A DNA stretch of 64,000 nucleotides from Tropicibacter oceani (GTDB taxonomy: Bacteria; Pseudomonadota; Alphaproteobacteria; Rhodobacterales; Rhodobacteraceae), in NCBI RefSeq assembly GCF_029958925.1, contig NZ_CP124616.1:1612001-1676000 (forward strand), given 5' to 3'. Each line of letters starts with the position of its first letter. Positions within the stretch are counted from its first letter, which is position 1. Shown in pieces: positions 1-64,000 of the stretch. Under the pieces are notes generated by a model, which had not been told where the DNA came from, did not search any database, and worked only from the letters and a program-made list of their open reading frames with translations. A program made the translations under genes and the position numbers.

Positions 1-35
1 TTGGTTTCTGTGACATGCAGGAGGTCGTCGGCCAT
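1..35 (-). CDS. Possible 5' end of a gene running off the left edge
   Basis: On the minus strand an ATG at 35 opens a frame (MADDLLHVTET) that stays open to the edge. Only 11 codons are visible, so no family can be assigned. An AAGGGC stretch a few bases upstream could serve as a weak ribosome binding site. If real, the paired GGTAC repeats at 177-285 lie in its upstream region. This is only a candidate; the adjacent sequence to the left would settle it. Confidence 0.25.
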   Translation of the reverse strand, partial: MADDLLHVTET

Positions 36-176
36 GCTCGTGCCCTTTTTGTTCTTCTGAGGGTTTGGGGCATTATGGCAGAGCGGACGAGGAGGGGAAA
101 GATTGGATTGAGCCAACGTACACTGACGATAACAGGTCGTTCGTTGGCCGTTGAGCCGGGGTTTTTGCGGTTTATT

Positions 177-285
177 GGTACAAAACACCCCCCGGTTCGG
201 TACAGATTGCCCGGCCCGCCATGGGGCCCCGGATCAGAGCTGTGCCCCGTTTAGTAGGATTTTGGCCGGGTTCGGTACAGATTGC
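177..285 (+). repeat. Paired GGTAC repeats, locus 1
   Basis: The motif GGTACAGATTGC occurs at 199-210 and again at 274-285, each preceded by GGTTC. The first copy is preceded by GGTACAAAAC at 177-186, 22 bases upstream from start to start; the second has only a degenerate upstream half. The same composite occurs twice at 59108-59216. Spacing of about two helical turns suggests binding sites for a dimeric regulator or tandem promoter-like units. Which gene is controlled is unknown. Confidence 0.6.
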
Positions 286-333
286 AAAACCCGCATGGGG
301 TTTTTCGTTAAAATCGGAGGATAAGGGTTAAGA

Positions 334-365
334 AGGTGCGTTCAGGGTGCGTTTAGGGTGCGTTT
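334..365 (+). repeat. Phased tandem repeat, three units of 10-11 bp
   Basis: The unit AGGGTGCGTTT is found at 344-354 (one mismatch, AGGGTGCGTTT against TTCAGGGTGC context) and 355-365, preceded by a near copy AGGTGCGTTC at 334-343. The period is about one helical turn, so identical faces of the DNA are presented. This fits a protein-binding array, but no adjacent gene explains it. Confidence 0.45.
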
Positions 366-849
366 GTCCCATCAAACGCTCCCTGTGGGCAGGGGTGTCT
401 TTTCGCCCCACGAAAAGATCACCAGCCCACACAGCGAGGGCCTTGTCCGGGACGGCGGCAAGCCCCTGCACCGGCGTCTGCGATTTTGTCGTGCAGCACC
501 TGCCACGACCCTTGGCGCGGGGCGTCAGCCCCGGGCAAGAATGGTTTTCGTCAAATGTTCCGCTTTTGGTTGCTAAGTGGACGGCAGGCAGTCTCGCCTG
601 GGGCGTTTTCATCCATCTCAATAGCGTTTTTCCCGCTTTTTTTGCTGTTAAAACTGGCTTTGACCGGAAAAAATTCGAGGCGGTTTTTCGACTACTTCGT
701 CAAAAGGTTGATGGTTCTCGGCTTTGCCGGGTGTGTTGTGCTGCTACGCGGTTCGCTACCTTGAGCTTGGATATAACATTTTCCACCTCCTGCTGCCAGG
801 CGCATCCTGCCTCAAAACCTTTGATACCGCTTTTCGTGACTTGCCTTCT

Positions 850-2298
850 TCATTCGTCACAATCCAATTTTCTAAGGTGCAAGCCTTTGATAATCTGAGA
901 GGCCTTGTTCTTCCCAGCCCTGTGGTCGCTAGGTGAATTTGAGAATGTTTGCGGTTTCAATCCTTCTAAGGAAGGGTCCGGGGTTAGTACCGGGTGCCCG
1001 CCATCAATTCTCTTAGTGAAACCAATTTCTTCTAGAATTTGGATGAGGCGAGCATCCGCTTTTCCACTATCATTGCCACAATTTTTTATTCTGGAAATCA
1101 TCGACTTCGCTCCTCCGCTGTATTGGGTAGTTCGCAAGAATTTGGAGGCAACAGATAGTGTACGTTCATCTAGATCGGGAGCGCCTGATTGTGTTACACA
1201 GCTAAGCGCGAATCTGATTCTGTCGGAAAACTCGTTCCGGTAGATTTCCTTTCCTGCAACTTTGGAAAACTCTGGACTAATGATGTTTCCATCTTCGTTT
1301 GAAGTGTCCAATATGACCGATTGAAGTTCTTCAACAGATCTTCGCAATCTCAAAATTTCCTCGTCTTTTTCTTTTAATTGATCTTGGACCAGAGTTTGCC
1401 AAGTATCGTGCTCTTCTGAGGAGTCCGATACTCGATCTCTGAGTTGCCTTGCTGTTTCCTCCAGAAGATCATTCCAGTCCCATCCGAAAACTGCTTGTTT
1501 GCTCGATATGAAATCGGTGGCCTTGAGGCACATCGCTTGAAGTACGTCCTGGTCTGAAGAGAACTTGCCGCCTTTGTAAAGCCTAGTGATAACGCCATTT
1601 GATGGCGAGATCAGGGCCATCGTCCCTCCGTACGGATTTCGGCCGCCGGTCTTCTCCATCAATTCAGACGAAAAATCTCTGTCTGGCTCGACAACAATAT
1701 GAGCCACCCCTCCCATTTGAAAAGCGTATCGAGAAATGTCATCTGGGTTGAGTCCAGAGGTTTGGAAGGGGGCGGAGAGATAGATTATTGGGAGGATATT
1801 GTCCCCCCCATGCAACAAAGCCTGGGAAACGAAATCGGATCCAAGTGCAAGTGCCGAGTGCGCGTAGTCTGCAAGAGGAATTGCACCGTCATCCACAGTC
1901 CAACCGTCGTCTATTGCCATTTTTACGAAGTATGGTTTCTTGGGCATTTTCGGACGTGAGTTTCCTGTCGTCGAAAGGCATTGCGCCTTTACTCTCAACG
2001 CGGCCGCTGACCCCTTGTTGGTTAAAACAATTTCGCTTCGCCATAATAGGCCGTCTGCATCAGTTCTCTCATAGCGAGCGCCTTCAACGAAACCACTTTT
2101 GGTAAGGCACTTTTTCAAGGCGAACGTTTCTCCGCTTTCTGACATTATTAAGGCGTGATCAGAAGACATGTCTTCAGCATAATCTGAGCTGAAGAGTTCT
2201 GAGTTTTTCATTCCGCGAGCCCAAGCGATTGCCAGAGCAGCAAACTTTGCTTGAGTAATGTCAGCCCTAACGCGAAACTCTGTAGCGAAGTATGACAT
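850..2298 (-). CDS. Orphan low-GC protein of unknown function with coiled coil
   Basis: This 482-residue protein is not one I recognise. Roughly residues 140-260 form a compact alpha/beta-looking region containing a YLSAPF stretch and the string GVAHIVVEPDRDFS. Residues about 285-335 are charged and heptad-like, predicting a coiled coil. The last 110 residues look like a separate small basic domain containing SPSDHRAGKN. There is no signal peptide or membrane segment. Base composition is clearly lower in GC than the neighbours. The gene starts 18 bases after the folA stop on the same strand, so it could ride on thyA-folA transcription. Composition and isolation suggest horizontal acquisition. 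A role in defence against mobile elements is possible but is only a guess from context. Confidence 0.7.
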   Translation of the reverse strand: MSYFATEFRVRADITQAKFAALAIAWARGMKNSELFSSDYAEDMSSDHALIMSESGETFALKKCLTKSGFVEGARYERTDADGLLWRSEIVLTNKGSAAALRVKAQCLSTTGNSRPKMPKKPYFVKMAIDDGWTVDDGAIPLADYAHSALALGSDFVSQALLHGGDNILPIIYLSAPFQTSGLNPDDISRYAFQMGGVAHIVVEPDRDFSSELMEKTGGRNPYGGTMALISPSNGVITRLYKGGKFSSDQDVLQAMCLKATDFISSKQAVFGWDWNDLLEETARQLRDRVSDSSEEHDTWQTLVQDQLKEKDEEILRLRRSVEELQSVILDTSNEDGNIISPEFSKVAGKEIYRNEFSDRIRFALSCVTQSGAPDLDERTLSVASKFLRTTQYSGGAKSMISRIKNCGNDSGKADARLIQILEEIGFTKRIDGGHPVLTPDPSLEGLKPQTFSNSPSDHRAGKNKASQIIKGLHLRKLDCDE

Positions 2299-2316
2299 GC
2301 TCTTTCTTCCCTTTTT

Positions 2317-2841
2317 TCACAGTAGGCCGGATGTGCAAACGGAGCACTCGGTTTGCGAAAAATTCGCCCCCCTCACCAACTCCCTCACTACACACCGTGG
2401 CTCTTGCTCTCGCAACCCCTGATTGCCGATCTCGCGCCAGTCTTGCTCATCAAATTCCGGAAAGAAGGCGTCTGCCTTTTCGATCACCAAATCGACTTCG
2501 GTGATCAGCATGCGGTGGGCCAAGGGCAGGAGGGCCTGATAGATGCTTTGGCCGCCGATGCCGTAGATGCGGAAATAGCCCTGGTCGTGGCACAGGCGCA
2601 GGGCGGTGGCGATGTCGGGGGCGGTGTGGTCGCACAAACCGGGGTTCGAGGTGACGACCACGTTGAGGCGGGATTTGAGCGGTTTGACGGGCAGGCTCTC
2701 CCACGTTTTGCGGCCCATGATCAGCGCGCCGCCCAGGGTTTCGCGTTTGAACATGGCGAGGTCTTCGGGCGCGTGCCAGGGGATATCCCCGGCGCGGCCG
2801 ATGGCGGCGTTGCGGGCGCGGGCGGCGATGAGGGTGATCAT
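2317..2841 (-). CDS. folA: Dihydrofolate reductase
   Basis: Reduces dihydrofolate to tetrahydrofolate with NADPH, regenerating the cofactor oxidised by thymidylate synthase. Visible hallmarks are the N-terminal strand MITLIAARA, the substrate-loop [10 protein letters not shown] (the acidic catalytic residue follows the PW pair), the NADPH-binding [10 protein letters not shown], and the GGQSIYQ glycine pair. The start overlaps the thyA stop by four bases, a coupled thyA-folA pair. At 174 residues it is somewhat longer than usual. The final beta strand appears to end around CVVRELVR, after which about 16 residues ([16 protein letters not shown]) look unrelated. The tail lies where base composition falls, so the native stop may have been lost at an insertion junction. 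Confidence 0.93.
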
Positions 2842-3629
2842 ACGGCCACCGGCGCCTTGATCGCGGGCAGAGGGTCGTAGCCGTCAAAGGCAAAGTCGTC
2901 ATAGCGGAAGTCGAAGAGCGAGGGGACGGTGCGCTTGATCGTGAGGCGGGGCAGGGGGCGCGGGCTGCGCGAAAGCTGTTCGCGGACCTGATCCATGTGG
3001 TTGGAGTAGATATGCGCGTCGCCGATGGAGTGGACGAAATCGCCGGGTTCGTAGCCGGTGACATGGGCCAGCATGTGGGCGAGCAGCGCGTAAGAGGCGA
3101 TGTTGAAGGGCACGCCAAGGAACATGTCGGCGCTGCGCTGGTAGAGTTGCAGGTGCAGTTTGCCGCCCAGGATGCGGACCTGCCAGAGGGTGTGGCAGGG
3201 CGGCAGGGCCATGTCGGGCACATCCGCCGGGTTCCAGGCGGAAACGATCATGCGGCGGCTGTCGGGGGTGGTCTTGATCTGGTCGAGCAGGGTTTCGATC
3301 TGGTCGATGGTGCCGTGGTGGCCGGGCCAGTGGCGCCATTGGTGGCCGTAGACCGGGCCGAGGTCGCCGTTTTCGTCGGCCCATTCGTCCCAGATCGAGA
3401 CTCCGTTCTGTTTGAGGTAGGCGATGTTGGTGTCGCCGGCGAGGAACCACAGCAGTTCGTGGACGATGGATTTGAGGTGGAGTTTCTTGGTGGTGACAAG
3501 CGGGAAGCCATCGGCCAGCGGGTAACGCGCCTGAAGCCCGAAGTAAGAGGTGGTGCCGGTGCCGGTGCGGTCGGTCGAGGGGGTGCCGTGGTCGAGAACG
3601 GTGCGCAGGGCGTCGTGGTATTGCTGCAT
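2838..3629 (-). CDS. thyA: Thymidylate synthase
   Basis: Methylates dUMP to dTMP using methylene-tetrahydrofolate, yielding dihydrofolate for FolA. The catalytic cysteine is in LPPCHTLWQ, the phosphate-binding arginines in [12 protein letters not shown], and the dUMP-binding residues in [13 protein letters not shown] and [10 protein letters not shown]. The start at 3629 (MQQYHDALR) matches the family N-terminus and is preceded by GGAAAGG; an in-frame ATG seven codons upstream is less likely. The product is 263 residues, close to the 264 of the E. coli enzyme. It overlaps folA by four bases. Confidence 0.96.
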
Positions 3630-3833
3630 GACTTGCCTTTCCGGTGCCACAAGATGAGTCGGATGCGACTATATCTGGTGGGGTGCCTGATGGGGAGGGC
3701 GATATGGGGTAGAGGCGCAATTGCCTCACATCGGGGGAAATTGCGGCGCGGGTGGGGCGGGAATTGACAAGCGGGGGGCAAGTGCGCAGTCTGGCTGCAA
3801 AATATAAAAACGGGCAAGACCTGAGGCAGTCAA

Positions 3834-4856
3834 ATGAATCGCATTATACTCGCGCTTGCGTTGGCAAGCGTTCTTGCCGCCTGTACGGGTGGCAACCCAA
3901 ACGATTCCGGGAACGATGACGGAATCGGCACGGGAACGCAGCCTTTGGTTGACGAAGAGGTGCCGGACAACGTCGACGAAGAAGGTTCGACCGACAACAG
4001 CGGTCCGGATGTCTATGGCACCGAGGCGAACGACCTGTTGACGATGAACGACGTGGAGTTCGACACCGCCACCGGCGAGTTGGTGTTGAACAACATGCCC
4101 TTTGACGGCGACGACAACCTGTATGCGCGCGACGCCACGGTTTCGACCTCGTTCCGCAATGCCGGGTCCAGCTTTGATGCCTACCGCAACGTGGGCGGGT
4201 CCAACCGGTATTATGCGGTCTTCCGGCAGACCGACTCGGGGTATAGCCGGGTGACGGCTGCGGGCACGGACAACTATGTGACCTTCGGGTTCGGCGGCGT
4301 CGCGGCGCAGCGGCTGAAGGGCAACGGTGCGCTGCCCAACGCCGATCAGTCCTATATCTTCGATGGCGAATACGCGGCGGTGCGCACGATCATCGACCCC
4401 GATACCGGGTCGGAAATGCAGTATGTCGCCGGCACGGTGCGCATTCGCGTGGATGTCGAGGATTTCGACACCACCGGCGCGGTCGAAGGCTATATCGCCG
4501 ACCGGACCTTTTTCGACAACAACGGCGTTTTGATCGACGATCTGAACGGGACGGGCGAATTCATCACCCTGTCCACCGCGGAAATCAACTTTGACAACTG
4601 GACGATCGGATCTTCGGACGCATCGGTTGTCGGCGGCCCGCAACCGACGACGGATCCCAACAATCTGGGCGGCCTTGGCGGCGGGACAACAACCGTTGCA
4701 GGGACTTGGGAAGGTTTGTTCGCTGGCCCCAATGGCGAAGAAGTCGCCGGGATCGTGGTGATGGAGGGTTCCGGCGCAATCGGAATTGACGAAACCACGG
4801 GTGATTATGTCTTTGTCCAAGTCCGCGAAGTCGGCGGCTTTGTCGCCGAACGGTAG
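3834..4856 (+). CDS. Surface-exposed lipoprotein, transferrin-binding-protein-like barrel
   Basis: A 340-residue lipoprotein with signal peptide and lipobox LAAC (lipidated Cys17), followed by an acidic, asparagine- and glycine-rich linker typical of proteins displayed beyond the outer membrane. The middle contains beta-rich sequence around FDGEYAAVRT. The C-terminus has GTWEGLFAGPNGEEVAG, which resembles the glycine-proline strand motifs of TbpB-type beta-barrels. The next gene, five bases on, encodes a Slam-type translocator, and Slam proteins export such lipoproteins to the cell surface. No ligand can be inferred. The thyA promoter region lies divergently upstream. The product is rich in Asp and Thr, as expected for a calcium-rich marine outside, but that is inference. 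Confidence 0.75.
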   Translation: MNRIILALALASVLAACTGGNPNDSGNDDGIGTGTQPLVDEEVPDNVDEEGSTDNSGPDVYGTEANDLLTMNDVEFDTATGELVLNNMPFDGDDNLYARDATVSTSFRNAGSSFDAYRNVGGSNRYYAVFRQTDSGYSRVTAAGTDNYVTFGFGGVAAQRLKGNGALPNADQSYIFDGEYAAVRTIIDPDTGSEMQYVAGTVRIRVDVEDFDTTGAVEGYIADRTFFDNNGVLIDDLNGTGEFITLSTAEINFDNWTIGSSDASVVGGPQPTTDPNNLGGLGGGTTTVAGTWEGLFAGPNGEEVAGIVVMEGSGAIGIDETTGDYVFVQVREVGGFVAER

Positions 4857-4861
4857 GGCAG

Positions 4862-6256
4862 GTGGTCGCCTTTCGCACCGTGATCAGGCGGGGGATTGCC
4901 TGCTGCCTGATGGCCTGTGTCCTTGTGTTGTCGGGCCCTGGTGTCGGGCCGGGCGCGGCGCAGGCTGAAACCCGGCTGAGCCTGGACGAAGCGCGCGACG
5001 TGGCGGGGCGCCTGTTGCAGATGGGCCGCCCGCGCGAGGCGCTGATGCTGGCCGAGGGGGTGCTGCAGGGCGCGCCCGGCGATGTTCCCGCTCTGGTTCT
5101 GAAAAGCCGCGCGCTGCGCGATCTGGGCCGTTTCAAGGATGCGCGGAAGGCGGCTGCGGCGGCGCGGGCTGCGGCGGAAAATGACAAGGACAGGTTCTTT
5201 GCCGCGCTGGTGACGGCGCAGGCGCGGGCCTCGGACGGGGACAAGGGGATTGCGCAATACTGGCTGCGCTATGCGGCGCAGGTGGCCCCGGATGACGATC
5301 TGCGCGCCGTGGCCGTGCGCGATTTCCGCTTTGTGCGCAAGACAACGCCCTGGCGGCTGAAGGCCAGCGTCTTTGCCGAACCTTCGGACAACCTGAACGG
5401 CGCGCCCAAGACCAATGAATTCACCTTTGCCGGTCTGACATTTGAAAACCCAGCGGCGGTGCCGCTGTCGGGGATGCGCTATGGCGCGGATGTGCAGTTT
5501 ACCTATCGCATCCCGCTAAGCCAGCGCAGCCGCGTGAACCTGGGCGCCTTTGGCGGGATCGAGCGGGTGCAGTTTTCCACCAGCGCCAAGGCCAAGGTGC
5601 CGACAATCCGCAACGAGGATTACAGCCGCGACCGGCTGGGGCTTTCGCTGGGGTATGAACGCATGGGCGACGGCGGGGACTGGTTGGCCAAGGGCGAGGT
5701 TGCGGTGGCGCGCTATTGGGCGGGCGGTATGCCAAGCTCGGATGCCGTGATGGTGAACGCGGCCTATCAGCGAAAGCTATTGGGGCGCTGGCAGGGCGGT
5801 CTGCGCCTGGGCTACGAGGATGAAACCCGCCATGATCTGGCAACGCGCAGTTCCACGACCAGGTCGATCGGCGCAAGCCTGTCGCATCCCTTTGCCATGG
5901 GCGCGCTGACGCTGGATCTGGAGCAGTCGGACACGCGGTCGCAATCGCGGCTGGTGGCGCGCGAAACCGCGCGCGCGACGCTGGGCTACCAGATGGGCAA
6001 GCCCGTCCTGGGGATGCTGCCGCGCCTGTCGCTGAGTTACGAGGATGTCCGGTTTGACCAGTCGCCGTTCGGGTTCTGGGTCGATCCGCGCGAAGACAAG
6101 GAATGGGCCATGTCGGTGGATGTGCTGTTGCCCAAGGTCGATTATTTCGGCTTTGCCCCCGAGATCGGGCTTTCCTTCCGGGACAGAAGCTCCAACTATT
6201 CGCTGTACGAAACGCAGAGCACCGATTTGCGGCTGGGCCTCAAGTCGGTATTCTGA
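4862..6256 (+). CDS. Slam-type surface lipoprotein assembly modulator (DUF560)
   Basis: A 464-residue outer-membrane protein. Residues 1-36 form a signal peptide ending AQA. Residues about 40-150 are alanine- and arginine-rich helices of TPR type (LQMGRPREALMLAEG, LKSRALRDLGRFKDAR). Residues about 175-464 are alternating amphipathic strands ending LRLGLKSVF, a terminal aromatic suited to BAM recognition. That order, periplasmic TPR followed by a 14-strand barrel, is the architecture of Slam, which moves lipoproteins across the outer membrane. The GTG start lies five bases after the lipoprotein stop, so the two are probably translationally coupled. A second in-frame GTG at 4880 is an alternative start. 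It could instead be a plain porin, but the TPR module and partner argue for Slam. Confidence 0.8.
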   Translation: MVAFRTVIRRGIACCLMACVLVLSGPGVGPGAAQAETRLSLDEARDVAGRLLQMGRPREALMLAEGVLQGAPGDVPALVLKSRALRDLGRFKDARKAAAAARAAAENDKDRFFAALVTAQARASDGDKGIAQYWLRYAAQVAPDDDLRAVAVRDFRFVRKTTPWRLKASVFAEPSDNLNGAPKTNEFTFAGLTFENPAAVPLSGMRYGADVQFTYRIPLSQRSRVNLGAFGGIERVQFSTSAKAKVPTIRNEDYSRDRLGLSLGYERMGDGGDWLAKGEVAVARYWAGGMPSSDAVMVNAAYQRKLLGRWQGGLRLGYEDETRHDLATRSSTTRSIGASLSHPFAMGALTLDLEQSDTRSQSRLVARETARATLGYQMGKPVLGMLPRLSLSYEDVRFDQSPFGFWVDPREDKEWAMSVDVLLPKVDYFGFAPEIGLSFRDRSSNYSLYETQSTDLRLGLKSVF

Positions 6257-6325
6257 TCGGGAACTGGCTGCGGGTAGAATTTTCACCGAAAGTTTTGCCC
6301 GGCCTCGCCGCTGTTGGGAGAGATC

Positions 6326-6754
6326 ATGGGCATTCGATATCTGCACACGATGGTTCGGGTGAAAGACCTGGACGCATCGATCAAGTTCTATGAATTGCTG
6401 GGGTTGAAGCAGACCCGGCGCATGGACAGCGAGGCGGGTCGCTTTTCGCTGATCTTCATGGCGCCCGAGGGGCAGGAAGAATGCCCTGTCGAGCTGACCT
6501 ATAACTGGGATGGCGACGACGGGCTGCCGTCGGATTCGCGACATTTTGGGCACCTGGCCTATTCGGTGCCCAACATCTACGAAATGTGCCAGCATTTGCA
6601 GGACAACGGCGTGGTGATCAACCGGCCGCCGCGCGACGGGCGCATGGCCTTTGTGCGCTCGCCCGACAATGTATCCATCGAGTTGTTGCAGGAGGGCGAG
6701 GCGCTGACCCCGGCCGAACCTTGGCTGTCGATGCAGAACACGGGCCATTGGTAA
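6326..6754 (+). CDS. gloA: Lactoylglutathione lyase (glyoxalase I)
   Basis: Isomerises the hemithioacetal of methylglyoxal and glutathione to lactoylglutathione. The four metal ligands of the glyoxalase I fold are in place: His7 (RYLHTMV), Glu56 (VELTYNW), His76 (FGHLAYS) and Glu119 (SIELLQ). Length is 142 residues, normal for a bacterial enzyme. The ATG at 6326 is chosen because GGGAG precedes it; an upstream in-frame TTG at 6314 is unlikely. The stop overlaps the TTG start of the next gene. Confidence 0.93.
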   Translation: MGIRYLHTMVRVKDLDASIKFYELLGLKQTRRMDSEAGRFSLIFMAPEGQEECPVELTYNWDGDDGLPSDSRHFGHLAYSVPNIYEMCQHLQDNGVVINRPPRDGRMAFVRSPDNVSIELLQEGEALTPAEPWLSMQNTGHW

Positions 6755-7452
6755 GGCTTGTCCGGCTATTGGCTGTGCTGTGCCTGCTGCCCGGGGTGGC
6801 AGGCGCGCAAAGCCATTGCCGGTTGGCGCTGCTGTTGGCGCTGGATGTGTCGTCGTCGGTGGATGCGGCGGAATATGCCCTGCAGCGCGATGGCACGGCG
6901 GCGGCGCTGACCGCGCCCGATGTGATGCAGGCGATCCTGCAGGGTGGCGGCGGCGCGGTTGCGCTGGGCGTCTATGAATGGAGCGGGCGGCGGCAGTCCA
7001 GCGTGGTGCTGGACTGGACGGTGTTGCGATCCGAGGCGGATGTTCTGGCAGCGGCGGAGCGGCTGCGCGGGGCGCGCCGGTCGTTCACGCGGTTTCCGAC
7101 GGCCCTGGGCTATGCCTTGGGCTATGGCGCGACGATGATGGGCCGCGCGCCGCAGTGCGACCGGCGGGTGATAGACGTGTCGGGCGACGGGATCACCAAC
7201 GACGGCTTTGGCCCCGAGCTGGCCTATCGGCACTTTCCCTTTGACGGGGTGACGGTGAACGGGCTGGCGGTGCTGGGCGCGGACCCGGATGTTCTGGATC
7301 ACTACGAGTTTTTTCTGCAACACGGGCCGGGCGCCTTTGTCGAGACCGCCGAGGGCTATGCCGGGTTTCAGCGCGCGATGGAGCGCAAGCTGTACCGCGA
7401 GATCGAGGATCGCGTGGTCGGCGGATTGCCCGGCGGACGGGGGCCGGGATGA
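6748..7452 (+). CDS. DUF1194 secreted VWA-like protein, copy 1
   Basis: A 234-residue protein with a signal peptide (VRLVRLLAVLCLLPGVAGAQ) and a von Willebrand A-like fold. The metal-ion-dependent adhesion site appears as LDVSSSVD, and a second acidic cluster as DVSGDGITND. These match the DUF1194 family, whose function is unknown. The start is taken as TTG 6748, which gives a proper signal peptide and overlaps gloA by seven bases; no ATG is suitable. The end overlaps copy 2 by four bases. Two cysteines (QSHC, APQC) may form a disulfide. Confidence 0.85.
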   Translation: MVRLVRLLAVLCLLPGVAGAQSHCRLALLLALDVSSSVDAAEYALQRDGTAAALTAPDVMQAILQGGGGAVALGVYEWSGRRQSSVVLDWTVLRSEADVLAAAERLRGARRSFTRFPTALGYALGYGATMMGRAPQCDRRVIDVSGDGITNDGFGPELAYRHFPFDGVTVNGLAVLGADPDVLDHYEFFLQHGPGAFVETAEGYAGFQRAMERKLYREIEDRVVGGLPGGRGPG

Positions 7453-8132
7453 GGGTCCTGGCGGTGATCTGTGCGCTGTGGGCGGGGCAGGCGGTGGCCG
7501 AGTGCCGGCAGGCGCTGGCGCTGGGGCTGGATGTGTCGGGGTCGGTCGACGCGCGGGAGTACCGGTTGCAGCTGGACGGGCTGGCGAATGCGCTGGAAAA
7601 CCCCGAGGTGGCGGCGGCCTTTCTGGCGATGCCGCAGGCGCCGGTGTCGCTGGCGGTGTTCGAATGGAGCGGCGCCGCGGCGCAGCGCGGGTTGCTGGAC
7701 TGGACGGCGGTGACGGATGGGGCGGTTCTGGCCGGGATTGCGGCGCGGCTGCGCGCGGTGGCGCGGGTTCCGCTGGATCCCTCGACGGCGATTGGCGCGG
7801 CCAAGGCGCATGGGGCGGCGTTGCTGGCGCAGCAGCCCGGGTGCTGGCGGCAGGTGCTGGACCTGTCGGGCGACGGGCAGAGCAACACCGGGCCAAGGCC
7901 GCAGGATGTGCGCCCGGGCGGCATCACGATCAACGCGCTGGTCATCGGCACGCCGGAGACGCCGGGGCGCGCGGCGCCGGGGTTGGGTGAATTGGTGGCC
8001 TATTTCCGCGCTTACGTGATCGAGGGCGATCAGGCCTTTGTCGAGACCGCGCAGGGGTTCGAGGCTTTCGAGGCGGCCATGGTGCGCAAGCTGAAGCGCG
8101 AATTGCAGGTCATGGTGCTGTCAGGGCGCTGA
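7449..8132 (+). CDS. DUF1194 secreted VWA-like protein, copy 2
   Basis: A 227-residue paralogue of the preceding gene, with a short signal peptide ending QAVAEC, the adhesion-site motif LDVSGSVD, a conserved FEWSG segment shared with copy 1 (YEWSG), and LDLSGDGQSN. The two proteins align end to end, so they arose by tandem duplication and may form a heterodimer; that is inference. It ends just before a dispersed intergenic repeat at 8141-8190. Function is unknown, but a periplasmic metal-dependent adhesion or scaffolding role fits the fold. Confidence 0.87.
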   Translation: MRVLAVICALWAGQAVAECRQALALGLDVSGSVDAREYRLQLDGLANALENPEVAAAFLAMPQAPVSLAVFEWSGAAAQRGLLDWTAVTDGAVLAGIAARLRAVARVPLDPSTAIGAAKAHGAALLAQQPGCWRQVLDLSGDGQSNTGPRPQDVRPGGITINALVIGTPETPGRAAPGLGELVAYFRAYVIEGDQAFVETAQGFEAFEAAMVRKLKRELQVMVLSGR

Positions 8133-8140
8133 GGCGGGAT

Positions 8141-8190
8141 GGGGCGCTGCCCCGTCGCAGCAAGCTGCGACTCCCCGGGATATTTTGGGC
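8141..8190 (+). repeat. Dispersed GC-hairpin intergenic element, copy A
   Basis: Three parts in order: self-complementary GGGGCGCTGCCCC (8141-8153), a hairpin GTCGCAG/CTGCGAC with a 4-base loop (8154-8171), and TCCCCGGGATATTTTGGGC (8172-8190). It starts nine bases after the DUF1194 stop and points in the same direction. Related copies lie at 24972-25019, 31154-31190, 45170-45228 and 54546-54596. It could work as a transcription terminator or an mRNA-stabilising element. Confidence 0.75.
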
Positions 8191-8246
8191 ACAAAAAAAC
8201 TGGTTGAGCGCGTAGACGTCCGGGACGGGGTCCGTGGAAGGGCGGA

Positions 8247-8648
8247 TCAGCCCTTGAGCAGGCGGTCGGCCTTTTTGCGCACCAGGACCAGCCGCAGGTC
8301 GTGCATGGCTAGCAGCAAGGCGTCGGTCACCGCGTCCAGCTGGTCGTCGCTGGCGCGGCTTTGTGCCCATTGCGCCGTCAGGTTCAGGTGGTCGACGGTG
8401 CGGTGGATGTCGTCGATTTCGCGCGTTGCCAGCGTTTCCTTGCGGGCGGTCATCCAGTTGGTGATCTCGGTGATTTCTTCGGGGGTCAGGACGTGTTCGC
8501 CGTGCGGTTTGATGTCGCCCTTGTTCAAGTTGATCACGGCGATCTGGTCCAGTTCGATCCGGCGCTGGCGGTTTTCCGTGTCGACGCGAAAGACCATGGC
8601 GCCGTTGTCACGGACGCGAAAGTAGAACTGGGGCAGAGCGTCGGACAT
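8247..8648 (-). CDS. Conserved hypothetical cytoplasmic protein
   Basis: A 133-residue soluble protein I cannot assign. It begins MSDALPQFYFRVRDNG and carries an early beta-rich half (MVFRVDTENRQRRIELDQIAVINLNKGDIKPHG is broken here by strands and turns) followed by a helical half ending RKKADRLLKG. No signal peptide, cysteine cluster or catalytic motif is seen. It is divergent in composition from nothing around it, so it appears native. The start at 8648 lies 24 bases after the aminotransferase stop on the same strand, so the two are probably cotranscribed. Confidence 0.7.
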   Translation of the reverse strand: MSDALPQFYFRVRDNGAMVFRVDTENRQRRIELDQIAVINLNKGDIKPHGEHVLTPEEITEITNWMTARKETLATREIDDIHRTVDHLNLTAQWAQSRASDDQLDAVTDALLLAMHDLRLVLVRKKADRLLKG

Positions 8649-8671
8649 GGGGCACCTATGACTGGGGGAAC

Positions 8672-9931
<1,260 letters not shown>

Positions 9932-9985
9932 TCAAGGCGCTTGACCCCCCATTGTGTGCAAAGCACCGGGGAAGGAAGGACTGAG

Positions 9986-10384
9986 ATGACGAACTCGAAC
10001 GAACAAAGCGACTGGTACGGGCCGGATGCCGCCACATTCGGCGATCGGCTGGCCGCCGCGCGCGACGCGGCCGGGATGACCCAGGAGGTGCTGGCCAAGC
10101 GGATGGGCGTCAAACTGGCGACCTTGCAGAACTGGGAAGAGGACCTTTCCGAACCGCGCGCCAACAAGCTGTCGATGATTTCGGGGATCCTGAACGTGTC
10201 GATGGTCTGGCTGATCACCGGCGAAGGCGAAGGCGTCAGCGCGCCCGACGTCGATGCCCTGTCCCCGGATGTCACCGCCGTTCTGGCCGAGATCCGGGCC
10301 ATGCGCGCGCGCATGCAGGCGCAGGCCGAAAAGCTGGGGCGGCTGGAAAAGTCGCTGCGCGTTTTTTTGAAGGAGCAGGTCTGA
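9986..10384 (+). CDS. XRE-family helix-turn-helix regulator
   Basis: A 132-residue DNA-binding protein. Residues about 15-70 form the HTH_3 fold: FGDRLAAARDAAGMTQEVLAKR, then LATLQNWEEDLSEPRANKLSMIS, ending in a helix containing MVWLITGEG. The C-terminal 50 residues are helical and heptad-like (MRARMQAQAEKLGRLEKSL), suited to dimerisation. GGAAGGA precedes the ATG at 9986. It abuts sdhE with no gap, so it is probably cotranscribed with it. Target genes are unknown. Confidence 0.88.
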   Translation: MTNSNEQSDWYGPDAATFGDRLAAARDAAGMTQEVLAKRMGVKLATLQNWEEDLSEPRANKLSMISGILNVSMVWLITGEGEGVSAPDVDALSPDVTAVLAEIRAMRARMQAQAEKLGRLEKSLRVFLKEQV

Positions 10385-10648
10385 ATGGTCGAGGACCGCG
10401 AAACCCGCAAGAAGCGGCTGGCGATGCGTTCGATGCGGCGGGGCATGAAGGAAATGGATATCCTTCTGATCCGCTACAGCGAGGCAAAGCTGGCCGGCAT
10501 GGACGATGCCGCGCTGGACACCTACGAGGCGCTGCTGGGCGAGAACGACCAGGACCTGTACCAGTGGATTTCCGGCCAGCGCCCGGCTCCGGCCGCGCAT
10601 CAGGCGCTGGTCGAGGATATCCGCGAGGTCGCATCCGGCGCGGGCTGA
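10385..10648 (+). CDS. sdhE: FAD assembly factor SdhE
   Basis: An 87-residue helical protein of the SdhE/CptB family, which promotes covalent FAD attachment to the succinate dehydrogenase flavoprotein. The signature RRGMKEMD contains the RGxxE motif that contacts the flavoprotein, followed by the FAxLL-like bundle DTYEALLGENDQDLYQWI. Length matches the family. The start ATG directly follows the stop of the XRE regulator, with AAGGAGCAGG upstream as ribosome binding site. Acts in the cytoplasm. Confidence 0.92.
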   Translation: MVEDRETRKKRLAMRSMRRGMKEMDILLIRYSEAKLAGMDDAALDTYEALLGENDQDLYQWISGQRPAPAAHQALVEDIREVASGAG

Positions 10649-10782
10649 GCCGATCAGCCCGCCGTTCGACTGAAATGCGTCGAAAATATCGTTCGCATTG
10701 TTCCCATTATCGCCGTCATTTAACCCAATATTGGTTTTTATCTTCCAGTTTCCCCCCTGCGTAAACTCAGGCGGAGACGGAA

Positions 10783-11280
10783 ATGAGCATTCATTCCAAA
10801 ATGGCGAAACCCGGTGAGCAGGGTTTCATGGCCAGCTATCTAGACGCTCTCAGCTTGGTGGAACGACTCCACCGTCTTTTGCTGGACGTGATCAAGGACG
10901 AATTCGAGCGGCTTGGCATCATCGATGTCAACGCGGTGCAGGCGTTGCTGTTGTTCAACATCGGCGACAACGAGGTGACGGCGGGCGAATTGAAATCGCG
11001 CGGCTATTACCAGGGCAGCAATGTCAGCTACAACCTGAAGAAGCTGGTCGAGATGGGGTACATGCACCATCAGCGCTGCGAGATCGACCGCCGGTCGGTG
11101 CGGGTGCGCCTGACCCAGCGCGGCCGCGAGATCCGCGACATCGTGACCGACCTGTTCGGCCGCCATGCCGAGGGGCTGCAGTCCAAGGGCGTTCTGGGGC
11201 TGGACGGAATCGACGAGATCACGAATTCTCTGCGCCGTGTCGAACGCTACTGGACCGATCAGATTCGGTACATCTACTGA
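10783..11280 (+). CDS. MarR-family regulator, LdtR-like
   Basis: A 165-residue winged-helix regulator. The recognition helix region is GELKSRGYYQGSNVSYNLKKL and the wing contains CEIDRRSVRVRLTQRGREI. Long N- and C-terminal helices would form the dimer interface. The sequence is reminiscent of the LdtR branch of alphaproteobacterial MarR proteins, which control L,D-transpeptidase and envelope genes, but that relation is recalled rather than tested. It is monocistronic, with an AT-rich 134-base leader containing several TTCG and CGAA half-sites that might be its own operator. Confidence 0.85.
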   Translation: MSIHSKMAKPGEQGFMASYLDALSLVERLHRLLLDVIKDEFERLGIIDVNAVQALLLFNIGDNEVTAGELKSRGYYQGSNVSYNLKKLVEMGYMHHQRCEIDRRSVRVRLTQRGREIRDIVTDLFGRHAEGLQSKGVLGLDGIDEITNSLRRVERYWTDQIRYIY

Positions 11281-11308
11281 CCAGTGGTCAGTGCAGGCCA
11301 TGCCATAT

Positions 11309-11422
11309 TCAGGCAGGCGGCCCTGCGACAACAACAGTTTGAGCGGTCATGACGCGCCAGAAGGCGACGTCCTGCTCATTGGCAAAGCGCGCGCCGGGGA
11401 AACGGCGCTGCTTTCTCCCCAT
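11309..11422 (-). CDS. Possible small basic protein, 37 residues
   Basis: A minus-strand ATG at 11422 is preceded by AGGAAG three bases away. The frame encodes MGRKQRRFPGARFANEQDV and then a short hydrophobic end TAQTVVVAGPPA. No family is recognised. The AGGAAG and the phase suggest it could be translated, but short frames are common in high-GC DNA. Recorded as a candidate only. Confidence 0.2.
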   Translation of the reverse strand: MGRKQRRFPGARFANEQDVAFWRVMTAQTVVVAGPPA

Positions 11423-11609
11423 GATCTTCCTGGTGCCTGGCGATAGGAATAAACCTGTCCACGGGGGATCAGTGAATGGCACGAACCACAAATCAGACGG
11501 CACCGGCGATACAATCCCTGTTTCCTCTGTCTCCCGTGGCGCTTCGTGCGCTTTTGACGGATTTTACCGCGCGGTAGAGACATCAAAACCCGAATTCGTA
11601 ACGAGTGAG

Positions 11610-11639
11610 GCGCCTCTGACCCAGTCAGGGCGCTTTTTT
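11610..11639 (+). terminator. Rho-independent terminator of an unidentified transcript
   Basis: The stem is GCGCC-T-CTGAC pairing with GTCAG-GGCGC around a CCA loop, with one bulged T, followed by six T (11634-11639). It is strong by eye. No annotated gene ends just before it. Confidence 0.75.
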
Positions 11640-11725
11640 CGTTTCCCCGGTGCGCGGGCAGAGGCAGCGCAATGCCCGCCCCTGCGTCAAGGCGCATCAA
11701 ATCCCGGATTTTGCACAGTAAAAAA

Positions 11726-11753
11726 TTGACTTGCGCTCTTGGGCTGGTAGCCT
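11726..11753 (+). promoter_or_regulatory. Candidate promoter for the secreted-protein gene
   Basis: TTGACT at 11726-11731 and TAGCCT at 11748-11753 are separated by 16 bases. The -35 matches the alphaproteobacterial consensus well and the -10 only moderately. It lies about 45 bases before the start codon at 11798. Confidence 0.4.
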
Positions 11754-11797
11754 GAAAGACAAGGCTATGGATTTTTTTGGTCACGATGGGGGACATC

Positions 11798-12118
11798 ATG
11801 CGTATTTTCGGGACTCTGGGGCTGGCGGCTGGCTTTGCCCTGATGGGGGGCGCTGCCTTTGCATGGGGCGACATGTACATGGGGGACGGGACAAACGATC
11901 CGAACTCGAATTTCCTCATGCACAGCTATAACGCCCCCAACCATTGTCCTGCCGGGTTGCAGCCGGTGACCATGGGCGGCGTGATCTGCTGCGGCACACC
12001 GAATGCGGGCCCCTATGTCGATCGTCCCGGCAAGGCCAGCTACAAGCCCAAGGCAAAGCCCGCCTATCGGCCGCGCGCCTATGCGCCGGTCGGCGAAAAG
12101 GGCGTCGTTTACCGTTAA
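11798..12118 (+). CDS. Small secreted protein of unknown function
   Basis: A 106-residue exported protein with signal peptide (MRIFGTLGLAAGFALMGGAAFA) and a mature part carrying one CC pair and one further Cys (NHCPAG, VICCGTP). The C-terminal 35 residues are lysine-, proline- and tyrosine-rich and likely disordered (SYKPKAKPAYRPRAY). The start at 11798 follows GGGGGA; an in-frame ATG seven codons upstream would spoil the signal peptide. No family recognised. A role at the envelope is implied by export only. Confidence 0.7.
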   Translation: MRIFGTLGLAAGFALMGGAAFAWGDMYMGDGTNDPNSNFLMHSYNAPNHCPAGLQPVTMGGVICCGTPNAGPYVDRPGKASYKPKAKPAYRPRAYAPVGEKGVVYR

Positions 12119-12212
12119 GGGACGACAAGGCGCGGGGAAGGCTCTCGTGCTATTGGCTTTTGATGTCAGGCCGCGTATACGCGCGGCCTGATCGCTTATG
12201 AGGGCCGGACGG

Positions 12213-13004
12213 ATGCAGGGCAGCGCAAATCTCAATATCATGATGAAGGCGGCGCGCAAAGCGGGCCGGTCTTTGGTCAAGGACTTCCGCGAAGTCGAAA
12301 ACCTGCAGGTGTCGCTGCGCGGCGCGGGCGATTTTGTCACCCGGGCCGACATGGCCGCCGAAGAGATCCTGCGCGAGGAACTGACCTCGGCGCGCACCAG
12401 CTATGGCTGGCTGAGCCGCGTCTCGGGCGAGACCGAGGGCGAAGACCCAACCCGCCGCTGGATCGTCGATCCGCTGAACGGCACCACCAACTTCCTTCAC
12501 GGTCTGCCGCATTGGTGCATTTCCATCGCGCTGGAGCACAAGGGCCAGATCGTTTCGGCGGTGGTCTTTGACCCCGCCAAGGACGAGATGTTCTATTCCG
12601 AGCGTGGCTCGGGCGCCTGGCTAAACGATTCCAAGCGGATGCGGGTTTCGGGCCGGTCGCGCATGGTCGAAGCGGTGTTTGCCACCAGCGTGCCGCACAG
12701 CACCAAGCGCACGCTGCCTGCCACGATCAAGGACCTTGCCCGCCTGATGCCGGAATGCGCGGGCGCGCGCCAGTGGGGCGCCGCGGGGCTTGACCTGGCC
12801 TATGTCGCCTCTGGCCGGTTCGATGGCTACTGGGAGCGTGAGCTGGATCTGACCAGCTGCGCCGCCGGTTTCCTGATCGCCAAGGAGGCGGGGGCGCTGG
12901 TCGAAGGGGTCCGCAAGGATCAAGACCCGCTGGAGGCAGGCGCGATCCTGTGCGCCAACAACCAGATCTTCGACCATTTCGCCCGGATCATCCGCGAGGT
13001 GTGA
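12213..13004 (+). CDS. Inositol monophosphatase-family protein, likely catalytically dead
   Basis: A 263-residue member of the SuhB/IMPase fold, colinear with the family from KAARKAGRSLVKDF to the C-terminus. The metal-binding residues are altered. The usual Glu-Glu pair is Arg69-Val70 (LSRVSGE). The DPLDG motif reads DPLNG, so the second Asp is Asn89. The usual WDxAAG near the end reads TSCAAG, so the third-metal Asp is Ser215. Only Asp86 and the GTTNF loop persist. Phosphatase activity is therefore unlikely. E. coli SuhB also has a catalysis-independent role in rRNA antitermination, so a scaffold or regulatory role is possible. Start 12213 is preferred because GAGGG precedes it; ATG 12198 is the alternative. 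A terminator follows the stop. Confidence 0.85.
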   Translation: MQGSANLNIMMKAARKAGRSLVKDFREVENLQVSLRGAGDFVTRADMAAEEILREELTSARTSYGWLSRVSGETEGEDPTRRWIVDPLNGTTNFLHGLPHWCISIALEHKGQIVSAVVFDPAKDEMFYSERGSGAWLNDSKRMRVSGRSRMVEAVFATSVPHSTKRTLPATIKDLARLMPECAGARQWGAAGLDLAYVASGRFDGYWERELDLTSCAAGFLIAKEAGALVEGVRKDQDPLEAGAILCANNQIFDHFARIIREV

Positions 13005-13027
13005 TCGTCGCGGACGCGTGTGATTGG

Positions 13028-13059
13028 CCCCCGTCGACACCGGTCGGCGGGGGTTTTTT
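13028..13059 (+). terminator. Rho-independent terminator after the IMPase-like gene
   Basis: CCCCCGTCGAC and GTCGGCGGGGG pair with an ACCG-type loop and are followed by six T ending at 13059. It abuts the convergent GFA-like gene, whose stop it overlaps, and may act in both directions. Confidence 0.7.
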
Positions 13060-13430
13060 CATCTGCGGTCCGAGGGGTGGTTGACGCCGTCGTGCCATAT
13101 CACGGGCTCGATATCCTTTGGCTCGGCGCCTTCGATGGCATACAGGTTCACGCCAAATTCGTTCGGGTTCGACCGGCGGCGGTGGTACATGTAGATGCCG
13201 CAGACCGAGCAGAAATGGTGCTTGGCAGTCTTGGTGCCCCATTCATACAGCGTCAGTTTGTCCGCGCCCTTGACCACGGTGATCCCGTCCAGCGGGGCCG
13301 AGACGACGGGCACGCTGCGCCGCCGGCAAAAGGAACAGTCACAGCGCCGGGCGGTGTTGAACCCGTCGGACAGGGTCACGCGCAGTTCTACTGCGCCGCA
13401 GTGGCAGGTGGCTTTGACGGGGTCGGTCAT
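13059..13430 (-). CDS. GFA-family zinc protein (glutathione-dependent formaldehyde-activating-like)
   Basis: A 123-residue protein of the CENP-V/GFA fold, with zinc-binding cysteines in CHCGAVELR, CDCSFCRRR and FCSVCGIYMYH. The family is named for spontaneous hydroxymethylglutathione formation, but most members have no proven activity. The start at 13430 (MTDPVKATC) overlaps the rhomboid stop by four bases; an open extension upstream lies inside the rhomboid gene and is spurious. The gene is cotranscribed with the rhomboid protease. A second GFA-family gene sits at 59314. Confidence 0.88.
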   Translation of the reverse strand: MTDPVKATCHCGAVELRVTLSDGFNTARRCDCSFCRRRSVPVVSAPLDGITVVKGADKLTLYEWGTKTAKHHFCSVCGIYMYHRRRSNPNEFGVNLYAIEGAEPKDIEPVIWHDGVNHPSDRR

Positions 13431-14170
13431 CGTCTTGGGATCCTTGGAACACGGGTGTGGGAAATCGGGTAATTCGCCTCGGGGTGGGGCGGGTGGCCGT
13501 GGGTGCGTTGCCAGAAGGCTGGGCCGCCAAGACGCCGCCACAGGGGGACGGTCAGGCCGATGCCGATCACGAACCCGCCCGCGTGCGCCCAATAGGCGAC
13601 GCCGCCCTGGTCGGCGGGGCTGCCAAAGCCGCCAAAGATCTGCAACCCGAACCATACGGCCAGGATGACCCAGGCCGGCAGCGGAAAGACCCTGAAAATG
13701 ATCACGAGGATCACCAGGATGTCGACGCGCGCCCTGGGGAACAGCAACAGGTACCCGCCCATGACGCCGGCAATCGCGCCGGATGCGCCCACGGTGGGGA
13801 CTGGCGAAAAGGGCGCAGCGATGTAATGGGCCAGGCCCGCGCCGACCCCGCAGGCAAGGTAGAAGACAAGGTAGAAAAGGTGGCCCATCTCGTCTTCGAT
13901 ATTGTCGCCAAAGATGAACAGGAACAGCATGTTGCCGCCCAGATGCGCCAGCCCGCCGTGCAGGAACATCGAGGTGAGGAACCCTGAATAGCCGTAGCCT
14001 TCGGAAATGAAGACCGGGACCAGCGCATAATCGCCGTAGAACTGGTACAGCGCGCGCTGGTCGGCATGCAGATGCCAGTTGCCCAGAAAGATCGCCACGT
14101 TGGTGATGATCAGGGCATAGGTGACATAGGGCACACGCCCCGACGGGTTGTGATCACGAATTGGAAACAT
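13427..14170 (-). CDS. Rhomboid-family intramembrane serine protease
   Basis: A 247-residue inner-membrane protein with about six hydrophobic segments starting at PYVTYALIITNVAIFL. The catalytic serine lies in VGASGAIAG and the histidine in YWAHAGGFVIG, the two residues of the rhomboid dyad. SMFLHGGLAHLGGNMLFL before the serine is the conserved loop containing the HxxxN element. The N-terminal IRDHNPSGR stretch is a typical short cytosolic start. The C-terminal tail of about 45 residues is proline- and histidine-rich. It overlaps the downstream GFA-like gene. Substrates unknown. Confidence 0.9.
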   Translation of the reverse strand: MFPIRDHNPSGRVPYVTYALIITNVAIFLGNWHLHADQRALYQFYGDYALVPVFISEGYGYSGFLTSMFLHGGLAHLGGNMLFLFIFGDNIEDEMGHLFYLVFYLACGVGAGLAHYIAAPFSPVPTVGASGAIAGVMGGYLLLFPRARVDILVILVIIFRVFPLPAWVILAVWFGLQIFGGFGSPADQGGVAYWAHAGGFVIGIGLTVPLWRRLGGPAFWQRTHGHPPHPEANYPISHTRVPRIPRR

Positions 14171-14267
14171 GGTGGCGAGAATGCCTGACCCGGTGCCAAG
14201 GTCAAGCGCGGCGCGCGGGTGAGCAGATTTTTAGACACTTCATTTGCTCACCCTTTGGGCGCGTCGG

Positions 14268-17200
14268 TCAGTCCTTGCCTGCCAGCAGCGCGGCGTTGCC
14301 GCCTGCGGCGGTGGTGTCGATGCAGACGTGACGTTCGGCGACAGCGTGGCCGGTGTCGGGGCTGCCGGTGATGACCGGCAGGATCGGGCCGGGGCGTTTG
14401 GCCAGCGCCTGACGATAGGCGCGGGCGGTGTCCGCATCCCCCCACCAGATCACGCCCGAAAAGCCATCGAGTTGCGCCAGATCGCCCGCCGCGAGGGTCC
14501 CGTCGCTTGTCACGGCGCGGCCGCCCATGGCCTTGATCGCGTCGGCCTGGGCCCTGGCGGTTTCGGCGCCGGGACCTGCGCAAAGCACGGGCAGGCGGGG
14601 CAGGGTGCTGTATTGGTTCGCCTCGCCGGTGGGGCCGGGCAGTTCAGTGCGGGTCGCCGGAAGCGAAACCGGCGCCTTGTTCAGCTGAGCCTGAATCGCC
14701 TTTGGGTCGGCCTTGGCTGTCCAGTCGCTGCCGGTCTGCGCGGCCGGGTGCTGGCGGAAGCGATCAAGGTAAAGCGGGCCGCCTGCCTTGGGTCCGGTGC
14801 CGGAAAGCCCTTCTCCGCCAAAGGGTTGGCTGCCGACGATGGCGCCGATCTGGTTGCGGTTGACGTAGATGTTCCCGGCGTGGACGCGTTCGGTGACGTG
14901 CTGGACGCGGTCATCGATGCGGGTCATCAGGCCGAAGGTCAGGCCATAGCCGGTTGCGTTGATGGCGTCGATCACCTTGTCCAGTTCGTGCGACTTGAAG
15001 GTGGCAAGGTGCAGCACGGGGCCGAAAATCTCGCGCTGCATGTCCCCAATGCCCTGCACGCGGATCAGCGTGGGGGCCACGTAGAAACCGGTGTCGGGTG
15101 TCGGGTAGGTGCGCAGCACACGGCCCTCGGCCTGGGCTTGCTGGATATGAGCGACGATGCCTGCGCGCGCCTCGGCGTCGATGACGGGGCCAAGGTCGGA
15201 GGTGATCTGCCACGGGTCACCCATGACCAGCGCGTCCATCGCGCCGGTCAGCATTTCGGTCAGGCTGTCGGCGATGTCCTCTTGGACGTACAGGCAGCGC
15301 AGGGCCGAGCAGCGCTGGCCCGCCGACTGAAAGGCGCTTTCGACGATGGCCTGCACGGCCTGTTCGGGCAGGGCGGTGCTGTCGACGATCATGGCGTTCA
15401 GCCCGCCGGTTTCGGCGATCAGCGGTGCGCCGGGGGCAAGGTTGGCCGCCATGGCGCGGTGGATGATCTGCGCGGTTTCGGTCGACCCGGTAAAGGCCAC
15501 GCCGTCGACCGCAGGGCAAGAGGTCAGCGCACCGCCCACGTCACCGGCACCGGGCAGCAGTTGCAGGGCGGCGCGCGGCACCCCGGCCTCGTGCAGCAGT
15601 TGCACGGCGCGGTGGGCGATCAGGGTTGTCTGTTCGGCGGGTTTGGCCAGAACGGCGTTGCCCGCAGCAAGGGCGGCGGCGATCTGTCCGGTGAAGATCG
15701 CCAGCGGGAAGTTCCACGGCGAGATGCAGGCGAACGTGCCGCGCGCCTCGGCGCCCTCCGCATGGGCGGCGTAGTAGCGCAGGAAATCCACCGCCTCGCG
15801 CAGTTCGGCCACGCAATCGAGCAGCAGCTTGCCCGCCTCGCGGTGCAGCAGGGCGAAAAACTCGCCGTAGTGCGCCTCGTAAAGGTCGGCGGCGCGGTTC
15901 AGGATCCGGGCGCGTTCGGCGGGGGTGGCCCCCCAGCGTTCTGCCCCTTGCGCGGCGCGGGTCACGGTTTCGGGCGTGGCCCATGTGACCTGCCCCACGG
16001 TGTCGGCAAAATCGGCGGGGTTGCGTACGGCATCGGACGCGCCATGCGGCAGGTCACCGATGGTCAGCGGGGCGGCGTGCCACTGGTGGGTGGCAAAGGC
16101 GTCGCGGGCGGTGTCGATGCTGGCCAGCGTCGGGCGATGGCGCAGATCAAAGCCCTGCGAGTTCACGCGCTCGGGCTGGAACAGGTCGAGGCCGGTGGTC
16201 AGGGTCGAGGGCGTGACCTGATCAAAGGGATCGGCGGCGACCACTTCGGGGGCGACGTCCTCGTCGACAATCTGGTTGACGAAAGACGAGTTCGCGCCGT
16301 TTTCCAGCAGGCGGCGAACCAGATAGGCCAGCAGGTCACGGTGCGCACCGACGGGCGCGTAGATGCGGCAGCGGGTGCCTTCACGGTCTTTCACCAGCGC
16401 GTGCAGCGTTTCGCCCATGCCGTGCAGACGCTGGAATTCATAGGCGGCCGGATCGGCCCCCATGTGCAGGATCGCGGCAACCGTGTGGGCGTTGTGCGTG
16501 GCGAATTGCGGATAGATGCGGTCGGTCATGCCCAGCAGTTTGCGGGCGTTGGCGATATAGGACACGTCCGTCGCCGCCTTGGAGGTGAAGACCGGGAAAC
16601 CGTCGATGCCCGCGACCTGCGCGCGCTTGATTTCGGTGTCCCAATAGGCGCCCTTGACCAGCCGCACCATGATCTTGCGGTTCAGGTGCGTGGCCAGATC
16701 ATAGAGCCAGTCCAGCACATGGCTGGCGCGTTTGCCATAGGCCTGCACGACCACGCCGAAGCCTTCCCATCCCGACAGGGAGGGTTCGGACAGGACCTGT
16801 TCGATCACGTCAAGCGAGATATCGAGGCGGTCGGCCTCTTCGGCGTCGATGTTCAGACCAATTCCGGCGCTGCGTGCCAGTTGGCACAGGGTACGCAGGC
16901 GCGGCACGACCTCGTCCATCACGGTCTGGTGCTGCATCTCGTCATAGCGCGGATGCAGGGCGGACAGCTTGACCGAAATGCCGGGATTTGTGCGGATGTC
17001 GTTGCCGCGCGCGGCCTCGGCGATGGCAGTGATGGCGCGCGAATAGGCAAGGTGATAGCGCTTGGCATCGCCTTCGGTGCGGGCCGCTTCGCCAAGCATG
17101 TCATAGCTGTAGGTATAGCCCTTGGCCTCTTGGACGCTGCCGCGTTTCATCGCCTTTTGGATGGTTTCGCCCAGCACGAACTGCGCGCCCATTTCCTTCA

Positions 17201-17687
17201 TCGCGCGGCCCACGGCGGTGCGGATCACCGGTTCGCCCAGCCGTTTGATCGCGCTGCGCAGGTGTTTGACCGGGCCGGGGGCGTCGTCGTCCAACACCTT
17301 GCCGGTCAGCATCAAGGCCCATGTCGAGGCGTTGACCAAGGGCGAGGTCGAGTGCCCCATGTGTTTGCCCCAGTCCGACGGCGCGATCTTGTCCTCGATC
17401 AGGGCGTCGATGGTGTCGGCGTCGGGGACGCGCAAAAGCGCCTCGGCCAGGCACATCAGGGCGATGCCTTCGTCTGTGGACAGCCCGTATTCGGCCAGGA
17501 ACACCTCCATCAGACCGGGGGTCGAGGTGCCGCGAATGTCGCGGACAAGCTGCGCGGCGCGGGCGCTGATCCGGGCGCGATCCTCGGGTGTCAGGGCGGC
17601 CTGAGAGGTCAGGCGCGCAACGGTCTTCGCCTCGTTTGCGTAGGTGTCGGACGCGATTTTGGCGCGCAGGGAATCGGTGGGGGTCAT
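14268..17687 (-). CDS. putA: Bifunctional proline dehydrogenase / P5C dehydrogenase
   Basis: A 1139-residue flavoenzyme that oxidises proline to glutamate in two steps. Residues about 150-480 form the FAD-binding proline dehydrogenase barrel, with VRLVKGAYWDTEIKRAQ and the YEFQRLHGMGE region. Residues about 570-1020 form the aldehyde-dehydrogenase half: ISPWNFPLAIFTGQ, GSTETAQ, the catalytic Glu in AETGGLN, and the Cys in AGQRCSALR. The C-terminal 120 residues form the extra domain of long PutA proteins. There is no ribbon-helix-helix DNA-binding domain as in E. coli PutA, so repression is left to the divergent putR. The start at 17687 is chosen by the MTPTDSLRAK N-terminus; upstream extension runs into the promoter. 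Confidence 0.96.
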   Translation of the reverse strand: MTPTDSLRAKIASDTYANEAKTVARLTSQAALTPEDRARISARAAQLVRDIRGTSTPGLMEVFLAEYGLSTDEGIALMCLAEALLRVPDADTIDALIEDKIAPSDWGKHMGHSTSPLVNASTWALMLTGKVLDDDAPGPVKHLRSAIKRLGEPVIRTAVGRAMKEMGAQFVLGETIQKAMKRGSVQEAKGYTYSYDMLGEAARTEGDAKRYHLAYSRAITAIAEAARGNDIRTNPGISVKLSALHPRYDEMQHQTVMDEVVPRLRTLCQLARSAGIGLNIDAEEADRLDISLDVIEQVLSEPSLSGWEGFGVVVQAYGKRASHVLDWLYDLATHLNRKIMVRLVKGAYWDTEIKRAQVAGIDGFPVFTSKAATDVSYIANARKLLGMTDRIYPQFATHNAHTVAAILHMGADPAAYEFQRLHGMGETLHALVKDREGTRCRIYAPVGAHRDLLAYLVRRLLENGANSSFVNQIVDEDVAPEVVAADPFDQVTPSTLTTGLDLFQPERVNSQGFDLRHRPTLASIDTARDAFATHQWHAAPLTIGDLPHGASDAVRNPADFADTVGQVTWATPETVTRAAQGAERWGATPAERARILNRAADLYEAHYGEFFALLHREAGKLLLDCVAELREAVDFLRYYAAHAEGAEARGTFACISPWNFPLAIFTGQIAAALAAGNAVLAKPAEQTTLIAHRAVQLLHEAGVPRAALQLLPGAGDVGGALTSCPAVDGVAFTGSTETAQIIHRAMAANLAPGAPLIAETGGLNAMIVDSTALPEQAVQAIVESAFQSAGQRCSALRCLYVQEDIADSLTEMLTGAMDALVMGDPWQITSDLGPVIDAEARAGIVAHIQQAQAEGRVLRTYPTPDTGFYVAPTLIRVQGIGDMQREIFGPVLHLATFKSHELDKVIDAINATGYGLTFGLMTRIDDRVQHVTERVHAGNIYVNRNQIGAIVGSQPFGGEGLSGTGPKAGGPLYLDRFRQHPAAQTGSDWTAKADPKAIQAQLNKAPVSLPATRTELPGPTGEANQYSTLPRLPVLCAGPGAETARAQADAIKAMGGRAVTSDGTLAAGDLAQLDGFSGVIWWGDADTARAYRQALAKRPGPILPVITGSPDTGHAVAERHVCIDTTAAGGNAALLAGKD

Positions 17688-17794
17688 GTTGGGCTCTCTG
17701 AATGGTATGGGCAGTATATCCGGGGCCTTGCGGGAAGTTCGACTTAAGGTATGCTGGATGGCAGGCAATTTGGCGAAAAACGGGGGGTCGCGCA

Positions 17795-18271
17795 GTGCAA
17801 GAGGCAATCGAGGATCTGGATCGGTTCGACCGGGCGATTCTGACGGTTCTGGCAGAAGAGGGCCGGATTTCCGTGACCGAGCTGGCGCGGCGGATCGGCC
17901 TGTCAAAAAGCCCGACGCAGGCGCGGCTGCGGCGGCTGGAAGAAACCGGGATCATCCGGGGATACCGCGCCATTCTGGACCCGATCCGGCTGGGCCTGGA
18001 TCATGTCGCCTTTGTCGAAGTGCGCATGAGCGACACACGCGAGGCGGCGCTGGAGGCGTTCAACAAGGCGGTGGCGGCAATCCCCGAGGTTGAACAGGCG
18101 CATCTGATCGCGGGGAATTTCGACTATCTGTTGAAGGTGCGGACCGCCGACATGCCTTCCTATCGCCGGGTGCTGGCGGAAAAGCTGTCGACGCTGCCGG
18201 GGATTTCACTGACCTCGACCTATGTGGCGATGCAGGCGGTCAAGGACGACGGTCTCGCGGATGTGACTTGA
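17795..18271 (+). CDS. putR: Lrp/AsnC-family regulator of putA
   Basis: A 158-residue Lrp-type regulator. The N-terminal HTH reads LDRFDRAILTVLAEEGRISVTELARRIGLSKSPTQARLRRLEETGII and the RAM ligand domain follows (AFVEVRMSDTREAALE). It is divergent from putA with 107 bases between, the standard arrangement of PutR, which activates putA in response to proline. The GTG start at 17795 is preceded by GGGGGG and gives the standard Lrp N-terminus; an open frame further upstream is untranslated leader. Confidence 0.9.
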   Translation: MQEAIEDLDRFDRAILTVLAEEGRISVTELARRIGLSKSPTQARLRRLEETGIIRGYRAILDPIRLGLDHVAFVEVRMSDTREAALEAFNKAVAAIPEVEQAHLIAGNFDYLLKVRTADMPSYRRVLAEKLSTLPGISLTSTYVAMQAVKDDGLADVT

Positions 18272-18301
18272 TTTCGGGGGCGGGTCAGGCAGGCTGGCGG
18301 G

Positions 18302-18844
18302 ATGAAACCGCTGCTTGTTGCCCTTTGCCTTTTGGCCCCGCCCGTATTGGCCGACGGTTGCCCCGTCGCGCCGGACCATTCCGCCGAACTTGGGGCGTTG
18401 CTGCAAGAGCTGAAGGCCGCCCCGAACGAGATGGCGGCGCGCGGCCTGTCCAACCGGCTGTGGCAACTGTGGTCCGATGCCCCGGACGAACCAAGCCAGA
18501 CCATGCTGGACGAAGGAATGGCGGCGCGGGGCAGCTACGATTTCGCGCGGGCGCTTGACCGGTTCGATCGGCTGGTGGGCTACTGCCCGTTCTACGCCGA
18601 AGGGTACAACCAGCGCGCTTTCATCCATTTCCTGCGCGAGGATTACGAGGCGGCGCTGCCGGACCTTGAAGAAACCCTGCGGATCAATCCGCAGCATGTC
18701 GGCGCCCTTGCGGGCAAGGCGTTGACCCTGCTGGGACTTGGCCGCGAGTTGGAGGGCCAGAAGGCGTTGCGCGCGGCGCTGGCGCTGAACCCCTGGTTGA
18801 CCGAACGCGGTTTGCTGAAACCGCTGCCCGGCGAGGAGTTGTGA
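18302..18844 (+). CDS. Exported tetratricopeptide-repeat protein
   Basis: A 180-residue protein with a signal peptide ending VLADG, then cysteines at CPVAP and YCPFY that may pair. Residues about 75-170 contain two to three TPR units (YDFARALDRFDRLVGYCP, EDYEAALPDLEETLRINPQ, ALTLLGLGRELEGQKALRAAL). It ends LKPLPGEEL. Unknown partner; TPRs suggest a scaffold in the periplasm. The tRNA-Leu promoter begins at its stop codon. Confidence 0.78.
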   Translation: MKPLLVALCLLAPPVLADGCPVAPDHSAELGALLQELKAAPNEMAARGLSNRLWQLWSDAPDEPSQTMLDEGMAARGSYDFARALDRFDRLVGYCPFYAEGYNQRAFIHFLREDYEAALPDLEETLRINPQHVGALAGKALTLLGLGRELEGQKALRAALALNPWLTERGLLKPLPGEEL

Positions 18845-18847
18845 CGC

Positions 18848-18875
18848 TTTACACCGGCGCAGGTCTGGCTATTGT
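18848..18875 (+). promoter_or_regulatory. Promoter of tRNA-Leu
   Basis: TTTACA at 18848-18853 and TATTGT at 18870-18875 are separated by 16 bases, giving a start about 18882, four bases before the tRNA. The -35 overlaps the end of the TPR gene. Confidence 0.5.
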
Positions 18876-18885
18876 CGCCGCGCTG

Positions 18886-18971
18886 GCCCGCGTGGTGGAA
18901 TGGTAGACACAAGGGACTTAAAATCCCTAGGCCTTAGTGCCGTGCCGGTTCAAGTCCGGCCGCGGGTACCA
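18886..18971 (+). tRNA. tRNA-Leu (UAA anticodon)
   Basis: The acceptor arms GCCCGCG (18886-18892) and CGCGGGT pair with one terminal wobble, followed by discriminator A and an encoded CCA at 18969-18971. The anticodon stem AGGGA/TCCCT (18912-18928) encloses CTTAAAA, so the anticodon is TAA (18919-18921). The T arm contains GGTTCAAGTCC. A class II variable arm of about 14 bases lies between 18929 and 18943, as expected for leucine. Confidence 0.95.
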
Positions 18972-19212
18972 GCGATACAGTGAAGTCCTTGAAAATCATG
19001 CGTTTTTGGCGCGTGTGCGCCTGTGGGCCGCGCGCGGTTGCGGGGGCCTGCCAAGGGCGGTCGCAGCCTGCGCGGGGCGAATCCTGATGGTGGTGGCCGG
19101 CGCGTCGGATGATCGCAAAATCCGTTGGGCAAGGGCCTGCCTGCTTGCTACATCGGGGGCAGGGCCGTTGGTGGCCCGGGTGAAGACGGGAACGACAGGC
19201 GGTGCCAAGGCC

Positions 19213-20082
19213 ATGACAAGCCCCTTGCTGATCGGTGTGGATGGTGGCGGCACGGGCTGCCGCGCGGTCCTCAGCCATGGTGCCCAGCGTATCGAGGCTG
19301 CGGGTCCGGGGGCCAACGCCAGTTCGGACCCTGAGCTGTGCCTGGCGCGGGTGCTGGCGGTTCTGGAAACCCTGCGCTGCAAATCCGGCCTGTCGCCCGA
19401 GGCGTTCCACCAGGCCACCGCCTATCTGGGCCTTGCGGGCGTGACCGGCCCCGCCGTTGGCAACCGTATCGCGCAGGCCCTGCCGTTCCGCCAGACGCTG
19501 GTCGAAGAGGACCGCGCCAGTTCGGTCATGGGCGCCCTCGGTGATGCGCCGGGGGCGCTGGCCGCCATTGGCACCGGGTCCTTTCTGGCGCGGCAAAGCG
19601 CGCAGGGGCTGCGGTTCCAGGGGGGGTACGGGCTTTCCCTTGGGGATGAGGCCTCGGGCGCGTGGCTGGGCCGCGAAGCGCTGAGCCTTGTGCTGCGGGC
19701 GCAGGACGGCTGGGGCGCGCACAGCGATCTGACGCAGGCCCTGCTGGCGCGGTTCGAAACGCCGCATGGCGTGATCAGCTTTGCCGCGCAGGCCGGGCCG
19801 CAGGCGCTGGCGGAACTGGCGCCGCAGATCGTGCAGGCAGCCAAGGCCGGGGACCCGCAGGGTGCGGCGCTGATGCGGCGCGGCGCCGACTATATCGCGC
19901 AGGGCCTGACCGCGCTGGGCTGGCAGGGGGACCCCTTGGTACTGATCGGCGGGCTGGGGCCATCTTATGCCGACTGGTTGCCTGCGCCACTGCAGGGCGC
20001 GCTGATCGCGGCCCGGGGCAATGCGCTGGACGGCGCGCTGCGGATGGCCGAACGGCTGGCGGGACAGCCGCCTGCCCCGTGA
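19213..20082 (+). CDS. nagK: BadF/BadG-family sugar kinase, probably N-acetylglucosamine kinase
   Basis: A 289-residue ASKHA-fold kinase. Phosphate-1 loop GVDGGGTGCRAVL, phosphate-2 region LAAIGTGSFLAR, and the adenosine motif VLIGGLGPSYADW are in family order. Similar proteins phosphorylate N-acetylglucosamine or N-acetylmuramic breakdown products in cell-wall recycling, but substrate is inferred only from recall. The ATG at 19213 was chosen; upstream in-frame GTG codons exist. About 240 bases separate it from tRNA-Leu, with no gene seen there. It has no operon partner such as murQ or a sugar transporter in the window. Confidence 0.75.
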   Translation: MTSPLLIGVDGGGTGCRAVLSHGAQRIEAAGPGANASSDPELCLARVLAVLETLRCKSGLSPEAFHQATAYLGLAGVTGPAVGNRIAQALPFRQTLVEEDRASSVMGALGDAPGALAAIGTGSFLARQSAQGLRFQGGYGLSLGDEASGAWLGREALSLVLRAQDGWGAHSDLTQALLARFETPHGVISFAAQAGPQALAELAPQIVQAAKAGDPQGAALMRRGADYIAQGLTALGWQGDPLVLIGGLGPSYADWLPAPLQGALIAARGNALDGALRMAERLAGQPPAP

Positions 20083-20158
20083 TCGACAGGCACTGCGGCA
20101 GGTGACGGCACGGGCCAGATCGCCTAGCCTGAGCCACGACCAAAGCAAGGGGCACGAC

Positions 20159-20758
20159 ATGAGCGCGCGGATCGACAGCATCCTGGAACGGATCGACCAG
20201 CTGGAACATGAGCTGGAAGAAGAAATCGCACGCAAGCGCAGCAGCATGGCCTATGAAATGAAAGGCCGACGCGCGCATTTCGAAAAGGAAACCCGCGACC
20301 GCTTGCGCCAGCACCGGGTCAGCCTGCGCAACCTGATCCTGCGCACCAAACCGCAATACGTGATCACCGCCCCTGTGATTTTCAGCCTGCTTGTGCCCTT
20401 TGCCCTGCTGGATCTGTGGGTGACCCTGTACCACCAGATCTGTTTTCGCGCCTATGGCATCCCGCGGGTGCGGCGGCGCGACCATATCCGCATCGACCGG
20501 CACCAGCTGGCCTATCTCAATGGCTTTCAAAAGCTGTATTGCGTCTATTGCGGCTATATCAACGGGCTGATCTCATTCGTGCGCGAAATCGGGTCGCGGA
20601 CCGAGGCATTCTGGTGCCCGATCAAACATGCCGGCAAGGTGCGCCACCCGCACCCGCGGTATGCGCAGTTCCTGGATTATGGCGACGGCGAGGATTACAT
20701 CGCGCGGCTTGATGCATCGCGCCGCCGCGTGCAGTCCGAAGACCACGATCAGCAGTAA
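20159..20758 (+). CDS. Conserved membrane-anchored protein with CxxC motif
   Basis: A 199-residue protein common in Rhodobacterales by recollection but unnamed. Residues 1-40 form a charged coiled coil (ILERIDQLEHELEEEIARKR). A hydrophobic stretch PVIFSLLVPFALLDLWVTLY spans the membrane. Then YCVYCGY supplies a CxxC pair that could bind metal or form a disulfide, followed by a histidine-rich stretch near KHAGKVRHPHPRY. The start at 20159 follows CAAGGGGC. The end overlaps the convergent aldo/keto reductase gene by ten bases. Confidence 0.72.
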   Translation: MSARIDSILERIDQLEHELEEEIARKRSSMAYEMKGRRAHFEKETRDRLRQHRVSLRNLILRTKPQYVITAPVIFSLLVPFALLDLWVTLYHQICFRAYGIPRVRRRDHIRIDRHQLAYLNGFQKLYCVYCGYINGLISFVREIGSRTEAFWCPIKHAGKVRHPHPRYAQFLDYGDGEDYIARLDASRRRVQSEDHDQQ

Positions 20759-21747
20759 CGCTCGGGGCCGTTCCATTGTTCGTCGGAATAGCGGTCGCCA
20801 TGCGCCCAGCCGACGGGCAGCACGGTTTCGATCCGCGCGATGTCATCGGCGGTCAGCGTGGCGTTGGCCCCGGCAACCAGTTCGTGGAAATGGCTGACCG
20901 ACCGGGTGCCCGGGATCGGCAGGATGTGATCGCCCTTGGCCAGACACCAGGCGATGGCAAGGCCGGCGGCAGGCAGACCCATTTCCGCGGCCAGTCTGCG
21001 AAAGCCTTCGGTCAGGGCAAGGTTGGCCGACAGGTTCGGCTGCTGGAAACGCGGCGCGGATTTCAGGAAGGGCAGGGTCTGGATCACCTCCGCGGCCAGC
21101 GGCGTATCGGTCAAAAGTGACCGGCTGACTGGCGAAAAGGCGACAAGCGCCGTGCCCAGCTCGGCGCAGGTTTGCACCAGCCCCAGTTCGGGAAAGCGGG
21201 TGGCCAGCGAATATTCCGACTGGACGGCGGCCACCGGATGCACCGCATGGGCGCGGCGCAGCGACGACGGCGCGATCTCGGAGAAACCGATCTGTCTGCA
21301 TTTGCCCTTTGCCACCAGGCCGGCAAGGGTTTCGGCGACTTCTTCGATGGGGCGCGCGGCCTCGCGGCGGTGGACATAGTACAGATCGACGCGGTCGATC
21401 CCCAGCCGCTGCAGCGAGGCATCCAGCGCCGCTTCGAGGTGTTGGGGTGAATTGTCAAAGGCGCGGTTGCCCTGCGCGTCCTTGCTGATCCCGCCCTTGG
21501 TGGCGATGTGGAAATGGTCCCGCGCCGCAGGGTTGGCCCGCAGGTAGGTGCCGATCGCCGTTTCGGACCGGCCCATGCCATAGACATTCGAGGTGTCGAT
21601 ATGGGTCACGCCCGCCGCGATGGCGGCATCGAGGATGGCATGGGAGTTTTCTTCGCTCGTCGGTCCATAGAAGTCCGCAAAGGACATGCCGCCAATGCCC
21701 AGACAGGCGGTTTTGGGGCCGTTCGCCCCGATGCTGACCTGCTTCAT
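20749..21747 (-). CDS. Aldo/keto reductase
   Basis: A 332-residue NADPH-dependent carbonyl reductase. The catalytic tetrad is visible: Asp and Tyr in [14 protein letters not shown], Lys in HIATKGG, and His in [19 protein letters not shown] supplies the NADP-binding loop. The family reduces aldehydes and ketones of uncertain identity. The start ATG overlaps the cmk stop by four bases, so it is cotranscribed with cmk. Its end overlaps the convergent gene. Confidence 0.87.
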
Positions 21748-22358
21748 GGGGTGCCCTTTCTGGCAGTGATCGCGTTAATGGCGGCGCGCACTGCGCTGTC
21801 GATGTCCAGATCCGTGGTGTCGATGGTCACCGCATCGTCGGCCGGTTTCAAGGGAGCATCGGCGCGGTTCATGTCGCGCTCGTCGCGTTCGCGCACATCG
21901 GCAAGCACGGTGTCAAAGTCCACATCCGCGTCTTTCTCCGCCAGTTCCAGATGGCGTCGCCGCGCCCGGACTTCGGCACTGGCGGTGACGAACAGCTTGG
22001 CCTCGGCCTCGGGGCAGATCACGGTGCCGATGTCGCGCCCGTCCAGCACGGCGCCGCCCGCGCGGCGGGCAAAGGCGCGCTGGAAATCGACCAGCGCGGC
22101 GCGCACCTCGGGGATGACGGCGACCTTGGAGGCGGCCTGGGCCACCTCGGGGCTGCGCAGGGTGGGGTTTTCCAGATCCTCGGCGACCAGTGATTGCGCC
22201 GCCTCGATCGGGGCGGTGCCATCCAGCATCTTGCGCCCCACAGCACGGTACAAAAGCCCGGTGTCGAGGTGGGCAAAGCCGAAGTGTTCGGCCACGGCCC
22301 GGCTGATCGTCCCCTTGCCGGCGGCTGCCGGCCCGTCGATGGCGATGGTGAAAGCCAT
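21744..22358 (-). CDS. cmk: Cytidylate kinase
   Basis: Phosphorylates CMP and dCMP. Walker [10 protein letters not shown] at residues 9-17, the CMP-binding [10 protein letters not shown] and [10 protein letters not shown] segments, and the LID arginines in [10 protein letters not shown] identify it. Length 204 is slightly short of typical. It lies in a minus-strand run aroA, membrane protein, unknown protein, cmk, aldo/keto reductase. Many alphaproteobacteria have aroA-cmk-rpsA together; here rpsA is 20 kb away. Confidence 0.95.
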
Positions 22359-22382
22359 GTCCGCTCCTTCTTTCGTCAGACC

Positions 22383-23015
22383 TCAGTCCTCGCGTTCATA
22401 GGCGAAGGCCAGGGAAAACGCAGGTCCGTTGGTTTCCTTGGCCTCGCCGACCAGTTCGGCGATGTCCCATTCGGCGTCATATTCGTCGGGCTCGGCCTCG
22501 GCGCTGTCACGCAGATCCTCAAGCGCCTTGAGACGGATGTCGTCGTTTTCAAGCACCTCGAGCAGGCCGCGCAGGGCACTGTCGGGATCGCCGGGCACGG
22601 CCGCCAGGCATTGTTCCCCGGCATAGGGCTGGTTGCCCGACACCATCGAAGGGTCGAACAGGTCCAGCACGGCCAGGCTGACCCCCGAGGGCTGCGGCGC
22701 ATCCCAGGGGGCATAGGTATAGGCCGGCGAGCTGCAGATGTCGCCGGTTTCCATGGCATCGTCGCTCATGGCGATGACGTCGATTTCAAAGGGAAAGTGA
22801 TCGGGCTGAAAGGTCTCGACCGGACCGGCGAATTCGATCCGCTCCAGCCGCGCGCCCTTGTCCGCGATGCTTTCAAGCACGGTGAACAGCGCCTTGGCCA
22901 GGCTGTCGTCGGTCAGCACGAACAGGCGGGCTTCGCCGCCATAGACGTCGCCGGCGGCCATCGTCGCGGGGGCAAGCGGATCGTAAAGGTGTAGGGCAAC
23001 GTAAAAGGGGGTCAT
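22383..23015 (-). CDS. Conserved hypothetical protein
   Basis: A 210-residue acidic soluble protein, no recognised family. It starts [19 protein letters not shown], has several Asp/Glu-rich helices (VLENDDIRLKALEDLRDSAEAEPDEYDAEWDIAEL is split into short helices) and ends AFAYERED. No signal peptide or membrane segment. The start overlaps the upstream membrane-protein stop by four bases and the stop is 24 bases before cmk, so it is part of the aroA-cmk operon. Confidence 0.7.
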   Translation of the reverse strand: MTPFYVALHLYDPLAPATMAAGDVYGGEARLFVLTDDSLAKALFTVLESIADKGARLERIEFAGPVETFQPDHFPFEIDVIAMSDDAMETGDICSSPAYTYAPWDAPQPSGVSLAVLDLFDPSMVSGNQPYAGEQCLAAVPGDPDSALRGLLEVLENDDIRLKALEDLRDSAEAEPDEYDAEWDIAELVGEAKETNGPAFSLAFAYERED

Positions 23016-23563
23016 GGCTTGGTCCTGGATTGAAGGCGGGTGCGAAGGGCCTGTCCGGCAATGATCAGCACAAGGCTGGCGGCCATGACCAGCTTGGCGC
23101 TGGTGATCCACGACAGGAACAGCGGGGCGTCGGTCAGGACCGGCACGGGCATGTCGTCGAAGTTCACAAAGAAATATTCCCAGCGCATGGCAGACAGAAG
23201 ATACAGCAACATGCCGTTTTCCGTCAGGTCCAGCAGCGCAAAGACCAGCGCCAGGCAGATGCCCAGCGTGCGGTTGTCAAAGGACAGCACCACCCAAAGC
23301 GAAAACAGCAGCACAAAGGCCGGATCGACCCAGGCCAGCAACCGGGTATACAGGGCGACCGCGCCCGGATCGGCCCCGACCTGGGAGGCAAAGCCGTAAA
23401 GATCGCGCAGCGAATAGCTGCCCAGGTGCGCCTGCGGCAGGAACCCGCCCGGAGACAGGGGGGCGATCCGCCAGTGCAGCGCCACCGCCATGCCGACAAA
23501 GATCACCAGCGCCCAGAACCCGATTGCGCGGCGGGGCCTTGCCGCTGCCCTGGTCTCAGTCAC
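23012..23563 (-). CDS. Four-helix membrane protein of unknown function
   Basis: A 183-residue inner-membrane protein with four hydrophobic segments: [19 protein letters not shown], the stretch at [32 protein letters not shown], and [15 protein letters not shown]. The GTG start at 23563 overlaps the aroA stop by eight bases, so translation is coupled; a TTG six codons upstream is an unlikely alternative. Family not recognised. The tail after the last helix is basic, consistent with a cytoplasmic end. Confidence 0.72.
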
Positions 23564-24899
23564 GGTCGATCCGCGCGCCAAGCTGCGCCATCAGCCCTTC
23601 GAAGATCGGGAAAGAGGTCGCAATCGGCTGGCCGTCATCGACGCTCATCGGTTTTTCGGTGGCAAGGCCCATGACAAGAAAGGACATGGCGATGCGGTGA
23701 TCCAGATGGCTTTGCACCGTGGCGCCGCCCGGCACATCGCCAAAGCCGCGGCCATGCACCGTCCACCAGTCTTCGCCCTCGTCGACGGTGATCCCGGCGG
23801 CGCGCAGGCCTGTGGCCATGGCGTCGATGCGGTCGCTTTCCTTGACGCGCAGCTCCTTGACGCCGGGCATGTGTGTCTTGCCCTGCGCAAAGGCCGCTAC
23901 GGCGGACAGGACGGGGTATTCGTCGATCATGCTGGCGGCCCGTTCGGCGGGAACCTCGATGCCCTTGAGGTCGGGCGAGAATTTGGCGCGCAGATCGGCA
24001 ACCGGTTCGCCGCCCTCTTCGCGCATGTTCTCAAAGGTCAGGTCGGCCCCCATGTCCTGCAGGGTAAAGAACAATCCGGCGCGGGTCGGGTTCAGCCCGA
24101 TGTTGGGCACCAGAACGTCCGAACCTTCGGTGATCAGAGCGGCGCAGACCGGGAAGGCGGCCGAGGACGGATCGCGCGGCACAATGATGGTCTGCGGCGT
24201 GAATTCGGGACGGCCCTGCAGGGTGATGACGCGGCCCTCATCCGTGTCTTCGGTGGTGATGGTCGCGCCAAAGCCCGCCAACATGCGTTCGGAATGATCG
24301 CGCGTCGCTTCGCGTTCGATCACCACGGTTTCACCGGGAGCATTGAGCCCGGCCAGCAGCACGGCGGATTTGACCTGCGCCGAGGGCACCGGCGTCGCAT
24401 AGCGCACCGGCACGGGGTTCGCGGCCCCGACGATGGTCATCGGCAACCGCCCGCCGGATCGGCCATAGGCGCGCGCCCCGAACAGCGCCAAGGGGTCGGT
24501 GACCCGCGCCATCGGGCGTTTGTTCAGGCTGGCATCGCCGGTAAAGGTCGCGGTGATCGGGCAGGTCGCCATGGCGCCCATGATCAGCCGCACCCCGGTG
24601 CCCGAGTTGCCGCAGTCGATCACGTTTTCAGGCTCGCCAAATCCGCCGACACCGACGCCGTGAATGTGCCAGGTCTCGCCGCGCTTTTCGATGTCGGCGC
24701 CAAAGGCCTGCATCGCCTTGGCGGTGTCCAGCACGTCCTGCCCCTCCAGCAATCCGGTCACTTTGGTTTCGCCAACCGTCATCGCCCCAAGGATCAGCGA
24801 GCGGTGCGAAATCGACTTGTCGCCGGGAACATGCGCCTCGCCTTTCAGCGGGCCGCTCTTGTACGAGGTCATCGGGATGGGTGTGCCGTGCGCGGACAT
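23556..24899 (-). CDS. aroA: 3-phosphoshikimate 1-carboxyvinyltransferase (EPSP synthase), class II-like
   Basis: Joins shikimate-3-phosphate and phosphoenolpyruvate in the shikimate pathway. The class II signatures are all present: GDKS at the N-terminus, SAQVK, NPTR and [20 protein letters not shown] and the [10 protein letters not shown] segment also match that class. The substrate-loop motif reads GNSGTG, with Gly at residue 100, where the class II enzyme of strain CP4 has Ala. The start at 24899 (MSAHGTPIP) is preceded by GGAGG, deciding it over an upstream open frame. Product 447 residues. Head of the aroA, membrane protein, unknown, cmk, reductase run. Confidence 0.95.
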
Positions 24900-24971
24900 G
24901 AAGCCTCCAAAAACTGCTTCATGCCTGATAGACCGCCGCTGCGTTAGCGTCCAGACACAGGGTTTCTTTGT

Positions 24972-25019
24972 GCCCAAAATATCCCGGGGTGAGGCCGCAG
25001 GCCGAGGGGCAGCGCCCCT
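24972..25019 (-). repeat. Dispersed GC-hairpin intergenic element, copy B
   Basis: Reverse orientation of the element at 8141. The self-complementary part is AGGGGCAGCGCCCCT (25005-25019), then a GGCCTGCGGCC hairpin, then GCCCAAAATATCCCGGGG read on the plus strand at 24972-24989. It lies in the gap after the trmB stop and points the way trmB is transcribed. Confidence 0.7.
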
Positions 25020-25026
25020 GCCGCGC

Positions 25027-25743
25027 CTACCCCAGGCGCCGGAAGGTCAGGTAATGCGGCGTGCGCCCTTCGCGCAGGGCCTTTTGTTCGTAGCGGGTCG
25101 AAATCCAGTCGCCCCACGGTTTGCGCCAATCCTCGGGGCCTTCGCCCAGCCATTCGAAGCCCGCTTTCGGAACTTCGATCAGGGTCTGGCGCACATAGTC
25201 CGGGATGTCCGTTGCCACGCGGAATTCCGCCCCCGGTTTCAGCGCGCGGGCCAGCGGTTCCAGATGCTCCTGGGTCACAAAGCGGCGTTTGTGGTGGCGT
25301 TTCTTGGGCCAGGGATCGGGATAAAGCAGAAAGGCCTTGTCCAGCGATGCCTCGGGCAGCACGTCGAACAGGTTGCGCACGTCGCCGGGATGGACCCGCA
25401 GATTGCTGACGCCCGCCTTGCGGATCTTGCCCAGCAGCATGGCGACGACGTTGATGAACGGTTCGCAGCCGATGATGCCGACATCCGGGTAGGTCGCGGC
25501 CTGATGCACCAGATGTTCGCCGCCGCCAAACCCGATTTCCAGCCAGACCGGTTTGCCCGAAAACAGGGCGTTCAGGTCCAGCGGAGTGCGGTCGGGATTG
25601 ACGTCCCAGTCGACAAGGCCGGGCGACAGCGTGTCCAGGTCTTCGTTCAGGTACGCCTCTTGCGCGGGCTTGAGCGTCTTGCCCCGCACGCGGCCATAGA
25701 AATTGCGCCAGGGGGCGTCGGGATGTTTGTTCGAAGTGGTCAT
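25027..25743 (-). CDS. trmB: tRNA (guanine-N7-)-methyltransferase
   Basis: Methylates G46 of tRNA using S-adenosylmethionine. The SAM loop is [16 protein letters not shown], and the family signature is [15 protein letters not shown] with the catalytic Asp in [15 protein letters not shown] and the C-terminal [11 protein letters not shown] complete the match. The product has 238 residues with the ATG at 25743. The metK product makes its methyl donor; the SDR gene lies between. Confidence 0.93.
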
Positions 25744-25840
25744 GGCAGGGGGCTTTACAGAAAGCCGGAGCGCGGGGCAATGCACGCCAAAGCCATCGCG
25801 GGGCGCAAGACTGCGCAGTGGCCCCGCGATGGGCCCCGGA

Positions 25841-26701
25841 TCAGGACAGGAACTGCTCGATCACGCGGGCCTGTTGTTTGCGGCCATCGGGGTCGAGATC
25901 GGTCTTGAGCCCGCAAAAAGCCCGGCCCCAGTCCGATGTCCGGGTGCGGATCGGGGGCGTTTCGGTGTTGATGCAGTCCATGACCACGGCGGCCACCTGG
26001 TCTGCGGTCTGGTAGATGTCGCTGCCTGCCGCGCGGTTTTGCGCGCCGCCGATGTATTTTTGCAAGATGGGCAGGTATTCGTCATCCAGCATGCCGCCGG
26101 TCTGTTCGACCTGCTTCATGACGTTCGCGGCAAAGTCGGACTGGATGCCGCCGGGTTCCACGGTGGTGAAATGGATGCCGAAACTGGGGGTGATATAGCT
26201 GGCCATCGCCTCCATATAGCCTTCGACGGCGAATTTCGCAGCGCAGTAGATTTCGTTGAAGGGTTGGCCCACAAGGCCCCCAACCGAGGATATGGTGATC
26301 ACGTGACCACTGCGCTGTTGGCGGAAATGGCCGATTACGGCCTTGGTGCAGCGCACCACGCCGGTAAAGTTCACGTCCATCACCCACTGGATGTCTGCTT
26401 CGCTGGCCTGTTCGGTGGTCCTGACATAGCCCGCGCCGGCATTGTTGATCAGCACGTCCAGCTTGCCGCCGGTCTGTTCCAGCACCTGCGCCACGGCCGC
26501 CTCGACCGAGCCGCTGTCCTGCACGTCCAGTTGCAGGATTTCCAGCTTCACGCCCCTGGCGGTGGCGGCGGCCTTCAGCGTGTCGCTCCTGGACAGGTTG
26601 CGCATGGTGGCAAAGACCCGGTGGCCGGCGGCGGCGGCCTGAACTGCGATGCTGACGCCAAGGCCGGTGGAACAACCGGTGACGAGGATGACTTTGGACA
26701 T
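25841..26701 (-). CDS. Short-chain dehydrogenase/reductase
   Basis: A 286-residue oxidoreductase of the classical SDR type. The cofactor glycines are in LVTGCSTGLGVSIA, the NNAG motif is INNAGAGYV, and the catalytic Ser, Tyr and Lys are in TISSVGG and the IYCAAKFAVEG segment (YxxxK). An Arg at ATMRNL suggests NADP rather than NAD preference. Substrate unknown. The start at 26701 follows GGAGTTCCC. Separated from metK by the metK terminator, so probably on its own promoter. Confidence 0.87.
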   Translation of the reverse strand: MSKVILVTGCSTGLGVSIAVQAAAAGHRVFATMRNLSRSDTLKAAATARGVKLEILQLDVQDSGSVEAAVAQVLEQTGGKLDVLINNAGAGYVRTTEQASEADIQWVMDVNFTGVVRCTKAVIGHFRQQRSGHVITISSVGGLVGQPFNEIYCAAKFAVEGYMEAMASYITPSFGIHFTTVEPGGIQSDFAANVMKQVEQTGGMLDDEYLPILQKYIGGAQNRAAGSDIYQTADQVAAVVMDCINTETPPIRTRTSDWGRAFCGLKTDLDPDGRKQQARVIEQFLS

Positions 26702-26796
26702 GGGAACTCCAACCTGATGAAGAAAAAGCGCGGTGCGCCGCCTTGGGCGCCATGCGGGCAGAGCGCTGAAGTATGGGTTCCGCCTGCAAATGATAA

Positions 26797-26829
26797 GAAG
26801 GGGGCGGCGCATTTTCTGCACCGCCCCCT
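26797..26829 (-). terminator. Terminator after metK
   Basis: On the minus strand GGGGGCGGTGCA and TGCGCCGCCCCC pair around GAAAA and are followed by TTCTTAT. The stem is twelve pairs with one wobble. Confidence 0.7.
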
Positions 26830-26863
26830 GACGTCCTCCTGAAACCGGGTCTGTCGGTCCGGG

Positions 26864-28042
26864 TCAGACGGCTTTTTTCAGCGCCTCGACCAGATCGGTC
26901 TTTTCCCAGCTGAAGCCGCCGTCGGCCTCGGGGGCGCGGCCAAAGTGGCCGTAGGCGGCGGTGCGCGCATAGATCGGTTTGTTCAGCTCAAGGTGGGTGC
27001 GGATGCCGCGCGGGGTCAGGTCCATGACCTTGGGGATCGCGCGCTCGATGGCCGAGGGCGACACGTCGTCGGTGCCGTGGGTGTCGACATAGATCGACAG
27101 CGGCTTGGCCACGCCGATAGCGTAGGACAGCTGCACGGTGCAACGGTCCGCCATGCCCGCCGCGACGATGTTCTTGGCCAGATAGCGCGCCGCATAGGCG
27201 GCCGAGCGGTCGACCTTGGTCGGGTCCTTGCCGGAAAACGCGCCGCCGCCATGGGGGGCCGCGCCGCCGTAGGTGTCGACGATGATCTTGCGCCCGGTCA
27301 GGCCCGCGTCGCCATCGGGGCCGCCGATGACGAAGGTGCCGGTGGGGTTCACCCACCATTCGGTGTCGGCGCTGATCCAGCCGTCAGGCAGGACCTGACG
27401 GATGTAGGGTTCGACGATGGCGCGGATGTCGGCGCTGCTCTGCGCCTCGGACTCGTGCTGGGTCGACAGCACGATCGAGGTGACGCCGACCGGTTTGCCA
27501 TCGACGTAACGCACGGAAATCTGCGATTTCGCGTCAGGGCGCAGCAGCGGTTCTGTACCGTCCTTGCGGACCTCGGCCAGGCGGCGCAGGATGGCGTGGG
27601 AATACTGGATCGGGGCAGGCATAAGCGCCTCGGTCTCGTTCGTGGCATAGCCGAACATAATGCCCTGATCGCCTGCGCCCTCGTCGCCGCGTTCGCCGGT
27701 CACGCCCTGTGCGATATGGGCGGATTGTTCGTGCAGCAGGTTGGTGATCTCGCAGGTGGCGTGGTGGAATTTGTCCTGCTCATAGCCGATGTCCTTGATG
27801 CAGGCGCGGGCGATGTCGGGGATGCGGTGCATGTATTCGGCCAGCTTGGCCTGATCGGTCAAGCCGACCTCGCCGCCGATCACCACGCGATCGGTGGTCG
27901 CAAAGGTTTCGCAGGCGACGCGGGCCAGCGGGTCCTCGGCCAGAAACGCATCGAGGATGGCGTCGGAAATGCGGTCGCAGACCTTGTCCGGATGGCCTTC
28001 GGACACCGACTCGGAGGTAAAGATATAGTTCTGACGGGACAT
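26864..28042 (-). CDS. metK: S-adenosylmethionine synthase
   Basis: Makes S-adenosylmethionine from methionine and ATP. Hallmarks are [16 protein letters not shown], the ATP-binding [12 protein letters not shown], and the metal/phosphate loop [16 protein letters not shown]. Product 392 residues with the ATG at 28042, five bases after the riboswitch core whose folding can hide the ribosome binding site. That element should repress metK when SAM accumulates. Upstream lies lnt, whose stop overlaps the candidate promoter. Confidence 0.97.
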
Positions 28043-28046
28043 GGGA

Positions 28047-28091
28047 ATTGCTCCATTGGGGTTCTCCGTCACGCCAGGAAGCCGTTGTGAC
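28047..28091 (-). promoter_or_regulatory. SAM/SAH riboswitch in the metK leader
   Basis: Read on the minus strand the leader begins GTCACAACGGCTTCCTGGCG, continues TGACGGAGAACCCCAAT and ends GGAGCAAT before the start codon. GTCAC and GTGAC form the P1 stem, and the conserved AACGGCTTCCTGGC core pairs with the downstream GGAGCA region as a pseudoknot. This arrangement matches the SAM/SAH class known mainly from Rhodobacterales metK leaders. Ligand binding would sequester the GGAG ribosome binding site at 28051-28054. Recognition is from memory of the published consensus, not a covariance-model search. Confidence 0.85.
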
Positions 28092-28110
28092 GGGCAAATT
28101 CGGTTGGTTC

Positions 28111-28139
28111 GCACTACGCCCGGTGGACCCTGCGGTCAA
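28111..28139 (-). promoter_or_regulatory. Candidate metK promoter
   Basis: On the minus strand TTGACC (28139-28134) and TAGTGC (28116-28111) are separated by 17 bases. The -35 is good and the -10 weak. It places transcription start near 28104, just ahead of the riboswitch, with the -35 overlapping the lnt stop. Confidence 0.35.
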
Positions 28140-29659
28140 TGCGCATTGCGGTTTCGCAGCAGGAATAGCGCCAAAGAGGCCAGAAAGAGTAACACCAGTG
28201 CAGGTAGATCGCCTGTTCGTGAATAAATCGTTATGCGTGCGGGCGCTGGCAAGGGGGCATCAAGGTATCCGGCAACGCCCAGGCCCAGTTCGGCGGTAAT
28301 GCGCCCACCGCCGTCGATCATCGCGGAAACGCCGGTATTGGCGGCCCGCGCCATGGGCAGGCCCTGTTCGATGGCGCGTATGCGGGCCTGGCGCAGGTGC
28401 TGATAGGGCCCGGACCATTGGCCGAACCAGGCGTCATTGGTGATCTGCAGCAGCAGGTCGGGCCGCTGCGGCGCGCGGTGCACATCCTGCGGAAAGACCG
28501 CCTCGTAACAGATCAGCGGCAGGGCAAGGCCAAGCGGGCCCAGATTGATCAGCGCCGGGCCGGGGCCGGGGGAATAGCCGCCTTCGGCCCGCGCGGCGAG
28601 CCCGGCGATGTTCCAGCGTTTGAACACCCCGGCGGCGGGCATGTATTCGCCAAAGGGGACAAGGTGGTGTTTGTCATAGACCTGCGCCACGTCGCCATAG
28701 CCGTCCAGCACGGCGAGCGAGTTGAAATATCCGCCGCCCTCGTAGCGCTGGATGCCAAGGGCAACGGGGCTGCCCTGCGCCGCCTCGGAGATCATGGCCA
28801 GCATGTCGCCCGAGCGGTGCAGCAAGCCGGGGACCGAGGTTTCGGGCCAGACCACCAGCGCCGGGCGCGGGGCGTCCGGGGTTTCGGTCGGGGCGGCGGT
28901 ATAGGTCAGTTGGCGGTTGAAGAAGATCGGAACCAGGTCGGGGTTCCACTTTTCATGCTGGGCCGCATTGGGCTGGATCAGGCGCACGATGGGGCGCTTG
29001 CTCAGGTCCTGTTCGGGCGGCATCAGCAGGGCGCCGCCACCCAGTACCGCGATCAGGGCGGCCACAAGCGCCGCAGCGCCCAGGCGCGAAGGTGCGCGAA
29101 GCACCCTTGCGGCATGGGCGGTCAGCGCCAGAGTGACCAGTGTCAGCCCGTGCGGTCCGATGACCGACACCCACTGGATGCCCGCGCTGGGCGCCCAGAG
29201 ATAGCCGACAAGCCCCCAGGGGAATCCGGTAAAGACATAGGCGCGCGCCAGTTCCGCCGCGCTCCAGGCCAGGACAAGCGTTGCCAGGGGGGCGCGGCGC
29301 GCATGGCCCGCCAGCCAGAAGGCCAGCGCCCAGAACAGCGCCAGCCCGCCCGCCAGCCCAAGCAGGCCAAAGGGAGCCATCCAGCCGGTTTCGGCAGCAT
29401 CGACCATAAAGGGTTCGACGATCCAGCCCAGTGACAGGCCGAAATAGCCAAAGCCCACTGCCCAGCCAGTGCCGACCGCATGGATGCCGCGCGGCGCGTT
29501 CAGGAACAGCCAGAAGGCCCCGACATACCCCAGAAGGGCGACATACCACAGATCAAAGGGCGCCGCGCCCAGCCCGATCACCATGCCAAAGCCGATGGCA
29601 AGCGGCAGGCGCGCCCAACGGGGAAGCGGACGGGACGGGCCGGCGGCCCAAACGGTCAT
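28136..29659 (-). CDS. lnt: Apolipoprotein N-acyltransferase
   Basis: Adds the third acyl chain to lipoproteins at the inner membrane, completing maturation of proteins such as the lipoproteins in this window. The protein has 507 residues, with about six hydrophobic N-terminal segments and a nitrilase-fold periplasmic domain. The catalytic Glu is in VVWPETSVP, the Lys in YDKHHLVPFGEYMP, and the Cys in LPLICYEAVFP. The start at 29659 (MTVWAAGPS) overlaps no other gene but is one base from the corC stop. Last gene of the phoH-ybeY-corC-lnt run. Confidence 0.95.
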   Translation of the reverse strand: MTVWAAGPSRPLPRWARLPLAIGFGMVIGLGAAPFDLWYVALLGYVGAFWLFLNAPRGIHAVGTGWAVGFGYFGLSLGWIVEPFMVDAAETGWMAPFGLLGLAGGLALFWALAFWLAGHARRAPLATLVLAWSAAELARAYVFTGFPWGLVGYLWAPSAGIQWVSVIGPHGLTLVTLALTAHAARVLRAPSRLGAAALVAALIAVLGGGALLMPPEQDLSKRPIVRLIQPNAAQHEKWNPDLVPIFFNRQLTYTAAPTETPDAPRPALVVWPETSVPGLLHRSGDMLAMISEAAQGSPVALGIQRYEGGGYFNSLAVLDGYGDVAQVYDKHHLVPFGEYMPAAGVFKRWNIAGLAARAEGGYSPGPGPALINLGPLGLALPLICYEAVFPQDVHRAPQRPDLLLQITNDAWFGQWSGPYQHLRQARIRAIEQGLPMARAANTGVSAMIDGGGRITAELGLGVAGYLDAPLPAPARITIYSRTGDLPALVLLFLASLALFLLRNRNAH

Positions 29660-29660
29660 G

Positions 29661-30620
29661 TCAGGCACCTGTCTGGTCGCCGGCCTGCGTTGTCGGTTTT
29701 TCCGCAGCCGGGACGGCGGCAGCACCGCTGCCCGCTGCGCCGGGAAGGCGCACGCGCAACCGCTTGATCCGGCGCGGATCAGCGTCGACCACCTCGAACT
29801 CCAGCCCGGCAGGGTGGCGGACCACTTCGCCCCGGACCGGAACCCGGCCGGCCAGCATGAAGACCAGGCCGCCCAGCGTGTCGATCTCTTCTTCGTCGAT
29901 TTCGTCGTGGTCGGTCAGGGGCATGCCCAGCTCGGCCTCGAAATCGTTCAAGGGGGTCTTGGACAGGGCAAGGTAGCAGCCAGAGCGTTCCTTGGTCCAA
30001 TACTGGCCTTCGTCGGTGTCGTGTTCGTCCTCGATTTCACCGATGACCTGTTCGATCAGATCCTCGATGGTCACCAGACCGTCGACACCGCCATATTCGT
30101 CGATCACCAGCGCCATGTGGCGGCGTTCGGCCTGCATCTTGGTCAGCAGGACGCCGATGGGCATCGAGGGCGGAACGAACAGCAGGGGCCGCACCATCCG
30201 TTTGAGGTTGAAACGCTGGCCGGTGCCGTTGAAGCCGTGCTGCAGCGCGAAATCCTTGAGGTGGGCAATGCCGACCGGTGTGTCCAGCGTGCCTTCGAAC
30301 ACCGGCACCCGGGTCAGGCCGGTGTCACGGAACACCTGCGCCAGATCGTCCTTGGTGATGGTGCTGGGCACGGCGACGATTTCGGCCTTGGGGATGGCCA
30401 CGTCTTCGACCCGCATGCGGCGCAGGTTGATCATGCCATGCCGGGGCGGTTCGGGGCGCGGAGGCGTGCTGCCGTTTACCGGCGATGTGGCCTGTTGATC
30501 GCCGCCGATCCATCCAAAGAGCCGCCGGATCACGCCGGGGCTGTCATTCTCGGTCTTGTCTGTCGGTCCCGTCACTTGCGCGCCCTGCGCTGCATTAGAC
30601 GGGTCGTCGTTGTCGCCCAT
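29661..30620 (-). CDS. corC: CorC/HlyC-type CBS-domain protein
   Basis: A 319-residue soluble protein with two CBS domains (residues about 85-205: MRVEDVAIPKAEIVAV and MQAERRHMALVIDEYGGVDGLVTIEDL) and a C-terminal transporter-associated CorC_HlyC domain ending RIKRLRVRLPG. CorC affects cobalt/magnesium handling in enterics and has adenosine-nucleotide binding. The order ybeY-corC-lnt is widely conserved. An acidic N-terminal tail of about 60 residues is poorly conserved. The start at 30620 (MGDNDDP) is chosen because the upstream frame reads through the ybeY stop. Confidence 0.9.
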   Translation of the reverse strand: MGDNDDPSNAAQGAQVTGPTDKTENDSPGVIRRLFGWIGGDQQATSPVNGSTPPRPEPPRHGMINLRRMRVEDVAIPKAEIVAVPSTITKDDLAQVFRDTGLTRVPVFEGTLDTPVGIAHLKDFALQHGFNGTGQRFNLKRMVRPLLFVPPSMPIGVLLTKMQAERRHMALVIDEYGGVDGLVTIEDLIEQVIGEIEDEHDTDEGQYWTKERSGCYLALSKTPLNDFEAELGMPLTDHDEIDEEEIDTLGGLVFMLAGRVPVRGEVVRHPAGLEFEVVDADPRRIKRLRVRLPGAAGSGAAAVPAAEKPTTQAGDQTGA

Positions 30621-30633
30621 TTTTCCTGTCCAG

Positions 30634-31140
30634 TTAGAGGCCCGATGGCCCGTCAAGTTCCCTATATGGGTCCGGCACCCCCAGTTTGCCAAGTATCGCC
30701 ACTTCGATACCTTCCATCAACGTGGCATCCGCGTCACGGATGTGGTCGTAGCCCAGCAAATGCAGCACGGCGTGAATGACCAGATGGGTGACATGGTCCG
30801 CAAAGGGTTTGCCCTGTTCCTGCGCTTCGCGTTCGCAGGTCTGAAAGGCAATGGCAATATCGCCCAGCTCTGGCAGTTCGGGCGGCAGCGGGTTTTCGCC
30901 GGGAATTTCGGCGGAAAGGTCTTCGGAGGGCCAGCTGAGCACATTGGTCGGGGTCGGCTTGCCACGGAAATCGGCATTCAGCGCGGCGATGCGCGTGTCG
31001 TCGCAGCCAAGCACCGCGATTTCGTGGTCTTCTTCGGCGATGCCCAGGTGGCGCAGGACGGCCTGCGCGGCCTGTTCGGCAAGGGTTTCCAGACCGGCCT
31101 GGTCCCAGCGCGCGTCTTCGATGATGGTGTCGGTCAACAT
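30634..31140 (-). CDS. ybeY: Endoribonuclease YbeY (16S rRNA 3' maturation)
   Basis: A 168-residue zinc-dependent RNase required for 16S rRNA 3' end maturation and ribosome quality control. The zinc triad is in the H-x3-H-x5-H motif HAVLHLLGYDH. PTNVLSWPSED is the conserved substrate-face motif. The start at 31140 was chosen since the family begins with a hydrophobic strand shortly after. It lies 13 bases upstream of corC and follows phoH by 68 bases that contain a copy of the dispersed GC-hairpin element. Confidence 0.93.
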   Translation of the reverse strand: MLTDTIIEDARWDQAGLETLAEQAAQAVLRHLGIAEEDHEIAVLGCDDTRIAALNADFRGKPTPTNVLSWPSEDLSAEIPGENPLPPELPELGDIAIAFQTCEREAQEQGKPFADHVTHLVIHAVLHLLGYDHIRDADATLMEGIEVAILGKLGVPDPYRELDGPSGL

Positions 31141-31153
31141 GTGGCTCGCAACG

Positions 31154-31190
31154 GGGGCTCTGCCCCCGGACCCCCGGGATATTTGTGGCA
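31154..31190 (+). repeat. Dispersed GC-hairpin intergenic element, copy C
   Basis: GGGGGCTCTGCCCCC (31154-31168) is followed by GGACCCCCGGGATATTTGTGGC. The hairpin plus the CCCCGGGATATTT tail matches copies A and B, but the middle hairpin is missing. It lies between the minus-strand genes phoH and ybeY and points the opposite way, so it is unlikely to act simply as their terminator. Confidence 0.6.
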
Positions 31191-31208
31191 ATTGGAAACG
31201 AAGGGCGT

Positions 31209-32183
31209 TCAGCCCTGTTCCGCGTCCTTTTCGTAGGCCTCGATGATGGCGGCGACAAGCGGGTGGCGCACGACGTCCTTGGAGGTGAAGTAGTTGAAGG
31301 AGATCTTGGGGATGGCGTTCAGGAGCCGTTCGGCATCGGCAAGCCCCGAGGGCATGCCGCGGGGCAGGTCGACCTGGGTGCGGTCGCCGGTGATCACCAT
31401 GCGCGAGCCTTCGCCAAGGCGGGTCAGGAACATCTTCATCTGCATCGAGGTGGCGTTCTGTGCCTCGTCCAGCACGACGAAGGCGTTGGACAGTGTGCGC
31501 CCGCGCATGAAGGCCAGCGGGGCGATTTCCACGGTCTTTTCCTCGATCATCTTTGCCAATTGCTTGCCGGGCAGGAAATCGTTCAGCGCGTCATAGAGCG
31601 GCTGCATGTAGGGATCGACCTTTTCCTTCATGTCGCCGGGCAGGTAGCCCAGTTTTTCGCCCGCCTCGACGGCGGGGCGGGACAGGATGATCTTGTCGAC
31701 CTCGCCGTTGATCAGCATGTTCACGCCGACGGCCACGGCCAGGTAGGTCTTGCCGGTGCCGGCAGGGCCGATGCCAAAGGCCATCTCGTTTTCGAACAGG
31801 GCGCGGACATAGGCCTTTTGCGCTTCGGTGCGGGGTTCGATCAGCTTTTTGCGGGTCTTGATTTCGACCTTGCCGCCCTGGAACATTTCCAGCTGGTCGT
31901 CGGGGCCGGAGTCGTCACCCATGCGGAACTGGCGATCAATCTCGCCGCGGCTGACTTCGCGGCCTTGTTCGAGCCGCTCGTAGAGGGCGCGCAGCACTTC
32001 GGTGGCTTCGGCCTGGGCCTCGGGGGTGCCGTGAACGGCAAGGAAGTTGCCCCGCCGCAGGATCTGAACGCCGGTCCGGGTTTCGATATCGGTCAGGTTG
32101 CGGTCGTATTCGCCGCACAGATCGATCAGCAGACGGTTGTCTGGGAATTCGAGGATCGCTTCGGTCAGGGTGCCTGTGTTCAC
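31209..32183 (-). CDS. phoH: PhoH-family ATPase
   Basis: A 324-residue PhoH-like NTPase, a partner of YbeY in RNA metabolism. An N-terminal KH-like segment (residues about 15-75) is followed by the ATPase: Walker A GPAGTGKT, Walker B FVVLDEAQNA, sensor ITGDRTQVDLP. The GTG start at 32183 has AGGAGA upstream, which decides it; an ATG four bases earlier is out of frame. The gene starts the phoH-ybeY-corC-lnt run; a lipoprotein and OmpA-like pair separates it from miaB. Confidence 0.92.
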   Translation of the reverse strand: MNTGTLTEAILEFPDNRLLIDLCGEYDRNLTDIETRTGVQILRRGNFLAVHGTPEAQAEATEVLRALYERLEQGREVSRGEIDRQFRMGDDSGPDDQLEMFQGGKVEIKTRKKLIEPRTEAQKAYVRALFENEMAFGIGPAGTGKTYLAVAVGVNMLINGEVDKIILSRPAVEAGEKLGYLPGDMKEKVDPYMQPLYDALNDFLPGKQLAKMIEEKTVEIAPLAFMRGRTLSNAFVVLDEAQNATSMQMKMFLTRLGEGSRMVITGDRTQVDLPRGMPSGLADAERLLNAIPKISFNYFTSKDVVRHPLVAAIIEAYEKDAEQG

Positions 32184-32272
32184 GCATGTCTCCTGCGCAT
32201 GGGGTTCAACATATGGTGCCAAGACCGGGCGGGTGACGCAAGCGGTGAGAGGCAAATGTCACGTGTTTGAAA

Positions 32273-32305
32273 CGAAAAAGGCCGCGCAACGGGTGCGCGG
32301 CCTTT
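32273..32305 (-). terminator. Terminator after the small lipoprotein gene
   Basis: On the minus strand AAAGGCCGCGC and GCGCGGCCTTT pair around a 7-base loop and are followed by TTTTCG, an eleven-pair stem. It should isolate the OmpA/lipoprotein pair from phoH, so phoH needs its own promoter. Confidence 0.8.
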
Positions 32306-32328
32306 GATTTGTGCAGTCAACACGACGA

Positions 32329-32652
32329 TCAGAGCGGATCGCCGATGATCGAGGTCGAGCCCTGCTTGAAATCGCCGGTGGCGATGGTCGGCGGGGCGAC
32401 GCCCGAGCAGACCGGTTTGCCGTATTTGTCGAGACGGCCGGACAGGTAGCCCTCGACGCCGTCATCGATGATCCAGTGGTCGCAGCCATTGGGGTCAACC
32501 CAGATACCTGCGCGCATGGTGCTCAGATCGTCGGCGTCGATGCCGCGGTCGATGCTTTTGTCGGGGCCGTAGGCGCCGATGCCTTCGCCGACTTCGCAGC
32601 CGGCAAGAACGGTGGCCGCACCCAGAACAAGGGCCAGTTTGATCAGTTTCAT
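32329..32652 (-). CDS. Small lipoprotein sharing a motif with the adjacent OmpA-like protein
   Basis: A 107-residue lipoprotein with lipobox LAGC (Cys19). Residues 49-82 carry a conserved segment: GIWVDPNGCDHW, then DDGVEGY, then KPVC, with cysteines 57 and 82 probably forming a disulfide. The neighbouring OmpA-like gene has the same segment at residues 56-89. No named family is recognised. Fourteen bases separate the genes, so they form an operon and the products may bind each other or the same ligand. A terminator follows. Confidence 0.82.
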   Translation of the reverse strand: MKLIKLALVLGAATVLAGCEVGEGIGAYGPDKSIDRGIDADDLSTMRAGIWVDPNGCDHWIIDDGVEGYLSGRLDKYGKPVCSGVAPPTIATGDFKQGSTSIIGDPL

Positions 32653-32666
32653 GTCGTCAGGCCCCT

Positions 32667-33272
32667 TTAGCGAATGCAGATGATTTCGACGCGGCGGTTC
32701 TTGGCCATGCCGGTCGAGGTGCCGTTCGAGGCAACCGGCCAGCGTTCGCCATAGCCGCGCACGTCGGAAATGTTCGCGCCGATCGACTTGGCGACATTGG
32801 CCACGGCCAGCGCGCGGTTATAGCTGAGACGCATGTTGTATTCGTCCGAAGCGCGGCTGTCGGTGTGGCCTGCGATGATGTAGGCTTGGGCCGAGGCGCT
32901 TTGGAAGAATTCCGCCAGTTTCTGTTTGCCGGCAGCCGAGATGCGGTGGCTGTCGGTGGCAAAGAACTGGTCGGTGTTCATCACGCCGCAGGTGTTGCCG
33001 CGGTTGCAGACCGGCAGACCTTTGCGATCCAGATGGATGTCCATGTAGCCTTCGACGCCGTCGTCCATGACCCAGTGTTCACAGCCGTCGGGATCAATCC
33101 AGATGCCCGGAATATACTGTTCACCTTTGATGGTGCGCGTGTTCTGCGTAGAGATGAATGGTTCTTTTTGCCCTGTCCCGTCGGCCATCGCCGGCGCAGA
33201 GGCCGTGATACCCGTCAGGGCAGCCAGCGCGATTGCGCCGACGGCTTTGGAAATGCGATTTGCCACAGCCAC
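32667..33272 (-). CDS. OmpA-family envelope protein with N-terminal cysteine motif
   Basis: A 201-residue exported protein. Residues 1-30 are a signal peptide ending PAMA. Residues 56-89 contain GIWIDPDGCEHW and DDGVEGY with Cys64 and Cys89, the same motif as the neighbouring lipoprotein. Residues about 103-200 form an OmpA C-terminal peptidoglycan-binding domain (IAGHTDSRASDEYN, NRRVEIICI). Thus it would anchor to peptidoglycan in the periplasm. It lies between miaB and phoH, an insertion in an order otherwise conserved in many alphaproteobacteria. The start at 33272 is MAVANRISKAVG. Confidence 0.87.
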   Translation of the reverse strand: MAVANRISKAVGAIALAALTGITASAPAMADGTGQKEPFISTQNTRTIKGEQYIPGIWIDPDGCEHWVMDDGVEGYMDIHLDRKGLPVCNRGNTCGVMNTDQFFATDSHRISAAGKQKLAEFFQSASAQAYIIAGHTDSRASDEYNMRLSYNRALAVANVAKSIGANISDVRGYGERWPVASNGTSTGMAKNRRVEIICIR

Positions 33273-33480
33273 TGTCCCTTGGTTCGTGTTTCCCCCAGCG
33301 CGCGAATCCCAATATTGGCAGCGGGTGCGCGCAAACTTACTATAATCAACACATTAGCAAATGTTTCTCGCGTGTGAAGCGAAAAGGCAGGGCTTTTGCA
33401 CCGGATTCCGAAACAATTCCCGGTCGGCGCGGGGCAAACTGTGGATAAACCGAAGGCTGCTTGCGAAACAAGGACTTCTG

Positions 33481-34800
33481 TCAGCCCTCGCCGGGGATCA
33501 ATTCGCCCTTGAGCGAGTTCGGGCCCGAGGACACGATTCGCACCTTGGCCAGGTCGCCGCGGGCCAGGGAGGCGCCGCTGACGTGCACTGCATGCAGATA
33601 TTCGGATTTGCCCACCATCTGCCCGGGCATGCGACCCGGTTTTTCGAACAGGACGGTGACTTCGCGCCCGACCATGGCATCCTGCAATTCGCGCTGCTGG
33701 CGGGTCAGCAGAGCCTGAAGGCGCTGCAGCCGGTCGTCCTTTTCTGCCTCGTCCATCTGGGGGCGTTCGGCGGCGGGGGTGCCGGGGCGCTCGGAATACT
33801 TGAAGGAAAAGGCGCTGCCGTATTTGACCGCTTCGATCAGGGCCAGGGTGTCCTGAAAATCGGCCTCGGTCTCTTCGGGGAAACCGACGATGAAATCGCC
33901 CGACAGGTGCAGGTCGGGGCGCGCGGCGCGCAGACGTTCGATCAGCTTCAGGTACTGTTCGGCGGTGTGGCTGCGGTTCATGCGTTTGAGGATCTTGTCG
34001 CTGCCGGCCTGCACGGGCAGGTGCAGATAGGGCATGAGCTTGTCGCAGTCGCCGTGGGCGGCGATCAGGGCGTCGTCCATGTCGTTGGGGTGGCTGGTGG
34101 TGAACCGGATGCGTTCCAGCCCGTCGATGGTGGCCAGTTCGCGGATCAGCCCGGCAAGGCCGCCATCGTGACCGTGATAGGCGTTGACGTTCTGGCCCAG
34201 CAGGGTGATTTCGCGCACGCCGCGTTCGACCAGGTCGCGGGCCTCGGTCATCACGCGGTTGGCGGGGCGACTGACTTCGGCGCCGCGGGTATAGGGCACC
34301 ACGCAGAAGGCGCAGAACTTGTCACAGCCTTCCTGAACGGTCAGGAAGGCGGTGGGCCCGCGCGCCGCCTTGGGGCGGGCCTTGAGGTGCTCGAACTTGT
34401 CCTCTTCGGGGAAATCGGTGTCCAGCGCGCGTTCGCCGGCAATCGCCTTGGCGGTCAGATCCGGCAGGCGGTGATAGCTTTGCGGCCCGACGACCAGGTC
34501 GACCATGGGCTGGCGGCGCATGATCTCTTCGCCTTCTGCCTGGGCGACGCAGCCGGCGACACCGATCTTGAGATCGGGCTTGGCGGTCTTGAGCCCCTTG
34601 TAGCGGCCAAGCTCGGAATAGACCTTTTCGGCGGCCTTTTCGCGGATGTGGCAGGTGTTCAACAGGATCATGTCCGCGTCGTCGGGACTGTCGGTGGTGA
34701 CATAGCCCTGACCGCCCATGGCTTCGGCCATACGCTCGCTGTCGTAGACGTTCATCTGGCAACCGTAGGTCTTGATGAAAAGCTTTTTGGGCTGGGTCAT
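33481..34800 (-). CDS. miaB: tRNA-2-methylthio-N6-dimethylallyladenosine synthase
   Basis: Radical-SAM methylthiotransferase that modifies A37 of tRNAs reading U-starting codons. N-terminal UPF0004 cysteines occur in [17 protein letters not shown] and GVAGCVAQ, and the radical-SAM cluster in [16 protein letters not shown] (CxxxCxxC). A TRAM domain closes the protein around residues 375-435. Length 439 is standard. The start at 34800 ([13 protein letters not shown]) is chosen by family N-terminus; an in-frame ATG 30 bases upstream is possible. A possible target, tRNA-Leu(UAA), is in this window. Confidence 0.94.
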
Positions 34801-34961
34801 GGGTCTGTCCTGTCGCGCGGCCTGGGGCATGCAAGAATTTTCTGCGAAAATTCCATTCACCCTTGGTTTCAAGGGCCGCAGATAGCCCGAATCCCCCATC
34901 GCTTGCAATGCACGAGATTTTCACGGATTCTATGGCAAAACCGCCGGGGCAGGGGCGCAGG

Positions 34962-35831
34962 ATGCAGTACAAGAACCTTCAGGACTTTCTTCAGGCGGAT
35001 CCCGCCGCGCTGGCCCGGGGGCCGGTGGCGATGATCTTTGCCGAAGACGATGTGGAACTGGCCACCACCTTGCGGCATCATCGCCAGCTGGGGTTTCAGA
35101 CCACGATGGCCTTCATGGAGCCGCGCTATGACCTGCCCCCGGACCTGCGTGACAAGACCATCCGCATCGATTTCAATCCGCGCGTCGATCAGGCCGTTCA
35201 GACCCATGTCAACGCGATGATCGCCGCCGCGCCGGGTCAGTGGATGTATTACTGCTATAACGCCGAATACCTGTTCTACCCGTTCTGCGAGACACGCTCG
35301 GTCGGCGAGCTGCTGGCGTTCCACACCGAGGAACGCCGCGATGCGATGCTGACCTACGTGGTGGATCTGTACGCCGGCGATCTGAACCAGTTTCCCTTGG
35401 CGGTGTCACTGGATGACGCCTACCTGGATCGTTCGGGGTATTACGCGCTGGCGCGCAAGGACGGCGAAAATCACGATCATCCCAAGGAACGGCAGCTGGA
35501 TTTCTATGGCGGGTTGCGCTGGCGCTACGAGGAACACGTGCCCCAGGCGCGGCGCAAGATCGACAGGATCGGGTTGTTCCGCGCCCAGCCGGGCCTGACC
35601 CTGCGCGACGACCACACCTTTTCGATCGAGGAATACAACACTTATGCCTGCCCCTGGCACAACAACCTGACGGCGGCCATCGCATCGTTCCGCACCGCCA
35701 AGGCGCTGAAGTCAAACCCCGGAAGCACCTTTGATATCAAGAATTTCCGCTGGCACAATTCGATGCCCTTTGAATGGCATTCGCGGCAATTGCTGGACCT
35801 TGGGCTGATGGAGCCGGGGCAGTGGTTCTGA
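34962..35831 (+). CDS. Conserved hypothetical protein, possibly glycosyltransferase-like
   Basis: A 289-residue soluble protein. It begins MQYKNLQDFLQ, has the segment GPVAMIFAEDDVELATTLRHH with a potential metal or nucleotide site, and ends HSRQLLDLGLMEPGQWF. Tryptophan and histidine-rich stretches (YACPWHNN, RWHNSMPFEWHSRQ) are striking. I recall similar proteins annotated loosely as glycosyltransferases, but no diagnostic DxD-sugar motif is certain. In-frame ATGs lie at 34932 and 34962; the latter follows GGGGCGCAGG. It is divergent from miaB. Confidence 0.6.
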   Translation: MQYKNLQDFLQADPAALARGPVAMIFAEDDVELATTLRHHRQLGFQTTMAFMEPRYDLPPDLRDKTIRIDFNPRVDQAVQTHVNAMIAAAPGQWMYYCYNAEYLFYPFCETRSVGELLAFHTEERRDAMLTYVVDLYAGDLNQFPLAVSLDDAYLDRSGYYALARKDGENHDHPKERQLDFYGGLRWRYEEHVPQARRKIDRIGLFRAQPGLTLRDDHTFSIEEYNTYACPWHNNLTAAIASFRTAKALKSNPGSTFDIKNFRWHNSMPFEWHSRQLLDLGLMEPGQWF

Positions 35832-35852
35832 GGCCGCAGGGCTGACGGGGGC

Positions 35853-36455
35853 TCAGTCTCCGGGCGTCTGGTCGGGGCGTGTGCGGAACAGCTGCATGCC
35901 CAGCACTCCGGCAACCGCCGCCGCCGCCAGCAAACCGGCAAGGTCGGTGGCGATCTGCGCGACTTCGACGATCTGCGCGGCAAACAGAAACCCCAGCCCG
36001 GTATAAAGGCTGACCCAGACGGCCTCTCCGCTCAGGCTGCCGACGGTGAACCGGTGCCAGCTCAGCCCCATCGCGCCGCCGATGAAGTTGACATAGGGAC
36101 CAAGCGGGCTGAACAACCAGCGCGTCAGAAAGACCGCGATACCGCCGCGCCGCGTCACCAGGTCGGTTGCCCGCAGCAGGGTCTCGGCGCCCTTGGGGTG
36201 CCGGCCCAGCCGCGACACAAGCGGCGCGCCGCCCTTGTTGCCGATCAGATAGCCGGACTGGTCGCCAGCCACCGCGCCGCCGTAGGCCGACAGCACAGCC
36301 GTGCCAAGCCCCAGATCGCCCGAGGCGGCAAAGGCCCCGCCAGCCAGCATCAGGAAGGATGACGGGACAGGCAGCGCCAGGCAGGACAGAAAGGTGACGA
36401 TCATCAGGATCCAGCCACCATACAGCGGAACCAGGGAAACCAGCGCATCAGTCAT
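35853..36455 (-). CDS. DedA/VTT-family membrane protein
   Basis: A 200-residue inner-membrane protein with about five hydrophobic segments and the family signature GDQSGYLIGNKGG followed by LTRWLFSPLGPYVNFIGG, where the paired Arg and Pro are conserved in the VTT domain. DedA proteins aid lipid-carrier or phospholipid flipping. The start at 36455 overlaps the upstream small gene by eight bases, so the two are translationally coupled. Confidence 0.85.
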   Translation of the reverse strand: MTDALVSLVPLYGGWILMIVTFLSCLALPVPSSFLMLAGGAFAASGDLGLGTAVLSAYGGAVAGDQSGYLIGNKGGAPLVSRLGRHPKGAETLLRATDLVTRRGGIAVFLTRWLFSPLGPYVNFIGGAMGLSWHRFTVGSLSGEAVWVSLYTGLGFLFAAQIVEVAQIATDLAGLLAAAAVAGVLGMQLFRTRPDQTPGD

Positions 36456-36804
36456 GCGGATTGGCCCTGAAATCGGCGATGGCGGCATTCAGGTCTTCGA
36501 TCAGCTGCGCGACCGGCACGCCGCGCTGCTCGGCCAGCTCTTCCAGGGTCTGGCCGGGTTCAAAGGCCCCCTTGGCAAAGCCCAGCGTATCGCCGACCAG
36601 TGCCCTGGGGACGGACCAGGAATGCGCCACATAGCCCGGCGTCATCCATTCCATGATCTGCTGGTCACGGTGGGCCGGGTCGGTCCAATACAGCGAATGC
36701 AGCGCAAGACGGATGGCAAAGAACAGTGTCAGCGCCAGCGCAAGGGCAAAGGCCCCGGTCAGGATCGGTCGTCTGCGAAAGGCGGCGGAAAGGCGCGTCA
36801 CCAT
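36448..36804 (-). CDS. Small single-pass membrane protein
   Basis: A 118-residue protein with a basic start (MVTRLSAAFRRRP), one membrane segment (ILTGAFALALALTLFFAI) and a periplasmic tail. The tail contains TLEELAEQRGVPVAQLIEDLNAAI, which could be a short helical recognition domain. Family unnamed. It overlaps the DedA-like gene by eight bases. Function unknown; common placement with DedA suggests a partner role but this is inference. Confidence 0.7.
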   Translation of the reverse strand: MVTRLSAAFRRRPILTGAFALALALTLFFAIRLALHSLYWTDPAHRDQQIMEWMTPGYVAHSWSVPRALVGDTLGFAKGAFEPGQTLEELAEQRGVPVAQLIEDLNAAIADFRANPHD

Positions 36805-36844
36805 GGGTCAGGTCAATCCTGTCGCATGCGGCCCGCCAACCACC

Positions 36845-37183
36845 CTAGGTGCCCATGCCCGCGTCAGGGGCGTCAAAGGTGCACAGCCCGCCATGGCCTT
36901 CGGTGGCGCGGACCAGGGCGCCGTTTTCATACAACGCATGGACATAGCGCGGCGCATCACCCGGCCCGTAGGCATAGCTGAGGCAGGATTGGTCCCAGTT
37001 CTGCGGGTTCCGTTCAAAGCCGCTTTCTGGACCAAAGGTCAGAAAGGCGTCGTTTTCACTGCTGCCCGGCTTCAGCTTGCTTGCCATGCCATCGTTTGCA
37101 GTGGCCCCTGCGCCGGGCGCTGCGCCCTGCATGCAGCCCGCAAGGGACAGCGCGCATAGCCCGGACAGAACGAAACGAAACAT
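36845..37183 (-). CDS. Small lipoprotein of unknown function
   Basis: A 112-residue lipoprotein: basic start MFRFVLSGLCALSLAGC with lipobox LAGC. The mature part contains two cysteines, SCLSYAYGPG and GLCTFDAP, probably paired. A PGSSENDAFLTFGPESG stretch resembles the start of a small SmpA-like fold, but I cannot confirm it. It ends 12 bases before fabI begins in the same direction, so it is downstream of the fabB-fabI transcript. Role unknown. Confidence 0.72.
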   Translation of the reverse strand: MFRFVLSGLCALSLAGCMQGAAPGAGATANDGMASKLKPGSSENDAFLTFGPESGFERNPQNWDQSCLSYAYGPGDAPRYVHALYENGALVRATEGHGGLCTFDAPDAGMGT

Positions 37184-37195
37184 GGCAAGGTCCCC

Positions 37196-37984
37196 TTAAA
37201 GGTTGTCGTACTGCGGCATCCCCAGAACGTGGAAACCGCCGTCCACGCGGATGATCTCGCCGGTGGTACAGGCGCCGGCGTCGGAAATCAGGTAAACGGC
37301 TGTGCCGCCCACCGCATCCAGCGTGGCATTGCCGCCCAGCGGGGCGTTTTCATCCGTGTGCTTGTAGGTCTTGCGCGCGCCACCGATGGCCGCGCCGGCC
37401 AGGGTTTTCATCGGGCCGGGGCTGATGGCGTTGACGCGGATGCCATCGGGGCCAAGATCGTTGGCCAGATAGCGGGTGGCGCTTTCCAGCGCGGCCTTGG
37501 CCACACCCATGACGTTGTAATTGGGCGTCACGCGGGTGCTGCCCATGTAGGTCAGGGTGATCAGCGTGCCGCCTTGGGTCATCAGCGGATGCGCCCGGCG
37601 CGCCACGTCGATAAAGCTGTAGGCCGAGATATCGAGCGAATTCTTGAAGTTCTCGCGCGAGGTGTTGAGGATGCGGCCCGTCAATTCATTCTTGTCGGAA
37701 TAGGCGATGGCGTGGATGACGAAATCCAGCCGGTCCCAGCGCGCCGCAAGGGCGTCAAAGGCCGCGTCCAGCGAGGCATCGTCCGTCACGTCGACATCGA
37801 CCATGAAATCGCTGCCGACGCTGGCTGCCAGCGGCTGCAACCGCTTGCCAAAGGCGTCGCCCTGGTAGGTAAAGGCCAGCTCGGCCCCGGCCTCGGCGCA
37901 GGCCTTGGCAATCCCCCAGGCGATGGAACGTTCGTTCGCAACACCCATGACAAGCCCGCGCTTGCCCTTCAAAGACATGATCAT
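37196..37984 (-). CDS. fabI: Enoyl-[acyl-carrier-protein] reductase
   Basis: Reduces enoyl-ACP with NADH in the last step of each fatty-acid elongation cycle. The FabI-type glycine motif is GVANERSIAWGIA and the catalytic residues are the pair of tyrosines and lysine in YMGSTRVTPNY...MGVAKAAL (Tyr-x6-Lys). AIGGARKTYKH is the flexible substrate loop. Product 262 residues with the ATG at 37984; an ATG two codons later is possible. It lies 17 bases after fabB, in the same direction. Confidence 0.95.
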   Translation of the reverse strand: MIMSLKGKRGLVMGVANERSIAWGIAKACAEAGAELAFTYQGDAFGKRLQPLAASVGSDFMVDVDVTDDASLDAAFDALAARWDRLDFVIHAIAYSDKNELTGRILNTSRENFKNSLDISAYSFIDVARRAHPLMTQGGTLITLTYMGSTRVTPNYNVMGVAKAALESATRYLANDLGPDGIRVNAISPGPMKTLAGAAIGGARKTYKHTDENAPLGGNATLDAVGGTAVYLISDAGACTTGEIIRVDGGFHVLGMPQYDNL

Positions 37985-38001
37985 CGTCTGAATATCCTGA
38001 T

Positions 38002-39231
<1,230 letters not shown>

Positions 39232-39404
39232 GCGGCCACTCCCTTGCTAGTTAAAACCTATCTAGGCCATTGGCGGGGCAGGGTGCAAGGTGGGTGGGTT
39301 GTTTGGTGATGGGATGTGGGGGGTAAGTGGTGATGCAACCAAGGGACTGCCAGCTTTGCGGACTTTCCTGCCGTTGGTAAAGTGATCCCCAAAGTCCGCT
39401 TCGG

Positions 39405-39839
39405 CTAGCTAAGCTTCAAGATCACATTGTCCTCTGCCTCTTCTCCACCCTCGCCATGCGCACGTATGACTTCCACCAACCAGACGAAAACAGTGGCACC
39501 CTTGTTGTTTCCCGCATCCCGCAATTGTCTCTTCACCGATCGGTGCGCAGTTGGATGGCAACGATCAAGCCGACGCTCCAATATCCTTACGGTTTCCGGG
39601 TATCCCAACCGCTTCTTCGACAATGCTGAGTTTTCCCAGATTAGAATAAAGCCCTCATCCGGGGTGCCAAAGCCACCACGCAGAATGTCATTAAAGGCAT
39701 CGAGGTTATGCCCCCAGCTGACATTTGGAATGAGAACACGGCTGATCTCTTCATAGAATTCTTCAAGCGTCGAGAACCGTTCGCCGTCAATACGATAGGT
39801 CTCCATGTTTTGGTATTTTTTCCAAGTCTCGTTGGACAT
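39405..39839 (-). CDS. Barstar-family protein (RNase inhibitor-like)
   Basis: A 144-residue protein of the barstar fold. The core starts YRIDGERFSTLEEFYEEISRV, then LDAFNDILRGGF with the GG-F turn that contacts barnase-type RNases, and the final IRAHGEGGEEAEDNVILKL strand. Barstar-type proteins inhibit secreted or intracellular RNase toxins. No RNase partner is present in the window. GC content is well below the flanking fab genes. The start is uncertain: ATG 39839 (MSNETWKKY) or ATG 39806 (METYRIDGE); neither has a strong ribosome binding site. The open frame further upstream is non-coding. The gene splits the fabA-fabB pair. Confidence 0.75.
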   Translation of the reverse strand: MSNETWKKYQNMETYRIDGERFSTLEEFYEEISRVLIPNVSWGHNLDAFNDILRGGFGTPDEGFILIWENSALSKKRLGYPETVRILERRLDRCHPTAHRSVKRQLRDAGNNKGATVFVWLVEVIRAHGEGGEEAEDNVILKLS

Positions 39840-39947
39840 GTTGGCATTGTCAGGTGCAACACACTGAGGTGCAAGAGGTGTGACACGACCCGACATTCTC
39901 CGTTGTGCAGAACCTTGGTAAGTATGGGCTCTAACCCGCCACTCAAC

Positions 39948-39969
39948 AAAAAAGAGGCCCGGGGGCCTC
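39948..39969 (-). terminator. Bidirectional terminator after fabA
   Basis: GAGGCCC (39954-39960) and GGGCCTC (39963-39969) form a stem with a two-base-wide loop; the minus strand then has six T (39948-39953) and the plus strand TTCCTTTTT. It follows fabA by 44 bases, so fabB is unlikely to be transcribed by read-through. Confidence 0.8.
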
Positions 39970-40013
39970 TTCCTTTTTCGCAGCGCCAAGGCGTGTGCCT
40001 CTGGCAGGAAGGC

Positions 40014-40523
40014 TCAGCTTTCGCTGAGCGCCACCTTCATGTCCTTGACCATATAGATCACTTCGCCGTCCGCCTCGACGATGCCGTCGGCGACGCCCAT
40101 GGTCAGGCGGCGGGTCTGGATCGCCTTGGTAAAGTCGATCTTGTAGGTCAGCATCTTGCGGTCGGGGCGCACCATGCCGGTCAGCTTGACCTCGCCCACA
40201 CCCAGCGCGTAACCGCGCCCCTGCCAGCCACGCCAGCCCAGGTTGAAGCCGGTCAGCTGCCACAGCCCGTCAAGACCCAGGCAGCCGGGCATGATCGGGT
40301 TGCCGGGAAAGTGGCATTCAAAGAACCACAGGTCGGGATTGATGTCGAATTCCGCCGTGATGTGGCCCTTGCCATGCGCCCCGCCATCGGCGGACACGTC
40401 GGTGATCCGGTCCATCATCAGCATGGGCGGCGCCGGAAGCTGCGCGTTGCCGGGCCCAAAAAGCTCGCCCGCGGCGCATTTCAGGAGGTCTTCCTTGCTG
40501 AAGCTGGTCGGATAATCGGCCAT
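40014..40523 (-). CDS. fabA: 3-hydroxydecanoyl-ACP dehydratase/isomerase
   Basis: Dehydrates 3-hydroxydecanoyl-ACP and isomerises trans-2- to cis-3-decenoyl-ACP, the entry into unsaturated fatty acids. The catalytic His is in [19 protein letters not shown] and the Asp in the following helix ([11 protein letters not shown]). Product 169 residues with the ATG at 40523 (MADYPTSF). The divergent gene is irr, with about 180 bases between. Together with fabB it makes up the anaerobic unsaturation pathway. Confidence 0.95.
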
Positions 40524-40640
40524 GTTTGGCGCGCTCCCATATGGTTGAGTGATCGGTTTTTTCCCCTCTATCACCCTGCCGCGAGGGCATGCAAGGGCGC
40601 CCTTGCCGCGCGGGATCGCACGCAAAACAGGCAAATCCGT

Positions 40641-40670
40641 TTGAAATTGCGGTGCGGGGCGCTCTATATA
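40641..40670 (+). promoter_or_regulatory. Promoter of irr
   Basis: TTGAAA at 40641-40646 and TATATA at 40665-40670 are separated by 18 bases, giving transcription start near 40677 and a 24-base leader with AGGAGGACAGG. Confidence 0.5.
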
Positions 40671-40700
40671 TGGAACACGCCGAGGAGGACAGGACCCGTG

Positions 40701-41117
40701 ATGCAGCACAAGGCAATCGAGCGCGGACAGAAATGGCTGGGCACATCCGAGCTGCGCCCGACGCGGCAGCGTGTGGCTTTGGCCGCGCTGTTGGTGGGCG
40801 ACGGGCAGGATCGTCATGTCACCGCCGAAGGCCTGTTCGATGCCGCGCGCAAGGCGGGTGAAAGCGTGTCTCTGGCCACGGTCTACAACACGCTCAAGGC
40901 GTTTTGCGATGCCGGGTTGATGCAGGAAGTGACGGTGGACGGATCGAAAAGCTATTTCGACACCAACACCCACGAACACCCGCATTTCTACTGGGAGGAC
41001 GATGGCCGCCTGACGGATGCCCCGGCCGAACAGCTGGAAATCATCCGCATCCCCGACGCCCCCGAGGGCGCCGAGATCGCCAGCGTCGACGTGGTCATCC
41101 GGCTGCGGCGGAAATAA
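40701..41117 (+). CDS. irr: Iron response regulator Irr (Fur family)
   Basis: A 138-residue Fur-family regulator that in alphaproteobacteria controls heme and iron genes. DNA-binding region [15 protein letters not shown] and [18 protein letters not shown], then [21 protein letters not shown]. The family's three-histidine THHHY stretch is only partly kept. The N-terminal heme-regulatory motif of rhizobial Irr (Cys-Pro) is absent, as recalled for other Rhodobacterales. AGGAGG precedes the ATG at 40701; an adjacent in-frame GTG at 40698 is possible. Divergent from fabA, the usual arrangement. Confidence 0.9.
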
Positions 41118-41141
41118 TTGCCATCAGGCGCTGATGTGGTG

Positions 41142-41582
41142 TCAGTCTGGTCGCCCGACCACGGGTTTGCATCCCAGGTACAACAGACATAGCGCGAGCG
41201 CCGTGGCAGACGTGGCCAGGTAGGCCAGCAGACCGGACCCAAACCCCGGGAAAAGGGCGATTGTGAGGCTTGCATTGAGCGCGGCAACCGCGATGGATGC
41301 GGAACGCCTGGAAAAGACCTCGGCCAGGATCAAGGCGATGACCCCCTGGATGCCCAGACCCAGAAGCAGGTAGTGCAGGGTGATGCCATAGGCCACGCCC
41401 CCGGGCCGCCCTGTCACCAGGACGGCCGCGCCGGCGACGAACCCCAGCAACAGGATGTAGCAAAGAAATGCCGCGATGGCGATAAACAGTCTGCGCATGG
41501 AACGGCCGATTTCAGTCAATGACGGGGTCGCGCCAACTGTATCGATCAAGGCGCGTCTGGCAACGTCGCCCAGCCGCGTCAT
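41142..41582 (-). CDS. Small multi-pass membrane protein
   Basis: A 146-residue inner-membrane protein with three to four hydrophobic segments (LFIAIAAFLCYILLLGFVAG, TLHYLLLGLGIQGVIALIL, the stretch around AYLATSATALALCLLYLG). The ATG at 41582 is preceded by GGGGGGCAGG; ATG 41501 (MRRLFIA) would remove an amphipathic 27-residue start. No family recognised. It is convergent with irr and divergent from the nitroreductase. Confidence 0.68.
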   Translation of the reverse strand: MTRLGDVARRALIDTVGATPSLTEIGRSMRRLFIAIAAFLCYILLLGFVAGAAVLVTGRPGGVAYGITLHYLLLGLGIQGVIALILAEVFSRRSASIAVAALNASLTIALFPGFGSGLLAYLATSATALALCLLYLGCKPVVGRPD

Positions 41583-41719
41583 GCCTGCCCCCCTTTGTGT
41601 ACAGGATCGCAAATCGTCCCTGCGAAATCGCACAGGCTTGGCGCCTTGTGGCGGCAGGTCAAAAGCATAGATGGAGCGTCCAGAGTAAACGCTCACGCAT
41701 TGCACAAAGGAATGCCGTC

Positions 41720-42358
41720 ATGACCACAACCCTGTTCGACAAGCTGAACTGGCGCTACGCCACCAAGAAAATGGACCCCGCCAAGCCGGTGCCACAAGAC
41801 AAGGTCGATCAGATCATCGAGGCCGTGCGGATGGCGCCGACCTCGTCCGGGACGCAGCCGTTTCACCTGTTCGTTGTCACCAACCCGGACACCCGCGCCG
41901 AAATTCGCAAGGTGGCATGGGATCAGGCGCAGATCACCGATGGGTCGCACCTGCTGGTTTTCGCCGCATGGGATAACTACACCGCCGAACGCATCGACGG
42001 TGTGGTCGGCCAGATGGAGGCCGAACGCGGCAAGAACGAGCGCCTGAGCGGCTATTACGACAACCTCAAATCCACCTACCTGCCGCGCGACGCAGAGGTG
42101 AACTACAACCACGCCGCGCGTCAGGCCTATATCGGGCTGGGCTTTGCCCTGGCCGCCGCGGCCGAGCTGGAGATTGACAGCACTCCGATGGAGGGGTTTG
42201 ACGCCGACAAGGTCGATGCGATCCTTGGCCTTCGGGAAAAAGGGCTGCGGTCGGTGGTCCTGTTGCCGCTGGGTTACCGCCAGGAAGACGGCGACTGGCT
42301 GGTAAAGATGAAAAAGGTGCGCAAACCGCGCGAGGAATTCGTGACCGAAGTCGCCTAG
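41720..42358 (+). CDS. Nitroreductase-family flavoprotein
   Basis: A 212-residue FMN-dependent oxidoreductase of NfsB type. Start TTTLFDKLNWRYATKKMDP gives the phosphate-contacting arginine/lysine stretch, MAPTSSGTQPFHLFVV the flavin-binding loop, and the GLREKGLRSVVLLPLGYRQEDGDW stretch the C-terminal dimer segment. Such enzymes reduce quinones or nitro compounds with NAD(P)H; physiological substrate unknown. The start follows AAGGAATGCC. The downstream rpsA promoter begins four bases after the stop. Confidence 0.9.
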   Translation: MTTTLFDKLNWRYATKKMDPAKPVPQDKVDQIIEAVRMAPTSSGTQPFHLFVVTNPDTRAEIRKVAWDQAQITDGSHLLVFAAWDNYTAERIDGVVGQMEAERGKNERLSGYYDNLKSTYLPRDAEVNYNHAARQAYIGLGFALAAAAELEIDSTPMEGFDADKVDAILGLREKGLRSVVLLPLGYRQEDGDWLVKMKKVRKPREEFVTEVA

Positions 42359-42361
42359 GGC

Positions 42362-42400
42362 TTGCCTGACAGGGGGCTCTTGGCTATAGAGCCCCCTGTC
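42362..42400 (+). promoter_or_regulatory. rpsA promoter overlapping a perfect inverted repeat
   Basis: TTGCCT (42362-42367) and TATAGA (42385-42390) are exactly 17 bases apart, a strong promoter, followed by a GC-rich discriminator GCCCCC as in ribosomal genes under stringent control. Overlapping it, GACAGGGGGCTC (42368-42379) and GAGCCCCCTGTC (42389-42400) form a perfect 12-bp inverted repeat around a nine-base spacer. The repeat may be the terminator of the preceding gene, an operator, or both. Confidence 0.6.
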
Positions 42401-42552
42401 GAGAAGGCGAAAACGCCGCAAAACAGATGAGTCGAGCAGGGTCGGGCAACCTCCGGCCCTTGTTTGTTTTGCATCGCCCAAGGACCAAACCACAAGACCG
42501 GCGGAGACAACCGCATGGCCAGAAAACCGAAGTAAAAGGAAAAAGACGCCAC

Positions 42553-44232
42553 ATGGCAAATGCAACAATGGAAGAATTCGAAGCACTCCTGAACGAGAGC
42601 CTCGAAATGGACACCCCCGATGAGGGGACTGTCGTCAAAGGCAAGGTCATCGCGATCGAAGCGGGCCAGGCCATCATCGACGTCGGCTACAAGATGGAAG
42701 GCCGCGTTGATCTGAAAGAATTCGCAGAACCCGGTGAAGCTCCCAAGGTCGCAGTCGGCGACGAAGTGGAAGTGTACCTGCGCGCGGCTGAAAACGCCCG
42801 CGGCGAAGCTGTCATCTCGCGCGAGATGGCCCGCCGTGAAGAAGCCTGGGACCGCCTGGAAAAAGCATACGCAGACGACGCCCGCGTCGAAGGCGCGATC
42901 TTTGGCCGTGTCAAAGGCGGCTTTACCGTCGACCTCGGCGGTGCCGTTGCCTTCCTGCCCGGATCGCAAGTTGACGTGCGCCCCGTGCGCGACGCCGGCC
43001 CGCTCATGGGTCTCAAGCAGCCGTTCCAGATCCTCAAGATGGACCGTCGCCGTGGCAACATCGTTGTTTCGCGCCGTGCAATCCTTGAAGAATCGCGTGC
43101 CGAACAGCGTGCCGAAGTCATCGCCAACCTGACCGAAGGTCAGGCCGTTGACGGTGTGGTCAAGAACATCACCGAGTACGGCGCATTCGTCGACCTTGGC
43201 GGCGTCGATGGCCTGCTGCACGTGACCGACATGGCATGGCGCCGTGTGAACCACCCCTCCGAGATCCTCACGATCGGCGAGACGGTCAAGGTTCAGGTCA
43301 TCAAGATCAACAAGGACACCCACCGTATCAGCCTGGGCATGAAGCAGCTGCAGGAAGATCCGTGGGATCTGGTTGGCGCCAAGTACCCGCTGGCTTCGGT
43401 CCACAAGGGTCGCGTCACCAACATCACCGATTACGGTGCCTTTGTTGAGCTCGAGCCCGGTGTCGAAGGTCTGGTCCACGTGTCCGAAATGTCCTGGACC
43501 AAGAAGAACGTGCACCCCGGCAAGATCGTTTCGACCAGCCAGGAAGTCGACGTCATGGTTCTGGAAATCGACGGCGCCAAGCGTCGCGTTTCCCTGGGCC
43601 TCAAGCAGACCCAGCGCAACCCGTGGGAAGTGTTTGCAGAAACCCACCCCGAGGGCACGCAGGTCGAAGGCGAAGTCAAGAACATCACCGAATTCGGTCT
43701 GTTCATCGGCCTCGAAGGCGAGATCGACGGCATGGTTCACCTTTCGGACCTGTCCTGGGATCAGCGCGGCGAAGAAGCCATCCAGGAATACCGCAAGGGC
43801 GACATCGTCCAGGCCGTGGTTTCCGAAGTCGACGTCGAGAAAGAGCGTATCTCGCTCTCGATCAAGGCTCTGGGTGGCGACAAGTTCGCTGACGCCGTTG
43901 GCGGCACCAAGCGCGGCTCGATCGTGACTGTCGAAGTCACCGCGATCGAAGACGGCGGCATCGAAGTGGAATACGAAGGCATGAAGTCCTTCATCCGCCG
44001 CTCCGATCTGTCGCGTGACCGCGCCGAGCAGCGCCCCGAGCGTTTCTCGGTCGGTGACAAGGTCGACGTGCGCGTCACCAACATCGACAGCAAGACCCGT
44101 CGTCTGGGCCTGTCGATCAAGGCACGCGAAATCGCAGAAGAGAAAGAGGCCGTCGAACAGTATGGCTCTTCCGCTTCGGGCGCATCGCTGGGCGACATCC
44201 TTGGCGCAGCCCTCAAGAGCGGCGACGAGTAA
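42553..44232 (+). CDS. rpsA: 30S ribosomal protein S1
   Basis: A 559-residue protein with six S1 RNA-binding repeats (about residues 24-90, 105-170, 190-260, 275-345, 362-432, 449-518), each with the GxVxNITxxGAFVDL-like core. The first two repeats serve ribosome docking and the rest bind mRNA. It has 559 residues, near the 557 of E. coli. Codon usage is strongly biased (CGC, GGC, AAG, ATC) as for a highly expressed gene. AGGAAAAAG precedes the ATG at 42553. The promoter at 42362 is about 190 bases upstream. Confidence 0.97.
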   Translation: MANATMEEFEALLNESLEMDTPDEGTVVKGKVIAIEAGQAIIDVGYKMEGRVDLKEFAEPGEAPKVAVGDEVEVYLRAAENARGEAVISREMARREEAWDRLEKAYADDARVEGAIFGRVKGGFTVDLGGAVAFLPGSQVDVRPVRDAGPLMGLKQPFQILKMDRRRGNIVVSRRAILEESRAEQRAEVIANLTEGQAVDGVVKNITEYGAFVDLGGVDGLLHVTDMAWRRVNHPSEILTIGETVKVQVIKINKDTHRISLGMKQLQEDPWDLVGAKYPLASVHKGRVTNITDYGAFVELEPGVEGLVHVSEMSWTKKNVHPGKIVSTSQEVDVMVLEIDGAKRRVSLGLKQTQRNPWEVFAETHPEGTQVEGEVKNITEFGLFIGLEGEIDGMVHLSDLSWDQRGEEAIQEYRKGDIVQAVVSEVDVEKERISLSIKALGGDKFADAVGGTKRGSIVTVEVTAIEDGGIEVEYEGMKSFIRRSDLSRDRAEQRPERFSVGDKVDVRVTNIDSKTRRLGLSIKAREIAEEKEAVEQYGSSASGASLGDILGAALKSGDE

Positions 44233-44257
44233 TCGCAGCCTGAAGGCATGAAATCAG

Positions 44258-44289
44258 GGGCCCCGGACAGCGCTGTTCGGGGCCCTTTT
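44258..44289 (+). terminator. Terminator after rpsA
   Basis: GGGCCCCGGACAG and CTGTTCGGGGCCC pair (one G-T) around CG and are followed by TTTTCC. Very stable, fitting a heavily transcribed gene. Confidence 0.85.
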
Positions 44290-44423
44290 CCTTGCGAATC
44301 GGAACATTCGCTCTGCGCTGCGGCAAATGTCCGAATGGGCGATGGCTGCGCAAAAACCTGCCAGCTATCCCTTTGGGTAGGCGCAAACTGCTGCAAATGA
44401 TGGGTTTTCCGCCAAGTTGCAGG

Positions 44424-44452
44424 TTTCGCATTCGCATTTCGCCAAGTATAGT
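44424..44452 (+). promoter_or_regulatory. Candidate ihfB promoter
   Basis: TTCGCA (44424-44429) and TATAGT (44447-44452) lie 17 bases apart, about 50 bases upstream of ihfB. The -10 is good and the -35 moderate. Confidence 0.4.
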
Positions 44453-44504
44453 TTCCGGGTAACAAGCGTTTGGCAAAAGACGCGGCCCAGGGGGATATGC
44501 GACC

Positions 44505-44786
44505 ATGATCAGGTCTGAATTGATCCAGAAGATTGCCGACGACAACCCGCATCTGTACCAGCGGGACGTAGAGCGCATCGTCAACACGATCTTCGAGGAA
44601 ATCACCAATGCCATGGCCCGGGGTGACCGGGTCGAATTGCGGGGCTTCGGGGCCTTCTCGGTCAAGAAGCGTGACGCGCGGGTTGGCCGCAATCCCCGGA
44701 CCGGGGATTCGGTCGAGGTCGAAGAAAAACACGTACCGTTCTTCAAGACCGGAAAACTGCTGCGCGACCGTCTGAACGGAAAGTAA
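44505..44786 (+). CDS. ihfB: Integration host factor subunit beta
   Basis: A 93-residue DNA-bending protein. Begins [17 protein letters not shown], has the flank [19 protein letters not shown] and the DNA-intercalating proline arm [10 protein letters not shown], and ends [12 protein letters not shown]. The partner IhfA is not in the window. AGGGGGATATGCGACC is the leader. Follows rpsA in the common alphaproteobacterial order. Confidence 0.95.
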
Positions 44787-44795
44787 GTCTAAAAG

Positions 44796-45155
44796 ATGCG
44801 TTACATTCGCTATGCCTTTCTTGCGGCACTGGCCATCGTTCTGGTGACCTTGGCGCTGGCCAACCGGGAATCGGTTGTGTTGAACACCTTGCCCGAGGGC
44901 CTGCGCGGCTTTCCGGGGGCGGGGCTGGTTGATTTCTCGGTCCAGATGCCGCTGTTCCTGGTGATTTTCGGCGGCATCCTGGCCGGTCTGATGATCGGGT
45001 TCGTCTGGGAATGGTTCCGCGAGCACAAGCATCGCGCCGAAGCCACCCGCAAACAGGGCGAGGTTCGCAAGCTGGAGCGTGAGTTGAAAAAGACCCAGGC
45101 CGAGCGTGACAAGGACAAGGACGAGGTTCTTGCCCTGCTGGATCAGGCAAGCTGA
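44796..45155 (+). CDS. lapA: LapA-family (DUF1049) membrane protein
   Basis: A 119-residue inner-membrane protein with two hydrophobic segments (YAFLAALAIVLVTLALA and PLFLVIFGGILAGLMIGFVW) and a charged cytoplasmic coiled coil (KLERELKKTQAERDKDKDEV). In E. coli LapA accompanies LapB in lipopolysaccharide synthesis control. Nine bases after ihfB, so cotranscribed. Length slightly above the usual 100 residues. Confidence 0.85.
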   Translation: MRYIRYAFLAALAIVLVTLALANRESVVLNTLPEGLRGFPGAGLVDFSVQMPLFLVIFGGILAGLMIGFVWEWFREHKHRAEATRKQGEVRKLERELKKTQAERDKDKDEVLALLDQAS

Positions 45156-45169
45156 TCGCTGACCGGGGA

Positions 45170-45228
45170 GGGGGCGCTGCCCCCGTCGCCTTTGGCGACT
45201 CCCCCGGAGTATTTTGACCAAGAAGAAG
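45170..45228 (+). repeat. Dispersed GC-hairpin intergenic element, copy D
   Basis: GGGGGCGCTGCCCCC (45170-45184), hairpin GTCGCC/GGCGAC (45185-45199), then CCCCCGGAG and TATTTTGACCAAGAAGAAG ending 45228. Starts 14 bases after lapA stop. The last 25 bases equal those of copy E. Contains no start codon of trpF, which begins 13 bases later. Confidence 0.75.
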
Positions 45229-45241
45229 CGAGACAGGGCGC

Positions 45242-45904
45242 GTGCAGGATATCCGTGTGAAGATTTGCGGGCTGACCTGCGCCGCCGATGTCGAGGTCGT
45301 GGCTGCGGCGGGCGCCGCCTATGGTGGTTTCGTGTTTTTCCCCAAAAGCCCGCGGAACGTGACGCCTGCGGTGGCGCGTGAGTTGGCGGTGCTGGCGCCT
45401 GTGGGGCTGGCCAAGGTGGCGCTGGTGGTGGATGCGTCGGATGCGCTTTTGGACGAGATCACCGCGCAGGTGCCTTTGGACATGTTGCAGTTGCACGGCA
45501 AGGAAAGCCCCGAGCGGGTGGCCGAGATCCGCACGCGCTATGGTCTGCCGGTGATGAAGGCGGTGGGTGTGGCGGACGAAGAGGATCTGCCGATGCTGGG
45601 CGTCTATGCACAGGTGGCCGACCAGTTGTTGATCGATGCCAAGCCGCCGCGCAATGCCGATTTGCCGGGGGGCAACGGGTTGGCCTTTGACTGGCGATTG
45701 GTGGCGGGCAAGCGTTGGGCCAAGCCCTGGATGCTGGCCGGGGGCCTGACCCCTGACAATGTGGCTACGGCGATTGCCATGACCGGGGCGCGTCAGGTTG
45801 ACGTGTCCTCGGGGGTGGAAAGCGCGCCGGGGGTGAAGGACGCCGCCAGGATCGCCGCATTCGTGACAGCGGCCAAGGGCGCGCGGGTCGTGCCCAAGCT
45901 TTAG
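45242..45904 (+). CDS. trpF: Phosphoribosylanthranilate isomerase
   Basis: Amadori rearrangement in tryptophan synthesis. The catalytic Cys is in VKICGLT and the Asp in LLIDAKPP, with the phosphate loop [10 protein letters not shown] and the C-terminal VDVSSGVES. Product 220 residues, GTG start at 45242. trpB, which commonly follows, is absent here; the convergent arsC-like gene overlaps the last four bases. Confidence 0.94.
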
Positions 45905-46239
45905 AGCAGGTCCAGCACCCGTTCCGGTGGGCGTCCGATCACCGCCTTGCCCCCGGTAAAGGCGATGGGGCGTTCGATCAGTTTCGGGGTTTGTGCCATG
46001 GCGCGCAGCAGCGTGGCATCGTCGTCGGTTTTCGACAGGCCCATGGCTTTGAAATCCGGTTCTTGCGGGCGCATCATGGCGATTGCGGACAGGCCCAGCG
46101 CCCTTTGCGCGGCCTTGAGGTCGTCCAGCGACGGGGCATCGTCAAGATACTTGCGGATCTCGACCGTGACACCTTGTTCCTGCAACAGGGCAAGTGCGGC
46201 CCGTGATTTCGAACAGCGGGGATTGTGCCACAGGATCAT
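45901..46239 (-). CDS. arsC: ArsC-family protein (glutaredoxin-dependent arsenate reductase type)
   Basis: A 112-residue thioredoxin-fold protein. The catalytic Cys is in [12 protein letters not shown], the Arg motif in [19 protein letters not shown]. It probably reduces arsenate to arsenite with glutathione and glutaredoxin; YfgD-like members of the same family have other uses. No arsenite exporter or arsR is adjacent, so arsenic resistance is not assured. Its start overlaps the pyrD stop. Confidence 0.82.
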
Positions 46240-47294
46240 GTCCAGTCCTTTCGTCCGGTGCCGACGGCCTGCGCCACATTGGCAAAGCCGTCGCGGGCCA
46301 GCAGGGCGTCAAGACCGGTGGCGATGTCCTGCACAAGGCTGAGGCCGCCATAGACCAGCGCCGTATAGAGCTGCACGGCCGAGGCTCCGGCGCGGATCTT
46401 GTCGTAGGCTTGCTGGGCCGAGCCGACGCCGCCAACGCCGATCAGGGGCAGGGCGCCATCGGTCAACTGTGACAGGCGAGCGAGCGTACGGGTGGATTTT
46501 TCGAACAGGGGCTGGCCCGACAGGCCACCCATTTCGCCCGCATGACGGGATGTCAGTCCGTCGCGCGACAGGGTGGTGTTGGTGGCGATCACGCCCGCAA
46601 CGCCCGAGGACAGGGCGACCTCGGCCACGTCGGCAAGGCCCTGTTCGTCCAGATCGGGGGCGATTTTCAGGAAAACGGGGACGGGGCGGGCCAGCGCGGC
46701 GCGCGCCTGCATGACGCCGGCAAGCAGGGCGGAAAGCGCCTCTTTCCCTTGCAGATCCCGCAGGCGTTCGGTGTTGGGCGAACTCACATTGACCGTGGCG
46801 AAATCGATATGCGCGCCGCAATGGGTCAGCACGCGGGCAAAATCGGCGGCGCGGTCATCGCTGTCCTTGTTGGCGCCCAGGTTAAGGCCCAGGACCATGC
46901 CGCGCGGGCGCTGCGCCAGACGCGCGCCGATGGCCTGCATGCCGTCGTTGTTGAAACCAAAGCGGTTGATCGCCGCCTGATCTTCGCGCAGCCGGAACAG
47001 GCGCGGTTTGGGGTTGCCGGGTTGCGGGCGCGGCGTTGCGGCGCCAACCTCGACAAAGCCGAAACCGGCGCGGGACAGGCCTGCCAGCGCCGTGGCGTTC
47101 TTGTCGAACCCGGCGGCAAGGCCGATAGGGTTGGGCAGGTCCAGCCCGGCAACCGAGCAGCGGAGCCGGTCAGAGGTAACGACACCCGGCGCCGGGGCCA
47201 GCCCGGCACGCAGGGCGGTCAGGGCCAGCCCATGGGCGCGCTCGGGGTCGCAGCCGCGCAGCAGCTTCAGCCCCGCCTGTTCGATCAGTCTCAT
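46236..47294 (-). CDS. pyrD: Dihydroorotate dehydrogenase (quinone), class 2
   Basis: Oxidises dihydroorotate to orotate, passing electrons to quinone at the membrane. The product has 352 residues, with N-terminal amphipathic helices ([12 protein letters not shown]) typical of class 2, FMN-binding [13 protein letters not shown] and [13 protein letters not shown], and phosphate loop [21 protein letters not shown]. The ATG at 47294 overlaps the DUF952 stop. In frame with an upstream open frame that lies inside DUF952 and is spurious. Confidence 0.95.
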
Positions 47295-47629
47295 GCAAAG
47301 CCTTCCGGGAAGTCGTGGCCACCGGGGCCCAGCGGCAGGGGCCGCGACCAGACCACCTGCGCATACCGCAAGGGGGCGTAGAGGTGCGGGAACAACTGGC
47401 CGCCGCGCGACGGCTCCCACGTGATGTCATCGCCCAGCGTGTCGGTGTCAAAGGCCAGCAGCTGCAGCCCCTCGACCCCGGCGAAATGCTTGGCCGCGGT
47501 TTCGCGCGCCTGCTGGTCGGTGGAAAAATGCACATAGCCATCGGCGATGTCGATTGGCGCTCCGGCGGTTTCCCCGCGGGATTGCAAAGCCGCCCATTCC
47601 TCGGCGCGAAGGATCTTGTAAATCAGCAT
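47291..47629 (-). CDS. DUF952 family protein
   Basis: A 112-residue soluble protein of the DUF952 family: starts [15 protein letters not shown], has [16 protein letters not shown] in the middle and ends [20 protein letters not shown]. The family has a double-psi-like or glutathione-transferase-like fold of unknown function. It overlaps pyrD by four bases and is 31 bases from the next gene. Function not known. Confidence 0.85.
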
Positions 47630-47660
47630 GGCTGCTTGTTGCCTTGACGCGGGGCAGGGG

Positions 47661-48377
47661 TCAAGCGTCCGCGCGCAGACGGGCCAGTGTTGCGTCGAAA
47701 TCCGCGCCTTTTGCGGTGGCCTCGATCAACCGGTGCAGGCCTTCGGCGCCGATCTCGCCTGCGATCGCCTCGACCATGCGGCCGGCGGCGCCATAGACTG
47801 CGGGCCAGCTGTCCTTGGTCACTACGCTCTTCCAGTCGCGCAGGCTGCGCGCCTGGGTGATCCATTCGGCATCGCGCGCCAGATCGGGGCGCAGATAGCG
47901 CGGGTCGGGCGACAGCCACACGGCAAGGCCTTCGTCGAACCAGCGCGGCATCCGGCTTTGGAGCCGCCCGGACAGGCCGACCCGGCGGTGCAGGCCGACA
48001 TGCGCAAGCTCATGCCCGATCACGGCCGGGGTGATGCCGGCAGGTCCGATGATGACCAACCGGTCGCCATAGGCCAGTCCCAGGACGCCGATGCGCATGC
48101 GGTCGGCGCAGGGCTGGGCGGTGCACAGGATCATGCGGCCCGGCATGACGTCGCCGTGAAATGGCTCGATCCGGGCGCGGGCCTCGGCCAGGGCCATTCG
48201 CTGGGCCTCGGCGCTGCCCGGGGCGTCGCTGTAGACACCCGGGGCGATGCGCTGCAACCCGTTCAGTCCGGGCGCAAGCGCGTGCTGCGGCCCGGGCAGG
48301 GCGCAGGCCGCAGCCAGCGACAGGACAACAAGGGCGGCAAGGCCGCGCCGCAGGGGGCGCCAGGGAAACCGGGGCAT
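47661..48377 (-). CDS. Lipoprotein with gluzincin-type metallopeptidase motif
   Basis: A 238-residue probable lipoprotein: basic start, hydrophobic stretch and LAAAC lipobox. VIGHELAHVGLHRR contains HExxH, the zinc-binding motif of gluzincin peptidases, with a downstream PRWFDEGLAVW that can supply the third ligand Glu. An M48- or M61-like role in periplasmic proteolysis is plausible but not assured. Located upstream of DUF952, with 31 bases between. Family unnamed. Confidence 0.75.
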   Translation of the reverse strand: MPRFPWRPLRRGLAALVVLSLAAACALPGPQHALAPGLNGLQRIAPGVYSDAPGSAEAQRMALAEARARIEPFHGDVMPGRMILCTAQPCADRMRIGVLGLAYGDRLVIIGPAGITPAVIGHELAHVGLHRRVGLSGRLQSRMPRWFDEGLAVWLSPDPRYLRPDLARDAEWITQARSLRDWKSVVTKDSWPAVYGAAGRMVEAIAGEIGAEGLHRLIEATAKGADFDATLARLRADA

Positions 48378-48526
48378 CCTGTCGATATGGGGGCGGGCGT
48401 TTTTCGTGCAAGGGGGTCATGCGCCTGTCACATGACGCGGGGATAGTGCGTTTCAGCCTTTGACTCTCGCCCCATGGTGGAGTCACCCTGTGCCCATAGA
48501 AGAAAATACCGACAGAGAGGTTCACC

Positions 48527-50089
48527 ATGTCTTATCGTCTGATGACCGGCGCTGCCGCCCTTGCCCTGATGGCCGGGCAGGCCTACGCCGACTATTCCCT
48601 GACCATCCTGCACACCAACGATTTCCACGCCCGGTTCGAACCGATCAGCAAATACGATTCGGGTTGTTCGGCCGAGGACAACACCGAGGGCAAATGCTTT
48701 GGCGGCTCGGCCCGCCTGCAGACCGCCATTTCCGAGGCCAAGGCCCGCACCAACAACCACATCCTTGTGGATGGCGGCGACCAGTTCCAGGGCACGCTGT
48801 TCTATACCTATTACAAGGGCAAGCTGGCCGCCGAGATGATGAACCAGATGGGCTATGACGCGATGACCGTGGGCAACCACGAATTCGACGATGGCCCCGA
48901 GGTGCTGCGCGGTTTCATCGACGCGGTGGAATTCCCGGTGCTGATGTCCAACGCCGATGTCTCGGGCGAAGAGCTGTTGGCCGATGTGCTGATGAAATCG
49001 ACGGTGATCGAGCGCGGCGGCGAAAAGCTGGGCCTGATCGGCCTGACCCCGCAGGACACCGATGAATTGGCCAGCCCCGGCAAGAACATCATCTTTACCG
49101 ATCCCTCCGAGGCGGTGCAGGGCGAGGTCGACAAGCTGACCGAAATGGGCGTGAACAAGATCATCGTGCTGTCGCACTCGGGTCTGAACGTCGACACCCG
49201 CGTGGCTGAAAACACCACTGGCGTGGATGTCATCGTCGGCGGTCACGACAACTCGCTTTTGTCCAACACCATCGAAGGCGCCAAGGGCCCGTACCCGATC
49301 ATGATCGGCGATACCGCCATCGTGCAGGCCTATGCCTATGGCAAGTTCCTGGGCGAGCTGAACGTGACCTTTGACGACAACGGCGTGATCACCGAAGCCA
49401 AGGGCGAACCGATCCTGCTGGACGGGTCGGTCGTCGAGGAAGAGGCCACCAAGGCCCGCATCGCCGAGGCCGCCGTGCCGCTGGAGGAAATCCGCAACAA
49501 GGTCGTGGCCGAGGCCGCCGAAGCCATCGAAGGCAACCGCGACGTCTGCCGCGCCATGGAATGTTCGATGGGCAACCTTGTGGCCGACGCCATGCTTGAC
49601 CGGGTCAAGGATCAGGGCATCGAAATCGCCATTGCCAACTCGGGCGGGCTACGTGCCTCGATCGACGCGGGCGAGGTGACCATGGGCGAAGTGCTGACGG
49701 TGCTGCCCTTCCAGAACACGCTGTCGACCTTTCAGGTCACTGGCGCGGTCGTGGTCGAAGCGCTGGAAAACGGCGTGAGCCAGGTCGAAGAGGGCGCAGG
49801 CCGCTTCCCGCAAGTCGCGGGCATGACCTTTGCCTTTGACCCCAAGGCCGAGGCCGGCAGCCGGGTGTCGGACGTGATGGTGGGCGGTGCCCCCATCGAA
49901 ATGGACAAGCTGTACGGCGTTGTGTCGAACAACTATGTCCGCAACGGCGGCGACGGGTTCAAGATGTTCGTCGATGCGCAGAACGCCTATGACTTTGGTC
50001 CCGATCTGGCCGACGTCACGGCGGAATACATCGCCAAGAACGCGCCCTATGCGCCCTATACCGATGGCCGCATCAAGATCGCTGAATAA
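48527..50089 (+). CDS. 5'-nucleotidase/UshA-family exported hydrolase
   Basis: A 520-residue protein with a signal peptide ending AYADYS. The metallophosphatase domain (residues about 22-300) has the metal ligands in TILHTNDFHAR, VDGGDQFQGT, TVGNHEFDDG and VGGHDNSL. The C-terminal domain has the nucleotide-binding SGGLRASIDAGEV and NNYVRNGGDGF. It hydrolyses periplasmic nucleotides to nucleosides, freeing phosphate and base. It is monocistronic, with a strong terminator after the stop. Confidence 0.92.
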   Translation: MSYRLMTGAAALALMAGQAYADYSLTILHTNDFHARFEPISKYDSGCSAEDNTEGKCFGGSARLQTAISEAKARTNNHILVDGGDQFQGTLFYTYYKGKLAAEMMNQMGYDAMTVGNHEFDDGPEVLRGFIDAVEFPVLMSNADVSGEELLADVLMKSTVIERGGEKLGLIGLTPQDTDELASPGKNIIFTDPSEAVQGEVDKLTEMGVNKIIVLSHSGLNVDTRVAENTTGVDVIVGGHDNSLLSNTIEGAKGPYPIMIGDTAIVQAYAYGKFLGELNVTFDDNGVITEAKGEPILLDGSVVEEEATKARIAEAAVPLEEIRNKVVAEAAEAIEGNRDVCRAMECSMGNLVADAMLDRVKDQGIEIAIANSGGLRASIDAGEVTMGEVLTVLPFQNTLSTFQVTGAVVVEALENGVSQVEEGAGRFPQVAGMTFAFDPKAEAGSRVSDVMVGGAPIEMDKLYGVVSNNYVRNGGDGFKMFVDAQNAYDFGPDLADVTAEYIAKNAPYAPYTDGRIKIAE

Positions 50090-50107
50090 TCCGGTCTGAC
50101 GGATTTG

Positions 50108-50141
50108 GCGGCGCCGGGAGCTTTCCGGCGCCGCTTTTTTT
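50108..50141 (+). terminator. Terminator after the 5'-nucleotidase
   Basis: GCGGCGCCGG and CCGGCGCCGC pair around a 7-base loop, followed by seven T ending at 50141. Confidence 0.9.
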
Positions 50142-50190
50142 GGCCTGTGCCCACTGGTTCAGGACGCGCCGCTCTGGCAGACTGGCGATC

Positions 50191-50493
50191 ATGGACCACC
50201 CGCTGATTGACCTTATCAACGCCAGGATTCAGGCCGCCGAGGCCGAGGGCGCCTTTGACAACCTGACCGGGGCGGGCAAACCGTTGCCGCCCTGCGACGA
50301 TCCGCAGAACGCCGTGCTCAATCGCATCCTCAAGGACAATGGCGCGGTGCCAGAGTTCGTTTCGCTGTCGCGCGAACTGGCCCGCCTGCGCGACCAATTG
50401 CGCGACACCACCGACCGCACCGATCGCCGCGCGCTGATCCGCGACATGTCCCTGCTCGAAGCCAGGATCGAGATCGCCCGCAAGCGCGGCTGA
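50191..50493 (+). CDS. DUF1992 (DnaJ-related) small protein
   Basis: A 100-residue protein: MDHPLIDLINARIQAAEAEGAFDNLTGAGKPLPP matches the start of DUF1992, sometimes called DnaJ homologue subfamily C member 28-like. A helical rest with SRELARLRDQLRDTTDR. Function unknown. The ATG at 50191 follows a terminator, so it has its own promoter. Confidence 0.82.
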   Translation: MDHPLIDLINARIQAAEAEGAFDNLTGAGKPLPPCDDPQNAVLNRILKDNGAVPEFVSLSRELARLRDQLRDTTDRTDRRALIRDMSLLEARIEIARKRG

Positions 50494-50565
50494 CCCGGCT
50501 CTGGCTTGGCCTTGGGCGCGCGCCGTGCCACTGTGCCGGTCAAAGCAGTTTGTGAAAGCCCCGGC

Positions 50566-51765
50566 ATGGTCTCGACCCGCGAGCAATATGAAACCTACCC
50601 CTATCCCGAACGCGATCCGGCGGACGAGGCCAAGCGCCTGATCACCGGCTCGCCCTCGCATCCTTTGGAAATCGACCATCACCTGTTTGGCGGTGCGCGC
50701 GACTGGTCGCAGCCCCTGCGCGCGCTGGTGGCGGGGGGCGGCACCGGCGACGGGTTGATCCAGCTGGCGCAGGTTCTGACCAATGCGGGCGCGCCCTTTG
50801 ACATCACCTATGTCGATCTGTCCACCGCTTCGCGCGCGGTGGCCGAGGCGCGGGCGCAGGCGCGCGGGCTGACGGGCATCCGGTTTCACACCGGGTCGTT
50901 GCTGGATGCGCCTGACTATGGCCAGTTCGATTATATCGACTGCTGCGGTGTGCTGCACCACCTGCCGCAACCCGAAGAGGGGTTCAAGGCCCTGCGCGCG
51001 GCGCTGGCGCCCGGTGGCGGGCTGGGCTTCATGGTTTATGCGCCTTATGGCCGGTCCGGGGTCTATCCGCTGCAAGAGGCCTTTGGCGCCTTGTTCGACG
51101 GGGTGGATGCCGAAACCCGGCTGCGTCAGGCCCGGGACATCGTCGCCGCCCTTCCAAAGGGCCATCCCTTTGCGACGAACCCTAACCTGGGCGATCACAC
51201 CCAAAGCGATGCGGGGTTTTACGACCTGCTGCTGCACGGGCAGGACCGGTCCTATGACATTCCGCAACTGCTGGACGTTCTGGACCAGACCGGTTGGCGT
51301 TTGCAGGGCTTTCCCACCCCCGCGCTGTACGATCTGTCGCGCATCGCCCCGCGCCCTGGCGGCTTGAGCGACGCCAAGGCCATGGAAGTGGCCGAAAAGC
51401 TGCACGGCACGCTCAAGATGCACATCGCCTATGCGGTGCCGGCCGGGGACACCCGCAAGCCCGCCAAGGGCAGCAACCGGCAGTTGGTTCCGCATCTGCG
51501 CGGCGTGCAGCCAAGGGCGCTGGCGCAGGCCGTGGCGCAGGGCAAACCGATCCCCGTTACGCTGCCCGAACTTCGCACCACGCTGCGCCTGCCGCGCGAG
51601 GCCGCCGCGCTGATCGCCGGGATCGACGGCAAACGCACGCTGGCGCAGATCGCCCAGGGCGCGCGGCTGGACCCGCTGGCCTTTGGCGCACAGTGGAGCA
51701 AGCTGGAGCGCGATTTGGTCGACTGGGGGCTGCTGCTGTATTCCAACCTCGGGCGCAAGGGCTAG
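50566..51765 (+). CDS. SAM-dependent methyltransferase with C-terminal winged-helix-like domain
   Basis: A 399-residue protein. Residues about 60-180 are a class I methyltransferase: LVAGGGTGDGLIQLA is the SAM glycine motif, SLLDAPDYGQFDYIDCCGVLHHLPQ motif II-III. N-terminus EQYETYPYPERDP is typical of a family that methylates unknown small targets. The last 75 residues (ALIAGIDGKRTLAQIAQGARLDPLAF) look like a PqqD-type or winged-helix recognition domain. Start at 50566. Ends four bases before the SRAP gene, so probably one operon. Confidence 0.82.
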   Translation: MVSTREQYETYPYPERDPADEAKRLITGSPSHPLEIDHHLFGGARDWSQPLRALVAGGGTGDGLIQLAQVLTNAGAPFDITYVDLSTASRAVAEARAQARGLTGIRFHTGSLLDAPDYGQFDYIDCCGVLHHLPQPEEGFKALRAALAPGGGLGFMVYAPYGRSGVYPLQEAFGALFDGVDAETRLRQARDIVAALPKGHPFATNPNLGDHTQSDAGFYDLLLHGQDRSYDIPQLLDVLDQTGWRLQGFPTPALYDLSRIAPRPGGLSDAKAMEVAEKLHGTLKMHIAYAVPAGDTRKPAKGSNRQLVPHLRGVQPRALAQAVAQGKPIPVTLPELRTTLRLPREAAALIAGIDGKRTLAQIAQGARLDPLAFGAQWSKLERDLVDWGLLLYSNLGRKG

Positions 51766-51769
51766 GCGC

Positions 51770-52435
51770 ATGTGCGGACGCTTTGCCATCACCCTGCCGC
51801 CTGACGCCATGGCACAATTGTTCAGCGCGGTGCCTGCCAACGATCTGCCGCCGGTGCCCAACTACAACGTCTGCCCGACCAACCAGGTCCACGTGGTGCG
51901 CAGCGAAGAGGGGCAAAGGCGGCTGGGGGCGATGCGTTGGGGGTTCTTGCCGCATTGGTACAAGGCGACCAACGGTGGCCCGCTGCTGATCAACGCCCGT
52001 GCCGAAACCATCGCCGAAAAACCGGCGTTCAAGGCCGCCTGCCGCGAAAGGCGCTGCCTGATCCCGGTCACGGGGTTCTACGAATGGACCAAGGACGAGG
52101 CGGGCAACCGCCTGCCGTGGTACATCCACGCGGCGGATGGCGGCCCGCTGGTTTTTGCCGGGGTCTGGCAGGACTGGGCGCAGGGCGAGGAGCGCCATCG
52201 CACCTGCGCCATCGTCACCACCGGGGCAAATGACCAGATTTCAAAGATCCACCACCGCATGCCGGTGATCCTGGACAAGAATGATTGGGGAAAATGGCTG
52301 GGCGAAGAAGGGCACGGCGCGGCCACCTTGATGCACGCCCCGCCCGAAGCGGTGCTGGCGCTGCACCGGGTCGGGACCGAGGTGAATTCCAACCGCGCCA
52401 GCGGTGCGCAGCTGATCGACCCCATCGCGCCCTAG
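51770..52435 (+). CDS. yedK: SOS response-associated peptidase (YedK/HMCES, SRAP)
   Basis: A 221-residue member of the SRAP family, which forms a thiazolidine crosslink with abasic sites in single-stranded DNA. The catalytic Cys2 immediately follows the initiator (MCGRFAI), the Asn/Pro-Thr motif is YNVCPTNQVHVV, the Glu is in GFYEWTK and the His in IHHRMPVIL. Length typical. Four bases after the methyltransferase. Confidence 0.93.
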   Translation: MCGRFAITLPPDAMAQLFSAVPANDLPPVPNYNVCPTNQVHVVRSEEGQRRLGAMRWGFLPHWYKATNGGPLLINARAETIAEKPAFKAACRERRCLIPVTGFYEWTKDEAGNRLPWYIHAADGGPLVFAGVWQDWAQGEERHRTCAIVTTGANDQISKIHHRMPVILDKNDWGKWLGEEGHGAATLMHAPPEAVLALHRVGTEVNSNRASGAQLIDPIAP

Positions 52436-52497
52436 CGCCGCGCATGGGCCAATCCGGCGCAGATCGCATTGCACGGGCAGATGGGCAAACCAGTTGC

Positions 52498-52526
52498 TTG
52501 ACGTCGCCGCCGGGCTGTCATAATTC
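52498..52526 (+). promoter_or_regulatory. Promoter of tRNA-Gly
   Basis: TTGACG at 52498-52503 and TAATTC at 52521-52526 are 17 bases apart (CATAAT at 52519 is an alternative -10). The start near 52533 is four bases before the tRNA. Confidence 0.55.
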
Positions 52527-52536
52527 ATGACGCGTC

Positions 52537-52610
52537 GCGGGCGTTGTGTAATGGTAAGACCCTTGCCTTCCAAGCAAGAGACGCGGGTTCGATTCCCGCC
52601 GCCCGCTCCA
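52537..52610 (+). tRNA. tRNA-Gly (UCC anticodon)
   Basis: Acceptor GCGGGCG (52537-52543) pairs with CGCCCGC, discriminator T then encoded CCA at 52608-52610. Anticodon stem CTTGC/GCAAG encloses CTTCCAA, anticodon TCC. T arm GGTTCGATTCC. 74 bases in all. Confidence 0.95.
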
Positions 52611-52705
52611 AAAACCCCCCTTTGCATCCCCCTTGCGGCAATTCCGGCGCTTGACCCGCGCGTCTGGCATGGCAAAAGGCCCTGTGAAAGATCCAAGGAG
52701 ACGGC

Positions 52706-54508
52706 ATGGCCCGCGGTACAAGCAAGCAGACGAATGGCGAAGAAGAGCGTGAAAAGTCGCGCAAGCTGGGATCGCTTTCGGCGCTGTGGCCTTTTCTGAC
52801 GCCCTACAAGGGCTTGATGATCGCATCGGTGCTGGCGCTGATGGCCACGGCGGCGATTTCGCTGACCCTGCCGATGGCGGTGCGCCGCGTGGTCGACAAC
52901 TTCAACGTCGAGGACGGCGCCCTGCTGGACCGCTATTTCGCCGCCGCGCTGGGCTTTGCCGGCCTTCTCGCGCTGGGGACGGCGCTGCGCTATGCGCTGG
53001 TGACGCGGCTGGGCGAACGGGTGGTGGCCGATATCCGCATGGCCGTGTTTGACCGGGCCATCGCGCTGTCGCCAGCCTTTTACGAAAAGATCATGACCGG
53101 AGAGGTGCTGAGCCGCATCACCACCGACACGACGCTGATCCAATCGGTCATCGGCTCGTCGATCTCGATCGCGCTGCGCAACATCCTGTTGTTCTTTGGC
53201 GGCCTGCTGCTGATGTCGCTGACCTCGGCCAAGCTGACGGGGCTTGTGCTGCTGCTGGTGCCGATCGTCGTGGTGCCGATCCTGACGCTGGGCCGCCGCC
53301 TGCGCAAGTTGAGCCGCGAGAACCAGGACTGGATCGCGGTATCGTCGGGCAATGCGTCCGAGGCGCTGAGCAGCGTGCAGACCGTGCAGGCCTATACCCA
53401 CGAATCCCTGTCGCGCGAAGCCTTTGCGGATGTGACCGAGAAAAGCTTTGACGCGGCGCGCCGCCGGATCTGGACGCGGGCGCTGATGACGGCAATCGTG
53501 ATCTTCCTTGTCTTTACCGGGATCGTCGGCGTGCTTTGGGTTGGCGCCTGGGACGTGCGGGCCGATCAGATGACGCCCGGCGCGCTGATCCAGTTCGTGG
53601 TCTATTCGGTCATGGTGGCGGGGGCCGTGGGGGCGCTGTCCGAAGTCTTTGGCGAGCTTCAGCGCGCCGCCGGCGCGACCGAGCGGCTGGTCGAGTTGCT
53701 GGAAGCCACCGACACGGTCAAGGACCCGGCCCGGCCTGCTGCGCTGCCTGAACCGGTGCGTGGCGAAATCGTCTTTGACGCGGTGTCGTTCAACTATCCG
53801 GCGCGCCCGGAGATTCCGGCGCTGGACCATGTCGACCTGACCATCGCGCCGGGCGAAACCGTGGCGCTGGTCGGCCCGTCGGGGGCGGGCAAGACGACAA
53901 TCATCCAGCTGATCCAGCGGTTCTATGACCCGATCAGCGGGGCCGTGCGCCTGGATGGCGTGGCGTTGCCGGACATGACCCGCGCCGATTTCCGCCGTCA
54001 TATCGCGCTGGTGCCGCAGGACCCGGTGATCTTTGCCGCCTCGGCCAAGGACAACATCCGGTTCGGGCGTCCCGACGCCAGCGACGCCGAGATCGAGGCC
54101 GCCGCCCGTGCCGCCGCCGCGCATGATTTCCTGAATGCGCTGCCCGAAGGCTATGACACCTGGCTGGGGGAACGCGGCGTGATGCTGTCGGGCGGACAAA
54201 AACAGCGCGTGGCGATTGCCCGCGCCATCCTGCGCGACGCGCCGGTGCTGCTGCTGGACGAGGCGACCAGCGCGCTGGACGCCGAAAGCGAACGGGCTGT
54301 GCAGGCGGCCGTCGACAAGCTGGCCGAAGGGCGCACGACCATCATCGTGGCGCACCGCCTGGCCACCGTGAAAAAGGCCGATCGCATCATCGTCATGGAA
54401 CACGGGCGCATTGTCGCGACAGGCGGGCACGATGCTTTGGTGGCCGAAGGCGGGCTTTATGCCCGGCTGGCGCGGCTTCAGTTCACCGATGGGGTCGCGG
54501 CCGAGTGA
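52706..54508 (+). CDS. ABC exporter, fused permease and ATPase
   Basis: A 600-residue half-transporter of the MsbA/ABCB type. The N-terminal half has six hydrophobic segments (about residues 35-320); the ATPase follows: Walker A GPSGAGKT, signature LSGGQKQR, Walker B VLLLDEATSALD, H-loop IVAHRLATV. It would act as a homodimer. Substrate unknown: lipid, peptide or drug. Near the ATPase end no partner protein is encoded. A dispersed element follows at 54546. Confidence 0.93.
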   Translation: MARGTSKQTNGEEEREKSRKLGSLSALWPFLTPYKGLMIASVLALMATAAISLTLPMAVRRVVDNFNVEDGALLDRYFAAALGFAGLLALGTALRYALVTRLGERVVADIRMAVFDRAIALSPAFYEKIMTGEVLSRITTDTTLIQSVIGSSISIALRNILLFFGGLLLMSLTSAKLTGLVLLLVPIVVVPILTLGRRLRKLSRENQDWIAVSSGNASEALSSVQTVQAYTHESLSREAFADVTEKSFDAARRRIWTRALMTAIVIFLVFTGIVGVLWVGAWDVRADQMTPGALIQFVVYSVMVAGAVGALSEVFGELQRAAGATERLVELLEATDTVKDPARPAALPEPVRGEIVFDAVSFNYPARPEIPALDHVDLTIAPGETVALVGPSGAGKTTIIQLIQRFYDPISGAVRLDGVALPDMTRADFRRHIALVPQDPVIFAASAKDNIRFGRPDASDAEIEAAARAAAAHDFLNALPEGYDTWLGERGVMLSGGQKQRVAIARAILRDAPVLLLDEATSALDAESERAVQAAVDKLAEGRTTIIVAHRLATVKKADRIIVMEHGRIVATGGHDALVAEGGLYARLARLQFTDGVAAE

Positions 54509-54545
54509 CCGCTTGCCGGCCTTGCGCGCGCAGCCACCTGCGGGA

Positions 54546-54596
54546 GTGAGGGGCGCTGCCCCTCACGCTCCCCGGAGTATTTTGACCAAGAAGAAG
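54546..54596 (+). repeat. Dispersed GC-hairpin intergenic element, copy E
   Basis: Self-complementary GTGAGGGGCGCTGCCCCTCAC (54546-54566, read as two ten-base arms around C) then CCCCGGAG and TATTTTGACCAAGAAGAAG ending 54596. The 3' 25 bases are identical to copy D. Starts 38 bases after the ABC exporter stop, same orientation. Confidence 0.8.
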
Positions 54597-54706
54597 CAGG
54601 GACGCGGCGTCACGAAGAAGCTGCCGCAGCGTCCCTTCCTCTTGCGCGAATGCGTTTTCCTTTCCACAGTGCTGGCAATGAAAAAAAACAGGGAGGAGGG
54701 CCGACC

Positions 54707-56590
54707 ATGACCTATGCAGGGGTGGCCGACCGTGATGCAATACAAGGGGCGATGCCCTGGGATCAGCGCGACGTTCCGAAAACGATCTGGGGCCAGCTGT
54801 CCAAAACCGCTGATGCCTTTCCCGATCGTCCGGCCGTCAGCTATCAGCTGTTGTCCGGGCCCAAGGACAAGTCAGAGACGCTGAGCTGGCGCGAGTTGCA
54901 GGCCAGGACAGCGCAGGCGGCGAACCTTTTTCGCAGTCTCGGCATCGGTGAAGGCGATGTGATCGCCTATGTGCTGCCCAACTGCAACGAGACGATTGCC
55001 ACGCTGTTGGGGGGCGCCGTTGCGGGCATCGTCAATCCGATCAACCCGCTTTTGGAGCCTGAGCAGATCGCCTCGATCCTGCGCGAGACCAAGGCCAAGG
55101 TCGTTGTCACGCTGAAACCTTTCCCCAAGACCGATGTGCCGCAGAAGGTGGCCGAGGCGGTGCAGCATGCGCCGGGGGTGAATACGGTTCTGGAGGTCGA
55201 TCTGAACCGCTATCTGGCGCCGCCCAAAAGCTGGATCGTGCCTTTGGTGCGGCCGAAGCTGGACCGCAGCCATGCCCATGCCGACTACAAGTGTTTCTCG
55301 AAAGAGGTTGCGAAGCAGTCGAGGACCCTGGGGTTCGCCGACAGCACCGATGACCGGATCGCCGCCTATTTCCACACCGGCGGCACCACCGGCATGCCCA
55401 AGGTGGCCCAGCACAAATACAGCGGGATGATCTATAACGGCTGGCTGGGGGCGACGCTGCTGTTTGACGAGCGGGACAACATCATGTGTCCGCTGCCGTT
55501 GTTCCACGTCTTTGCCTGCCACGTCATCCTGATGGCGGCGCTGTGTTCGGGGGCGCATGTGGTGTTCCCGACGCCTGCGGGCTATCGCGGCGAAGGTGTG
55601 TTCGACAATTTCTGGAAGCTGTGCGAGCGCTGGAAGATCAGCTTTGTGATCACCGTTCCCACGGCCGTTGCGGCGCTGATGCAGCGCCCGGTGGATGCGG
55701 ATATTTCCAGCATCAAGACGGCGTTTTCGGGGTCGGCCCCGATGCCTTTGGAGTTGTTCAAGCGGTTCGAGGCGGCCTGCGGGGTTACCATCTGCGAAGG
55801 CTATGGTCTGACCGAGGCGACCTGCCTGGTCAGCGTCAACCCGCCGGACGGCGAAAAGAAGGTCGGATCGACCGGCATCGCGCTGCCCTATACGGACGTG
55901 AAGATCGTCAAGATGGTGGGTGACGCGCCGGTGGAATGCAGCGTCGACGAGGTCGGCGAGATCTGTATTTCCAACCCCGGCGTTTTTGCGGGCCATACCT
56001 ATACCGAGGCGGAAAAGAACGCCGATCTGTTCCACTATGGCACCCATCTGCGCACCGGCGATCTGGGCCGGGTGGATGCGGACGGCTACCTGTGGATCAC
56101 CGGCCGGGCCAAGGATCTGATCATCCGCTCGGGTCACAACATCGACCCCGCCGAGATCGAAGAGGCCCTGCTGGCGCATCCGGCGGTCGCCTTTGCCGGG
56201 GCCATCGGCCAGCCGGATGCCTATGCCGGCGAATTGCCCTGCGCCTTTGTCGAGCTGGTGTCCGGGGCAAGCGTTACCGAAGAGGAACTGCTGGAGCATG
56301 CCAGGGTGCATGTCCACGAACGCGCCGCCCATCCCAAGCACATGACCATCCTCGGCGAGCTGCCCAAAACCGCCGTCGGCAAGGTCTTCAAGCCCGATCT
56401 GCGCAAGGCCGCGATCACCCGCGTCTATAACGCGGCGTTGGAAGAGCAGGGGCTTGCGGCGCGGGTGGTTTCGGTCGTTGACGACAAAAAGCGCGGCCTT
56501 GTGGCGCAGCTTGACCGCAATGGCGCCGAAGAGACAACGGTGGCCGAGGTGCTTGGCGCCTTCACGCGGCCTTGGGAATGGTCCCAGTGA
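54707..56590 (+). CDS. AMP-forming acyl-CoA synthetase
   Basis: A 627-residue adenylate-forming enzyme. P-loop HTGGTTGMPK, A5 motif GYGLTEAT, then GDLGRVDADGYLWITGRAKD and the catalytic lysine in PKTAVGKVFKPDL. It activates a carboxylic acid as an AMP ester then CoA thioester. Chain specificity cannot be read. GGAGGAGGG precedes the ATG at 54707, deciding it over the upstream open frame. No beta-oxidation genes are adjacent. Confidence 0.9.
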   Translation: MTYAGVADRDAIQGAMPWDQRDVPKTIWGQLSKTADAFPDRPAVSYQLLSGPKDKSETLSWRELQARTAQAANLFRSLGIGEGDVIAYVLPNCNETIATLLGGAVAGIVNPINPLLEPEQIASILRETKAKVVVTLKPFPKTDVPQKVAEAVQHAPGVNTVLEVDLNRYLAPPKSWIVPLVRPKLDRSHAHADYKCFSKEVAKQSRTLGFADSTDDRIAAYFHTGGTTGMPKVAQHKYSGMIYNGWLGATLLFDERDNIMCPLPLFHVFACHVILMAALCSGAHVVFPTPAGYRGEGVFDNFWKLCERWKISFVITVPTAVAALMQRPVDADISSIKTAFSGSAPMPLELFKRFEAACGVTICEGYGLTEATCLVSVNPPDGEKKVGSTGIALPYTDVKIVKMVGDAPVECSVDEVGEICISNPGVFAGHTYTEAEKNADLFHYGTHLRTGDLGRVDADGYLWITGRAKDLIIRSGHNIDPAEIEEALLAHPAVAFAGAIGQPDAYAGELPCAFVELVSGASVTEEELLEHARVHVHERAAHPKHMTILGELPKTAVGKVFKPDLRKAAITRVYNAALEEQGLAARVVSVVDDKKRGLVAQLDRNGAEETTVAEVLGAFTRPWEWSQ

Positions 56591-56593
56591 CAG

Positions 56594-56625
56594 GGCATGG
56601 CCCGGCGTCGCAGCCGGGCCATGCC
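56594..56625. terminator. Hairpin between convergent acyl-CoA synthetase and uppP
   Basis: GGCATGGCCCGGC (56594-56606) and its complement GCCGGGCCATGCC (56613-56625) form a 13-pair stem with a 6-base loop. It lacks a long T run but sits between the stops of two convergent genes, so it may end both transcripts. Confidence 0.6.
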
Positions 56626-56627
56626 GA

Positions 56628-57431
56628 TCAGGTGTAGGCGATCCACAGCAGGATGACGCCAAGGATCACGCGGTAGATCACGTAAGGCGTAAAACTGACC
56701 GAGCGCAGCAGGCGCATCATCAAGGTCAGCGCCAAAAGCGCCGCGACAAAGGCCATGACGGCGGCGATGGCGCCGTCGCGCGCGGCAGCGGCATCGGCGG
56801 TCGCCGCCACTTCGAGCCCCAGCAAGGTCCCCGAGGCGATGATCGTGGGGATCGACATCAGCATCGACAGGCGCGCCGCGTCGTGACGGGCATAGCCCAA
56901 CTGGCGCGCCGCCGTGATCGTGATGCCAGACCGCGAGGTGCCGGGGATCAGCGCCACCGCCTGCCACAACCCCATGATGACGGCGTCGCGCAGGGTCCAG
57001 TCGGGGGCGGTCTTTTCGACGCTGCCCCGGCTGTCGGCCCAGTACAGCACCAGTCCGAAAATCAGCATCGTCCAGCCGATCACCGCGGTCGAGCGCAGCA
57101 TGTCGTTCAGGCCGGTGACCTTCAGCACCAGACCGGCCAGGATCACGGGGATCGTGGCGACCAACAGCAGAAAGGCCAGCTTGGCCCCCGGGCTGTCCAG
57201 CCGTCCGCGCAGCATGGCGGGGATGCCGAAAAGGGCCTCTTGGACGTCTTTCCAGAAATACAGCACGACGGCGAACAGGGTGCCGATATGGACGGCAACG
57301 TCCAGAACCTGGCCCTGATCCGCCATGCCGGTCAGATTCGGCAGCAGAATCAGGTGCCCCGAGGACGAAATGGGCAAGAATTCGGTAATCCCTTGGATCA
57401 ATGCAAGGATCAGCAGGTGGGCAAAGGTCAT
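56628..57431 (-). CDS. uppP: Undecaprenyl-diphosphatase
   Basis: A 267-residue membrane enzyme that recycles undecaprenyl diphosphate for peptidoglycan and O-antigen synthesis. The catalytic motifs are QGITEFLPISSSGHL with the Glu, and PGTSRSGITI with Arg and Ser. About eight hydrophobic segments. ATG at 57431. Also called BacA; amounts influence bacitracin sensitivity. It faces gltD divergently. Confidence 0.94.
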   Translation of the reverse strand: MTFAHLLILALIQGITEFLPISSSGHLILLPNLTGMADQGQVLDVAVHIGTLFAVVLYFWKDVQEALFGIPAMLRGRLDSPGAKLAFLLLVATIPVILAGLVLKVTGLNDMLRSTAVIGWTMLIFGLVLYWADSRGSVEKTAPDWTLRDAVIMGLWQAVALIPGTSRSGITITAARQLGYARHDAARLSMLMSIPTIIASGTLLGLEVAATADAAAARDGAIAAVMAFVAALLALTLMMRLLRSVSFTPYVIYRVILGVILLWIAYT

Positions 57432-57655
57432 CTGGTATCATCCGTAGTGGAAAATCAGGCTCTGTATAACCTATTGGACTAGCGACGAAACGCCATTTAA
57501 AGGACCGGTTCGGACCTAAAAGGCGGGGATTCAGGGGGCTTTGGGGCGGGCGCTTTGGAAAAATATCGAATATAGGTCAGCATGACTTACTTTTCATCCG
57601 TTTCCGCCTTGTGTAGAGAGTCGAAACCGGAATCCCTGAACGGAGCAAGACCAAG

Positions 57656-59092
57656 ATGGCCAAGCAGCCCATGCTGAAATTCGTAGATGTTGCACGCGAC
57701 ATGCCCGAAAAGCGTGATGCGGACGTCCGCAACAAGGATTTCGACGAGATTTACGCCGAATACGCCCAGGCCAAGGCCGAAGAGCAGGCGAGCCGCTGCA
57801 GCCAGTGCGGCGTGCCCTATTGCCAAAGCCATTGCCCGCTGCACAACAACATTCCCGACTGGCTGCGCCTGACCGCGACGGGCCGTCTGGAAGAGGCGTA
57901 CGAGATCAGCCAGGCCACCAACACCTTTCCGGAAATCTGCGGCCGCATCTGCCCGCAGGATCGCCTGTGCGAAGGCAACTGCGTCATCGAGCAATCCGGT
58001 CACGGCACGGTCACCATCGGGTCGGTCGAAAAATACATCACCGATACTGCTTGGGAAAAGGGCTGGGTCAAGCCCGGCGTTCCGATGCAGGAACGCGGTG
58101 AAAGCGTGGGCATCATCGGTGCCGGCCCCGGCGGGCTGGCGGCGGCGGACATGCTGCGCCGTGCCGGTCTGCAGGTCACGGTCTATGACCGCTATGACCG
58201 CGCCGGCGGCTTGCTGACCTATGGCATCCCTGGCTTCAAGCTGGAAAAGGATGTGGTCATGCGCCGGATCGACCAGCTGGAACAGGCTGGGGTGCGCTTT
58301 GTCCAGAACTGCAATGTCGGCGAGGATATGACCTTTGACGACATTCGGGCGCAGCATGATGCGGTGATCATCGCCACCGGCGTCTACAAGTCGCGCGACC
58401 TGCGCGGGCCGGGTGTCGGAGCCACGGGGATTGCACGGGCCATCGACTATCTGACTGCCTCGAACCGCGCCGCCAACTTTGGCGACAAGGTGCCGGAATT
58501 CGAAAGCGGCGAACTGAACGCCAAGGGCAAGAAGGTCGTCGTCATCGGCGGCGGCGACACCGCCATGGACTGCGTGCGCACCGCCGTGCGCCAAGGCGCA
58601 AGCAGCGTCAAACTGCTGTACCGCCGCGACCGCGCCAACATGCCGGGCAGCCAGCGTGAAGTGCAGAACGCCGAGGAAGAAGGCGTTCAGTTTGAATGGC
58701 TTACCGCGCCCAAGGGCTTCAAGGGCGATCCGGTTTCGGCCGTGGTGGTCGAACGCATGCGTCTGGGCCTGCCCGATGCGACGGGCCGTCAAAGCCCCGA
58801 ACTGATCGAAGGCAGCGACTATGACGAACCGGCCGATCTGGTGATCAAGGCGCTGGGGTTCGAGCCCGAAGACCTGCCGACGCTGTGGGGACAGCCCGAG
58901 CTGGAAGTGACCCGCTGGGGCACCGTCAAGGCCGAGTTCACCAGTGGCCGCACCGCCATGCCGGGCGTCTATGCCATCGGCGATATCGTCCGCGGCGCAT
59001 CGCTGGTGGTCTGGGCAATCCGCGACGGGCGCGACTGTGCAGAGGCCCTGTTGACGGACCTCAACGCCGAGGCTGCCGTCGCGGCGGAGTGA
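57656..59092 (+). CDS. gltD: Glutamate synthase small subunit
   Basis: A 478-residue FAD/NADPH enzyme that feeds electrons to the large subunit. N-terminal 4Fe-4S cysteines in CSQCGVPYCQSHCPL and CGRICPQDRLCEGNC, FAD motif GAGPGGLAAADML, NADPH motif VVIGGGDTAMDCV. C-terminal IGDIVRGASLVVWAI closes the FAD site. The upstream 220 bases hold no firm NtrC or nitrogen-control site I can name. The gene is separated from gltB by a GFA-like gene and the GGTAC repeats. Confidence 0.96.
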   Translation: MAKQPMLKFVDVARDMPEKRDADVRNKDFDEIYAEYAQAKAEEQASRCSQCGVPYCQSHCPLHNNIPDWLRLTATGRLEEAYEISQATNTFPEICGRICPQDRLCEGNCVIEQSGHGTVTIGSVEKYITDTAWEKGWVKPGVPMQERGESVGIIGAGPGGLAAADMLRRAGLQVTVYDRYDRAGGLLTYGIPGFKLEKDVVMRRIDQLEQAGVRFVQNCNVGEDMTFDDIRAQHDAVIIATGVYKSRDLRGPGVGATGIARAIDYLTASNRAANFGDKVPEFESGELNAKGKKVVVIGGGDTAMDCVRTAVRQGASSVKLLYRRDRANMPGSQREVQNAEEEGVQFEWLTAPKGFKGDPVSAVVVERMRLGLPDATGRQSPELIEGSDYDEPADLVIKALGFEPEDLPTLWGQPELEVTRWGTVKAEFTSGRTAMPGVYAIGDIVRGASLVVWAIRDGRDCAEALLTDLNAEAAVAAE

Positions 59093-59107
59093 TCGAAAAG
59101 GGCAATC

Positions 59108-59216
59108 GGTACGAAACAGGCCGGGTTTGGTACAGAGTGCACCGGGCCTGAGCGGCGGCAAAATCGCCCCTTTGGACGGGTTTGGTACGAAACCCGGCGC
59201 GTTTGGTACAGATTGC
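59108..59216 (+). repeat. Paired GGTAC repeats, locus 2
   Basis: Two complete composites: GGTACGAAAC (59108-59117) with GGTACAGAGTGC (59129-59140), and GGTACGAAAC (59184-59193) with GGTACAGATTGC (59205-59216). Halves are 21 bases apart and the composites 76 bases apart. The same elements appear near the left end (177-285). They lie between gltD and the GFA-like gene, so they could control that gene or gltB. Confidence 0.7.
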
Positions 59217-59313
59217 AAGGCTGTTGTGCGGGTCCGCACATTGCCCGGAAATCGGGCGCTAACCAAGGTTAAAGGGTCAGGGCGACTGACCCGGACTGTC
59301 GAAAGGATGAAGG

Positions 59314-59778
59314 ATGTCTGAACAGGGAACCAAGCGGGAAGGCGGCTGCATGTGCGGCGCCGTGCGCTTTGTTGCCACGGATGTCCCGTCCAAGGCCGGG
59401 GTCTGCCATTGCGAGATGTGCCGCCGCTGGACCGGCAGCGCGCTGATTGGCGTGACCGTGCCGACGGACAAGGTGACCTGGAGCGGCGACGCGCTGGGCG
59501 TAATCGCGTCCAGCCACTGGGCCGAGCGCGGGTTTTGCACCAAATGCGGGTCGGGGATGTATTTCCGGGTGACGATGCCGGGCGACTGGTTCGGCACCAC
59601 CGAACTGCCGATCGGCCTTTTCGATGATGCAAACGGGTTCGAGATCACCAACGAGATCTACATCGACCACAAGCCGGACAGCTTTGCCTATGCGGGCATG
59701 GACGGGCGGCGGTTGCTGACACGTCAGGAATGCGTCGAGAAATTCGGCGTTCTGGACGGCGGCGGCCCAGAGGATTGA
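59314..59778 (+). CDS. GFA-family zinc protein
   Basis: A 154-residue GFA/CENP-V-fold protein with zinc cysteines in GGCMCGAVRF, CHCEMCRRW and FCTKCGSGM. Longer than the copy at 13059 and only distantly similar. Lies between gltD and gltB, on the same strand, with 221 bases after gltD and 124 before gltB. Role in nitrogen metabolism not shown. The start at 59314 is MSEQGTKREGG with AAAGGATGAAGG upstream. Confidence 0.88.
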   Translation: MSEQGTKREGGCMCGAVRFVATDVPSKAGVCHCEMCRRWTGSALIGVTVPTDKVTWSGDALGVIASSHWAERGFCTKCGSGMYFRVTMPGDWFGTTELPIGLFDDANGFEITNEIYIDHKPDSFAYAGMDGRRLLTRQECVEKFGVLDGGGPED

Positions 59779-59902
59779 GGGCGGATCGGGGGACAAAAAC
59801 CCCGGACCCCCGTGACATATTCGGACTCGTGTCGGCAGCGCCGTCCTAGGGTCCGGCGGATTTAATGACCGCTGCGGCGGCGCTTCATGGAGGAACTGGA
59901 CC

Positions 59903-64000
<4,098 letters not shown>

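What the first reader, a model, noticed from the sequence alone, without database searches (positions are those of the whole stretch)
3834..6256. Slam-type translocator coupled to a TbpB-like surface lipoprotein in a marine alphaproteobacterium
The first gene has a lipobox, a long acidic linker and C-terminal GTWEGLFAGPNGEEVAG strands resembling TbpB barrels. The second, five bases later, has signal peptide, TPR helices and a barrel ending in Phe, the Slam architecture. Slam systems are best described in Neisseria and relatives, where the cargo captures host iron proteins or complement factors. Here the cargo has no host-protein rationale, so the ligand could be a marine metal complex or heme source. 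The pair sits beside thyA with no iron regulator visible.
Basis: partly seen in the sequence, partly recalled or inferred. Interest (0 to 1): 0.72.

Follow-up and report, generated by a model that had tools for sequence, protein, structure and literature searches.

The report
Marine Slam translocator with matched lipoprotein
A bacterium of the Roseobacter group carries a two-gene set, an outer-membrane channel and the surface protein it most likely pushes outside; the set and its neighbourhood were already described in print in 2025, and what is added here is evidence that the two genes come, go and change together while the neighbouring genes mostly do not.

Summary
Window 4862-6256 encodes a Slam/T11SS outer-membrane protein (PF04575, E 3.5e-9; TPR helices and 14 predicted strands). 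Window 3834-4856 encodes a lipobox protein with a predicted C-terminal eight-strand barrel. Its best solved matches are known Slam cargo: fHbp (Z 15.8), haemophilin, NHBA, HpuA, TbpB.

It is not new in kind: Grossman et al. 2025 (PMC12282271, Fig. 8 legend) describe this locus, found known cargo domains rare in its cluster, and raised DUF1194 as possible cargo.

My survey refines that. Of 113 genomes with usable gloA flanks, 58 have the Slam; 56 of these have the cargo, 0 of 55 without Slam do. In loci not used for the profiles: 40 of 42. Slam and cargo co-diverge (r 0.73). DUF1194 occurs with or without Slam (44 of 58, 34 of 55), though two or more copies are commoner with Slam.

An iron or haem ligand finds no support (no histidine; no nearby TonB receptor). 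The ligand is unknown and export is untested.

The parts
3834..4856 (+). Putative Slam/T11SS cargo: surface lipoprotein, 340 aa. Lipobox Cys17; low-confidence acidic linker (about 18-66); N-terminal handle/effector domain (about 67-171); C-terminal eight-strand barrel (strands from 172-188 to 325-339).
   Evidence: AlphaFold2 model of 9 sequences: mean pLDDT 68.7, pTM 0.71; ten-residue blocks from 171 on mostly 73-91, except the loop 261-290 (73, 39, 61).
4862..6256 (+). Slam/T11SS outer-membrane protein (DUF560/SlipAM), 464 aa: signal peptide, TPR helices 41-161, 14 long strands 164-463, C-terminal Phe.
   Evidence: PF04575 3.5e-9; TPR_19 7.8e-8; mean pLDDT 83.3, pTM 0.69; TPR domains Z about 18; pores CymA and OmpG Z about 21.
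2317..2841 (-). folA, dihydrofolate reductase; neighbourhood gene, not thought part of the system
   Evidence: PF00186 1e-43.
2838..3650 (-). thyA, thymidylate synthase, divergent neighbour; not thought part of the system
   Evidence: PF00303 6.8e-120. thyA seen in 10 of 58 Slam+ and 8 of 55 Slam- loci.
6314..6754 (+). glyoxalase / lactoylglutathione-lyase-like gene (gloA); neighbour used as landmark
   Evidence: PF00903 2.4e-17; matched in 120 of 120 family genomes.
6751..7452 (+). DUF1194 (VWA-like) protein with signal peptide and DxSxS motif, first copy; start codon uncertain
   Evidence: PF06707 1.1e-66 (scanned as ORF 6586-7452). DUF1194 occurs at such loci with or without Slam.
7449..8132 (+). 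DUF1194 protein with DxSxS motif, second copy
   Evidence: PF06707 3.5e-62.

Best explanation
The two genes are a one-channel, one-cargo type 11 (Slam) secretion pair. The cargo is made with a type II signal peptide, lipidated at Cys17 and taken through the periplasm. It is threaded unfolded through the barrel of the Slam protein, whose TPR region faces the periplasm. Outside it folds into a handle domain on an eight-strand barrel and stays anchored by its lipid. Shown here: the architectures (by prediction), the fold match to known cargo, the gene coupling and the co-divergence. Inferred from studied Slams: every export step. My choice for the job outside is a surface binding protein or adhesin acting without a dedicated TonB receptor and without His-ligated haem or metal; this last step is a weak inference (about 0.35), and the stated confidence is for the Slam-cargo pair, not for it.
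For: SlipAM and TPR_19 over cut-off; TPR plus 14-strand model. Cargo model: all 15 Foldseek hits at E 0.001 or less are TbpB, LbpB, fHbp chimeras, HpuA or a haemophore; VIA-align Z 15.8 to fHbp over 156 residues at 2.4 A, 14.4 to HphA, 12.2 to NHBA and HpuA, about 12 to TbpB. Of 18 cargo proteins scanned (window included, E up to 1), 2 hit TbpB_B_D (best 6.2e-7) and 7 hit FHBP_C weakly. Lipobox-like Cys by my pattern in 58 of 63 cargo ORFs. Cargo with Slam in 56 of 58 loci and without Slam in 0 of 55; among loci not used for the profiles 40 of 42 and 0 of 55. Slam and cargo distances correlate at 0.73 over 39 loci, partial 0.72, 0 of 999 permutations as high; on 43 loci 0.69, against 0.22 for Slam with DUF1194. 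The channel role is shown for Slam1 and TbpB in PMC9090332 (abstract seen).
Against: No export, lipidation or surface exposure has been measured for this pair. The window cargo alone hits no cargo family over cut-off. The cargo model rests on 9 fairly close sequences, mean pLDDT 68.7, two of the five models at about 40; Foldseek's own alignments have low TM-scores (0.26-0.33 by query for the 15 best) and rmsd 8-14 A, and other barrels (PsbO, nitrobindin) follow at E 0.0016 and above. The handle domain is not more variable than the barrel in the 18-row alignment (0.44 against 0.40), unlike the pattern described for known cargo. Co-divergence may reflect transfer of the pair as a unit rather than fitting of partners. 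The gloA tree is poorly resolved: of 29 parsimony changes of Slam only 2 are forced by starred branches.
Confidence: 0.88

Rival explanations
1. The pair is a nutrient co-receptor of the haemophilin or TbpB type: the cargo captures haem or a metal complex and hands it to a TonB-dependent receptor encoded elsewhere. (This is a rival for the ligand, inside the Slam-pair reading.)
For: Fold matches include haemophilins (HphA Z 14.4) and TbpB (about 12); cluster 1 T11SS loci associate with haem and iron genes (PMC12282271, abstract and passages).
Against: No His in the mature window cargo, and none in 14 of the 58 cargo proteins examined. Two PF00593 hits in the genome, both over 1.4 Mb away. No match to the Irr- or RirA-type patterns near the pair. 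The paper finds TonB receptors rare in cluster 3 loci (section 18) and haem or iron uptake lacking there (section 19 part 1). Haem can be bound through other residues, so this is not excluded.
Confidence: 0.2
2. The Slam protein mainly exports the neighbouring DUF1194 proteins, the lipoprotein being a minor partner (DUF1194 as cargo is raised as a possibility in PMC12282271, section 19 part 1).
For: DUF1194 is common beside this Slam, 44 of 58; two or more copies are commoner with Slam, 27 of 58 against 13 of 55, Fisher p 0.018. The weak Slam-DUF1194 distance correlation (0.22) exceeds all 999 permutations.
Against: DUF1194 stays beside gloA in 34 of 55 loci without Slam; difference in presence p 0.15. 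Slam-DUF1194 correlation 0.22 against 0.69 for Slam-cargo on the same 43 loci. The published DUF1194 models show a Rossmann-like fold, not the cargo barrel (PMC12282271 section 18).
Confidence: 0.06
3. The barrel is a plain porin or polysaccharide export pore (BcsC-like) and the lipoprotein an ordinary periplasmic one.
For: Foldseek's best hits to the channel model are BcsC and porins; OmpG and CymA head the VIA-align list.
Against: SlipAM match over cut-off. The upstream partner has the Slam-cargo fold and is coupled to the channel in 56 of 58 loci. No polysaccharide-synthesis family was hit among the ten neighbouring ORFs scanned.
Confidence: 0.04

Closest known systems
Marine cluster 3 T11SS locus of Rhodobacteraceae/Roseobacteraceae (Grossman et al. 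2025, PMC12282271, section 18 with Fig. 8 legend)
   Same: Same gene set: thymidylate synthase, a lipoprotein (282-375 aa in the paper; 340 here) with C-terminal eight-strand barrel, T11SS OMP, lactoylglutathione lyase, one or more DUF1194. Co-occurring functions listed there include dihydrofolate reductase and aspartate aminotransferase (section 17), also found here.
   Different: The paper names flavin-dependent thymidylate synthase at its 11 loci; the window has classical ThyA (PF00303). The paper finds TbpBBD in 8 of 145 cluster 3 loci; here a family-specific profile finds cargo in 56 of 58 Slam loci at this site. I did not have their sequence list, so membership of cluster 3 rests on synteny only.
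Neisserial Slam1/Slam2 with TbpB, fHbp, HpuA (PMC5449769, passages; PMC9090332, abstract)
   Same: Periplasmic TPR domain plus 14-strand DUF560 barrel; adjacent lipoprotein with handle domain and C-terminal eight-strand barrel.
   Different: No host-protein ligand evident, single-lobe cargo, no TonB receptor nearby.
Haemophilins (HphA/Hpl/HrpC), soluble T11SS cargo
   Same: Fold match at single-lobe size (HphA Z 14.4, H. haemolyticus haemophore 14.1).
   Different: Window cargo has a lipobox and no histidine; the haemophilins are described as unlipidated soluble cargo (PMC12282271 introduction passage).

Membership tests
Slam / T11SS outer-membrane protein (SlipAM, DUF560) | DUF560/SlipAM barrel domain | tested here: met
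   PF04575 37.1 bits, cut-off 22, profile positions 104-288 of 288.
Slam / T11SS outer-membrane protein (SlipAM, DUF560) | N-terminal periplasmic TPR domain | tested here: met
   TPR_19 33 bits, cut-off 25; helices 41-161 match TPR domains at Z about 18. The dedicated TPR_Slam model is not among the window protein's hits; it hit paralogue A below its cut-off.
Slam / T11SS outer-membrane protein (SlipAM, DUF560) | 14-strand outer-membrane barrel | tested here: met
   By prediction only: 14 strands of 12 or more residues between 164 and 463, C-terminal Phe.
Slam / T11SS outer-membrane protein (SlipAM, DUF560) | Moves cargo to the cell surface | not testable with these tools
   Needs a translocation assay.
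Slam-dependent surface lipoprotein (TbpB/fHbp-like) | Lipobox | tested here: met
   LAAC at Cys17; lipobox-like Cys by my pattern in 58 of 63 cargo ORFs. No signal-peptide program was run; LPAM_1 hit below cut-off.
Slam-dependent surface lipoprotein (TbpB/fHbp-like) | C-terminal eight-strand barrel of the TbpB/fHbp fold | tested here: met
   By prediction only: eight strands between 172 and 339; fHbp Z 15.8, NHBA 12.2, TbpB about 12.
Slam-dependent surface lipoprotein (TbpB/fHbp-like) | Match to TbpB_B_D or FHBP_C sequence family | tested here: inconclusive
   Window protein: none. Of 18 cargo proteins scanned, 2 hit TbpB_B_D (best 6.2e-7) and 7 FHBP_C (best 0.0038); the two FHBP_C scores looked at singly are below cut-off.
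Slam-dependent surface lipoprotein (TbpB/fHbp-like) | Gene adjacent to Slam | tested here: met
   Five bases apart; cargo upstream in 56 of 58 Slam loci.
Haem or metal-capturing T11SS cargo | TonB receptor partner encoded nearby | tested here: not met
   PF00593 search of the own genome (E 0.001 or less): two hits, both over 1.4 Mb from the pair.
Haem or metal-capturing T11SS cargo | Conserved histidine ligand | tested here: not met
   0 His in the mature window cargo; 14 of 58 cargo proteins with none. Other ligand residues were not tested.

The most novel reading that the evidence does not exclude
In the Roseobacter group the Slam pair is a rapidly diverging surface-display unit whose cargo is not a nutrient co-receptor but a surface adhesin or recognition protein. 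The pair is gained and lost together at a fixed chromosomal site beside gloA. The published folate, glyoxalase and DUF1194 link would then be an accident of location rather than of function.
Probability: 0.35. Interest if true: 0.5.

Novelty: new member of a known kind. Interest (0 to 1): 0.32.

Why it matters
According to the abstract of PMC12282271 the only T11SS proteins with experimentally verified cargo are seven from animal-associated cluster 1, and that paper left open whether the marine cluster 3 still has barrel cargo in most cases. At this site nearly every Slam has a matched lipoprotein (56 of 58) that standard family models mostly miss (2 of 18 hit TbpB_B_D). DUF1194 remains when the pair is absent (34 of 55), and gloA is present in all 120 family genomes searched. 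This gives a concrete cargo list (63 ORFs) and weakens the functional hints drawn from the neighbours.

Tried and rejected
A plain protein search with the window cargo matched 9 of 61 relatives and the Slam 22 of 61; the Pfam SlipAM model matched 19 of 61; family-specific profiles were needed. PDB sequence searches: nothing for the cargo; only weak TPR-type hits for the Slam (best E 0.048); no meaningful hit for the 18-row cargo profile. NCBIfam: no hit over a cut-off. Phage families: none. Promoter scan of 3600-6400: no sigma-70-like site. Iron boxes: Irr-type pattern 0 matches in the window; TGA-N9-TCA 19 matches against 9.5 expected, none before 13415; both patterns are recalled, simplified forms. 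A thyA link to the pair is rejected: 10 of 58 Slam+ and 8 of 55 Slam- loci. marR and aspC do go with Slam (marR 44 of 58 against 24 of 55; aspC 42 of 58 against 23 of 55; p 0.0006 and 0.0012); I read this as one conserved chromosomal arrangement but did not prove it. A gloA tree to count gains and losses was too poorly resolved (2 starred of 110 inner branches). No solved Slam structure was among the 50 rows shown of either list; that says nothing about whether one exists.

Rows dropped before the 113-genome count: 16 of 129 loci, for less than 3.5 kb upstream or 2 kb downstream of gloA. Among them 7 had a Slam hit and 6 of these a cargo hit; in the seventh, G128, only 237 bases lay upstream of gloA. 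The 113 include three genomes outside the family (G045, G048, G054, all without Slam) and two of the window's genus. The 18 training cargos were chosen by their place upstream of Slam, so the held-out count (40 of 42) is the fair one. Two Slam loci lacked a cargo hit: G091, whose Slam ORF is a 348-residue barrel in which I see no TPR part, and G085, where the Slam hit sits in a 941-residue ORF and the frame is unclear. Of the five cargo ORFs without lipobox by my pattern, one (L126) shows a likely lipobox that the pattern missed, and the others seem cut or to have a wrong start; I did not resolve them.

Full report
What is there. Two adjacent genes on the + strand, 3834-4856 and 4862-6256, five bases apart. 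The first encodes a 340-residue protein with a lipobox ending at Cys17, an acidic linker and a Gly-rich C-terminal part. The second encodes a 464-residue protein with a signal-peptide-like start, TPR region and C-terminal Phe. Pfam places the second in SlipAM (PF04575, 37.1 bits, cut-off 22) with TPR_19 over its cut-off; the first has no family hit over cut-off. Upstream and divergent are thyA and folA; downstream are a glyoxalase gene (gloA), two DUF1194 genes, then aspC, an HTH gene and a MarR-type regulator. A short gene at 10385-10648 I call sdhE from recall.

Folds. AlphaFold2 models were made from the window and named relatives (alignments A4 and A5, 9 rows each). The cargo model (mean pLDDT 68.7, pTM 0.71; signal and linker unreliable; two of five models poor) has eight C-terminal strands at 172-188, 192-210, 214-228, 243-252, 257-266, 286-297, 303-318 and 325-339, preceded by a small mixed domain. 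All 15 Foldseek hits at E 0.001 or less are TbpB, LbpB, fHbp chimeras, HpuA or a haemophore; their TM-scores are low (0.26-0.33 by query) and other barrels such as PsbO and nitrobindin follow at E 0.0016 and above. VIA-align gives fHbp Z 15.8 (2.4 A, 156 residues), HphA 14.4, NHBA 12.2, HpuA 12.2 and TbpB about 12; by their titles the 50 rows shown are fHbp (alone or as chimera), haemophilins, NHBA, HpuA, TbpB and one 'surface lipoprotein'. The channel model (mean pLDDT 83.3) has TPR helices 41-161 and 14 long strands 164-463. It matches TPR domains (Z about 18) and the pores CymA and OmpG (Z about 21; 14-strand pores, from recall).

The published locus. Grossman et al. 2025 (PMC12282271; abstract, passages, sections 17 and 18 and the first part of 19 seen) describe a syntenic marine 'cluster 3' T11SS locus in 11 Rhodobacteraceae/Roseobacteraceae strains with thymidylate synthase, lactoylglutathione lyase, DUF1194 and, in all but one, a lipoprotein of 282-375 aa with an eight-strand barrel. 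The window shows the same gene set. They report TbpBBD in 8 of 145 cluster 3 loci and DUF1194 in 102 of 145. They suggest that these Slams seldom co-occur with their cargo, or use cargo below the similarity threshold, or evolved other functions, and they raise DUF1194 proteins as possible cargo. Library searches on Slam or T11SS showed, among the rows listed (5 of 5; 20 of 2,449; 20 of 400; 20 of 25), no other paper whose title or abstract start is about this locus.

Is the cargo really rare? Profiles of Slam and cargo were built from 18 loci, the cargo being taken by place upstream of Slam. gloA marks the site independently of Slam: it matched in 120 of 120 family genomes, with one match in 118, and in 40 of 61 relatives that include distant ones. 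Of 129 loci with gloA, 113 had enough flank. Slam was found in 58, cargo in 56 of those, and cargo in 0 of 55 without Slam (Fisher p 2e-30). Leaving out loci used to build the profiles: 42 with Slam, 40 of them with cargo, 0 of 55 without. Each of the 63 cargo hits lies in a locus that also holds a Slam hit. All 9 named loci carry the pair, in one (L086) with the cargo split by a frameshift. So at this site loss of the partner is the exception, and similarity below threshold explains the published dearth best. I did not test Slams at other sites.

Are the neighbours part of it? DUF1194 lies downstream of gloA in 44 of 58 Slam+ and 34 of 55 Slam- loci (p 0.15). Against my reading, two or more copies are commoner with Slam (27 of 58 against 13 of 55, p 0.018), and marR and aspC are also commoner at Slam+ loci. 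Pairwise distances over 39 loci: Slam-cargo r 0.73; Slam with gloA, marR and aspC 0.14, 0.22 and 0.36; Slam-cargo partial on these three 0.72, with 0 of 999 permutations as high. Over 43 loci the faster-changing DUF1194 gives 0.22 with Slam and 0.10 with cargo, against 0.69 for Slam-cargo; the 0.22 still exceeds all 999 permutations, as shared descent alone could give. On a gloA tree the Slam state needs 29 changes, but only 2 are forced by well-supported branches, so the number of independent gains and losses is unknown. The pair behaves as one unit; the neighbours mostly do not.

What does the cargo bind? Unknown. Against haem or metal capture: no His in the mature protein, one Cys (the lipid anchor), 14 of 58 cargo proteins without His, no TonB-dependent receptor nearby, and no match to the simplified iron-box patterns near the pair. 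None of this excludes other ligands or other haem ligands. Unlike the pattern described for known cargo, the handle domain is not more variable than the barrel (mean conservation 0.44 against 0.40). Gly155 is invariant and Arg160 nearly so in the 18-row alignment; the loop from Tyr148 to Arg160 is a candidate contact site, by inference, and part of it (157-166) is predicted with low confidence. I favour a surface binding protein or adhesin, at low confidence.

How it works. Transport of unfolded TbpB through Slam1 proteoliposomes, helped by the chaperone Skp, is shown in PMC9090332 (abstract). The TPR plus 14-strand architecture, and Slam-adjacent lipoproteins with an eight-strand barrel across Proteobacteria, are in PMC5449769 (passages). 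The window pair meets the anatomical criteria tested, except that the cargo's sequence family match is inconclusive; export is inferred.

Verdict. The locus is a member of a published group, so novelty is limited. The new content is the tight joint presence, absence and divergence of the two genes, and the weakening of the neighbour-based functional hints.

Noticed in passing
L037:4839-7077 (G000:C1, about 2206838-2209076, outside the window): A 566-residue ORF has two CxxCH haem motifs near its N-terminus, a charged and Gly-rich linker, and a C-terminal barrel that hits SlipAM (6.3e-9). Directly upstream is a multihaem cytochrome c3-like gene. It looks like a cytochrome fused to a SlipAM-type barrel, perhaps an electron conduit rather than a Slam.
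   Followed up: partly
L036:6516-8653 (G000:C1, about 2774515-2776652): A second Slam-like protein of the genome (SlipAM 3.6e-23) has a 236-residue lipoprotein gene upstream whose C-terminal part holds GNFVGPQGEGMIGAVVGG, TbpB-like by eye; it has no Pfam hit and is not matched by the window's cargo profile.
   Followed up: partly
L154 (G091): At the same site a Slam ORF keeps the barrel but shows no TPR part, and no cargo was found: a possible stage of joint decay.
   Followed up: partly
L081 (JAFKDC010000015.1): A contig titled Enemella evansiae TN21-6 (an actinobacterial name, from recall) has this Roseobacter-type locus; its length, 133588, equals that of G003:C15 of the window's family, so the record title is probably wrong.
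   Followed up: no
window, 13415-62957: The pattern TGA-N9-TCA occurs 19 times against 9.5 expected, all matches beyond 13 kb.
   Followed up: no
L087 and L088 (Mameliella): thyA ends about 3.7 kb upstream of the cargo, against about 0.2-0.3 kb in the other named loci where thyA was found, with unexamined DNA between.
   Followed up: no
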